Assembly: GCA_903879705.1 (NCBI GenBank) | Contig: CAIRMO010000096.1 | Coordinates: 1 to 40,353 of the forward strand | Reading direction: 5' to 3' | From: an uncultured Candidatus Competibacteraceae bacterium | GTDB taxonomy: Bacteria > Pseudomonadota > Gammaproteobacteria > Competibacterales > Competibacteraceae | Length of the DNA: 40,353 nt | Shown: positions 1 through 40,353 of the stretch, piece after piece | Numbering within the stretch: position 1 is the stretch's first letter | Layout: each line of letters starts with the position of its first letter | Position numbers and translations under genes: made by a program | Notes under the pieces: model-generated | Told to the model about the DNA's origin: nothing | The model's input: only the letters and a program-made list of their open reading frames with translations | The model's database searches: none

Positions 1-208
1 ACTCGACGTGGGCGGTGGCGATGGTGATGCCGCGCGCCTTTTCTTCCGGCGCCGAGTCAATCTGGTCGTAAGCCTTGAATTCGCCGCCAAACTTGGCCGC
101 CATCACCTTGGTGATCGCCGCTGTCAGTGTGGTCTTGCCGTGATCGACGTGACCAATCGTTCCCACATTCACATGGGGCTTATTGCGCTCAAATTTTTCT
201 TTGGACAT
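1..208 (-). CDS. tuf: Elongation factor Tu, N-terminal part (cut by window edge)
   Basis: EF-Tu is the GTPase that delivers aminoacyl-tRNA to the ribosome. Only the first 69 codons are present; the rest lies left of the window. The reading begins [20 protein letters not shown] and continues through the P-loop GHVDHGKT and the switch-I stretch with ARGITI, all canonical. A GGGGAG ribosome-binding site sits 7 bases before the ATG at 208. The gene lies 87 bases after a tRNA-Thr(GGU) on the same strand, as in the tRNA-tufB operon of Escherichia coli, so it is probably the tufB copy and co-transcribed with the tRNAs. Confidence 0.97.
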
Positions 209-295
209 CCTGGAACTCCCCTATAAAGCTCAGGCTAGAGATTCAGACTACACCGCCCATGAGTCGTCAATGCTGGGTCGTCAATGCGTTAGTGA

Positions 296-371
<76 letters not shown>

Positions 372-398
372 AAATTTTCTTATTCGATCATCTTGTTG

Positions 399-472
399 TG
401 GAGCGGGTGATGGGAATCGAACCCACACCATCAGCTTGGAAGGCTGAGGTTCTACCTTTGAACTACACCCGC
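399..472 (-). tRNA. glyT: tRNA-Gly (anticodon UCC)
   Basis: A complete 74-base cloverleaf on the minus strand with acceptor GCGGGTG pairing CACCCGC and an encoded CCA. The anticodon loop CTTCCAA gives UCC, glycine. It lies between tRNA-Tyr and tRNA-Thr(GGU), in the same order as glyT in E. coli, and presumably belongs to the same primary transcript. Confidence 0.97.
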
Positions 473-495
473 CTTGCCTAACCAAAAGTCTGTGA

Positions 496-582
<87 letters not shown>

Positions 583-597
583 AAAATCGAGTCGCGT

Positions 598-626
598 ATT
601 CTGGTAGCGAAAAACGGGGCTGTCAA
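598..626 (-). promoter_or_regulatory. Sigma70 promoter of the tRNA-Tyr/Gly/Thr-tuf operon
   Basis: On the minus strand a perfect -35 box TTGACA (621-626) is followed after exactly 17 bases by CAGAAT (598-603) as -10 box. The bases after it, ACGCGACTC, form a GC-rich discriminator, the kind found at stable-RNA promoters under stringent control. Transcription would begin about 10 bases before tRNA-Tyr. The stringent control is inferred from the discriminator only. Confidence 0.75.
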
Positions 627-636
627 TCGCAATTTT

Positions 637-665
637 TTGGAAAGATCCAGAAAATTGATTATCAT
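637..665 (+). promoter_or_regulatory. Probable sigma70 promoter of tRNA-Thr(UGU)
   Basis: TTGGAA (637-642) and TATCAT (660-665) are spaced by 17 bases, and the tRNA begins 13 bases after the -10 box. This gives the flipped tRNA-Thr its own promoter, nearly back to back with that of the tRNA-Tyr operon. Confidence 0.55.
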
Positions 666-678
666 CGGCACCGGTTTG

Positions 679-754
679 GCTGGCGTAGCTCAGTCGGTAG
701 AGCAACTGCCTTGTAAGCAGTGGGTCGGGGGTTCGATTCCCTTCGCCAGCTCCA
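679..754 (+). tRNA. thrU: tRNA-Thr (anticodon UGU), inverted relative to the tuf block
   Basis: A complete 76-base cloverleaf on the plus strand. The acceptor GCTGGCG pairs CGCCAGC, then U and an encoded CCA. The anticodon loop CTTGTAA gives UGU, threonine. In E. coli the corresponding thrU is the first gene of the tRNA-tufB operon and points the same way as the others; here it is at the expected place but on the opposite strand. Confidence 0.96.
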
Positions 755-903
755 AATAAAACAAAGGCTTAATCGGTGATTTTAGTTTTATTTTTCAGCG
801 CATCAATCACTAGGTTGATACTTGGCGCAAGCCCTGAATCGTTGGCGGTTTGACGCCATGCGATCATCGGACTCCTTCTGAAAAACCGCTCTGCGTTCTA
901 TCC

Positions 904-2331
904 ATGAAACCGCAAATCCCCCATTTTGAATCCGCCCGGGTATTAATTGCTGGCGATGTGATGCTGGATCGCTACTGGTACGGCCCCTGCGCCCGCATTT
1001 CGCCGGAAGCGCCGGTCCCCGTGGTCAAGGTCGAGGAAGTCGAGGAACGGCCCGGCGGCGCGGCCAACGTCGCGGTGAACATCGCCACGCTCGGCGGTCA
1101 GGTCCGGGTGCTGGGCGTTGCCGGGGCCGACGAAGCGGCGACCACCCTCGAAACCAAATTGCACCGGCTGGGCATAGCCTGCGATCTGATTCGGCTGCCC
1201 GGCCAGGCCACCATTACCAAACTGCGGGTGCTGAGTCGCAACCAGCAATTGCTGCGGCTGGATTTTGAGGACGGCTTTCCCGGTCTCGATCCGGTGGCAC
1301 TGCGTGAGCGGTTTGCCGCCGGGCTGGCTGAAACCGATGTGGTGGTGCTGTCCGATTACCGCAAGGGCGCATTACGTCAGGCCGATATTCTGATCCGGCT
1401 GGCCCGCGCTGCTGGCAAGCCGGTGTTGGTGGATCCCAAGGGCCGTGATTTTCGCCGTTATCACGGGGCGACACTGATCACCCCCAATCTGGCTGAATTT
1501 GAGGCCGTGGTTGGAGCCTGCCGCGATGAGGCCGAACTGGTCGGCAAAGCTGAGGCGCTGCGCCGGGATTTGGGGCTGGAGGCGTTGCTGATTACCCGGG
1601 GTGAACGGGGCATGACCCTGTTGCGGAGCGGGATGGAACCATTGCATCTGGCGGCGCGTGCGCGTGAGGTCTACGACGTAACCGGGGCCGGCGATACCGT
1701 AATCGCCACGTTGGCGGCTGGACTGGCTGCCGGGCTGGACTTGCCGGCGGCAACCCTGCTGGCGAATCTGGCGGCCGGAATTGTGGTTGGTAAACTGGGC
1801 GCCGCCAGCGTCACCGCGTCGGAACTGCGGCGGGCGCTGTATGAACACGATGAGCCACCGCGTGGCGTGTTAACCGGCGAGGATTTGCTGCGGGTGGTTG
1901 GCGACGCCAAGGCGCACGGCGAAACCATCGTGATGACCAACGGCTGTTTCGACATTCTGCACGCCGGCCACGTCACCTATCTCGAACAGGCCAAGCGGCT
2001 GGGCAACCGGCTGATCGTGGCGGTCAATGACGACGACTCGGTGCGCAAGATTAAGGGCGCGGATCGGCCCGTCAACTCGTTGTGGCAGCGAATGCGAGTA
2101 CTGGCCGGACTGGCGGCGGTGGACTGGGTGGTCCCGTTCCATGAGGACACCCCGGAAGCGCTGATTCGTGCCGTCCAACCGGATTACCTGGTCAAGGGCG
2201 GTGATAACGATCCAGCCCATGTTCCTGGCAACCGCAGCGTCTGGGACAGCGGCGGTCAGGTGGTGGTGATGGATTACATCGAAGGTTGCTCCACCACCAG
2301 CACCATCGCCCGCATTCTCAAACGGCCGTGA
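904..2331 (+). CDS. hldE: Bifunctional heptose 7-phosphate kinase / heptose 1-phosphate adenylyltransferase
   Basis: HldE makes ADP-heptose for the lipopolysaccharide inner core: its N-terminal ribokinase-type domain phosphorylates heptose 7-phosphate at C1 and its C-terminal domain transfers AMP. The protein has 475 residues, the family's usual length. The kinase part shows GDVMLDRYWYG near residue 17, RPGGAANVA and the ribokinase signature DVTGAGDT. The adenylyltransferase part shows TNGCFDILHAGH, a nucleotidyltransferase HxGH motif, and ends with EGCSTTS. The ATG at 904 is chosen because the protein then starts like E. coli HldE; an in-frame start at 850 would add 18 unconserved residues. 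No clear ribosome-binding site is seen. Its stop overlaps the GTG start of the next gene. Confidence 0.95.
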   Translation: MKPQIPHFESARVLIAGDVMLDRYWYGPCARISPEAPVPVVKVEEVEERPGGAANVAVNIATLGGQVRVLGVAGADEAATTLETKLHRLGIACDLIRLPGQATITKLRVLSRNQQLLRLDFEDGFPGLDPVALRERFAAGLAETDVVVLSDYRKGALRQADILIRLARAAGKPVLVDPKGRDFRRYHGATLITPNLAEFEAVVGACRDEAELVGKAEALRRDLGLEALLITRGERGMTLLRSGMEPLHLAARAREVYDVTGAGDTVIATLAAGLAAGLDLPAATLLANLAAGIVVGKLGAASVTASELRRALYEHDEPPRGVLTGEDLLRVVGDAKAHGETIVMTNGCFDILHAGHVTYLEQAKRLGNRLIVAVNDDDSVRKIKGADRPVNSLWQRMRVLAGLAAVDWVVPFHEDTPEALIRAVQPDYLVKGGDNDPAHVPGNRSVWDSGGQVVVMDYIEGCSTTSTIARILKRP

Positions 2332-3521
2332 ATCCGGCTATTCCCGCCATTAACGTCGATGTCGCCATTATCGGCGGCGGCATCGCCGGGCTATGGTTAC
2401 TGGCCCGGTTACGGGAGCGGGGTTACGGCGTGGTGCTGATTGAAGCCGACCGGCTCGGTTCCGGCCAGACCATCTGCGCCCAGGGCATCATTCACGGCGG
2501 GGCCAAATACAGTCTGCACGGCAGTCTCAGCGACTCGGCCCAAGCCATTGCCGGAATGCCAGCGCGGTGGTGGCACTGCCTGAGCGGCGCGGGCGAGGTC
2601 GATCTGCGCGAAGCACGATTGCTGGCTGATCATCAGTATTTATGGGCTACGAGCGCTCCGAGTTCGCGGCTTACCGCCTTTTTCGCCAGCAAGCTGATGC
2701 AAAGCCGCATGGAAAAAGTCGAAAAAGTCGCCGATGATCTGCCAGCGACGTTGCAACATCCACAGTTTCGCGGCGTGGCCTACCGGCTGGACGAGCCGAT
2801 TGTCGATGTCGCTTCCGTGCTGACGGCGTTCGCCCACAGCTACCAAGACGCCCTACTGTTCAGCCCGGAACCAATAAGTTCCGCTGTGAATGGAACCCTC
2901 ACTCTGCACCATCCCGACCGACTGCCGCTGACCCTTTTACCCGCCTGCATTGTGTTCACCGCCGGAACCGGCAACACGGCATTGCCGTGGGCGGCGCAGC
3001 AACTGCGGCCTTTGCACATGGTGATGGCGCGGGGCGTAAATCTGCCCGGCCCGTTGTATGCCCATTGTCTCGGCGTAAGCGATACGCCGCGAGTGACTGT
3101 CACCAGCCATACCGATGCCGAAGGGCGGTTGATCTGGTATCTGGGCGGCGGACTGGCTGAAACGGGAGTCAAGCGGAATCGTGGTCAACAGATTCAGGTG
3201 GCCCGGCAGGAATTGACCGTGTTGCTGCCGTGGGTGGACTGGACTGCGGTGCAATTCGCTACCTTCACCGTGCAACGGGCCGAAGCCCGGCAACCGGGCG
3301 GCGTTCGTCCTGCCTGTTTCAGCCTGCGGCGCGAGGGCCGCATTATCGCCGCCTGGCCGACCAAGCTGGCCTTGGCACCCCTGCTGGCCGAGCAGCTTGA
3401 GCAACAGGTGCGAACTCTCGCGGTGCAGCCGCAGCCGCTGGCTTCGTGCGAACTGGCCGACTGGCCGCGCCCGGAGATCGCTATTTCACCTTGGGATCGG
3501 GAGGAGTTGGCATGGAGCTGA
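2328..3521 (+). CDS. FAD-dependent oxidoreductase (DAO family)
   Basis: A 397-residue protein whose N-terminus has the dinucleotide-binding motif IIGGGIAGLWLLARL followed by an acidic residue (IEAD), the Rossmann pattern that binds FAD in D-amino-acid-oxidase-like enzymes. The stretch CAQGIIHGGAKYS fits the flavin-contacting region of this family. The substrate cannot be named. The GTG at 2328 overlaps the hldE stop as GTGA, so translation is likely coupled. An in-frame ATG at 2286 would lie well inside hldE and is less likely. The gene overlaps the aldo/keto reductase downstream by 10 bases, so the two redox enzymes are probably made together and may act on the same metabolite, which is an inference. 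Confidence 0.8.
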   Translation: MNPAIPAINVDVAIIGGGIAGLWLLARLRERGYGVVLIEADRLGSGQTICAQGIIHGGAKYSLHGSLSDSAQAIAGMPARWWHCLSGAGEVDLREARLLADHQYLWATSAPSSRLTAFFASKLMQSRMEKVEKVADDLPATLQHPQFRGVAYRLDEPIVDVASVLTAFAHSYQDALLFSPEPISSAVNGTLTLHHPDRLPLTLLPACIVFTAGTGNTALPWAAQQLRPLHMVMARGVNLPGPLYAHCLGVSDTPRVTVTSHTDAEGRLIWYLGGGLAETGVKRNRGQQIQVARQELTVLLPWVDWTAVQFATFTVQRAEARQPGGVRPACFSLRREGRIIAAWPTKLALAPLLAEQLEQQVRTLAVQPQPLASCELADWPRPEIAISPWDREELAWS

Positions 3522-4318
3522 GGCCACTGGGCGCGACCGGTCTCCGGGTCAGTCCGCTGGGACTGGGAACCGTGAAATTTGGCCGCAATCAGGGCCTCAA
3601 GTATCCGCAGCCGTTTACGTTACCGACTGACCGGGAGGCTTTGGCGCTGCTCGACCTGGCTTGGGATTTGGGCGTCAATCTGCTCGATACCGCGCCTGCG
3701 TATGGCGAGAGTGAGGAACGGCTGGGCCGGCTCTTACGGCAATCCCGGCGGGACTGGATCATCGTGACCAAGGTCGGTGAGGAATTCCACGATGGCGATT
3801 CCCGCTTCGACTTTTCCGCGGCTGCGACTCGCGCCAGCGTCGAGCGCAGTTTGCGTCGGCTGGGCATTGAAACGCTGGATGCGGTGCTGGTTCATTCCAG
3901 CGGTGATGATCAGGCGATTCTGGAGCAGGAAGCGGTATTACCAACCTTGCGGGATTTGCAACGCGCCGGACTGATCAGAACGGTCGGCATATCCACTAAA
4001 ACCGTTGCTGGCGGATTACAGGCGGTCGAGTGCTGCGATCTGGTGATGGCGACCTATAACCTGCGGCAACGCGAGGAATTGCCGGTGATCCGTGCGGCCT
4101 ATGCCGCCGGCAAGGGCGTATTGATCAAAAAAGGTCTGCTCAGCGGCCATCTGGATGTGGCCAAGTCCGATCCGGTGCAGGCAGCGTTGCAACTGATTTA
4201 TGCCGAACCGGGGGTCAGCAGCGTGGTCATCGGAACGCTGAATCTGACCCATTTGCAGGCAAATGCGGCGGCGGTGGAATGGGCGGTGGCTAACCCTTTA
4301 CGCATACCACTTGCTTGA
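3512..4318 (+). CDS. Aldo/keto reductase
   Basis: A 268-residue NAD(P)H-dependent oxidoreductase of the aldo/keto reductase superfamily. The start MELRPLGATGLRVSPLGLGT is typical of the family. The catalytic tetrad can be placed: Asp and Tyr in LLDTAPAYGESEERLG, Lys in VTKVGEEF and His in VLVHSSG. The C-terminal region has the cofactor-binding VVIGTLNLTHLQAN. The ATG at 3512 overlaps the preceding oxidoreductase stop. The stop codon lies 29 bases inside the 3' end of the convergent rtcB gene. The substrate is unknown. Confidence 0.88.
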   Translation: MELRPLGATGLRVSPLGLGTVKFGRNQGLKYPQPFTLPTDREALALLDLAWDLGVNLLDTAPAYGESEERLGRLLRQSRRDWIIVTKVGEEFHDGDSRFDFSAAATRASVERSLRRLGIETLDAVLVHSSGDDQAILEQEAVLPTLRDLQRAGLIRTVGISTKTVAGGLQAVECCDLVMATYNLRQREELPVIRAAYAAGKGVLIKKGLLSGHLDVAKSDPVQAALQLIYAEPGVSSVVIGTLNLTHLQANAAAVEWAVANPLRIPLA

Positions 4319-5486
4319 GGGTATGCACGATGTCGGTCAAGTCGCACTGATTGGCCATGACCACATCGATGTCCTTGTAAGCGCCGGGAATCTCGTCCAG
4401 GACGCCATGATCTTTCCGGCAAATGACGCCGGCGGTCTGCTGCGCCAAATCGGCCTCGGTGAACTCTTTCACGGCGGCGGTGCGGCTCATCCGGCGGCCA
4501 GCTCCGTGGGCGCTGGAGCAGAAGCTTTCGGGATTACCCTTGCCACGCACGATGTAGCTGCACGTCCCCATGCTGCCGGGGACAATGCCCCAATCGCCTT
4601 CGCGGGCGCGGATTGCGCCTTTGCGGGTGACCCAGACGTTCGCGCCATAGTGATTCTCCTTGGCGACATAGTTGTGGTGGCAGTTCACGACCTCGGTGGT
4701 CACGATAAAGGGCGGCAGACGCCGGGCCAAGGCGGCCAGCACCAGATCCAGCATCGACTGCCGGTTCTGCATCGCATAGTCCTGCGCCCACTGCACCGCC
4801 TCGACGTAGTCGGCGAAGTGTTCGGTCCCTTCCGGAAAGTATGCCAAGTCGCGGTCGGGCAACTGGATCATCCAGCGCTCCATGTCCTGGCGGGCCAGAT
4901 GGATGAAGTAATCGGCCATGGCGTTGCCAATCCCCCGGCTGCCGGAATGCAGCATCACCCAGACCTGATCGGTTTCATCCAGGCAGACCTCGATGAAATG
5001 GTTGCCGCCGCCCAGGGTGCCCATCTGATTCATCCATTTGGAGAACTTGCCGAACGCCTTCAGTAATTGAGGGTGACGGTCAGTGAGCGCCTTCAGTCCC
5101 GGTTCAAACGGCTGGGCAGCGTTGACCAAGACCCGGTTATCAGGATGCTGGCCCCGGCCAACCGGAACATCGCGGGTGATTTGATCGAAGACCTTTTGCA
5201 AGGCTTTCTCGTCGAGGTCGTTGGCCGTGATGGATAACCGGGCGGCAACCATGCCGCAGCCGATGTCTACGCCCACGGCGGCGGGAATAATGGCTTGGTG
5301 AGTGGCGATCACCGAGCCGATGGTCGCGCCAATACCCAGATGGACATCCGGCATCGCGGCGACATGGTGGTGGATAAAGGGCAGGCTGGCGAGGTTAGCC
5401 AGTTGCGCCTTCGAGCGCTCGTCAACGTCATCGGTCCAGATTTTAACCGGAACCCGCTGGTGAGTGAGGACGGTTTGAACGGGCAT
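4290..5486 (-). CDS. rtcB: RNA-splicing ligase RtcB
   Basis: RtcB joins RNA ends carrying 2',3'-cyclic phosphate or 3'-phosphate to 5'-OH ends, using GTP and Mn2+. The protein has 398 residues, close to E. coli RtcB (408). Visible family motifs are PDVHLGIGATIGSV, the metal-binding cysteine in VGVDIGCGM (Cys77), GGGNHFIE, HSGSRGIGN and SSAHGAGR, whose histidine corresponds to the guanylylated one. The ATG at 5486 has an AGGAGA ribosome-binding site 8 bases upstream. No rtcA or rtcR gene is adjacent, so the E. coli-type rtc operon is not present here. The 3' end overlaps the convergent aldo/keto reductase gene by 29 bases. Confidence 0.94.
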   Translation of the reverse strand: MPVQTVLTHQRVPVKIWTDDVDERSKAQLANLASLPFIHHHVAAMPDVHLGIGATIGSVIATHQAIIPAAVGVDIGCGMVAARLSITANDLDEKALQKVFDQITRDVPVGRGQHPDNRVLVNAAQPFEPGLKALTDRHPQLLKAFGKFSKWMNQMGTLGGGNHFIEVCLDETDQVWVMLHSGSRGIGNAMADYFIHLARQDMERWMIQLPDRDLAYFPEGTEHFADYVEAVQWAQDYAMQNRQSMLDLVLAALARRLPPFIVTTEVVNCHHNYVAKENHYGANVWVTRKGAIRAREGDWGIVPGSMGTCSYIVRGKGNPESFCSSAHGAGRRMSRTAAVKEFTEADLAQQTAGVICRKDHGVLDEIPGAYKDIDVVMANQCDLTDIVHTLKQVVCVKG

Positions 5487-5684
5487 GGGCGATTCTCCTG
5501 ATTCTCAATAAAATGCCTCCTCCAAATTTTCCTGTGATTCGATCCCTAAGTCAAGTGGGAGCGCGATGATCAAACTTTTTATATCAATGGGTTGTAGGAG
5601 AATCGACGGTCTGGCTGACCCCGCAGCCCACCATGAGCACAGGAAAATTTACCTTGGAATGCCGCACCCAACGAGATCAGCAAA

Positions 5685-6128
5685 ATGCTATCAGCGCAAA
5701 AATCGGTCGTATTGTCATTATCAATCGGGTTGACCGCGTTAGCGCTCAACCCCGCAGTGGCTTTCGATCTCGGTCAGGTTACGGTCGGGCCAGCGACCTT
5801 TCAGGTGGAAATGGCGCAGACTGCGGCAGAACGCCAGCAGGGATTGATGTTCCGCCGGGAATTGCCCCCCGACCAGGGGATGCTGTTCATCCAGTCGCCG
5901 GGTTCGGCACTGTTCTGGATGAAGAACACTTACATTGCCTTGGATCTGCTGTACTTCGACGCCGATGGCCGGTTGCTCCAGGTGGTGGCCGCTGCACCGC
6001 CCTGCAAAACGCCGGATTGCCCGATCTATCCCAGTACCGCCGCGACCGTGCGCTACATTCTGGAAATCAACGCCGGCGAAGCGGCCCGGCGCGGCCTTCA
6101 CATCGGCGATCGGCTCCGGCTGAAATAG
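5685..6128 (+). CDS. DUF192 family exported protein
   Basis: A 147-residue protein with a Sec-type signal peptide: Lys6, a hydrophobic run (VVLSLSIGLTALAL) and a likely cleavage after AVA near residue 26. The mature part shows the DUF192 signature: AQTAAERQQGLMFRRELP, GMLFI, FWMKNTYIALDLLYFD and the end LEINAGEAARRGLHIGDRL. The family is small, mostly periplasmic, and of no firmly established function. A weak GAGAT before the ATG is the only ribosome-binding candidate. The 198 bases between rtcB and this gene hold no other gene that I can support. Confidence 0.85.
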   Translation: MLSAQKSVVLSLSIGLTALALNPAVAFDLGQVTVGPATFQVEMAQTAAERQQGLMFRRELPPDQGMLFIQSPGSALFWMKNTYIALDLLYFDADGRLLQVVAAAPPCKTPDCPIYPSTAATVRYILEINAGEAARRGLHIGDRLRLK

Positions 6129-6211
6129 CCGGATAATCCCCCGGTTTCGCTATTCCATAACCGGAAATTGCTTCAAACTGGGGCACTTTCAGCCAACCGA
6201 CAGGCCTCTCC

Positions 6212-8224
6212 ATGAATGGCAAGTTACCTGATTTCATCCATTGTGGCCGGGCGATCTGCGGTGATCTGGTTCAGGCCGAACGGCGTGAATGGTGGGTAAC
6301 CAATGGTCTGGGCGGCTATGCCGCCGGCACCGTGGCGGGATGCCTGACCCGTGGCTATCACGGCCTGTTGATCGCGCCGATGCACGCACCCCGGGATCGT
6401 CGGCTAATTTTCGCCAAGGCCGACCCGATCCTGGTCGATGGCGACCGCGACATCGCCCTGTTCAGCAACCGCTGGGCCGGCGACGTGGTCAGCCCCAACG
6501 GCTATGTTCATCTCGAGTCATTCCGCCTGGAAGGGCGGATGCCGGTCTGGCGGTTTGCCGTTGGCGACATCGTTCTGGAACAGCGCATCTGGCTGGAGCC
6601 GGGCGCTAACACCAGCTATGTCGCCTGGCGGCTGACGGCGCCCGGCAACGCCCGGCCGTTGCAACTCCGGGTTCACCTGCTGGTGAACAACCGTGGACAT
6701 CACGCCCGGACCCGGATGCACGATTTTCAACCGGTGCTGGAAGCGCTCCATCCGACCTTGCGGCTGGTCGAAACCGACGATTTTATTCTGCGGCTGTGGA
6801 CCTGCGGCGGCGTGATCCGGGACGGGGTAAGCTGGTTTGAGAACTTCGATCTGCTGGTCGAGCATGAACGCGGCCTGGCGCACCGAGACCACCATTTTTG
6901 CCTGGGCGAAGCGTTGCTGGAGTTACGGCCCGGTGTCTGGACCGGGGTGGTCGCCAGTCTGGATGAAGCCGCTGATCTCGATCTAAGCGCGGCCATGCAG
7001 CGGTTCCTGAATCGCGATCGGGCGCTGCTGGCCCAGGCCGAGTCCCAGCATCCCGAATGGCGCTTGGCTCCCGACTGGGTGCGACAACTGGTTCTGGCGG
7101 CGGACAGCTTCATCGTGGCCCGACCCTTGCCGGATTGGCCGGATGGCCGGTCCGTGCTGGCCGGATATCCCTGGTTCGGTGACTGGGGCCGCGACACGAT
7201 GATCGCCCTGCCCGGTTTGACCCTGGCCACCGGCCGCCCCGATCTGGCCCGCCGGATCCTGCTGACTTACGCCCGCTTCCTCGATCAGGGCATGTTGCCC
7301 AATCAGCTTCCCGCCGCCGGCGAACCGCCCGGCTATAACACCGTTGACGCTGCGCTCTGGTATGTCGAAGCCTGGCGAGCGGTGCTGGAGGCCGGTGCCG
7401 ACGCCGAAACCCTGGCGGAAGCCTTGCCGATCGTGCAGGAAATCATCGCCTGGCACATCGCTGGAACCCGCTATGGCATTGGCATGGACGCTAGCGACAC
7501 GCTGTTGCGGGCCGGCGAACCGGGAACGCAACTGACCTGGATGGACGCCAAGATCGAGGACTGGGTGGTGACGCCACGGCTGGGCAAGCCGGTGGAAATC
7601 AACGCGCTCTGGTACAACGCGCTGTGCAGCGTGGCCGATATTGCCCGGCGACTGGGTCAATCACCGGCGTTTTACGAGGATTTGGCCGATCAGGTTCGCC
7701 ACGGCTTCCGCCGTTTCATCCGCCCCGATGGCGAGGGGTTGTATGACGTGCTGGACGGGCCTGATGGTCACGATGCTCAGATTCGCCCCAACCAGATTTT
7801 CGCCGTTAGCCTACAACACAGCCCGCTCGATCTCGCAGCCCAGCAGGCCGTGGTGCGCGTCTGCGGGCGGGAGTTGCTGACCTCCTGTGGCTTGCGTTCG
7901 CTGGCACCGTGCTGCGCCGGGTTCCGGCCCTACTACCTCGGCGATGTCCAAGCGCGCGACAGCGGCTACCACCAGGGGCCGGTCTGGGCCTGGCTGCTCG
8001 GCCATTACGCGCTGGCCGACTACCGGGTATCCGGCGATGCGGCAGCGGCGCAAGCCTGGCTGGAGCCAATCCGCGACCACCTGACCGACGCCGGACTGGG
8101 CACCGTCAGCGAGATTTTCGACGGTGCCCCGCCGCACCAGCCCCGTGGCGCTCCCGCCCAGGCCTGGTCGGTGGCGTGCATCCTCGCCGCCTGGCAACGG
8201 CTAGAGCGGCGGAAAAGCCGATGA
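6212..8224 (+). CDS. Glycogen debranching enzyme, amylo-alpha-1,6-glucosidase (GH133)
   Basis: This enzyme hydrolyses alpha-1,6 branch glucose of glycogen. It is not the GlgX (GH13) type but the archaeal/bacterial GDE type. In 670 residues it has an N-terminal GDE_N-like domain (EWWVTNGLGGYAAGTVAG, then TRGYHGLL) and a C-terminal alpha/alpha barrel with GYPWFGDWGRDTMIALPGL, AALWYVEA, TWMDAKIEDWVVTPRLGKP and EINALWYNAL, all hallmark stretches; the acidic residues in them are the likely catalytic ones. The last bases overlap the next gene as ATGA, linking glycogen breakdown to a c-di-GMP synthase by probable translational coupling. No strong ribosome-binding site precedes the ATG. Confidence 0.92.
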   Translation: MNGKLPDFIHCGRAICGDLVQAERREWWVTNGLGGYAAGTVAGCLTRGYHGLLIAPMHAPRDRRLIFAKADPILVDGDRDIALFSNRWAGDVVSPNGYVHLESFRLEGRMPVWRFAVGDIVLEQRIWLEPGANTSYVAWRLTAPGNARPLQLRVHLLVNNRGHHARTRMHDFQPVLEALHPTLRLVETDDFILRLWTCGGVIRDGVSWFENFDLLVEHERGLAHRDHHFCLGEALLELRPGVWTGVVASLDEAADLDLSAAMQRFLNRDRALLAQAESQHPEWRLAPDWVRQLVLAADSFIVARPLPDWPDGRSVLAGYPWFGDWGRDTMIALPGLTLATGRPDLARRILLTYARFLDQGMLPNQLPAAGEPPGYNTVDAALWYVEAWRAVLEAGADAETLAEALPIVQEIIAWHIAGTRYGIGMDASDTLLRAGEPGTQLTWMDAKIEDWVVTPRLGKPVEINALWYNALCSVADIARRLGQSPAFYEDLADQVRHGFRRFIRPDGEGLYDVLDGPDGHDAQIRPNQIFAVSLQHSPLDLAAQQAVVRVCGRELLTSCGLRSLAPCCAGFRPYYLGDVQARDSGYHQGPVWAWLLGHYALADYRVSGDAAAAQAWLEPIRDHLTDAGLGTVSEIFDGAPPHQPRGAPAQAWSVACILAAWQRLERRKSR

Positions 8225-9828
8225 ATTTTCGCGCCAGCCTGAACAGCATCGTCACCCGCCTGGTTATAACGGGTGTAATGATCATACTTTTCTCTTCGAT
8301 CATTCGGGGTTTCGTGCTGACTTATTCCTTGCGCCAAAATTTCACCGAGCTGATCTCGACTCAACTGGTAACGATAGCGAATTATGCTGCGAAGAATGTT
8401 GATCACAACATTTTAGAGCGCCGTGAATTTCTGGAACGGGTTGCAATGAAATTCCCGCTGCCTTTGCTGCATAACCAGAAGGAATTGCAGACTTGGTTAG
8501 GTGAGCGCAACGACCTTAATCTGCTGTTCTCATCGGGCCTGTTAGTGCTGGATACCTCGGGTCGTGCGCTGGTGGACTATCCTGCATTGCCTGATTGGCT
8601 CGACCAGTCTTTTGCGGATCGCGATTATTTTCAACAGGCCATGAACGGTGAATTCGCCATTGGCCGTCCCATCTTTGGGCAAATTTCCAAAATGCCGCTA
8701 TTGCCGATGTCCATGCCCTTGCGCGACAGCGCCGGGGTTGTGCAAGCCATTCTGGTGGGTATATCCGCACTCAATTCCCCAAATTTTCTGGAAGCCTTGT
8801 ACACCATCCGCGTCGGCAATACGGGAGAGATCGTACTGGTTTTGCCACGCGACCAATTGTCCATTGGCTCATCAGAAGAGCGGTATATCACGTTCCAGCC
8901 AACGCCGAAGGAAGGCGTGCATCCTCAGCACGATCAGGCGATGAAGGGCTTTCGTGGGGCAGGTATCAGTGTCAATAGGGCTGGTCTCGAAGAATTGGCC
9001 GCGATCGCTTCGGTGCCGAGTAGCGGCTGGTTTATCGTCGCTCGCCTGCCCATCAGCGAAGTCCTTGCGTCGATTACCCCTATGCAGTATCTCTTTGTGA
9101 AGACTACATTCTTTATAGCGCCTGTTTTTACTCTCATCGTAATAATTGGACTGCGCTACCAATTGCGCCCGCTCATGAATGCAGCGCAACTCGCCGACCG
9201 AATGACACTGGGTGAAATTGTTCTCGAACCTTTACCCATATTACGCGACGATGAGGTCGGGCATCTAACAAGGGCTTTCAATCGCCTCCTGTCAAAATTA
9301 CTCAAAAGCCGTGCCGCGCTGCAACACAGCGCACACCATGATCTGCTGACGGGATTGCCAAACCGTCAGTTGTTGGCGGATCGAATGCAGCAAGCACACG
9401 CACACGCCCAGCGTACCCAACGGCACATTGCGCTGTTGTTTCTTGATCTGGATGGCTTCAAACCGATCAATGACCGATTAGGACACGGAGCGGGTGATGC
9501 GGCCTTGTGCGAAGTGGCGGCTCGCCTGAGTAAAGCGCTGCGGCGTGAAGACACCTTGGCGCGAGTAGGCGGGGACGAGTTCGTCATTCTATTATCCGAT
9601 TTGAATGATCAGGCTAGAGCGGTAGCGGAGTTGGTCGCCAACAAATGTTTGGGCGCTTTTCAGGCACCTTTTATCCTCGATGGCGAGTCGTGCCGATTAG
9701 GAACATCCATCGGGATTGCTATTGGTCATGGCGAGTATTCGCTGGATCAATTAATGATTGCCGCCGATGAAGCGATGTATCGAGCCAAAGCATCGGGACG
9801 CGGACGTTTTTGCTGGGCGAATGATTGA
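8221..9828 (+). CDS. Membrane diguanylate cyclase with Cache sensor and HAMP domain
   Basis: A 535-residue c-di-GMP synthase. Domain order: TM helix around residues 10-32, periplasmic dCache-like sensor (about 40-280, with DRDYFQQA and GRPIFG), second TM around 290-312, HAMP (about 313-362), and GGDEF domain (about 370-533). The GGDEF motif is intact at 450-454, the metal-binding LDLDGFKPIND is intact, and an inhibitory I-site RRED lies at 441-444, so the enzyme should be active and product-inhibited. The start ATG overlaps the stop of the debranching enzyme. By eye this gene is richer in AT than its neighbours, which hints at a different history. Confidence 0.93.
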   Translation: MNFRASLNSIVTRLVITGVMIILFSSIIRGFVLTYSLRQNFTELISTQLVTIANYAAKNVDHNILERREFLERVAMKFPLPLLHNQKELQTWLGERNDLNLLFSSGLLVLDTSGRALVDYPALPDWLDQSFADRDYFQQAMNGEFAIGRPIFGQISKMPLLPMSMPLRDSAGVVQAILVGISALNSPNFLEALYTIRVGNTGEIVLVLPRDQLSIGSSEERYITFQPTPKEGVHPQHDQAMKGFRGAGISVNRAGLEELAAIASVPSSGWFIVARLPISEVLASITPMQYLFVKTTFFIAPVFTLIVIIGLRYQLRPLMNAAQLADRMTLGEIVLEPLPILRDDEVGHLTRAFNRLLSKLLKSRAALQHSAHHDLLTGLPNRQLLADRMQQAHAHAQRTQRHIALLFLDLDGFKPINDRLGHGAGDAALCEVAARLSKALRREDTLARVGGDEFVILLSDLNDQARAVAELVANKCLGAFQAPFILDGESCRLGTSIGIAIGHGEYSLDQLMIAADEAMYRAKASGRGRFCWAND

Positions 9829-9834
9829 CTGTTG

Positions 9835-11631
9835 ATGGCCGTTATCGCAGAGACCCACAGCGTGAATCCACAAACCCGGCTGTTCCGCCTGCAACTGATC
9901 GGTTCGCTGGCGCTAATTCTGGCGCTGACGCTGAGCTTGGGCACCTACTTCATCCTGCAGGACATCCACTGGTTCGAGAGTGGCTTACAGGCGCTGGAAG
10001 AGGAATTTCTCCGCAGTCATCATGAATTGAACCCCGGCGAAACTCTGGAAACCGTACTGAATCAACAGCAGGTCGCCTTGTGGGAGGAAGTGCGCGAGCG
10101 GATCTGGATCACCGCCTGGATGGCGCTGCTGGCGGTAGCGGCGACAGTGGCCCTTTCGCTTCGATATGCGCGCTGGATCCGTGATCTGGTCATCGGCTAT
10201 CAGCGCGATCTCGGCGAGCAAACTACCGCGTTGAAAAAAACCGCCGAGGCGCTGAATCAGGCCCAGTATGCCGTTGACCACGCCGCCGATGAACGCAAAG
10301 CTGCCGAGGAACGGCTGTTGCGTCGGTCCCAGTACGACGTTCTGACCGGTCTGCCCAACCGCAGCCTGTTGCAGGATCGCTTGCGACAGACGGTAGCGGG
10401 CGCAGCGCGGAGCGGACGCCGGCTGGCGGTGCTGTTGATCAACCTTGACCGGCTCATGATCGTCAACGATTCACTGGGTTATCAATACGGCAATCAGATC
10501 TTGCAGGAAGCCGTGCGCCGGTTACGTCAGGCGGTGCGGGCCAGCGATACCCTGAGCCGGCATGGCGGCGATGAATTTGTCGTGCTGGCCCCGGATCTCA
10601 TCCACAGCCATCAGGCCGCGGCGGTCGCGGAAAAACTGGTGCGGACGGCGATTGAACCGTACCGATCCGGCGATCAGTCCGATGAATGGGTGATGACCTT
10701 GAGCATCGGGATCAGCGTGTACCCGGAAGATGGCCGCGATGTGGAGACGTTATTGCGTAACGCCGCCGTTGCCCTGAGCAGCGCCAAGGATGAGGGCTGC
10801 AATAGTTACCGGTTTTTCACCCCGGAAATGAATGTCCGCGCCCATGCCCGGTTATCGCTGGAAAGCCGGTTGCGGCGAGCGCTGGAACGCGGCGAATTTG
10901 AGCTGCATTACCAGCCGCAATTCCGGATCGCTGACCACCGGCTGATCGGCTACGAGGCGCTGGCGCGCTGGCGCAGCGGCGATGAAGTGGTATCGCCGGC
11001 CCAGTTCATTCCGGTCGCGGAGGAATGCGGTCTGATCCTGCCGCTGGGCGCTTGGGCGTTGCGCGAAGCCTGTCGGCAAAATCAGGCGTGGCGGGAACGG
11101 GGCCTGGTGATTCAACCGATGGCGGTGAATCTATCCGCGGTGCAGTTCCGGCGGCGGGCGGTGGTCGCCACGGTCACTGAATCGTTGCGAACCAGCAGGC
11201 TGGACCCCCGTTGTCTGGAACTGGAATTGACCGAAAGCGTGTTGATGGAAGACCCGGAACAGGCCAGCGCCGCGCTGCGGGAATTGAAGGCTATGGGCGT
11301 CAGACTGGCGGTCGATAACTTTGGCGCCGGCTACTCCAGTCTCAGTTATCTGAAACGCTTCCCGCTGGACACGCTCAAGATTGACCGGGCTTTCATTCAA
11401 GGCGTGCCTGAAGATCGCGATGATGCGGCGATTACTACAGCGATTGTCGGGCTGGCCAAAAGCCTGGATTTGATCACGGTTGCGGAGGGAGTGGAAACCG
11501 AAGCGCAACGGGCATTTCTGCTGGCCGAAGGCTGTGATCGCTTGCAAGGTTTCCTGTGGGGTCGGCCATTGCTGGCGGCGGAGCTGGAAGCGTTACTGCG
11601 AAGGGCGGGTTCCGGTGCGCTGCCGGATTAG
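9835..11631 (+). CDS. GGDEF-EAL membrane protein with degenerate cyclase site
   Basis: A 598-residue protein with two TM helices (about 17-43 and 92-112) around a short periplasmic loop, a coiled stretch (about 120-160), GGDEF (165-330) and EAL (340-590). The GGDEF motif itself is intact (244-248) and an I-site RASD is present, but the upstream metal and guanine residues are altered: the usual DxDxFK reads NLDRLM (Asn203, Met208) and GHxxGD reads GYQYGN. In the EAL domain, YEALARW, VNLSA, LELTES, LKIDRAF, AEGVET and LQGFLW are kept, but the usual DDFGTG is DNFGAG (Asn495). It may be a phosphodiesterase with a GTP-binding regulatory GGDEF, or largely a sensor. TTG at 9832 is an alternative start. 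Confidence 0.9.
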   Translation: MAVIAETHSVNPQTRLFRLQLIGSLALILALTLSLGTYFILQDIHWFESGLQALEEEFLRSHHELNPGETLETVLNQQQVALWEEVRERIWITAWMALLAVAATVALSLRYARWIRDLVIGYQRDLGEQTTALKKTAEALNQAQYAVDHAADERKAAEERLLRRSQYDVLTGLPNRSLLQDRLRQTVAGAARSGRRLAVLLINLDRLMIVNDSLGYQYGNQILQEAVRRLRQAVRASDTLSRHGGDEFVVLAPDLIHSHQAAAVAEKLVRTAIEPYRSGDQSDEWVMTLSIGISVYPEDGRDVETLLRNAAVALSSAKDEGCNSYRFFTPEMNVRAHARLSLESRLRRALERGEFELHYQPQFRIADHRLIGYEALARWRSGDEVVSPAQFIPVAEECGLILPLGAWALREACRQNQAWRERGLVIQPMAVNLSAVQFRRRAVVATVTESLRTSRLDPRCLELELTESVLMEDPEQASAALRELKAMGVRLAVDNFGAGYSSLSYLKRFPLDTLKIDRAFIQGVPEDRDDAAITTAIVGLAKSLDLITVAEGVETEAQRAFLLAEGCDRLQGFLWGRPLLAAELEALLRRAGSGALPD

Positions 11632-11634
11632 CGC

Positions 11635-11662
11635 TTGTCCGGTCCGGTGGGTTGCCGGACAA
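11635..11662 (+). other. Stem-loop after the GGDEF-EAL gene
   Basis: TTGTCCGG (11635-11642) and CCGGACAA (11655-11662) form a perfect 8-bp stem with a 12-base loop, 3 bases after the stop codon. No U-run follows, so it is not a standard intrinsic terminator. It may protect the mRNA end or act with Rho. Confidence 0.4.
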
Positions 11663-11717
11663 TGCCGGGCCATTCCCAGCCTGATTACACCACCATAACC
11701 AGCGAGGTGAACATAAG

Positions 11718-12608
11718 GTGAAACGGCAAGTGCGCAAGGCGGTTTTCCCGGTCGCGGGCCTCGGTACGCGGTTCCTGCCGGCCACCAAGGCCAGTCCCAA
11801 GGAAATGCTGCCGATTGTTGATAAGCCGTTGATTCAATATGGTGTCGAAGAAGCGGTGGCGGCGGGGGTCAATACCCTGATTTTCATCATTGGCCGCACC
11901 AAAAATGCCATCGCTGATCATTTCGACAAAGCGTATGAGCTGGAAGTGGAACTGGAAGCGCGTGGCAAGACCGATCTGCTCCAGGTGGTGCGTAACATCG
12001 TGCCCAAGGGAGTGGAATGCGTCTATGTCCGCCAGGCTGAGGCGCTGGGGCTGGGCCATGCGGTGCTATGCGCCCGGCCGGTGGTGGGCAACGAACCGTT
12101 CGCGGTGATTCTGGCCGACGATTTGATCGAGGAAGATGCCAGTGAAGGCAGCACCCTCACCCAAATGACCCGCTGCTTCAATAAATACCAGTGTTCGATT
12201 CTGGGCGTGGAGCGGGTGCCGAAAGAAGAGACCCACAAGTACGGCATTGTTCATCCCTTGCCCTTTGCCAATCGCCTGAGCAATGTCGAGAGCATCGTCG
12301 AAAAGCCCAAACCGGAACATGCTCCGTCCAATCTGGCGGTAGTGGGCCGCTATATCCTGACCTCGCGGATTTTCGACCTGCTGGAACACATCCCGCGAGG
12401 GGCCGGCGATGAAATCCAGCTTACCGACGGCATCGCCGCGCTGCTCAGCGAGGAACAGGTGCTGGCCTATGAGTTTTTCGGACGACGTCACGATTGCGGC
12501 AGCAAGCTGGGCTATCTGATCGCCACGGTCGAATACGGTCTGCGCCATCCTGAACTGGGTAGCGAGTTTCAACGCTATTTGCAGGAAAAAACACAGGCTG
12601 AAGATTAA
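11718..12608 (+). CDS. galU: UTP-glucose-1-phosphate uridylyltransferase
   Basis: GalU makes UDP-glucose from UTP and glucose 1-phosphate, the precursor for exopolysaccharide, LPS and (via Ugd) UDP-glucuronate. The 296-residue protein has the nucleotidyltransferase signature [20 protein letters not shown], then [17 protein letters not shown], the lysine-containing region [10 protein letters not shown] and [12 protein letters not shown], all as in GalU. The start is GTG at 11718 with GAGG 10 bases upstream. The ugd gene that consumes its product lies 4 kb downstream. A strong hairpin follows at 12693. Confidence 0.95.
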
Positions 12609-12692
12609 AGGAGACCTTCCGCACACGTGGACATAATTCATTGATTTTTGATTCTTAAAGTTTTATCGCCTCATTCTGACATTGAAAGCAAC

Positions 12693-12719
12693 AAAGTCCC
12701 CGGCAAAACCGGGGACTTT
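12693..12719 (+). terminator. Hairpin terminator after galU
   Basis: AAAGTCCCCGG (12693-12703) and CCGGGGACTTT (12709-12719) form a perfect 11-bp stem with a 5-base loop, 84 bases after the galU stop. The stem starts with AAA and ends with TTT, so it can work in both directions, although the U-run is short. It argues against the following small gene starting at its upstream TTG (12648), because the start region would then include this hairpin. Confidence 0.65.
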
Positions 12720-12743
12720 CATTCATTGTACAAGTGGAAGCGG

Positions 12744-13079
12744 GTGGGGGATATACTTTCACCAGCAACAGCAACCCAGGCAGGCGCGGCAGTGTCCAAT
12801 GCGTATGAGATAGCGAAGACGGGTGGTCGCCATTATGGAACCTACGAGCGATTTAAGGATGCGCGGGAAAAAGAAATTGAAAAATCAATCCGCGCCTTGG
12901 AGCAACGGATTATTGAGCATGAAGATAAAATCAAGAATCCAGAGAAGTATGTTGAGCCGGACATCAAGTCCATTCATTTAAACGATCTGGTTTCTAGGTA
13001 TTGGCCTAAAGAAATCGCGGATTTCCGCGCTAAGATTGCTGTTTTCCAGGGGATTCTAAAGGAGCGCCAAAATGGCTGA
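12744..13079 (+). CDS. Uncharacterised small protein, first of a pair
   Basis: I do not recognise this gene. The reading frame is open from 12648, but that stretch contains the galU terminator. GTG 12744 has GGAAG just upstream and gives 111 residues; TTG 12726 and GTG 12792 are alternatives. The protein is hydrophilic and charged, with a long predicted helix (about FKDAREKEIEKSIRALEQ) that could form a coiled coil and a second helix at the C-terminal end. No signal peptide or membrane segment is seen. It overlaps the next gene, so the two are probably co-expressed. Base composition is more AT-rich than the surrounding genes, suggesting acquired DNA. Confidence 0.55.
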   Translation: MGDILSPATATQAGAAVSNAYEIAKTGGRHYGTYERFKDAREKEIEKSIRALEQRIIEHEDKIKNPEKYVEPDIKSIHLNDLVSRYWPKEIADFRAKIAVFQGILKERQNG

Positions 13080-13299
13080 ACAAGCAGATTACCGCTATGT
13101 ACTGATTGAATCAGTAGCATCGCTTATTGAAAAGGCAAATGAGATTAAGTCTTCATCGCCTTATGAGCAGGGGCGAGCGATGGCCTATTTTGAAATCTTG
13201 TCGGCGATGAAAAATGAAGCTGATTTGGTCGGTATTGCGCCGAAAGATATTGGCTTGAGTGATTTTGAAAACTTGGTCGGGATGAAGAAAGCCGCATGA
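13072..13299 (+). CDS. Uncharacterised small protein, second of a pair
   Basis: A 75-residue acidic protein of unknown function, probably all helical. ATG at 13072 has AGGAG 8 bases upstream and overlaps the stop of the preceding gene by 8 bases. There is no membrane segment, zinc motif or DNA-binding motif that I can see. The size, overlap and location next to repeats resemble a small two-gene accessory cassette; a toxin-antitoxin or phage-derived pair is possible but nothing in the sequence proves it. Confidence 0.6.
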   Translation: MAEQADYRYVLIESVASLIEKANEIKSSSPYEQGRAMAYFEILSAMKNEADLVGIAPKDIGLSDFENLVGMKKAA

Positions 13300-13324
13300 A
13301 TCCCACCATCATCGGCAACGCCAC

Positions 13325-13404
13325 CTAACCCTCCACCTCAAACCGGCTGGCGAAAATCTTGTAATGCGGCAGCCGGTCTTCATCGGTAATCGTATCCACG
13401 AAAT
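13325..13404 (-). pseudogene. 3' remnant of a broken gene
   Basis: On the minus strand about 26 codons ending in a stop read YFVDTITDEDRLPHYKIFAS and then RFEVEG. The residue pattern looks like genuine coding sequence. Upstream (higher coordinates) the frame runs straight into an inverted-repeat element at 13405-13505, with no start codon that makes sense. It is probably the surviving C-terminal end of a gene cut by that element. The family is not recognised. Confidence 0.4.
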
Positions 13405-13505
13405 AGGACTTTCGCTTCGATCGAAAAACCGGACGTAGCACAGGCTTCCAGCCCGTGTTGAAACGGGCAAGATGCCCGTTCCACGCCACTACAAGCGAAA
13501 GTCCT
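13405..13505. repeat. MITE-like element with 13-bp terminal inverted repeats
   Basis: AGGACTTTCGCTT (13405-13417) and AAGCGAAAGTCCT (13493-13505) are perfect inverted repeats around a core with nested palindromes: GGCTTCCAGCCCGTG and ACGGGCAAGATGCCCGT. The core belongs to the GTAGCAC-type palindromic family, also seen at 26322. No protein is encoded. A target duplication is not evident. Confidence 0.6.
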
Positions 13506-13529
13506 GATTGATCATCAGGAGTTCTGATC

Positions 13530-15122
13530 ATGCGTAGTAATTTACCCGTTACTAATATAGAGCATATACTGAAAAATGCTGACACACTGGTTTCTACCAC
13601 CGATCTGAAAAGTCGGATCACCTATGTAAATCCCTCGTTTATTCGTATCAGCGGGTTCACCGAAAAAGAACTGGTTAACGCACCGCATAGTATTGTTCGG
13701 CATCCTGATATGCCGCCCGAAGCTTTTGCTGATTTATGGCAAACGATTCAATCAGGAAAATCCTGGACAGCGTTGGTTAAAAATCGTCGCAAGAACGGAG
13801 ATTATTACTGGGTTAAAGCGAATGTAACCCCCCTTATCGAAAACAACCAGACGATGGGTTATATGTCCGTTCGCGTCAAACCAAGTCGTGAGGAAATTGC
13901 TGCGGCCAGTACGCTTTACCAGCAGATGCGGGAAGGTCGAAGTCGTTATAGGGTTTGCAATGGGTTGGTAACCCGTACCGATTGGCTGGGTAGACTGCTT
14001 TTCTGGAGCCATGTCAGTATCAGTACTCGGATCTGGATAACAATGCTGGTGATCACGTTGATGGTTATCGGAATTGAAACCGTCGGTTTGCTCTGGCTGG
14101 AAACGGGTCTGCAGAAGGCCAGTTTTGATTGGTCGCAGTTTCTGGTATTGGCAGGGACCAGTCTGGGTGTTGGAAGTGTGCTGGCGGCTTGGTTGTCAAG
14201 TTCAATTACCCAACCATTAGGAAATATCCTGGACTTTGCTAGACGGATTGCCAGCGGTGATCTCGGTAACCGTATTAATACGTTACGCAATGATGAGATT
14301 GGGCAGATCATCCGAGGTCTTAACCAAACGAATGTTAATCTGATGGGCGTTGTTTCGGATGTGCACATCCAAGTCGATGACATGTATGTCGAGATCGACG
14401 AAATCGCCAACAGCATCAACGATCTTTCGGTACGAACCGAATCCCAGGCGTCTAGCCTCGAAGAAACAGCAGCCAGCATGGAGCAAATCCATGCGACGGT
14501 GCAACAAACCGCGGATTTAGCCCGCCAGGCAAACCAGTTGTCGCAGTCAGCTTCGACGATTGCCGTGCAGAGCGGCGCTGTCGTCGGTCAGACGGTGACG
14601 AATATGGCGGATATTCACGCAAGTTCGACTAAAATCGCCGACATTATCAGCGTGATCGATGCTATTGCTTTTCAAACTAATATCCTGGCTTTGAATGCCG
14701 CTGTCGAGGCCGCCCGTGCAGGAGAGCAGGGCCGGGGATTTGCTGTCGTTGCCGGGGAAGTACGGAACCTGGCGCAGAAAACCACAATGGCCGCCAAGGA
14801 AATCAAGAGCCTGATCTACGACTCGTTAACCAAGGTGCAAACAGGCGCCAAGCTTTCCCAAGACGCGAGTAAGGCGATGGAGGAGGTCGTCGCTGCAATC
14901 GGGCGCGTATCAACGATCATGAGTGAAATCACCCACGCTGCAACGGAACAGGCCATAGGAATCAGCCAGGTCAATGAAGCGGCGATGCAACTGGATCGTG
15001 TCACCCAGGAAAACGCCGCATTCGTTGAAAGAATCACCGTCGCTGCCGAATTACTGACTACTCAGGCTAATATGCTCTTGGGTGCTATCAATGTCTTCAA
15101 AATAGATTCTGTACGTCAATAA
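13530..15122 (+). CDS. PAS-containing methyl-accepting chemotaxis protein (Aer-like)
   Basis: A 530-residue chemoreceptor. Residues about 15-118 form a PAS domain with [26 protein letters not shown] and [17 protein letters not shown], like that of the energy-taxis receptor Aer, which binds FAD. Two hydrophobic segments follow (about 166-190 and 203-222), then a HAMP domain and the signalling domain whose tip reads [21 protein letters not shown] glutamate-rich helix carries probable methylation sites. No C-terminal CheR-binding pentapeptide is present. AGGAG lies 8 bases before the ATG. No other che genes are near, so it acts with an array encoded elsewhere. Redox or oxygen sensing is inferred from the Aer-like PAS. 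Confidence 0.9.
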
Positions 15123-15214
15123 TTGGCCACTCTTTTTCATGTACAGAACCCCTTGATTTTGAAAAGAGTCCTGAGTGTAGTCATTTTCGACAAACTTCTT
15201 TCGGGAGAACAACC

Positions 15215-16495
15215 ATGTCCAAAGGACTATTAGTCATTAATGCCGGATCGTCCAGCATCAAGTTTTCAGTATTCGCGCTGCCCGACAATGGCGGTGAACT
15301 GACGCTGGTTTGTCGTGGTTTGCAGGAAAACATCGGCGAGGACGATCCGCATTTCAAAGCCTTTGATCGCGCCGACCAGGTACTGGCGGATGTCCATCCA
15401 ACGCCACAGAGCGGACTCTACCGGAAGTTGGGGCCAGAGCATCACCGCCGGGCCGCCGATGTCGCAGCGTCGCCACCAGTCGAGCCCGCCCGCACGGCGA
15501 TTTACGATCATCAGGTGGCGTTGCGCGATCTGCTGGGCTGGCTGGCCCAGACCCCCGGCTTACCCGAAGTGATCGCGGCGGGCCACCGGGTCGTGCATGG
15601 CGGCGAGGAGTTCAGCGATCCGCAACTGCTGACCCCGGCGATTATGGCCCGACTGGAAACCTTCATCCCGCTGGCTCCGCTGCACCAGCCGCACAATCTG
15701 GCCGGCATCCGCGCCGTGAGCGCGGTGCGGCCTGATCTGCCGCAGGTGGGCTGCTTCGACACCGCCTTTCACCACGGTCAGCCAGAACTGGCGAAGCTGT
15801 TCGCCCTGCCGAAAGCCTATCGGGCGGAAGGAGTGCGCCGTTACGGCTTCCACGGCCTGTCCTATGAATACGTCGCTGCTGCGCTGGCTGATCTGATGGG
15901 AACGCCGGCTACCGGGCGGGTCGTGGTCGCGCATCTCGGCAACGGGGCCAGCATGTGCGCGATCCGCGACGGTCGGAGCATGGCCAGCACCATGGGGTTC
16001 ACCGCCGTCGAAGGGCTGCCGATGGGGACTCGCACCGGATCGCTCGACCCCGGCGTGATCCTGTATCTGATTGAACGGCATGGCATGGGTGTCAAAGACC
16101 TGACCAATCTGCTCTACAAACAGTCCGGCCTGCTCGGCTTGTCGGGGTTTAGCAACGACATGCGCGAATTGCTGGCCAGTCCTGACCCGAATGCGAAACT
16201 GGCGGTGGACTATTTCTGCTACCGGATCGCCCGCGAACTCGGTTCGCTGGCCGCGGCGCTGGATGGGTTGGATGCCCTGGTATTTACCGGCGGCATCGGT
16301 GAACACGCGGCGGCGGTGCGTGAGCAGGTGTGCGGCCTTTCCGGCTGGCTGGGGATTGAAATGGATAGCGCGGCTAATGCGGCTGATCAGCAACGCATTG
16401 ATCAAGCCGGCAGCCGGACCGCGGTGTGGGTGGTGCCGACCAATGAGGAACTGGTGATCGCCCGCCATACCCGGCAACTGGTGCTGAACGGCTGA
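15215..16495 (+). CDS. ackA: Acetate kinase
   Basis: AckA interconverts acetyl phosphate plus ADP and acetate plus ATP. The 426-residue protein shows the ASKHA phosphotransferase features: [14 protein letters not shown] at the N-terminus, [13 protein letters not shown] (catalytic Asp), [32 protein letters not shown] and FTGGIGEHA. It is slightly longer than the usual 400 because of extra residues about 60-95. GGGAG precedes the ATG at 15215. The usual partner pta is not beside it. It lies 7 bases before ugd, so the two may share a transcript. Confidence 0.95.
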
Positions 16496-16502
16496 TGGGA
16501 CG

Positions 16503-17834
16503 ATGAAAATTACCATTTTTGGTTCCGGCTATGTCGGACTGGTGACCGGGGCCTGTTTCGCGGAAGTGGGCAATGATGTGCTGTGCGTGGATGTGGACGA
16601 AGCCAAGGTGGTCATGCTGCGGCGCGGCCAGATTCCGATTTATGAGCCGGGTCTGGATGAGGTGGTGCGACGCAACAGCGCCAGTGGCCGGCTGCAATTC
16701 ACCACGGACGTCGCCGAAGGCGTAGCGCACGGGCTGTTCCAGTTCATCGCGGTCGGCACTCCGCCGGACGAGGATGGCTCCGCCGATCTGCAACATGTCC
16801 GCGCCGTCGCCCGCGCCATTGGCCAACATCTCGATGCTTACCGGGTGGTGGTCAATAAATCGACCGTACCGGTCGGCACCGCCGATATGGTGCGGGAAAC
16901 CATCGCGGCCACTCTCGCCGAACGTGGCCAGACGATTCCGTTTTCGGTGGTCTCCAACCCGGAATTTCTCAAGGAAGGGGTGGCGGTTGCGGACTTTATG
17001 CGCCCGGATCGGATCGTGGTCGGCTGCAATGATGACCGGGCCATCCTGCTGCTGCGTAATTTGTATGCGCCGTTCAATCGCAACCGTGACCGGTTGATCG
17101 AAATGGACGTGCGCTCGGCGGAACTGACCAAGTACGCCGCCAACGCCATGCTGGCGGTCAAAATCAGTTTTATGAATGAAATCGCCAATTTGGCCGAACG
17201 ATTGGGCGCGGATATTGAAAAGGTCCGGATCGGGATCGGCGCGGATCCGCGCAACGGCTATCACTTTATTTATCCAGGCGCGGGTTACGGGGGAAGCTGT
17301 TTTCCCAAGGACGTGAAAGCCCTGGAATACACCGCCCGGGCGGTGGGTTACGACGCGGCGTTGCTGCAAGCGGTGGAAGCGGTCAACGAGCGGCAGAAAA
17401 CCGTGCTGTTCGCCAAGATTCAGCGCCATTTCGGCCATGAGCTGCCCGGACGAACCTTTGCCTTGTGGGGGCTGGCGTTCAAGCCCGGCACCGACGACAT
17501 GCGCGAAGCGCCCAGCCGTAATCTGCTGGAGGCGTTGTGGCAAGCCGGCTGCACCGTACAGGCCTTTGATCCCGCGGCGATGAATGAAGCCCGGCGGATT
17601 TACGGCGAGCGGCCGGATTTGCAGTTGTGTGCGCGGCCGCTGGATGCGCTGCATCATGCCGATGCGCTGGTGATCATTACCGAATGGAGCCTGTTCCGCA
17701 GCCCCGATTTCGATGCGATCCGCCTGGCGCTGAAACAGCCGTTGATCTTCGATGGTCGCAATCTTTACGATCCCGAATTTATGCGGCAATCGGGCTTCAC
17801 CTACTACGCGATTGGCCGGGGAGAAAACGCATGA
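16503..17834 (+). CDS. ugd: UDP-glucose 6-dehydrogenase
   Basis: Ugd oxidises UDP-glucose twice with NAD+ to UDP-glucuronate. The 443-residue protein has the Rossmann motif [15 protein letters not shown], the STVPVGT stretch, SNPEFLKEG and the catalytic cysteine in [11 protein letters not shown], plus the C-terminal domain with [17 protein letters not shown]. Its product is the substrate of the 4-epimerase at 34565. Its last four bases overlap manC as ATGA, so dehydrogenase and GDP-mannose synthase are probably translated together for exopolysaccharide assembly. Confidence 0.95.
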
Positions 17835-19255
17835 TCGTGCCGGTCATCCTGTCTGGTGGCAGCGGCAGCCGGTTGTGGCCGCTGTCGCGCGAGACCCATC
17901 CCAAGCAGTTTCTGCCGCTGGCGGATCAGGACACCCTGTTGCAAAACACCGCCTTGCGAGTCGCCGGGTTGATCGATGTGGCGCCGCTGCTGGTGGTGTG
18001 CAATCAGGAACACCGGTTCATGGTCGCCGAGCAGTTACGGGCGGTGGGTATACAACCGGCGGCGGTGATGCTGGAGCCGGTGGGTCGCAACACCGGACCG
18101 GCAGTAGCGGTCGCGGCGTTGTACGCCCAGCGTGACGGGGCCGATCCGGTGCTGCTAATCCTGCCGGCGGATCACGTCATTGCCGATGCCGCCGGCTTTT
18201 GCGCTGCGGTAGCGCAAGCCGCGCCCTCTGCCGAACAGGGGCGGCTGGTGACCTTCGGCATTGTGCCAACCGCACCGGAGACCGGTTATGGCTACATCAA
18301 GGCCGGCGCACCGCTGGATGATTCCGGCTCCGGGGTCAGCGTGGTGGAGCGCTTTGTCGAAAAGCCCGATCTAGCGACTGCCCAGCGCTATCTGGACACC
18401 GGCCATTATTATTGGAACAGCGGCATATTCCTGTTCCGCGCCTCGGCGTTTCTGGCCGAACTGGAGCGGCTGGCCCCGGCGATGCTGGCGGCCTGTCAGC
18501 AGGCGCTGGCGGCGGCAGGACCGACCGAGCGGGGTTTCCTGTGGCTAAACCATGAGGCGTTCGCTGCCGGTCCGGGTGACTCCATCGACTACGCGGTGAT
18601 GGAGAAAACGGCTCAGGCGGTGGTCATGCCGCTGGCAGTGGGCTGGAACGACGTGGGTTCCTGGGCAGCGCTGTGGGAGATCGGCGCACACGATCGCGAC
18701 GGCAACATCAGCCGTGGCGATGTGATCGCGGTCGATACGCACGATACCTATGTGGACGCCACCAGCCGGTTGGTGGCGACAGTGGGCGTGGAGAATCTGG
18801 TCGTGGTCGAGACCGCTGACGCGGTGCTGGTCGCCAGCAAGGAGCGGGTACAGGATGTCAAGGCGGTCGTGGATCGGCTCAAGGCCAGTCAGCGCCCGGA
18901 AGGCCGCAATCATCGCCAGGTCTACCGGCCCTGGGGGAGTTATGACCTGGTGGATCGCGCTGCCCGCTTTCAGGTCAAGCGCATTACCGTGACTCCCGGC
19001 GCGAGCCTGTCCTCGCAGATGCACCACCACCGCGCCGAACACTGGGTGGTAGTTCGTGGCGTCGCCCGGGTCACTCGTGGGGAAGAAACCTTCCTGCTGA
19101 CCGAAAACCAGTCGACCTACATCCCGGTCGGGGTTCGCCACCGGCTGGAAAATCCCGGCAAGATTCCGCTGGAAATCGTTGAGGTGCAGTCGGGCAGTTA
19201 TCTGGGCGAGGATGACATCGTGCGTTACGACGATGCCTATGGGCGGGAGCGGTGA
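17831..19255 (+). CDS. manC: Mannose-1-phosphate guanylyltransferase / mannose-6-phosphate isomerase
   Basis: A 474-residue bifunctional enzyme of the ManC/AlgA type, making GDP-mannose. The N-terminal nucleotidyltransferase part has [20 protein letters not shown] and KQFLPL, later the active-site stretch [14 protein letters not shown]. The C-terminal cupin is the type II phosphomannose isomerase with [19 protein letters not shown] and the metal-binding histidines. The length fits the fused form. The start at 17831 overlaps ugd by ATGA; a longer frame opening at 17627 lies inside ugd and is rejected. No phosphomannomutase gene is adjacent. Confidence 0.94.
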
Positions 19256-19270
19256 AGATTCAGGCGGTCA

Positions 19271-19747
19271 TCAGGAGCGGCGACGGTTAATCGCCGCCCG
19301 CGCCAGTCGATCCACCCGCTCATTGTCGCGATGGCCGCTGTGGCCACGCACCCATTGCCATTTGACCTGGTGTGGGGCCAGCGCCGCTTCCAGCCGTTGC
19401 CATAAATCCACGTTCTTAACCGGTTGCCGGTCGGCGGTTTTCCAGCCGCGCCGTTTCCACCCCGCCAGCCATTCAGTCATTCCCTTCATCACATACTGGC
19501 TGTCGGTGTAAATCTGCACCTGTGCGGGTCGCTCTAATGCTTCCAATCCATGGATAGCTGCCAACATTTCCATCCGGTTGTTGGTCGTCGCCGGTTCGCC
19601 GCCGGACAATTCCTTTTCATGGGTTCCACAGCGCAGCAGCGCCCCCCAGCCGCCGGGGCCGGGGTTACCCGAACAGGCACCGTCGGTAAACAGAAGCACC
19701 TGGTTTTGCTCGGCATCGGGTTGTTCGGTAGCACGGCTATCGTTCAA
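19271..19747 (-). CDS. rnhA: Ribonuclease HI
   Basis: RNase HI cuts the RNA strand of RNA-DNA hybrids. From TTG 19747 the protein has 158 residues, close to E. coli (155). The four carboxylates are visible: Asp in [17 protein letters not shown], Glu in [10 protein letters not shown], Asp in YTDSQYV and Asp in NERVDRLA, with the catalytic His in GHSGHRDN. No ATG fits; the frame is open upstream, but that sequence is unlike RNase H and contains a repeat. TTG 19747 has GAGG about 10 bases upstream. The gene is convergent with manC and divergent from the topoisomerase-helicase gene. Confidence 0.93.
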
Positions 19748-19834
19748 GAGAATAAGCCTCGATGTTCTCCGTGTGAAAGGAAGGCGATCAGATAAATCGC
19801 TCGCTGTCGTCAGTGTTTTACCGCTGTACTCTAA

Positions 19835-19870
19835 CCTTCTCCCCCTCCCCCGTAAAATCAGGAGAGGGGA
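19835..19870. repeat. Palindromic repeat between rnhA and the topoisomerase gene
   Basis: A C-rich run (CTTCTCCCCCTCCCCCG) is followed by a G-rich run (GGAGAGGGGA) after a short AT-rich spacer, forming an imperfect hairpin. It resembles the short palindrome seen inside the neighbouring gene at 20572, so both may belong to one dispersed family. Confidence 0.45.
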
Positions 19871-19900
19871 CCGAACGCTTACGACCGAGGCAATAAGCAG

Positions 19901-22900
19901 ATGAGCATTGCGGTTATCGCCGAAAAACCCGCCGTCGCCCGCGACATCGCTAAAACGCTGGGCGCCCGCCAGCGTGGCGATGGTTTTTTGCACGGCAACG
20001 GTTATGTGGTGACTTGGGCGATTGGACATCTGGTGCGGTTGGCTGAACCCCATGAAATTGATCCGGCCTGGAAACGCTGGCGGCGCGAGTTGCTGCCGAT
20101 GGTGCCGGAATGCTGGCCGCTGCGGGTGAGCGACAGCACCCGCGACCAGTTTGAAGCGGTGCGCCGCATTCTTAATGACGATAGCATTGACCGGGTGGTT
20201 TGCGCGACTGATGCCGGGCGCGAAGGTGAATTGATTTTCCGCTATCTCTACGAAGCCGCCGGGTGTCGTAAACCCTTTAGCCGGCTGTGGATTTCTTCGC
20301 TGACCCCGGACGCGATCCGCTTGGGTTTCCAGAAATTGCGCGACGGCTCCGAGTTCGATCCATTAGCGGCGGCGGCGCGGGGTCGCAGTCAAGCGGACTG
20401 GCTGGTGGGGATGAATCTGTCGCGGGCTTATACCTTGGCCTGTGGCCATTTTGGCGATGAGGTGTTGTCGGTCGGACGGGTGCAAACGCCGACCTTGGCG
20501 ATGGTGGTGGAGCGTGATCTGGCGATCCGCGCCTTTGTGACCGAGGATTATCGGGAAGTCGTTGCGAGCTTTACTCCCCTTTCCCCCAACCCCTCTCCCG
20601 CACGCGGGCAAGGGGAGAAAGCAGCAGGGAAGGAGCTACTGCGTTATCAGGGCGTCTGGTTTCGCGGCGAGCGCCCGGAACCCAAGGCCAAGCGCCTGCC
20701 TGCCGATGGGGAAGAAGCCGCCCGGATCGTGGCCCGCGCCCCATCCGGTCAGGCCGCGATTGAATCCCGCGTCGCCGAAACCCGCCGCGCCCCGCCGCCG
20801 TTGCTATATGACCTCACCGAATTACAGCGCCATGCTAACCGGCTATATGGCTTCAGCGCTCACACCACGCTCGATCTCGCCCAAAAGCTGTATGAGCAGC
20901 ACAAGCTCATCAGCTATCCGCGCACCGACAGCCGCCATTTGTCAGCATCGGTAGCGGCAACGCTGGGGGCAGTGGTCGCGGCGATTGAGGAACCCTACCG
21001 GGATCGACTGGCGCCAACCACGGGTCAGCGGCCATTGCCCAGCCGGTTCGTAGACGATGCCAAGGTCACCGATCATCACGCCATTATTCCAACGCCGGTC
21101 ATGGCCCGTGCCGGGTTGGCCGGTGATGAAAAGAAGCTTTACGACCTGATTTGTCGGCGCGTGCTGATGGCTTGGCACGACGATCATATCTGGGCAGTGA
21201 CCACTTTAATCACCGCAATCACGGGTCGGGAAGCGGAGGGAACCACCCTGGTTGACCGTTACCACAGCAGCGGCACGGCGGTGGAGCAGATCGGCTGGAA
21301 GGTTCTGGAAATCGGCGCGGAGCAAAATTCTCCCCAATCTCCCGTTGCCAAAGGGGGGAGTCCCGCCAAAGCACCCAGCAAGCGCAAGACTAAAACGGCT
21401 GCGGCTGAGGGTTCTGCCGGCGATGACGCCGAGCAAAGTTTGCCGCCGGGCTTGACTATTGGTCAGGCGCAGCGGGTGCTGGAAGCCCGCGCCATGGCCA
21501 AGCAGACCCGGCCCCCGCCGCGGTTGACCGAGGCAACGCTGCTGACGGCGATGGAAACCGCCGGGCGGCATCTGGAGGACAAGGAACTGTCGGCGGCCAT
21601 GAAGGACAGTGGCCTGGGTACGCCGGCCACCCGCGCCGACACCATCGAAACCCTGCTCAAGCGCCAGTACATGACCCGCGACGGCAAGGCGCTGAACGCG
21701 ACCGAGCGCGGTATTCGGTTGATTCAGGCGGTGCAGACCCAAATCAAGAGTCCGCAACTGACCGGCGAATGGGAGGCGCGGCTCAAGCGGATTCAGCGCG
21801 GGGAGGGTGATTTGGCCGGATTCATGGCCGATATTGCAACCTTCGTGCAGCAGGCGGTGGCGCTGGCGTTTAGTGCGCCGGTTCCGCCGCCGGTGGTTAG
21901 CGTCATTGCCCCGGAAATAGCTGCCGCGTCCCGCCGGGAACCGGTTGCCGGCGATCGTCTCCTGGAGCTGTTGCAAAACGAATTCCGGTTGCCGACGTTC
22001 CGGCCTCATCAGGAGCAGGTTTGTCGCACCGTGACCGAGGGCCGCGACGTGTTGCTGGTGATGCCGACCGGTGCCGGTAAATCGCTCTGTTTTCAGTTGC
22101 CCGGCCTGGCTCGTGCGGGAACCACCCTGGTCGTTTCGCCGCTGATCGCGCTGATGGAAGATCAGGTCGCCAAGCTCTGCGAACTCGGTCTGCGGGCCGA
22201 GCGGATTCATTCCGGGCGGGATCGGGCCGCCTCGCGCCAGGTCTGCGTCGAGTATTTGCAGGGAAATCTGGATTATCTGTTCATCGCCCCGGAGCGGTTG
22301 AGCGTGCCGGGTTTTCCCGAAATGCTGGCCAAGCGCAAACCGGTGCTGATTGCGGTGGACGAGGCGCATTGCATCTCGCAATGGGGCCACGATTTCCGCC
22401 CCGATTACCGGATGCTGGGCCGACATTTGCCGCTGTTGCGACCCGCGCCGGTAATCGCCCTGACCGCGACCGCGACGGTGCAGGTGCAGGATGACATTGT
22501 CGGGCAAATCGGCATGGGCCAGGTCAACCGCTACATTCACGGGTTCCGCCGACCCAATCTGGCAGTAGAAACGGTGGAGACCAAACGGGGACCGGATCGG
22601 CATGAAGCGGTGCAGCGGATTCTGGCCGATCCGGGCCGGCGTCCCGCTATTGTCTACGCCCCGACCCGCAAGGAGACCGAGGCGCTGGCGCTGGAATTAG
22701 CGACCGCTTATCCGACCGCCGCCTATCACGCCGGCATGGATCCGCTGAATCGTGAACGGGTGCAGGGCGGGTTCAACGCCAGCCGGTTGCAGGTGATCGT
22801 CGCCACGATTGCGTTTGGGATGGGCATCGACAAGCCTGACATTCGCACCGTGATTCATACCGCCTTGCCGGGCAGCGTCGCGGGCTATTACCAGGAAATT

Positions 22901-23710
22901 GGCCGGGCCGGGCGTGACGGTCAGCCCGCCCGCGTCATTCTGTTGTATTCCTACGCCGATTTATGCATGCACGAGTTTTTTCATCAGCGCGACTATCCTG
23001 ACCCTGAGCGATTGGCGCGGATTTTCGCGGCGTTGAACGTCGATCCGCAACCCAAAGCGGTGTTGCGCGACTGGCTGGCGATGGATCCGGATGAGTTTGA
23101 CGCGGCAGTGGATAAGCTGCTGGTGCATGGCGGCGCTCAGCGGGACTTTGAGAACAATCTCAGCCGGGGCGAAGACGGTTGGCGACAGCCCTATCAGCAA
23201 CAGAGCGAGCATAAGCTGCGCGAACCCCGGCAGATGCTCGAATTCGCCGACCGGGCGACCGGGTGCCGGATGGTGCGGTTGGTGCGGCATTTTGGCGACC
23301 GCGATGATGATCAGCCCTGTGGGATTTGCGATGTGTGCGCGCCACAGGCCACTATCGCCCGCTACACGCGCCGCTTGACCCGCGCCGAAAGCCAATGGAT
23401 CTTGCAAGTATTGGACGGATTGCGTCAGCGGGAAGGGCAAACCCCCCGCCAATTGTGCGAACGATTGGCCGAGGGACTCGCGGATCGGCGCAGCGGCGAG
23501 CGGTTGCTGGAAGCGATGGCCGGGGCTGGACTGGTCGAGTTACGCGATGATGCGTTCAGCAAGGACGGCAAGGTGATTGCCTTCCGGCGGGTTCACCTTA
23601 CCGAAGCCGGGCGCAAGGCCGGGATTGGCGAGCTAGGGACGGTGCGGTTGACCGAGAAAGCGGCCGTGTTGACTGCGCCGGTGCGCAAGCGGCCCGTGGG
23701 AAAAACCTGA
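19901..23710 (+). CDS. Topoisomerase III - RecQ helicase fusion protein
   Basis: A 1269-residue protein uniting two enzymes normally encoded apart. Residues 1-655 are a TopB-like type IA topoisomerase: Toprim residues Glu8 (IAEKP) and ATDAGREGE (102-110), the catalytic Tyr339 in [12 protein letters not shown], and the later [13 protein letters not shown]. After a proline-rich linker (about 656-685), residues 686-1150 are a RecQ-type helicase: FRPHQ, Walker A PTGAGKS (722-728), DEAH (820-823), the aromatic-rich loop [12 protein letters not shown], motif [13 protein letters not shown] and the RecQ zinc cluster Cys1122, Cys1140, Cys1143, Cys1146. A winged-helix region follows; no HRDC domain is seen. 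RecQ and Top3 jointly unlink double Holliday junctions, so the fusion likely acts as one decatenation machine. GAGG lies 10 bases before the ATG. Two repeat-derived inserts lie inside the topoisomerase part. Confidence 0.93.
20572..20628. repeat. Palindromic repeat read in frame inside the topoisomerase domain
   Basis: The segment has CCCCTCTCCCGC, ACGCGGGCAAGGGGAG and surrounding C-rich and purine-rich tracts, a typical intergenic palindrome of proteobacteria. Here it is translated as residues about 225-244 ([18 protein letters not shown]). The residues flanking it (EVVASFTP and [10 protein letters not shown]) read on as one topoisomerase domain, so the insert is tolerated, probably as a surface loop. 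Confidence 0.65.
21326..21367. repeat. Second in-frame palindromic repeat in the topoisomerase domain
   Basis: TCTCCCCAATCTCCC followed by GTTGCCAAAGGGGGGAG is a C-run/G-run palindrome of the kind usually found between genes. It is translated as [15 protein letters not shown] (about residues 476-490), followed by a lysine- and alanine-rich stretch, between the topoisomerase segments at 462-470 and 512 onward. Confidence 0.5.
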
Positions 23711-24154
23711 ATGGCGGTGATAGCCGTTACCGTTGCGCGTCGGCAATTCCCATTTCACCGCGAATAAATTGAGAGGCGGGGAAGACTCAACGCTCGGGGC
23801 GTAGCGCCCGCTCAGCTATCGTAGAATGAATTGCGGGCGAATGCCGGGCGGGCGGTGAAGATCGGCAATCCAGCGCGGACAGACGGGATTAGAAAGGGGG
23901 CCGGTCATGGGGATTGGCCCGCTTCCTTGAGAGCGAAATCAATCACCCGACGACTCAACCCGATGCCTTGGTATTGCCTGTTTTGCAGTCCCTCTTGGAT
24001 AACGATAGCGCATCCCTGTTTTATAGTTTGAGCCTTAGCAGCCGGACTCAATACGGGCCACTGTGGCACAGTCAATGCCTTGATCAGCGCCACAGCGACC
24101 TGGATCGCAACCGGATCGCCAGCGCGAAGAACCCCGGGATGAATTTGACACCTT
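23711..24154. other. Intergenic region between the fusion gene and metG
   Basis: 444 bases separate two convergent genes. It holds a short GC hairpin (GGGGCG with CGCCC near 23797) and one weak reading frame described separately. I see no RNA gene, no clear terminator with a U-run and no insertion-sequence end. Confidence 0.5.
23905..24093 (-). CDS. Possible small gene or gene remnant downstream of metG
   Basis: A 62-codon minus-strand frame from GTG 24093 to a stop at 23905. Codons upstream in the same frame, back to a stop near the metG end, also look protein-like (HPGVLRAGDPVAIQVAVALI). An ATG overlapping the metG stop as ATGA starts in a different frame (MKGVKFIPG), so a single frameshift would join the two into one protein of about 90 residues. 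It may be a decayed gene. The tail QYQGIGLSRRVIDFALKEAG vaguely recalls an acetyltransferase motif, but that is too weak to name. Confidence 0.25.
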   Translation of the reverse strand: MALIKALTVPQWPVLSPAAKAQTIKQGCAIVIQEGLQNRQYQGIGLSRRVIDFALKEAGQSP

Positions 24155-26188
24155 TCATTTCACGCGCATTCCCGGTTCCGCGCCGCTATCTGGACTGAGC
24201 AGATAAATCCCGCCATTGCCGCCCGCCGCTAATATCATCCCTTCAGAGACACCAAAACGCATTTTACGCGGGGCGAGATTAGCGACCACCACTGTCAACC
24301 GGCCTGGTAAATCTTCTGGCGCATAAGCCGATTTAATCCCGGCGAATACCTGCCGGGTTTCCCCGCCCAAATCCAGTTCCAGCCGCACCAGCTTGTCCGC
24401 GCCCGTCACGGTTTCTGCCTTGACGATTCGCGCTACCCGGAAATCAAGTTTGGTGAAGTCGTCAATGCTAATGATCGGGCTAATCGGATCCATTGCCAAC
24501 GGGCCGGGCGCTTTGACCGGGGTTTCATCGGCGGCGGGAAAACTTTCCCGGGAGTCTTCAATCATCGCGGTAATCTGCGCCATTTCGACGCGCTGCATCA
24601 GTGGCTTGAATTCGGCAATGGCGTGGCCGAGCAACGGATTCGGCCCAGCATCCCAGCGCAGCGGTGGAATTTGCAGGAATTGTTCGACCTGTTCAGCCAA
24701 TCCCGGCAAGACCGGTTTCAGGTACAGAATCAGCAACCGGAACAGATTCAGCCCCATGCTGCACACAGCCTGCACTTCGGCTTCCGCACCCGGTTGTTTC
24801 GCCAGCGTCCACGGCTTTTTCTCATCAATATACTGATTAGCACGATCCGCCAGCGCCATGATTTCGCGCATTGCCCGTCCGAATTCCCGGCCTTCATAAG
24901 CCTGAGTAATCGAATCACCGGCAACGATAAAATCGATATATAGCGCGGGTTCCGCTAACTGTTCCGCCAATTTGCCATTAAACCGGCGGGTAATAAAACC
25001 GGCACTTCGACTGGCGATATTCACGAGTTTTCCGACCAGATCACTATTGACCCGGTGCAGAAAATCATCGAAATTCAAATCGAGATCATCGATCCCGTCA
25101 TTGAGCTTGGTGGCGAAATAATAGCGCAGATATTCCGGGTGCAAGTGCTGGAGATAGGTGCGGGCTTTAATGAACGTGCCGCGTGATTTCGACATCTTCT
25201 GGCCGTCCACGGTCAGAAAGCCGTGGCAATGCACCGCCGTCGGTTTACGAAACCCGGCCCCGGTGAGTTCTGCCGGCCAGAACAGGATGTGGAAATAGGC
25301 AATGTCCTTGCCGATGAAGTGATACACCTCGGCGGTGCTGTCAGGACTCCAGAAATCAGCAAACTTCAGCCCGGTGCGGTCACAATAATTCTGAAAACTG
25401 GCCATATAACCAATCGGCGCATCCAGCCAGACATAAAAATACTTGCCGGGCGCGTCGGGAATTTCAAATCCCCAATACGGCGCATCGCGGGAAATATCCC
25501 ATTCCTGCAAACCCGCCTCGAACCATTCATTGAGCTTGTTCGCCATTTGCAACTGAACCGGCCCACTCACAATCCACTCTTTCAGCATCGCCTCGAAATC
25601 AGCCAGCTTGAAAAACAGGTGCAGCGATTCCTTGAGAACCGGGGTTGCACCAGAGATGACTGAACGGGGATTCTTCAAATCGGTCGGCGAATATGTCGCG
25701 CCGCAATGCTCGCAACTGTCGCCGTATTGATCGGCGGCATTGCAGCGCGGACAGTCGCCCTTGATAAACCGATCCGGCAGAAACATCTGCTTTTCCGGAT
25801 CATAGGCCTGAGTAATCACCCGGCGACTGATATGACCGGCGGCATTCAGGCGGTTATAAATCAATTCCGCGTAATGGCGGTTTTCCGGGGAATGGGTCGA
25901 ATAATAGTTATCGAACTCAATCAGAAAATGGGCAAAATCGGCGCGATGCTGCTGCCAGACTTGATCGATCAACTGTTCCGGGCTGAGACCATCCTGTTCG
26001 GCGCGGAGCATGATCGGGGTGCCGTGGGCGTCATCGGCACAAAGGTAATAGCACTCGTGACCACGCAACTTCTGGAATCGCACCCAGATGTCGGTCTGGA
26101 TGTATTCGACCAGATGGCCGATGTGGATCGGGCCGTTGGCGTAGGGCAGGGCGCTGGTGACAAGGATGCGGCGGGCGGGATCGGTCAT
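24155..26188 (-). CDS. metG: Methionyl-tRNA synthetase
   Basis: MetG charges tRNA-Met. The protein has 677 residues, the length of E. coli MetG. The class I HIGH motif appears as [10 protein letters not shown] near residue 20, the zinc knuckle as CPRC and CEHC (about 145-163), and the KMSKS motif as [10 protein letters not shown]. The C-terminal 110 residues form the EMAPII/OB tRNA-binding domain with DFRVARIV and [15 protein letters not shown]. The gene faces away from apbC and dcd, a neighbourhood kept in other Gammaproteobacteria such as Pseudomonas, but here a 3.5-kb exopolysaccharide gene lies in between. Confidence 0.96.
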
Positions 26189-26321
26189 GGCGGGGCGTCG
26201 TTCGGTCGGAAAGAGGCTTAAATTAGCAGGATTGCGGCGCGACTGTCATCCGCCAGGCGGTGATCAACCCACCTGAACGGAGGCGCAAATGCCGGTTAAA
26301 GCGTGGTTAAAAACTGACGAC

Positions 26322-26350
26322 GTAGCACGGGCAGGATGCCCGTGTGCTAC
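26322..26350. repeat. GTAGCAC-type palindrome
   Basis: GTAGCACGGGCA followed by GGA and TGCCCGTGTGCTAC makes a near-perfect hairpin, of the short repetitive palindrome type. A related palindrome lies at 13435-13490 and the 12-base left arm recurs exactly at 30462-30473. Confidence 0.6.
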
Positions 26351-26536
26351 CTCTGCAACCGGTTTAGGATGCCTGCACGAGCGCCCGTCGCCGCCCAGGA
26401 TGCCTTGGCCGAGGAAATCCGGAGCCAGAATTTTTGCGAGCAGGCGCTGTCTTTGGCACACCAACAGGGCGAGTCGGCGCGGGCGTTGGGCGTGGTTCAT
26501 TGTCGGCTGCTCAAGTACTATCAGCCTTCCTGCCGA

Positions 26537-26635
26537 CAATGCGTCCTTGCCGCCCTGAAACTGGACGCCGCCCGTTCTCAGTGTCTCGCTCAATATTCAG
26601 GATTGCCGATGACTGCGCTCGTCCGCGCCGCATAA
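26537..26635 (+). pseudogene. Relic of the apbC leader and first codons
   Basis: This stretch matches the region before and into apbC (30493-30560). From TGTCTCGCT (26582 and 30520) to the ATG the distance is 27 bases in both copies, and about four of five bases agree by eye, continuing into the coding part: here MTALVRAA then a stop, in apbC MTAITRAAVET. The Shine-Dalgarno AGGA is kept. One 18-base insertion (26556-26573) separates an upstream matching block. The copy is clearly non-functional as apbC. Confidence 0.6.
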
Positions 26636-26680
26636 AAACCCTCTCTCTTGATAAACCCGCCGCGAATCGCTTCCATTCCC

Positions 26681-29600
26681 ATGTCCGCATCCCCCGCTAA
26701 ACTCGATGATCATGGCGGTGAACCGCTGGCCTTGACGGTCAGCAACGCCCCGCTCAACCCGGTTTTTTTTGATCCCGCGCACAAACGCTGGCCCCGGCTG
26801 CGGCTGGGCATAACCTTCTTTGGTCTGGCCCTGTCCCTATTGCTGGGGGCGCTGGTGTTGAGCGTCCTGGCCAGTCCGATCTTGCCGGCCCTCCATCTAC
26901 CCGGTTCCAGCCTGTTGCCGGATGGCGCACATGCCATTCCCGCCGTCCCCACCTTGACTCCCGAGCGGCCGCTGACCCGCCGCGACCGGGCGCTGCGCGA
27001 GACTGAACTCAAATTAAAACAGGAACATGAGCGCGATTTGCAGCAATTGCTGGCCCAGCCCCCGCAGGCCGCGCATATCCCGAACCAGCATCCGCTAACC
27101 GTCGGATTCTTCGTGAACTGGGACGATTCCAGCCTGAGTTCGCTCAAGCAGAACCTGGACAGCCTGGACATGGTGATCGCCGAATGGCTGCATCTTGCCG
27201 CCGAAGACGGCGCGCTGCGCGAAAACGATCCGGCCCGCCAGACCTATGCCACCGACTACCTGCGGGTCCATCGTCCCGATCTCTCGATTATTCCGCTGGT
27301 CAACAACTGGAACGGCCAGGAGTGGGAGGGTGCCAAGCTGACCCGAATGCTGGCCAATCCGGCAGCGCGAGCGCACACCATCGCCCAATTGACGGCCTAT
27401 GTGGAACACCACCATTTTGCCGGGATCAGCATTGATTTTGAAGAGATTGCGGCCAAGGCCCAGCCCGATTTTCAGCGCTTCATCGCCGAGTTGTACGCGG
27501 TGATGCACCCGAAGCAGTTGCTGGTCTCGGTCAATGTCCCGGCCAGCGACCCGGCTTTCGACTACCGCAAGCTGGCGGCCAGCGCTGATCACCTGATTCT
27601 AATGGCCTACGATGAACACTGGGCCACCGGCGCCCCGGGGCCTATCGCCAGTTTGCCGTGGTTTGCCAAGGTGTTGCGCCAGCGTCAACGCGATGTCCCC
27701 GCCGGCAAGATGATCGTCGCCATTGGCAATTACGCCTACGACTGGGAAAAGGGCCATCCTGCCGAGGAACGGACCTTCGAGGAAGCGGTGCTGACCGCCA
27801 AGGAATCGGAAGGCAACATCCGTCTGGACCCGGCTTCGCTGAATCCGACCTTCGCTTACGCGGATGACAACGACCATGTCCATCATGTCTGGATGCTGGA
27901 TGCAGTGACTGCATTCAACCAGCTTGCGACCGCCCGGGCGGTGCAGCCGCACGGTTTTGCCCTGTGGCGACTGGGCAGCGAAGACCCGGCGCTCTGGCAG
28001 GTGTTTGGCAAGGACGTCCCGCTGGATGCCGCCCATGCGGCCTCACTGGGCGATATGCGCTTCGGCTATGGGCTGGATTATGAAGGCAAGGGCGAGGTGC
28101 TGGAAATTACCGCCCACCCGCAACCGGGAAGCCGCGAAATCCAGTTTGATCCGAAGCGCGGGTTGATTACCGGGGAACATTACACCGTGTTTCCCCTGCC
28201 CTATGTGATCACCCGGCACGGCGGCGCGGACCACAAGGTGGCCCTGACTTTCGATGATGGCCCCGATCCGCAATACACCCCGCAAATTCTCGATGCCTTG
28301 CATACCGCGGGAGTGCCGGCGACCTTCTTCATCATCGGCATGAACGGGCAGATGCACCCGGAGGTACTGCGCCGCATCGTCGCTGAAGGCCACGAACTCG
28401 GCAATCACACCTTTACCCACCCCAATATCTCGACCATTTCGCCGGCCCAGTTTCAACTGGAACTGTCGGCGACCCAGCATTTGCTGGCCAGTGCGGTGGG
28501 CCGCCATTCGCTGCTGTTCCGCCCGCCCTATGCGGTGGATGCCGAGCCGGAAACCATTGATCAGGTGCGTCCCATCGAACTGGCGGCCGCCCAGGGTTAT
28601 CTGGTGGTGGGGATGCAGATTGATCCCGACGACTGGGAACGGCCCGGGGTGGATGAAATTGTGCGGCGCACGGTGGCAGAAGCGGAACGCGGCGAAGGCA
28701 ACATGATCCTGCTGCATGACTCCGGCGGCGACCGCAGCCAGACCGTCGCGGCGATCCCGAAAATCGTGGGAGCGCTGCGGAGCCGGGGCTTTCAATTCGT
28801 CACCGTTTCCGATCTGCTGGGGCGCAGCCGCGACGAAGTGATGCCGCTGTTGCCGCCCGAAAACCAGTGGCAAACCTGGCTCGATGGCGCGGCGTTCGGG
28901 TTGATCAACTGGACGGCCACCGCGATTCACTGGCTATTTCTGATCGGGATTGTGCTGGGCATCGCCCGCTTGCTGTTCATTGGCACGCTCGCGTTGTACC
29001 AGCGGTGGGGCCGTCGGCGGGCGGTCTTCGATCCAGCCTATGCACCTTCGGTCGCGGTGGTTGTACCCGCCCACAACGAAGAGAAGGTGATCATACAAAC
29101 GATGACTTCACTGCTGGCCGGCGATCACCCGGCATCCTTCGAGATCATCGTGGTGGATGACGGTTCCAGCGACGCGACCGCCGCCCTGGTCAAAGAGACG
29201 TTCGTCGCCCATCCGCAAGTGCGGGTCTACACCCGGCCCAATGGCGGCAAACCGGCGGCGCTGAACTTCGGCATCGCGCAGACCGCGGCGGAGATCGTGG
29301 TGGCGCTGGATGCCGATACGGTGTTCAGCCGTGACACGATTCTCAAGCTGGTCCGGCATTTCGCTGACCCGAAGGTGGGCGCGGTGGCCGGCAATACCAA
29401 GGTCGGCAACCGGATCAACCTGCTCACCCGCTGGCAGGCGCTGGAGTACATCACCAGCCAGAACCTGGATCGACGGGCGTTCGATGTCCTCAACTGCATC
29501 ACGGTGGTGCCGGGTGCGGTGGGGGCTTGGCGGCGCGAACTGATCGAGCAGGCTGGCGGCTTTACCGCGTCGACGCTGGCCGAGGACACTGACCTGACCT

Positions 29601-30163
29601 TGGCGATCCGCAAGCGGGGCTACGCCATCGTTTACGAGGATGAAGCGATAGCACTGACCGAAGCGCCCGATACGGTGCGCGGGTTCATCCGTCAGCGCTA
29701 TCGATGGATGTTTGGCACCATGCAGGCCGCCTGGAAACACCGCGATGCGCTGTTCCGCCCGCGCTACGGCGCACTGGGCTTTGTGGCCCTGCCCAACGTG
29801 ATTATTTTCCAGGTGCTGTTTCCGCTGATCTCGCCGATCATGGATTTGTTGCTGATCGGCTCGCTGGCCACTGCGGCGTTCAACCATTGGCAACACCCTG
29901 CCGAGTATTCTCCCGATACGCTGTGGCGGGTGCTGTTCTACTACGCATTGTTCGTGACGGTGGATTATCTGGCGGCCATTCTGGCATTTGCGCTGGAGCG
30001 CAAGGAGAGCTGGGGGCTGCTGATCTGGCTATTCTGGCAGCGCTTTTTCTATCGCCAGTTGATGTACTACGTGGCGGTTAAAAGCACACTGACTTCATTA
30101 CGCGGGGCAGTGGTCGGCTGGGGCAAGCTGGAACGGAAAGCGACGGTGCGGACCACAGGTTGA
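26681..30163 (+). CDS. Three-module exopolysaccharide protein: GH18-like, polysaccharide deacetylase, GT2 synthase
   Basis: From ATG 26681 the protein has 1160 residues (TTG 26648 is an alternative start). An N-terminal TM helix (about 41-68) is followed by a charged stalk, a GH18-like domain (about 139-440) with GISIDFEEI, in which the catalytic Glu and preceding Asp remain although earlier Asp positions of the usual DxxDxDxE are lost, and a NodB deacetylase (about 515-715) with TFDDGPD, the zinc histidines HTFTH, RPPY and LLHDSG. A TM region (about 745-775) leads to a GT2 synthase (about 788-1015) with VVDDGSSD, DAD, AEDTD and QRYRW, then C-terminal TM helices. It combines the jobs of PgaB-like and PgaC-like proteins: probably polymerising a hexosamine polymer inside and trimming or deacetylating it outside. 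That substrate is inferred. Confidence 0.88.
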   Translation: MSASPAKLDDHGGEPLALTVSNAPLNPVFFDPAHKRWPRLRLGITFFGLALSLLLGALVLSVLASPILPALHLPGSSLLPDGAHAIPAVPTLTPERPLTRRDRALRETELKLKQEHERDLQQLLAQPPQAAHIPNQHPLTVGFFVNWDDSSLSSLKQNLDSLDMVIAEWLHLAAEDGALRENDPARQTYATDYLRVHRPDLSIIPLVNNWNGQEWEGAKLTRMLANPAARAHTIAQLTAYVEHHHFAGISIDFEEIAAKAQPDFQRFIAELYAVMHPKQLLVSVNVPASDPAFDYRKLAASADHLILMAYDEHWATGAPGPIASLPWFAKVLRQRQRDVPAGKMIVAIGNYAYDWEKGHPAEERTFEEAVLTAKESEGNIRLDPASLNPTFAYADDNDHVHHVWMLDAVTAFNQLATARAVQPHGFALWRLGSEDPALWQVFGKDVPLDAAHAASLGDMRFGYGLDYEGKGEVLEITAHPQPGSREIQFDPKRGLITGEHYTVFPLPYVITRHGGADHKVALTFDDGPDPQYTPQILDALHTAGVPATFFIIGMNGQMHPEVLRRIVAEGHELGNHTFTHPNISTISPAQFQLELSATQHLLASAVGRHSLLFRPPYAVDAEPETIDQVRPIELAAAQGYLVVGMQIDPDDWERPGVDEIVRRTVAEAERGEGNMILLHDSGGDRSQTVAAIPKIVGALRSRGFQFVTVSDLLGRSRDEVMPLLPPENQWQTWLDGAAFGLINWTATAIHWLFLIGIVLGIARLLFIGTLALYQRWGRRRAVFDPAYAPSVAVVVPAHNEEKVIIQTMTSLLAGDHPASFEIIVVDDGSSDATAALVKETFVAHPQVRVYTRPNGGKPAALNFGIAQTAAEIVVALDADTVFSRDTILKLVRHFADPKVGAVAGNTKVGNRINLLTRWQALEYITSQNLDRRAFDVLNCITVVPGAVGAWRRELIEQAGGFTASTLAEDTDLTLAIRKRGYAIVYEDEAIALTEAPDTVRGFIRQRYRWMFGTMQAAWKHRDALFRPRYGALGFVALPNVIIFQVLFPLISPIMDLLLIGSLATAAFNHWQHPAEYSPDTLWRVLFYYALFVTVDYLAAILAFALERKESWGLLIWLFWQRFFYRQLMYYVAVKSTLTSLRGAVVGWGKLERKATVRTTG

Positions 30164-30225
30164 GGTCGGGCTGGACACAGAGACCGACCGGTGATGCCCT
30201 GCCGTGAACGCCGCCACTTGGGCTA

Positions 30226-30433
30226 CTATAGGAATCCGCCTTGAGTTGTGAAATTTCGCCTCTCTGAAGAGCGAACCACCCCGGCCCCTGAAGGGGCCAC
30301 CCCTCCTTACTCAAGGAGGGGAAAAAGCAATGTACCGTGCTGGTGTTATCCCCTCCTTGGATAAGGAGGGGTGGCGCGAAGCGCCGGGGTGGTTCGACGC
30401 GAGGATTCCACAACTTAGATCGGATTCTTATAG
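30226..30433. repeat. Large inverted-repeat element (MITE/BIME-like)
   Basis: The left arm (30226-30321) and right arm (30350-30433) are imperfect reverse complements around a 28-base spacer. In order, both arms carry CTATA(A/G)GAATCCG, AGTTGTG, CGAACCACCCCGG, a small GC hairpin, CCACCCCTCCTTA and AAGGAGGGG. A further partial copy of the outer segment (TATAG..ATCCGCCTTG.GTTGTGAAATTT) follows directly at 30430-30460. Nothing is encoded. The transcript of this region would fold into one long hairpin. Confidence 0.7.
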
Positions 30434-30546
30434 CGATCCGCCTTGCGTTGTGAAATTTATCGTAGCACGGGCAATGTCAACCGTCTTGCTGGCAATGTGT
30501 CATTGCTGCCCGTTCAAAATGTCTCGCTGATTATTGAGGATTGATG

Positions 30547-31638
30547 ATGACCGCGATCACCCGCGCTGCTGTAGAAACCGCCCTGAAGGGTTATATCGAC
30601 CCCTATCTCGAACAGGACTTGATCGCCGCCAAATGCCTTAAACAGCTTCGCGTCGAAGGCGACCGGGTCGAGATCGAGGTCGAGTTGGGTTTTCCAGCCG
30701 CAGGCTACCGGGAGAGGCTGACCGCTGCTCTGCGCGAGCGGCTAGCGACGGTGCCGGGGGTGGGCGAAATCGTCATCCAGTTGAGCAGCAAGATCATCGC
30801 CCACGAAGTACAAAAGGGGCTGAAACCGCTGCCGGGTGTGAAGAACATTATCGCTGTCGCTTCCGGCAAAGGCGGGGTCGGCAAATCGACCACCGCGGTC
30901 AATCTGGCGCTGGCGCTGAGTATCGAAGGCGCGAATGTCGGGCTGCTGGACGCCGATATTTACGGCCCCAGCCAGCCCCGGATGTTGGGCAGCAACCAGC
31001 AACCGGAGTCGCCGGACGGTAAATCGCTATTGCCGGTGATCAGCCACGGCCTGCAATCGATGTCCATCGGCTACCTGATCGACGAGGAAACGCCGATGGT
31101 CTGGCGCGGGCCAATGGTGACCCAGGCGCTGGAGCAGTTGCTGCGCGATACCCGCTGGCAGGATTTGGACTACCTGATCATCGACCTGCCGCCAGGTACC
31201 GGCGACACCCAATTGACCCTTTCCCAAAAAGTACCGGTCAGCGGCGCGATCATCGTCACCACCCCGCAGGACATTGCCCTGCTCGACGCCCGGCGGGGCC
31301 TGAAGATGTTTGAGAAGGTTGAAGTGCCGGTGCTGGGCGTGGTTGAGAACATGAGCAGCCACATCTGCTCGAACTGCGGCCATGAGGAGCATATTTTCGG
31401 TGAGGGCGGCGGGCCACGGATGGCGGCGCAGCACCATGTTCCCTTTCTCGGTTCCCTGCCGCTGGATATCCGCATCCGTGAGGAAACCGACAAGGGCAAA
31501 CCGACGGTTATTGCTGAACCCGACAGCCTCATCGCCGGGCTGTACCGGGAGATCGCTTGTCGTGCTGCCGCCCGGTTATCGCTGCAAGCCAAGAACTACA
31601 GCCACAAATTCCCCAGCATCGTCATTCAAAACACCTGA
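30547..31638 (+). CDS. apbC: Iron-sulfur cluster carrier protein ApbC/Mrp
   Basis: ApbC is a P-loop ATPase that binds and transfers Fe-S clusters. The 363-residue protein has the N-terminal MIP18-like domain (RAAVETALKGYIDPYLEQD), the deviant Walker A VASGKGGVGKST, DADIYGPSQPRMLG, IIDLPPGTGD and the cluster-binding CxxC in SSHICSNCGHEEHIFGEGG. ATG 30547 is chosen because GAGGA lies 6 bases upstream; ATG 30544 and TTG 30541 are too close to it. dcd follows 9 bases later, as in relatives. Confidence 0.95.
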   Translation: MTAITRAAVETALKGYIDPYLEQDLIAAKCLKQLRVEGDRVEIEVELGFPAAGYRERLTAALRERLATVPGVGEIVIQLSSKIIAHEVQKGLKPLPGVKNIIAVASGKGGVGKSTTAVNLALALSIEGANVGLLDADIYGPSQPRMLGSNQQPESPDGKSLLPVISHGLQSMSIGYLIDEETPMVWRGPMVTQALEQLLRDTRWQDLDYLIIDLPPGTGDTQLTLSQKVPVSGAIIVTTPQDIALLDARRGLKMFEKVEVPVLGVVENMSSHICSNCGHEEHIFGEGGGPRMAAQHHVPFLGSLPLDIRIREETDKGKPTVIAEPDSLIAGLYREIACRAAARLSLQAKNYSHKFPSIVIQNT

Positions 31639-31647
31639 GTTCCGACC

Positions 31648-32250
31648 ATGCGTCTGGCTGACGGCGACATTGAACGCTGGCTTGAACAAGGCCGCATCCG
31701 CATTGAACCGCCGCCTGCGCCGGGCAAAATCAACGGGGTGAGCGTCGATTTGCACTTGGGCGGCCGGTTTCGGGTGTTCAACGATCACGCTGCGCCGTAC
31801 ATCGACCTGAGCGGCCCGCGTGAGGAGGTCGATCAGGCGATCAACCGGATCATGAGCAAGGAGATCCGAATTGCCGGTGACGCCTCGTTTTTTATTCATC
31901 CCGGCGAACTGGCGCTGGCGGCGACTGCGGAAACCATCACCGTGCCGGACGATTTGGTGGGCTGGCTGGATGGCCGCTCCAGTCTGGCGCGACTGGGGCT
32001 GATGGTGCATGTCACCGCTCACCGGATTGATCCCGGCTGGAGCGGGGCCATCGTGCTGGAGTGTTACAACAGTGGCAAATTGCCATTGGCGCTGCGGCCC
32101 GGCATGGCGATTTGTGCGATCAGTTTTGAACTGCTGACCAGTCCGGCGCTTCGGCCCTATTCCAAACGGCAGGATGCCAAATATAAACGGCAGAGTGGCC
32201 CAACCCCCAGCCGGATCGGCGACGACCAGCCGTTGGATAAAGGTCATTAA
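31648..32250 (+). CDS. dcd: dCTP deaminase
   Basis: Dcd deaminates dCTP to dUTP, feeding dTMP synthesis. The 200-residue protein is of usual length for the E. coli type. Motifs include [28 protein letters not shown], the nucleotide-binding [20 protein letters not shown] and [20 protein letters not shown]. Its C-terminal tail [18 protein letters not shown] is typical. It lies 9 bases after apbC and probably shares its transcript. Confidence 0.95.
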
Positions 32251-32277
32251 ACACTGCACTTGACAGAGGGAAATCCC

Positions 32278-32898
32278 ATGTCTGCGTCTGCATCGATGTT
32301 GTCTGCTTCGGCCCCCGCCGCCGGTTTTTGCCCGATCCGGCATCGCTGGACGGTGAGCGATTTTCAGCGCCTGAGTGAAACCGGCCTGCTGGCCCCGGAT
32401 GCGCGGCTGGAATTGATTGAAGGGGAGTTATTTGAGATAGCACCCATTGGCTGTTTTCATGCAGGAACGGTAGGAATTCTGGATCGCCTATTCGCGCGGG
32501 CCGTTGCCGATACCGCGATTATTCATGTCCAAAACCCGATTCTGCTCGGCGATGGCTCCGAACCGCAGCCCGACCTGCTGCTGCTGCGTCCGCATCCTGA
32601 TTACTACCTCAGCGAGCATCCCCAAGCCAAGGATGTGCTGCTGTTGATTGAAGTTTCTGACAGCACCGTGGCTTTCGACCGCAAAACCAAGGTACCGCTC
32701 TATGCCCGGCATGGCATTCCAGAAGTGTGGCTGGTGGTGGGACCGCAGCGCCGGCATATCGAGGTTTACCGCGATCCGCAGCCGGAAACCGGGAGTTATC
32801 AAACCCGGTTGCGGCTGCGGCAAGGTCGATTGACGCCGGTGCTACTGCCGGAAGTGGAGATTCGACTGAGCGAGGTATTTATCGGCGCTGAATCGTAA
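32278..32898 (+). CDS. Uma2-family (DUF820) putative nuclease
   Basis: A 206-residue protein of the Uma2 family, which has a PD-(D/E)XK nuclease fold and is abundant in cyanobacteria and environmental bacteria. Visible: ARLELIEGELFEIAPIG, HAGTVGILDRLF, EPQPDLLLLRP (the PD), LLIEVSDSTVAFDRKTKVPLYA (the E-x-K region) and HGIPEVWLVV. The biological role is not settled. ATG 32278 with GAGGGAA upstream is preferred over TTG 32260. It follows dcd by 27 bases. Confidence 0.8.
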   Translation: MSASASMLSASAPAAGFCPIRHRWTVSDFQRLSETGLLAPDARLELIEGELFEIAPIGCFHAGTVGILDRLFARAVADTAIIHVQNPILLGDGSEPQPDLLLLRPHPDYYLSEHPQAKDVLLLIEVSDSTVAFDRKTKVPLYARHGIPEVWLVVGPQRRHIEVYRDPQPETGSYQTRLRLRQGRLTPVLLPEVEIRLSEVFIGAES

Positions 32899-32971
32899 CT
32901 TGATGTGGGTTTGACCCGGTTACCCGAACGGTTCTTAAACCAGTCTATTGAGAAGAATTTAAGGAGCCATC

Positions 32972-33313
32972 TTGACCCTCTCAGCCCCTTCCCGGATTAG
33001 ATTGATGATGACCGGGGCCATCGGCAACATCATCGAGTATTACGATTTCGCGTTATTCGGCTATCTGGCTACGATTATCGGCGCTAATTTTTTTCCATCC
33101 GATAATCCCGCTATCTCCGTCGTCGCGGCTTTTGGCGCGTTTGCAGTCGGCGCAATCATGCGTCCCGTCGGCGCAGTGATCTTCGGCCACATCGGCGCTC
33201 CAGAATGTCCCGATAAGCGGCCAATTGCTGTTCCGCTTCCTGCAACGCTGCGGCGACTCCCGGCAATTCGCGTAATTCTTTCCGCGATTTTTTACCCATT
33301 CTACGCGGGTTAA
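32972..33313 (+). pseudogene. Truncated MFS transporter (metabolite:H+ symporter type), N-terminal part
   Basis: The first 75 codons read like the start of a ProP/MHS-type transporter: MMTGAIGNIIEYYDFALFGY, then FAVGAIMRPVGAVIFGHIG. At about 33196 the similarity stops just where the conserved D(R/K)xGRK loop should follow, and the frame continues into unrelated sequence to a stop at 33313. Start TTG 32972 has a good AAGGAG five bases upstream. Only two of about twelve TM helices remain, so the product cannot be a working transporter. Confidence 0.75.
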
Positions 33314-33353
33314 TCCCACTGATTTCAAACTCAGCGCATTGATCTTTGTACAC
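33196..33353 (-). pseudogene. Fragment of an unknown gene abutting the MFS remnant
   Basis: On the minus strand a frame from GTG 33353 reads MYKDQCAEFEISGINPRRMG, then KKSRKELRELPGV and AALQEAEQQLAAYRDI, which looks like real coding sequence (basic, then helical). It ends where the MFS fragment on the other strand begins, at about 33196. The two pieces look joined by a rearrangement. The family is not recognised. Confidence 0.35.
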
Positions 33354-33439
33354 GACAAAAAAAATAAATATTCGAAATAACTGATATAATGCCGCTTCCC
33401 AATAGATTTTATCTTTTTCAGGTCAAAAACCACCCCGTT

Positions 33440-33511
33440 CGTCATACCCGCGAAAGCGGGCATCCAGTTTTTTAGCGGCTGACTGGATTCCCGTATTCGC
33501 GGGAATGACGG
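33440..33511. repeat. Inverted pair of GTCATxCCCGCG-type repeats
   Basis: CGTCATACCCGCGAAAGCGG at 33440 and its near reverse complement ending GCGGGAATGACGG at 33511 enclose a short spacer; both arms end in ATCCAG. This is a widespread proteobacterial repetitive palindrome family. The pair can form a long stem upstream of pssA. Confidence 0.7.
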
Positions 33512-33527
33512 AACCCGGGAGACCTAA

Positions 33528-33584
33528 ATGCAAAAACCAGTGGCTACTTCGCTGGCTGAATATATTGAGATGATAGCGGACTAG
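33528..33584 (+). CDS. Possible 18-codon leader peptide before pssA
   Basis: ATG 33528 follows GGGAG by 6 bases and opens an 18-codon frame, MQKPVATSLAEYIEMIAD, ending 9 bases before the pssA start. The good ribosome-binding site and tight spacing suggest translation, perhaps coupled to pssA, which itself lacks a clear ribosome-binding site. It could also be a remnant of another gene start. Confidence 0.3.
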   Translation: MQKPVATSLAEYIEMIAD

Positions 33585-33593
33585 AACTTTCCC

Positions 33594-34391
33594 ATGAATT
33601 CAGAGACTCCCGAACCCCGCCGTTCACGCGGCGTTTATCTGTTGCCCAATTTATTCACGACGGCCGCGCTATTTTGCGGCTTCTACGCGATTATTGCCGC
33701 CCTGAACAGTCGCTTTGAACCCGCGGCCATTGCCATATTTATTGCAATGGTGCTGGACGGACTGGATGGTCGGGTCGCCCGCCTGACCCATACTGAAAGC
33801 GAATTTGGCGCGCAATACGACAGCATGGCTGATCTGGTGTCATTTGGTCTGGCTCCGGCACTGTTGATGTACGAATGGGCGTTGGGCGGAATGGTAAGTA
33901 TGGGACCGTTTTATTCCAAGCTCGGCTGGCTGGCGGCGTTTTTTTACACCGTCATGGCTGCTTTGCGTCTAGCCCGATTCAACGTGCAACTCGGTAGTGC
34001 CGACAAACGCTATTTCACGGGTCTGCCGAGTCCATCTGCCGCAGCCGTTGTAGCGGGTATGGTCTGGGTTTGCACCGACTTGGGTTTCACTGGCCCGCAA
34101 ATGCTGTGGCCGGCGCTGCTAATTACCATTGGCGCTGGAGCGCTGATGTTCAGCAACATCCTCTATTTTAGTTTCAAGCAACTGGATTTGCACAGTCGAG
34201 TTCCCTTTATTGCGGTTTTGATCATTGTGCTGATTTTTGTCTTTACCTCAATGGATCCACCGAAAATTCTGTTCTTTGGCTTTCTCACCTATGGCTTGTC
34301 GGGACCCGTATTGTTTTTATGGCGTTGGCGATTGCGTTCCCGGCGACGGAACAAAACTGAGCCGGTTAATCAAAAGCCTTCAGTTCAATAA
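33594..34391 (+). CDS. pssA: CDP-diacylglycerol-serine O-phosphatidyltransferase
   Basis: PssA makes phosphatidylserine from CDP-diacylglycerol and L-serine, the first step to phosphatidylethanolamine. The 265-residue membrane protein has the CDP-alcohol phosphotransferase signature DGLDGRVARLTHTESEFGAQ followed by YDSMAD, giving the DGxxAR-x8-G-x3-D-x3-D pattern, and about eight hydrophobic segments. It is the multi-spanning type found in Bacillus and many Proteobacteria, not the soluble E. coli enzyme. No psd gene is adjacent. Confidence 0.93.
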   Translation: MNSETPEPRRSRGVYLLPNLFTTAALFCGFYAIIAALNSRFEPAAIAIFIAMVLDGLDGRVARLTHTESEFGAQYDSMADLVSFGLAPALLMYEWALGGMVSMGPFYSKLGWLAAFFYTVMAALRLARFNVQLGSADKRYFTGLPSPSAAAVVAGMVWVCTDLGFTGPQMLWPALLITIGAGALMFSNILYFSFKQLDLHSRVPFIAVLIIVLIFVFTSMDPPKILFFGFLTYGLSGPVLFLWRWRLRSRRRNKTEPVNQKPSVQ

Positions 34392-34453
34392 GGGGGTTAT
34401 CGCTGGGGATTAATGCCATTAGTCAGAAACAGTGCCGTCAACGGCTCGATCAA

Positions 34454-34510
34454 GGATTGGGTGCCAAGGATTGGGTGCCAAGGATTGAGTGCCAAAAATT
34501 GGGTGCCCAA
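34454..34510. repeat. Four tandem 14-bp repeats
   Basis: The unit GGATTGGGTGCCAA is present twice exactly (34454, 34468), then with one change (34482) and once more diverged with one extra base (34496). It lies between pssA and the convergent epimerase gene. Expansion by slippage is the simplest origin; a variable copy number between strains would be expected. Confidence 0.75.
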
Positions 34511-34564
34511 GTCGCTCCACAACAGATCGAAGGCGTAGTTTCTAATGGCGTTGAAGGAGACCCT

Positions 34565-35572
34565 TTAGACTCGGTAGTATTCCCGATACCAGGCGACAAA
34601 CCGGGCTATGCCTTCCTCAACCGGCGTTGCTGGCCGATAGCCAACGTCCCGCTCCAGCGCCGCAATATCCGCGTAAGTATCCGGCACATCACCAGGCTGC
34701 ATCGGCAACAGATTCTTGATGGCAACGCGATCTAGGCATTGCTCCAGCACCTCAATATAACGCAGCAACTCGACTGGCCGGTGATTGCCGATATTGTATA
34801 GCCGGTACGGTGCGTGGCTGGTGGCCGAATCCGGCGCATCGCCCGACCAGCTCGAATGGGGCATCGCCACTTGATCCAGCACACGAATAACTCCTTCCAC
34901 GATGTCATCAATGTAGGTGAAATCGCGGCGGTGCCGACCGTAATTGAAAACATCAATCGGCTGTCCGGCCAGGATGTTGCGGGTAAACAAAAACAGCGCC
35001 ATATCGGGCCGGCCCCACGGCCCATACACGGTGAAGAACCGCAGACCGGTGGTTGGCAAGTCGTAGAGATGACTGTAGCTGTGTGCCATCAATTCATTGG
35101 CTTTCTTCGTGGCGGCATACAGACTCACCGGGTGATCGACGTTGTCATGCACCGAAAACGGCTGGCGGGTATTGGCGCCATAGACCGAACTGGACGAGGC
35201 GTAAACCAGATGCTCGACGGCATGATGGCGACAGGCTTCCAGCACATTGATAAAGCCGACCAGGTTGGATTCAATGTAGGCGTGGGGATTCTGAATCGAA
35301 TAGCGCACCCCGGCCTGTGCCGCCAGATTCACAACACGCTGTGGACGGTGTTGGCTGAAGGTTTCATTCAGCGCCGCCCGATCTTCGAGATTAGCCCGCA
35401 CTTCGGTAAACCCGGCCTGAGCCTGTAACCGGGCCAGCCGCGCCATTTTAAGAGTCACATCGTAATAATCGTTCAGGTTGTCATAGCCGATGACCTGATC
35501 GCCGCGCTCCAGTAGCCGTTGGGAGAGCGCCGCGCCGATAAAGCCGGCACTGCCGGTGACCAGAATTTTCAT
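34565..35572 (-). CDS. UDP-glucuronate 4-epimerase (short-chain dehydrogenase family)
   Basis: A 335-residue extended SDR protein that most likely converts UDP-glucuronate to UDP-galacturonate. The N-terminus [20 protein letters not shown] has the GxxGxxG motif, followed by [17 protein letters not shown], the stretch typical of the CapI/LpsL group. The catalytic Ser and Tyr-x3-Lys are in ASSSSVYG and [26 protein letters not shown] is also typical. It overlaps the upstream dehydrogenase by ATGA. Its substrate would come from ugd at 16503 rather than from the overlapping gene, whose product is probably an N-acetylated uronate; a dual-specific epimerase is possible. Confidence 0.85.
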
Positions 35573-36846
35573 AGCCGCCCGTCCACATCGCTCGCCGGCA
35601 ACAGATACTTCACATCGAACAGCACCGCCCCCGGTTTACCCAGCGCCCGCAGTCCGTCCGCGCCCAACTCCTGAAATTGCCGGTGGGCAACCGCCAGAAT
35701 CATGGCATCGTAATGGCCCGGTTTTGGCGCAGCCACCAGTTCAATGCCGTATTCGTGCTGCGCCTCCCGCGGGTCCACCCACGGGTCGTAAACATCGACC
35801 TGGGCGTGGTAGTCGCGGAATTCCTGCACGATGTCCACCACCCGGGTATTGCGTAAATCCGGGCAGTTTTCCTTGAACGCCAGGCCCAGCACCAGCACCC
35901 GGGCATCCATTACCGGCATTCGTTGTTGCGTCATCAGCTTGACCACCCGCTGCGCCACATACGCCCCCATTCCGTCATTGACTCGCCGCCCGGCCAGAAT
36001 CATTTCCGGGTGAAAGCCGATCTGCTGCGCTTTATGGGTCAGGTAATAAGGATCGACGCCAATGCAGTGCCCCCCCACCAAACCGGGCCGGAATGGCAGG
36101 AAATTCCATTTGGTGCCGGCGGCCTGCAATACTTCCTCGGTATCAATTCCCAGCCGGTTAAACAGCAACGCCAATTCGTTAATCAGGGCGATGTTGACAT
36201 CGCGCTGGGTGTTTTCAATGACCTTGGCCGCTTCCGCCACTCGGATACTGGAGGCAGGATGGGTGCCGGCGCTAATGATCTGCTGGTACAGCGTATCGAC
36301 GAACATCGCCGCCAACGGAGTAGAACCGGAGGTGACCTTACGAATGGTCGTCAGGCGATGTTCCTGATCGCCGGGGTTAATCCGCTCCGGGCTGTAACCG
36401 GCGAAAAAGTCGGTGTTAAAGCGCAATCCCGATTCCCGTTCGAGAATCGGCACACAGATTTCTTCAGTCGCGCCGGGATAGACCGTCGATTCGTAAATCG
36501 CCACATCGCCCGGCTTGAGCAACGTGCCTACGGTAACGCTGGCGCCGATCAGCGGTCCGAAGTCCGGGCGCTTGTATTCATCGACCGGGGTGGGCACCGT
36601 GACGATATAGACGGTGCAATCGGCCAGGTCTTTAGCACGGCTGGCGTAGCGCAATTTCCCGGCCTGGCGCAGCTCGTCGGACGTGACTTCCAGGGTGCTG
36701 TCGGTTCCGGCCTGTAATTCCTGGATGCGGGCGGCGTTAATATCCAGCCCCACCGTCGGAAAGTGCTTGCTGAATTCGACGGCCAGCGGTAAGCCGACAT
36801 AGCCAAGACCGATAATGCCAATTCGGGCGGTAGTGAGATCAAACAT
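35569..36846 (-). CDS. tviB: UDP-N-acetylhexosamine 6-dehydrogenase (TviB/WbpA type)
   Basis: A 425-residue nucleotide-sugar dehydrogenase. The N-terminal Rossmann motif is [20 protein letters not shown]; the middle has [35 protein letters not shown] and [14 protein letters not shown]; the catalytic cysteine is in [14 protein letters not shown]; the C-terminal part has [14 protein letters not shown]. The [11 protein letters not shown] form and the ERINPGD stretch mark the UDP-GlcNAc/GalNAc dehydrogenase branch (TviB, WbpA, Cap5L) and not Ugd. It overlaps the epimerase by four bases, forming a two-gene unit for an N-acetylhexosaminuronic acid. Confidence 0.87.
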
Positions 36847-36934
36847 GGGGGTTCCTCTTGGCGGTTGGGTAAAAACTGAATGGGTTGATCGGCAGTGCAG
36901 TGAGGGCCGGGGTGAGAAAGTGAACGCTGACCCA

Positions 36935-39900
36935 TCAGGTTAATTGCCGATCCGAAAGCAACCCGATTAGATATTCCTGTAACCGGACCCGCAGGGCGTG
37001 GAGTTCATCCAGTCTGGCCAGCGCCTCCGGGATCCGGCCTTCGGCCTGAAGTTCCAGCAGCTCCGCCGCCAGCGTGTGCATCTGCTGATGTAACGCACTG
37101 GTGACCAGTAAAAGCGGCTGCTGCCCTCGACCGGCCAAATTCTCGGCCACCAGCCACGCGCCAAACCGGCACAAATGATGATCCAGCGGCAGGGCATCCC
37201 GCGTACCGTTGAGAAACGCCTCGATAGCCAGCACCCAGGCGCGGTGTTCGACCTCGGAAAACAGGATCGGCAAATCGTCACGCCTCACCGTCCGCCGATG
37301 AAGCCAGCGCGGATCGGGACGCCAGACCGCCAACCAGCCGGGGAGGTCGGCGGCGGGCATGGGGCGGGCAATGCCGTAGCCCTGGGCCAGTTCGCAACCA
37401 AACTGGAGCAGCATCTCCCCGTGAGCCACGGTTTCTACCCCTTCGGCGATGACCCGGCAGCGGAAGGCGCGGGCTAAACCGATCACCCCTTCCAGAATCG
37501 CCAGGTCATCCGGGTCGTCGAGCATGTCGCGCACAAAGCTCTGGTCGATTTTGAGCAGGGTGACCACCAGCCGTTTCAGGTAGGTCAGTGAGGAATAGCC
37601 GGTGCCAAAATCATCCAGGGCAAACTGCACTCCGATCCTGCGGCAGGCGGCAATAACCTGGGAAACCTGGGCCAGGTCTTCCAGCGCGCTGGTTTCCAGC
37701 ACCTCCAGTTCGAGGCTGAGCGGTTTCACTCCCGGATGTGCTGCCAGTCGCGCTTGCAGGGATTGGACGAAGTTCTGCTGCTGCAACTGGCGAGCGCCGA
37801 TATTGACGCTGATCGGGAGGTCCAATCCGGTCACTTGCCAGGTTTCCTGCTGGATCAAGGCGGTCTCGATCACCCACTCGCCGATTTCGATTGCCAGCGG
37901 ATGATTCTCGATCACCGGCAGGAACATCGCTGGCGCCAACAGCCCTTTTTCCGGGTGTTGCCAGCGGATCAGGGCCTCGGCGCCGATCACCGTTCCGGTA
38001 CGCATGTTGACCTTGGGTTGGTAATACAGCACGAATTCATGTCGGACCAGGGCGAGGCGGATCCGATCCAGGCTTTCATGAATCGCACGGAGGCTGCGAT
38101 CCTGTTCGGCATCGAAGACGTGGTAGCGATTTTTGCCCGCCTGCTTGGCCTGATACATGGCCTGGTCGGCCTGGCGCAGCAACTGATCCGCGTCTATTTC
38201 GACGGACTGCGGGTAGAAGGTGACGCCCAGGCTGGCCGATACCTGGAGGACCAGATGGCCCAAATCGACCGGTTCGGCGACGGCAGTGAGCAGGCGGGTG
38301 ATCATCGGTACGCTGGCTTCGACATCGGCCAGATCGGGCAGCACGGCGACGAACTCGTCGCCGCCCAGGCGGGAGAGGGTGTCGCCTTCGCGCAGCAACT
38401 GCTTCATACGAGTCGCCACGGTCACCAATAAATGGTCGCCGGCTTCGTGGCCGTAGCGGTCATTGACTGCTTTGAAACCGTCCAGGTCGAGCAGCACCAC
38501 CGCTACCGGTTGTTCGTGCCGCTGGGCCTGCGTCATCGCCTGCTGTAAGCGGTCGGCCAGCAACACCCGGTTGGGCAGGGTAGTCAGCACGTCGTAGTGG
38601 GCGATGTGTTCGAGGTGCTGTTCGTGCGTCTTGATCGCGGTGATGTCAGAGAACAACGCCACATACTGCTGAATAAGGCCTTGGGAATCGTGTATCGCGG
38701 TGATGCCCAGCAGTTCGGCGTACACCTCACCGTTCTTGCGCCGGTTCCAGATTTCGCCGTGCCAGTGGCCGTTCTCGATCAAGTCATGCCACAGGGCCGC
38801 GTAAAATTCCCGATCATGCCGGCCAGAACTCAGAACGTGCGGGTTGCGGCCCAGCACTTCGTCGCGGCGGTAGCCGGTGATCAGGGTAAAGGCGGCGTTG
38901 GTCTCGATGATCGTCCCGTCGGCGGCAGCGATCAGGATGCCTTCGTGGGCATGGCTGAAGACGCAGGCGGCAAGCTGGAGCCGGTCCTCGATTTGCTTGC
39001 GCTCAGTGATGTCGATAATGAAGCCATGCCAAAGGATCGAACCGTCGTTTTCCCGCTCTGGCATTGCGTTGCTCAACAACCAGCGCACCGTGCCATCGGC
39101 AAACTTCACCCGGTACTCGTGCCGCCACAGGGTCAGGTCTTGCGCCGACTTCTGGAGGGAGGCCACCACACCACCGACGTCGTTCGGGTGAAGCATCGCC
39201 AACATTTTGGCCGCATCTTCGCGGACTTCCTCCGGGCTGACGCGGTAAATCTCACGGATCGCTTCACTGGCAAACGGAAAGCAGGCACGGCCATCAGGGC
39301 GCAACTGATACTGGTAGATCATCCCGGGGATCCGGCTGGCAATCTTCTGAAGCAGACTCAGCGCCTCTTTCCGGCGCGCTTCCGACTGCTTGCGCTCGGT
39401 AATATCGTTAAATACCAAGCGATAGGTGTTGATGCCGCCTTCGTCCGGGACGATGGTGGCTTTCAGATGCGCCCAAAAGATGACGCCCTCCCCATCCACC
39501 ATCCGCAGTTCACAGGACTGTGATTCGCCGGTCGCCAATAATCGCGCACGAAGCGTGTAGTAGTTGTTCTGGTCTTTCTTGAAGATGAACCGGGAAATCC
39601 GCTGTCGGAGCAGCGCGGTTCGGGTCATGCCCAACAGGGAGAGGGCCATGCGGTTGGCTTCCAGGATCAGACCGGGTTCGCTGACGGTGCAATAACCGAT
39701 CGGGGCCAAGTCGTACAAATCGAAATACCGCGCCCGCTCGACATCCAGTTGCATCTGCCCCCGGAGCAGCTCATCGTTCTGCATCTCCAGTTCAATCTGA
39801 TGCACCTGCAAGTCGTGGAGCTTCCGCCGAATTTCATCGGGCGACTCGGCCACTTGGTTTTCCAGGAACGACGCGGCTGATTCCCGGAGGAAGACTTCGG

Positions 39901-39952
39901 CTTCCCGACGCAGTTGGATGGCGGGTTTGGTGTGATATTCCTTGTGGGTCAT
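36935..39952 (-). CDS. PAS-GGDEF-EAL c-di-GMP protein with C-terminal CZB zinc domain
   Basis: From ATG 39952 the protein has 1005 residues (the frame is open upstream to 40051, through a repeat). A helical start is followed by three PAS domains (about 73-190, 208-320, 325-440), GGDEF (about 445-615), EAL (about 620-870) and a C-terminal domain (about 899-997). The GGDEF site is intact ([17 protein letters not shown] at 530-535, I-site REGD), and so is the EAL site ([28 protein letters not shown]). No membrane segment is seen. The C-terminal domain matches a chemoreceptor zinc-binding (CZB) domain: His903 (EHRAW), Cys928 (HHLCRFGAW), His955 and His959 (HQQMH). The C-27-H-4-H spacing equals that of DgcZ. 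Confidence 0.9.
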
Positions 39953-40023
39953 GGTGGTATTTTTATCTCGTTTAATCGTTGGTACCTGCGCTAACTGCTG
40001 AGCGGTGAGTCCTCTGGCCCCCG

Positions 40024-40056
40024 GTCGAACCACCCCGGCGCTTCGCGCCACCCCTT
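40024..40056. repeat. Dispersed palindromic repeat, copy of the 30226 element arm
   Basis: GTCGAACCACCCCGGCGC, a TTC loop, then GCGCCACCCCTT. The 32 bases 40024-40055 are an exact reverse complement of 30367-30398 in the right arm of the large inverted-repeat element. A GGCGC-TTC-GCGCC hairpin forms its centre. Confidence 0.75.
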
Positions 40057-40085
40057 GTATGTCTGGAGTCGGCTAAAGTGTAGAT

Positions 40086-40158
40086 CAACGTGGCAGCGCG
40101 ATACCCCTCTGGGACTTGCGATCCCGCTAAGGAGCTTGACGCGCCACGTTGGTTTTTT
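40086..40158 (+). other. Long stem-loop followed by a T-run
   Basis: CAACGTGGC (40086-40094) pairs perfectly with GCCACGTTG (40143-40151), enclosing 48 bases with an inner hairpin GGGA/TCCC (40111-40125). Six T follow at 40153-40158. This looks like the end of a plus-strand RNA, but no plus-strand gene lies upstream, so it could be a small RNA with its own terminator or the structured edge of a mobile element. Confidence 0.35.
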
Positions 40159-40170
40159 CCGTGAACCTAA

Positions 40171-40286
40171 TTCTACTTTGTCAGATTGAAACACAACCTA
40201 TTGATTTCGCTAAAATTCACATAAAGTGAGTAAAATTGATAAAACTTTATAAATCAAATGGTTGCTCGTAATCTGACAAAGTAGAA
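40171..40286. mobile_element. Short element with 17-bp perfect inverted repeats
   Basis: TTCTACTTTGTCAGATT (40171-40187) and its exact reverse complement (40270-40286) enclose 82 AT-rich bases without a gene. It is either a MITE of about 116 bp or the juxtaposed ends of related insertion sequences. CTA lies near both outer edges (40287-40289 on the right, 40167-40169 on the left) and could be a 3-bp target duplication, offset by one base on the left. The transposase frame resumes directly after the right repeat. Confidence 0.55.
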
Positions 40287-40287
40287 C

Positions 40288-40353
40288 TATGTTCGTGGGT
40301 TGATCCAGGCCGAAACCAAGAACATGGAGCGGATGGAAGAGGTCGTTCCCGAT
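40288..40353 (+). mobile_element. Transposase reading frame, N-terminal fragment (cut by window edge)
   Basis: The frame YVRGLIQAETKNMERMEEVV-PD is open to the window end and resembles the early part of IS701/IS4-type DDE transposases (RGLxQxExKNxERMxEVVPD). A stop (TAG, 40282-40284) lies just upstream inside the inverted repeat, so the first 15 to 20 residues are missing. The copy is either truncated by the 40171-40286 element or starts at an internal TTG (40300). Confidence 0.6.

Follow-up and report, generated by a model that had tools for sequence, protein, structure and literature searches.

Introduction

As separate enzymes, the form in which most cells produce them, RecQ opens duplex DNA and topoisomerase III passes strands, an established division of labor. 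Eukaryotes bring the two activities together in the BLM/Sgs1-TOP3-RMI1 dissolvasome, a non-covalent complex scaffolded by RMI, and in reverse gyrase a helicase module precedes a topoisomerase module. One study describes reverse gyrase as a fusion of helicase-like and topoisomerase modules (PMC8185306). In bacteria, the pairing of RecQ with topoisomerase III inside cells is disputed: according to a 2026 study of E. coli, topoisomerase III partners RecG, not RecQ, no physical interaction between RecQ and topoisomerase III has been observed, and deleting recQ in topA mutants had an effect unlike that of deleting topB (PMC13244152). These findings argue against an easy transfer of function from textbook pairs; the same study also notes that topoisomerase III can be modulated by RecQ in vitro.

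Here we analyze a gene in which the two enzymes are encoded as one chain, found in a 40,353-nucleotide stretch of DNA (the window) from an uncultured Candidatus Competibacteraceae bacterium. The fusion belongs to the same two enzyme families, and carries the same catalytic motifs, as the separate TopB and RecQ of E. coli. The E. coli enzymes, however, are two free proteins, whereas the fusion is a single chain with a helicase from a different RecQ clade, and this helicase half has an extra domain before its zinc domain. Like the BLM/Sgs1-TOP3-RMI1 complex, the fusion couples a RecQ helicase to topoisomerase III, but it is covalent and bacterial and places the topoisomerase first. With reverse gyrase it shares the combination of an SF2 helicase-like ATPase and a type IA topoisomerase in one polypeptide, although the order is opposite, the score falls below the family cut-off, and the helicase is of the RecQ type with a zinc domain. 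RecQ-UvrD-like fusions and ~714-amino-acid RecQ-like helicases of sister genomes likewise join a RecQ core to another module; of four such proteins, two have partners that match UvrD-type helicases and none has a topoisomerase as its partner, and the 714-amino-acid protein has what appears from its residues to be a phosphoribosyltransferase-like C terminus. No protein of either kind scored over the cut-off in the host genome.

No TopB-RecQ fusion was described among the open-access papers listed in our literature searches, and the available parts of PMC8185306, PMC13244152 and PMC7017083 do not mention one. Because the proteins are in public genomes, prior notice elsewhere is possible.

Results

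One frame encodes topoisomerase III followed by RecQ

A first-pass annotation, made from the letters of the window, had read positions 19901-23710 as one uninterrupted frame in which a type IA topoisomerase precedes a RecQ helicase. The frame is indeed open from its ATG for 1269 codons, Pfam and NCBIfam models recognize both enzymes within it, and the Pfam domain search placed the topoisomerase at residues 1-655 and the helicase at residues 685-1269, in the order proposed. The parts of the gene are as follows.

19901..23710, + strand: TopB-RecQ fusion gene, 1269 aa; uninterrupted ATG frame, with the same single frame in relatives
19901..21865, + strand: topoisomerase III half, aa 1-655; Pfam, NCBIfam PRK07726 and TIGR01056 over cut-off, fold match to E. 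coli topoisomerase III
19913-20299, + strand: Toprim domain, aa 5-133; Pfam, over cut-off
20357-21826, + strand: Topoisom_bac domain, aa 153-642; Pfam, over cut-off
20588..20635, + strand: disordered insert, aa 230-245; pLDDT <50, in-frame translation of a GC-rich, palindrome-like repeat, variable among relatives
20915..20917, + strand: codon of the catalytic Tyr339; invariant in the alignment, within the region that aligns to E. coli topoisomerase III
21320..21430, + strand: second disordered insert, aa 474-510; pLDDT <50, variable among relatives
21866..21952, + strand: linker between the halves, aa 656-684; pLDDT <50 at aa 665-677, length variable among fused relatives
21953..23707, + strand: RecQ half, aa 685-1269; Pfam, TIGR00614 over cut-off, fold matches to RecQ catalytic cores
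22001-22489, + strand: DEAD domain, aa 701-863; Pfam, over cut-off
22607-22921, + strand: Helicase_C domain, aa 903-1007; Pfam, over cut-off
22952..23170, + strand: extra helical domain and small hairpin, aa ~1018-1090; from the AlphaFold model and the spacing between helicase core and zinc domain
23192-23338, + strand: RecQ_Zn_bind (zinc domain), aa 1098-1146; Pfam, over cut-off
23381..23599, + strand: predicted C-terminal winged helix, aa ~1161-1233; modelled as three helices and two strands, no HRDC after it

The host protein is a Bacillus-type topoisomerase III core joined by a short disordered linker to a RecQ helicase. Its topoisomerase half reached two TopB models (PRK07726, 635.5 bits against a cut-off of 597; TIGR01056, 547.8 against 515.75) and missed two others (PRK08173, 498.7 against 1058; PRK14724, 416.4 against 1088). 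The RecQ half reached the family model TIGR00614 (366.8 against 219.8) and missed the equivalog models TIGR01389 (423.6 against 640.2) and PRK11057 (342.7 against 1015), scores that place it as a member of the RecQ family lying below the models for RecQ proper. The PRK07726 and TIGR00614 scores are both well outside what chance would give. By sequence, the closest solved structures were E. coli topoisomerase III (aligned over aa 5-431 and again over 482-675) and RecQ catalytic cores (aa 689-1022, E. coli).

AlphaFold predicted the RecQ half (aa 640-1269) with a pLDDT of 88.1 and a pTM of 0.80, and its top fold matches were RecQ cores. For aa 1-1200 the pLDDT was 81.6 and the pTM 0.55, with E. 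coli topoisomerase III as the top fold match and RecQ cores at ranks 47-49. The drop in pTM from 0.80 for the RecQ half to 0.55 for the longer chain means that the prediction gives the halves no fixed position relative to each other. The candidate winged helix at aa 1161-1233 is modelled with three helices and two strands, and the whole RecQ half folds like RecQ cores, but the Pfam RQC model was not matched. The annotation had seen no HRDC domain, and none appeared in aa 1030-1269 even at an E-value limit of 10.

A 108-aa ORF upstream (19578-19904, overlapping the start of the fusion by 4 bases) was taken to be spurious, with no tblastn match in loci L010-L038 and no NCBIfam match. The metG and mannose-1-phosphate genes beside the fusion had no match beyond the window's own locus in the set of loci searched, most of which had only ~1.5 kb of flank, and hence provide no synteny argument.

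Catalytic residues of both halves are conserved

Tyr339 is the catalytic tyrosine, as annotated, and sits in SYPRTDS. The helicase motifs that the annotation named are also present: Walker A is GAGKS at 724-728, DEAH occupies 820-823, motif VI lies at 998-1007, and the four-cysteine zinc cluster consists of C1122, C1140, C1143 and C1146. The Toprim acidic residues call for an amendment, in that E8, D104 and E108 are present but Gly106 takes the place of the second Asp in the textbook DxDxE (D104-A-G-R-E108). A Gly at this position is common to the fused proteins compared and to most of the free-standing Bacillus-type and Acidobacteriota topoisomerase III proteins compared, and therefore characterizes the subfamily and does not point to an inactive enzyme. 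Glu8, Asp104, Glu108, Tyr339, K727, DEAH 820-823 and the four cysteines were invariant across 23 aligned fused proteins. Between the window and its nearest relative, dN/dS was 0.121 for the topoisomerase half and 0.093 for the RecQ half, and over six pairs it ranged from 0.10 to 0.19 and from 0.09 to 0.13, respectively. Values this low show purifying selection on both halves.

The fusion stands in for both enzymes in the host genome

Whether the fusion replaces separate topB and recQ genes or supplements them had been the deciding question of the first reading. The host genome (3.62 Mb in 148 contigs, rated 100% complete) contains two matches to the type IA topoisomerase core (PF01131), one being the fusion and the other an 825-residue TopA-type frame, such that the PF01131 search found no separate topoisomerase III. 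Nor was there a second TIGR00614 match over the cut-off, the seven weaker helicases scoring at most 55.9 bits. Since neither another topoisomerase III nor a further RecQ above the cut-off was found, the fusion stands in for both in this genome, as a replacement.

The single-frame fusion was found in 26 of the 39 genomes of the host family, one of which (G035) has a frame change inside the RecQ half. In three more (G004, G028 and G030) the fusion is cut by contig ends, four (G012, G019, G034 and G060) contain fragments of it, and in G011, G025 and G027 it is absent or reduced to a scrap; G011 and G025, with completeness ratings of 100% and 94%, have no fusion and no RecQ over the cut-off. A second topoisomerase III was seen in none of the 26 single-frame genomes, and in 15 of them the fusion is the sole TIGR00614 match at an E value of 1e-20 or better. 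Four extra RecQ-like matches, from three sister genomes, all fell below the RecQ equivalog cut-offs, and two of them match UvrD-type helicases.

The remaining three genomes (G006, G009 and G016) have no fusion and an ordinary RecQ instead. Among these, only G009 has a separate topoisomerase III, and the other two show TopA alone. The reading of the fusion as an enzyme that does both jobs is weakened by G006 and G016, whose ordinary RecQ is accompanied by no topoisomerase III match at all, and by G011 and G025, which lack both the fusion and a RecQ over the cut-off.

The architecture recurs in other phyla

Beyond the host family, we scored the best two to three candidates per genome at a match limit of E 1e-120, and the resulting cross-phylum counts are lower bounds. 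Single-frame fusions occur in at least 81 of 195 Myxococcota genomes (for some of which the fusion was judged by frame length and the number of matches for that genome), in at least 10 of 396 Acidobacteriota, including G228, and in at least 3 of 240 Bdellovibrionota. The other 13 matched Myxococcota comprise 11 that match the RecQ half alone and two (G1123 and G1155) without both halves in one frame. A sample of the host class yielded the fusion in at least 5 of 369 genomes, from the host family and one other family (f58); the frame of the f58 genome G505 lacks about the first 90 residues, possibly through a frameshift. A named genome collection added further records from Bryobacterales, Myxococcales, Myxococcaceae and Bdellovibrionales. 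The architecture is thus neither unique nor local, and it is common in Myxococcota.

The fusion is not always the only enzyme of its kind. A single TIGR00614 match was present in 15 of 42 fusion genomes (a set that includes two decayed and two contig-split fusions). Among the Myxococcota fusion genomes checked, 21 of 22 had two or more TIGR00614 (RecQ-family) matches, and there the fusion is therefore not the only RecQ. As for type IA topoisomerases, seven of eight fusion genomes had two matches, the fusion and one more, and the eighth (G063) had four.

In the related genomes the halves were found apart only as contig breaks, as the frame change in G035, and as two decayed fusions. Two candidates for two-gene relatives, G322 and G452, were rejected as such, their matches adjoining contig ends (L125 ends 3390/3469; L127, 3522/3524); together with G004 and G030, whose pieces also lie beside contig ends, they were counted as neither fused nor unfused. 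The decayed fusions are those of the Acidobacteriota G317 (on a 6.4 Mb contig) and G357, with open frames of 875 and 898 aa that cover the topoisomerase, the linker and the first of the two helicase lobes, in which Walker A and DEAH are altered; both frames end before the second lobe. In G317 the search match reads on beyond the open frame, crossing two stops, as far as query residue 910. Both genomes also encode RecQ in a frame of its own, 52% (G317) and 51% (G357) identical to the window's RecQ half. Between the two decayed fusion genes, dN/dS was 0.074 for the topoisomerase, 0.60 for the linker (from 40 codons only) and 0.14 for the helicase remnant, which thus still looks selected. That two Acidobacteriota keep the topoisomerase with a broken helicase half indicates that the coupling can be lost.

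Trees of the two halves group the fused proteins differently

We placed the halves in quick trees, built without bootstrap and containing long branches (L165 and L204 in the topoisomerase tree, thirteen rows in the RecQ tree). In the topoisomerase tree (77 rows, after omitting duplicates and part of the host-family and Myxococcota loci), the fused halves formed one clade (SH-aLRT 99), inside which were four non-fused rows: two matches adjoining contig ends and the two decayed fusions. In the RecQ tree (91 of the 115 collected RecQ rows), the fused halves fell within a larger clade (99) that also contained free-standing RecQs of Acidobacteriota, Bdellovibrionota and others, with the fused and free-standing members interleaved such that 9-10 state changes are needed. 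Forcing the fused RecQ halves into one clade was rejected (p-AU 8e-11, on a subsample of 69 rows). Probably there was one fusion, followed by repeated loss of the topoisomerase half, a history that we prefer over repeated fusion of the same topoisomerase type. Across 47 fused proteins, identity distances in one half correlate with those in the other (r 0.92 over 1081 pairs; 0.67 over 818 between-group pairs), which fits joint inheritance without proving it.

Motif VI and the first zinc cysteine lie 104-144 residues apart in the fused proteins and in their free-standing relatives, as against 45-54 in ordinary RecQs; 12 free-standing rows outside the fused-RecQ clade also have long spacers, six of 104-144 and six of 202-219. 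In the fused relatives L042, L044, L149, L032, L222 and L226 the RecQ half is followed by HRDC, a domain that many but not all RecQs have, with no HRDC match reported in L158, L172 and L031. In both the topoisomerase and RecQ trees, L032 is the first branch of the host family, and the other intact frames of the family have C-terminal tails of at most 17 residues. Because the HRDC-bearing L032 branches first and the other tails are this short, HRDC was probably ancestral and lost within the host family.

The ordinary RecQs of G006, G009 and G016 cluster with those of other families in the host class, and the fused RecQ lies in a clade separate from them (SH-aLRT 99). Because these ordinary RecQs group elsewhere, the host family probably gained the fusion horizontally, with displacement of its native RecQ; the case for displacement of a native topoisomerase III is weaker. 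A fuller history is more tentative, and we hold it to be somewhat short of an even bet: the fusion would have arisen once, probably near Myxococcota/Acidobacteriota, and spread between phyla; it would have displaced RecQ and become the sole topoisomerase III in the host family; it would repeatedly have shed its topoisomerase half, leaving orphan RecQs; and in at least one lineage its helicase half would have decayed to a non-catalytic, still selected module.

Discussion

The fusion is likely to be a genuine enzyme in which one chain performs the tasks of topoisomerase III and RecQ alike, and its job is probably the unlinking of DNA at recombination and replication intermediates. The RecQ half would move 3'-5' on single strands and open duplex DNA where hemicatenanes, D-loops, converging forks or double Holliday junctions occur. 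The topoisomerase half, tethered alongside, would then cut the exposed single strand with Tyr339, pass the other strand and reseal. The linker, 29-46 aa long in 26 host-family loci and 6-254 aa in 44 other loci, is rich in Ala, Pro and Gly, a composition and length as expected of a tether, and it would act as a flexible connection and not as a rigid coupling. A flexible tether would allow duplex opening and strand passage at one site without recruitment of one protein by another, and to that extent the enzyme might be seen as the built-in dissolvasome that the first-pass annotation suggested.

The halves might instead be joined only for co-expression or equal dosage, each acting uncoupled as an ordinary topoisomerase III or RecQ. 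Such an arrangement would agree with the wide range of linker lengths (6-254 aa), with the free-standing RecQ halves found in the same clade in many genomes, and with the lack of a fixed packing of the halves in the model. We nevertheless consider it unlikely, given that no free-standing member of the fused topoisomerase clade is among the 77 rows listed and that operons would give equal dosage without fusion. Less probable still is a reverse-gyrase analogue of opposite order that introduces positive supercoils: an SF2 helicase and a type IA topoisomerase do share one chain and the reverse gyrase model gives a weak match, but at 87.2 bits this is far below the cut-off of 471.7, the topoisomerase comes first, and the helicase is of the RecQ type with a zinc domain. 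We reject an assembly or sequencing artefact joining two neighboring genes as next to impossible, because nothing at the host locus points to one (the nearest hint being the G035 frame change), independent assemblies from 26 of 39 host-family genomes and from three further bacterial groups have both halves in one frame, some fused relatives sit on multi-megabase contigs, and dN/dS is low on both sides.

Against the dispute over whether RecQ and topoisomerase III pair in bacterial cells, a natural fusion that has been kept over a wide evolutionary distance, and that is the sole copy found of both enzymes in the host genome, is natural evidence that their coupling is useful somewhere in bacteria. 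The single-chain enzyme offers a one-protein system for measuring dissolution, and with the fusion as frequent as it is in Myxococcota, genetics should be feasible in culturable species.

A repeat in the topoisomerase half of the fusion

Within the topoisomerase III half of the TopB-RecQ fusion, a loop holds a palindrome-like repeat that is translated in frame:

Window 20588-20635: palindrome-like GC-rich repeat of the CCCCTCTCCC...GGGGAG type

The repeat core, CCCTCTCCC, occurs three times in the window, compared with 0.33 copies expected, and repeat-like peptides were also found at the matching position in two relatives (L012 and L019).

Other frames in the window and in related genomes

Elsewhere in the window, two enzyme domains are joined in one chain, with a polysaccharide deacetylase at residues 527-724 and a PgaC/NodC-like glycosyltransferase at residues 794-1145:

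Window 26648-30163: 1171-aa deacetylase-glycosyltransferase frame

Among sister genomes of the same family, frames at L218 and L221 link a RecQ-like core to a region that matches UvrD-type helicases. Beside its fusion, the Myxococcales genome G063 carries two additional topoisomerase frames (L210 and L211), and in both the Toprim motif is of the type found in E. coli topoisomerase III.

Broken helicase lobes in Acidobacteriota

Two Acidobacteriota carry topoisomerase III with a degenerate helicase lobe in which Walker A and DEAH are both broken:

L224:3928-6552: topoisomerase III with degenerate helicase lobe
L124: second case

The dN/dS of this lobe is 0.14, from which it appears to be under continuing selection.
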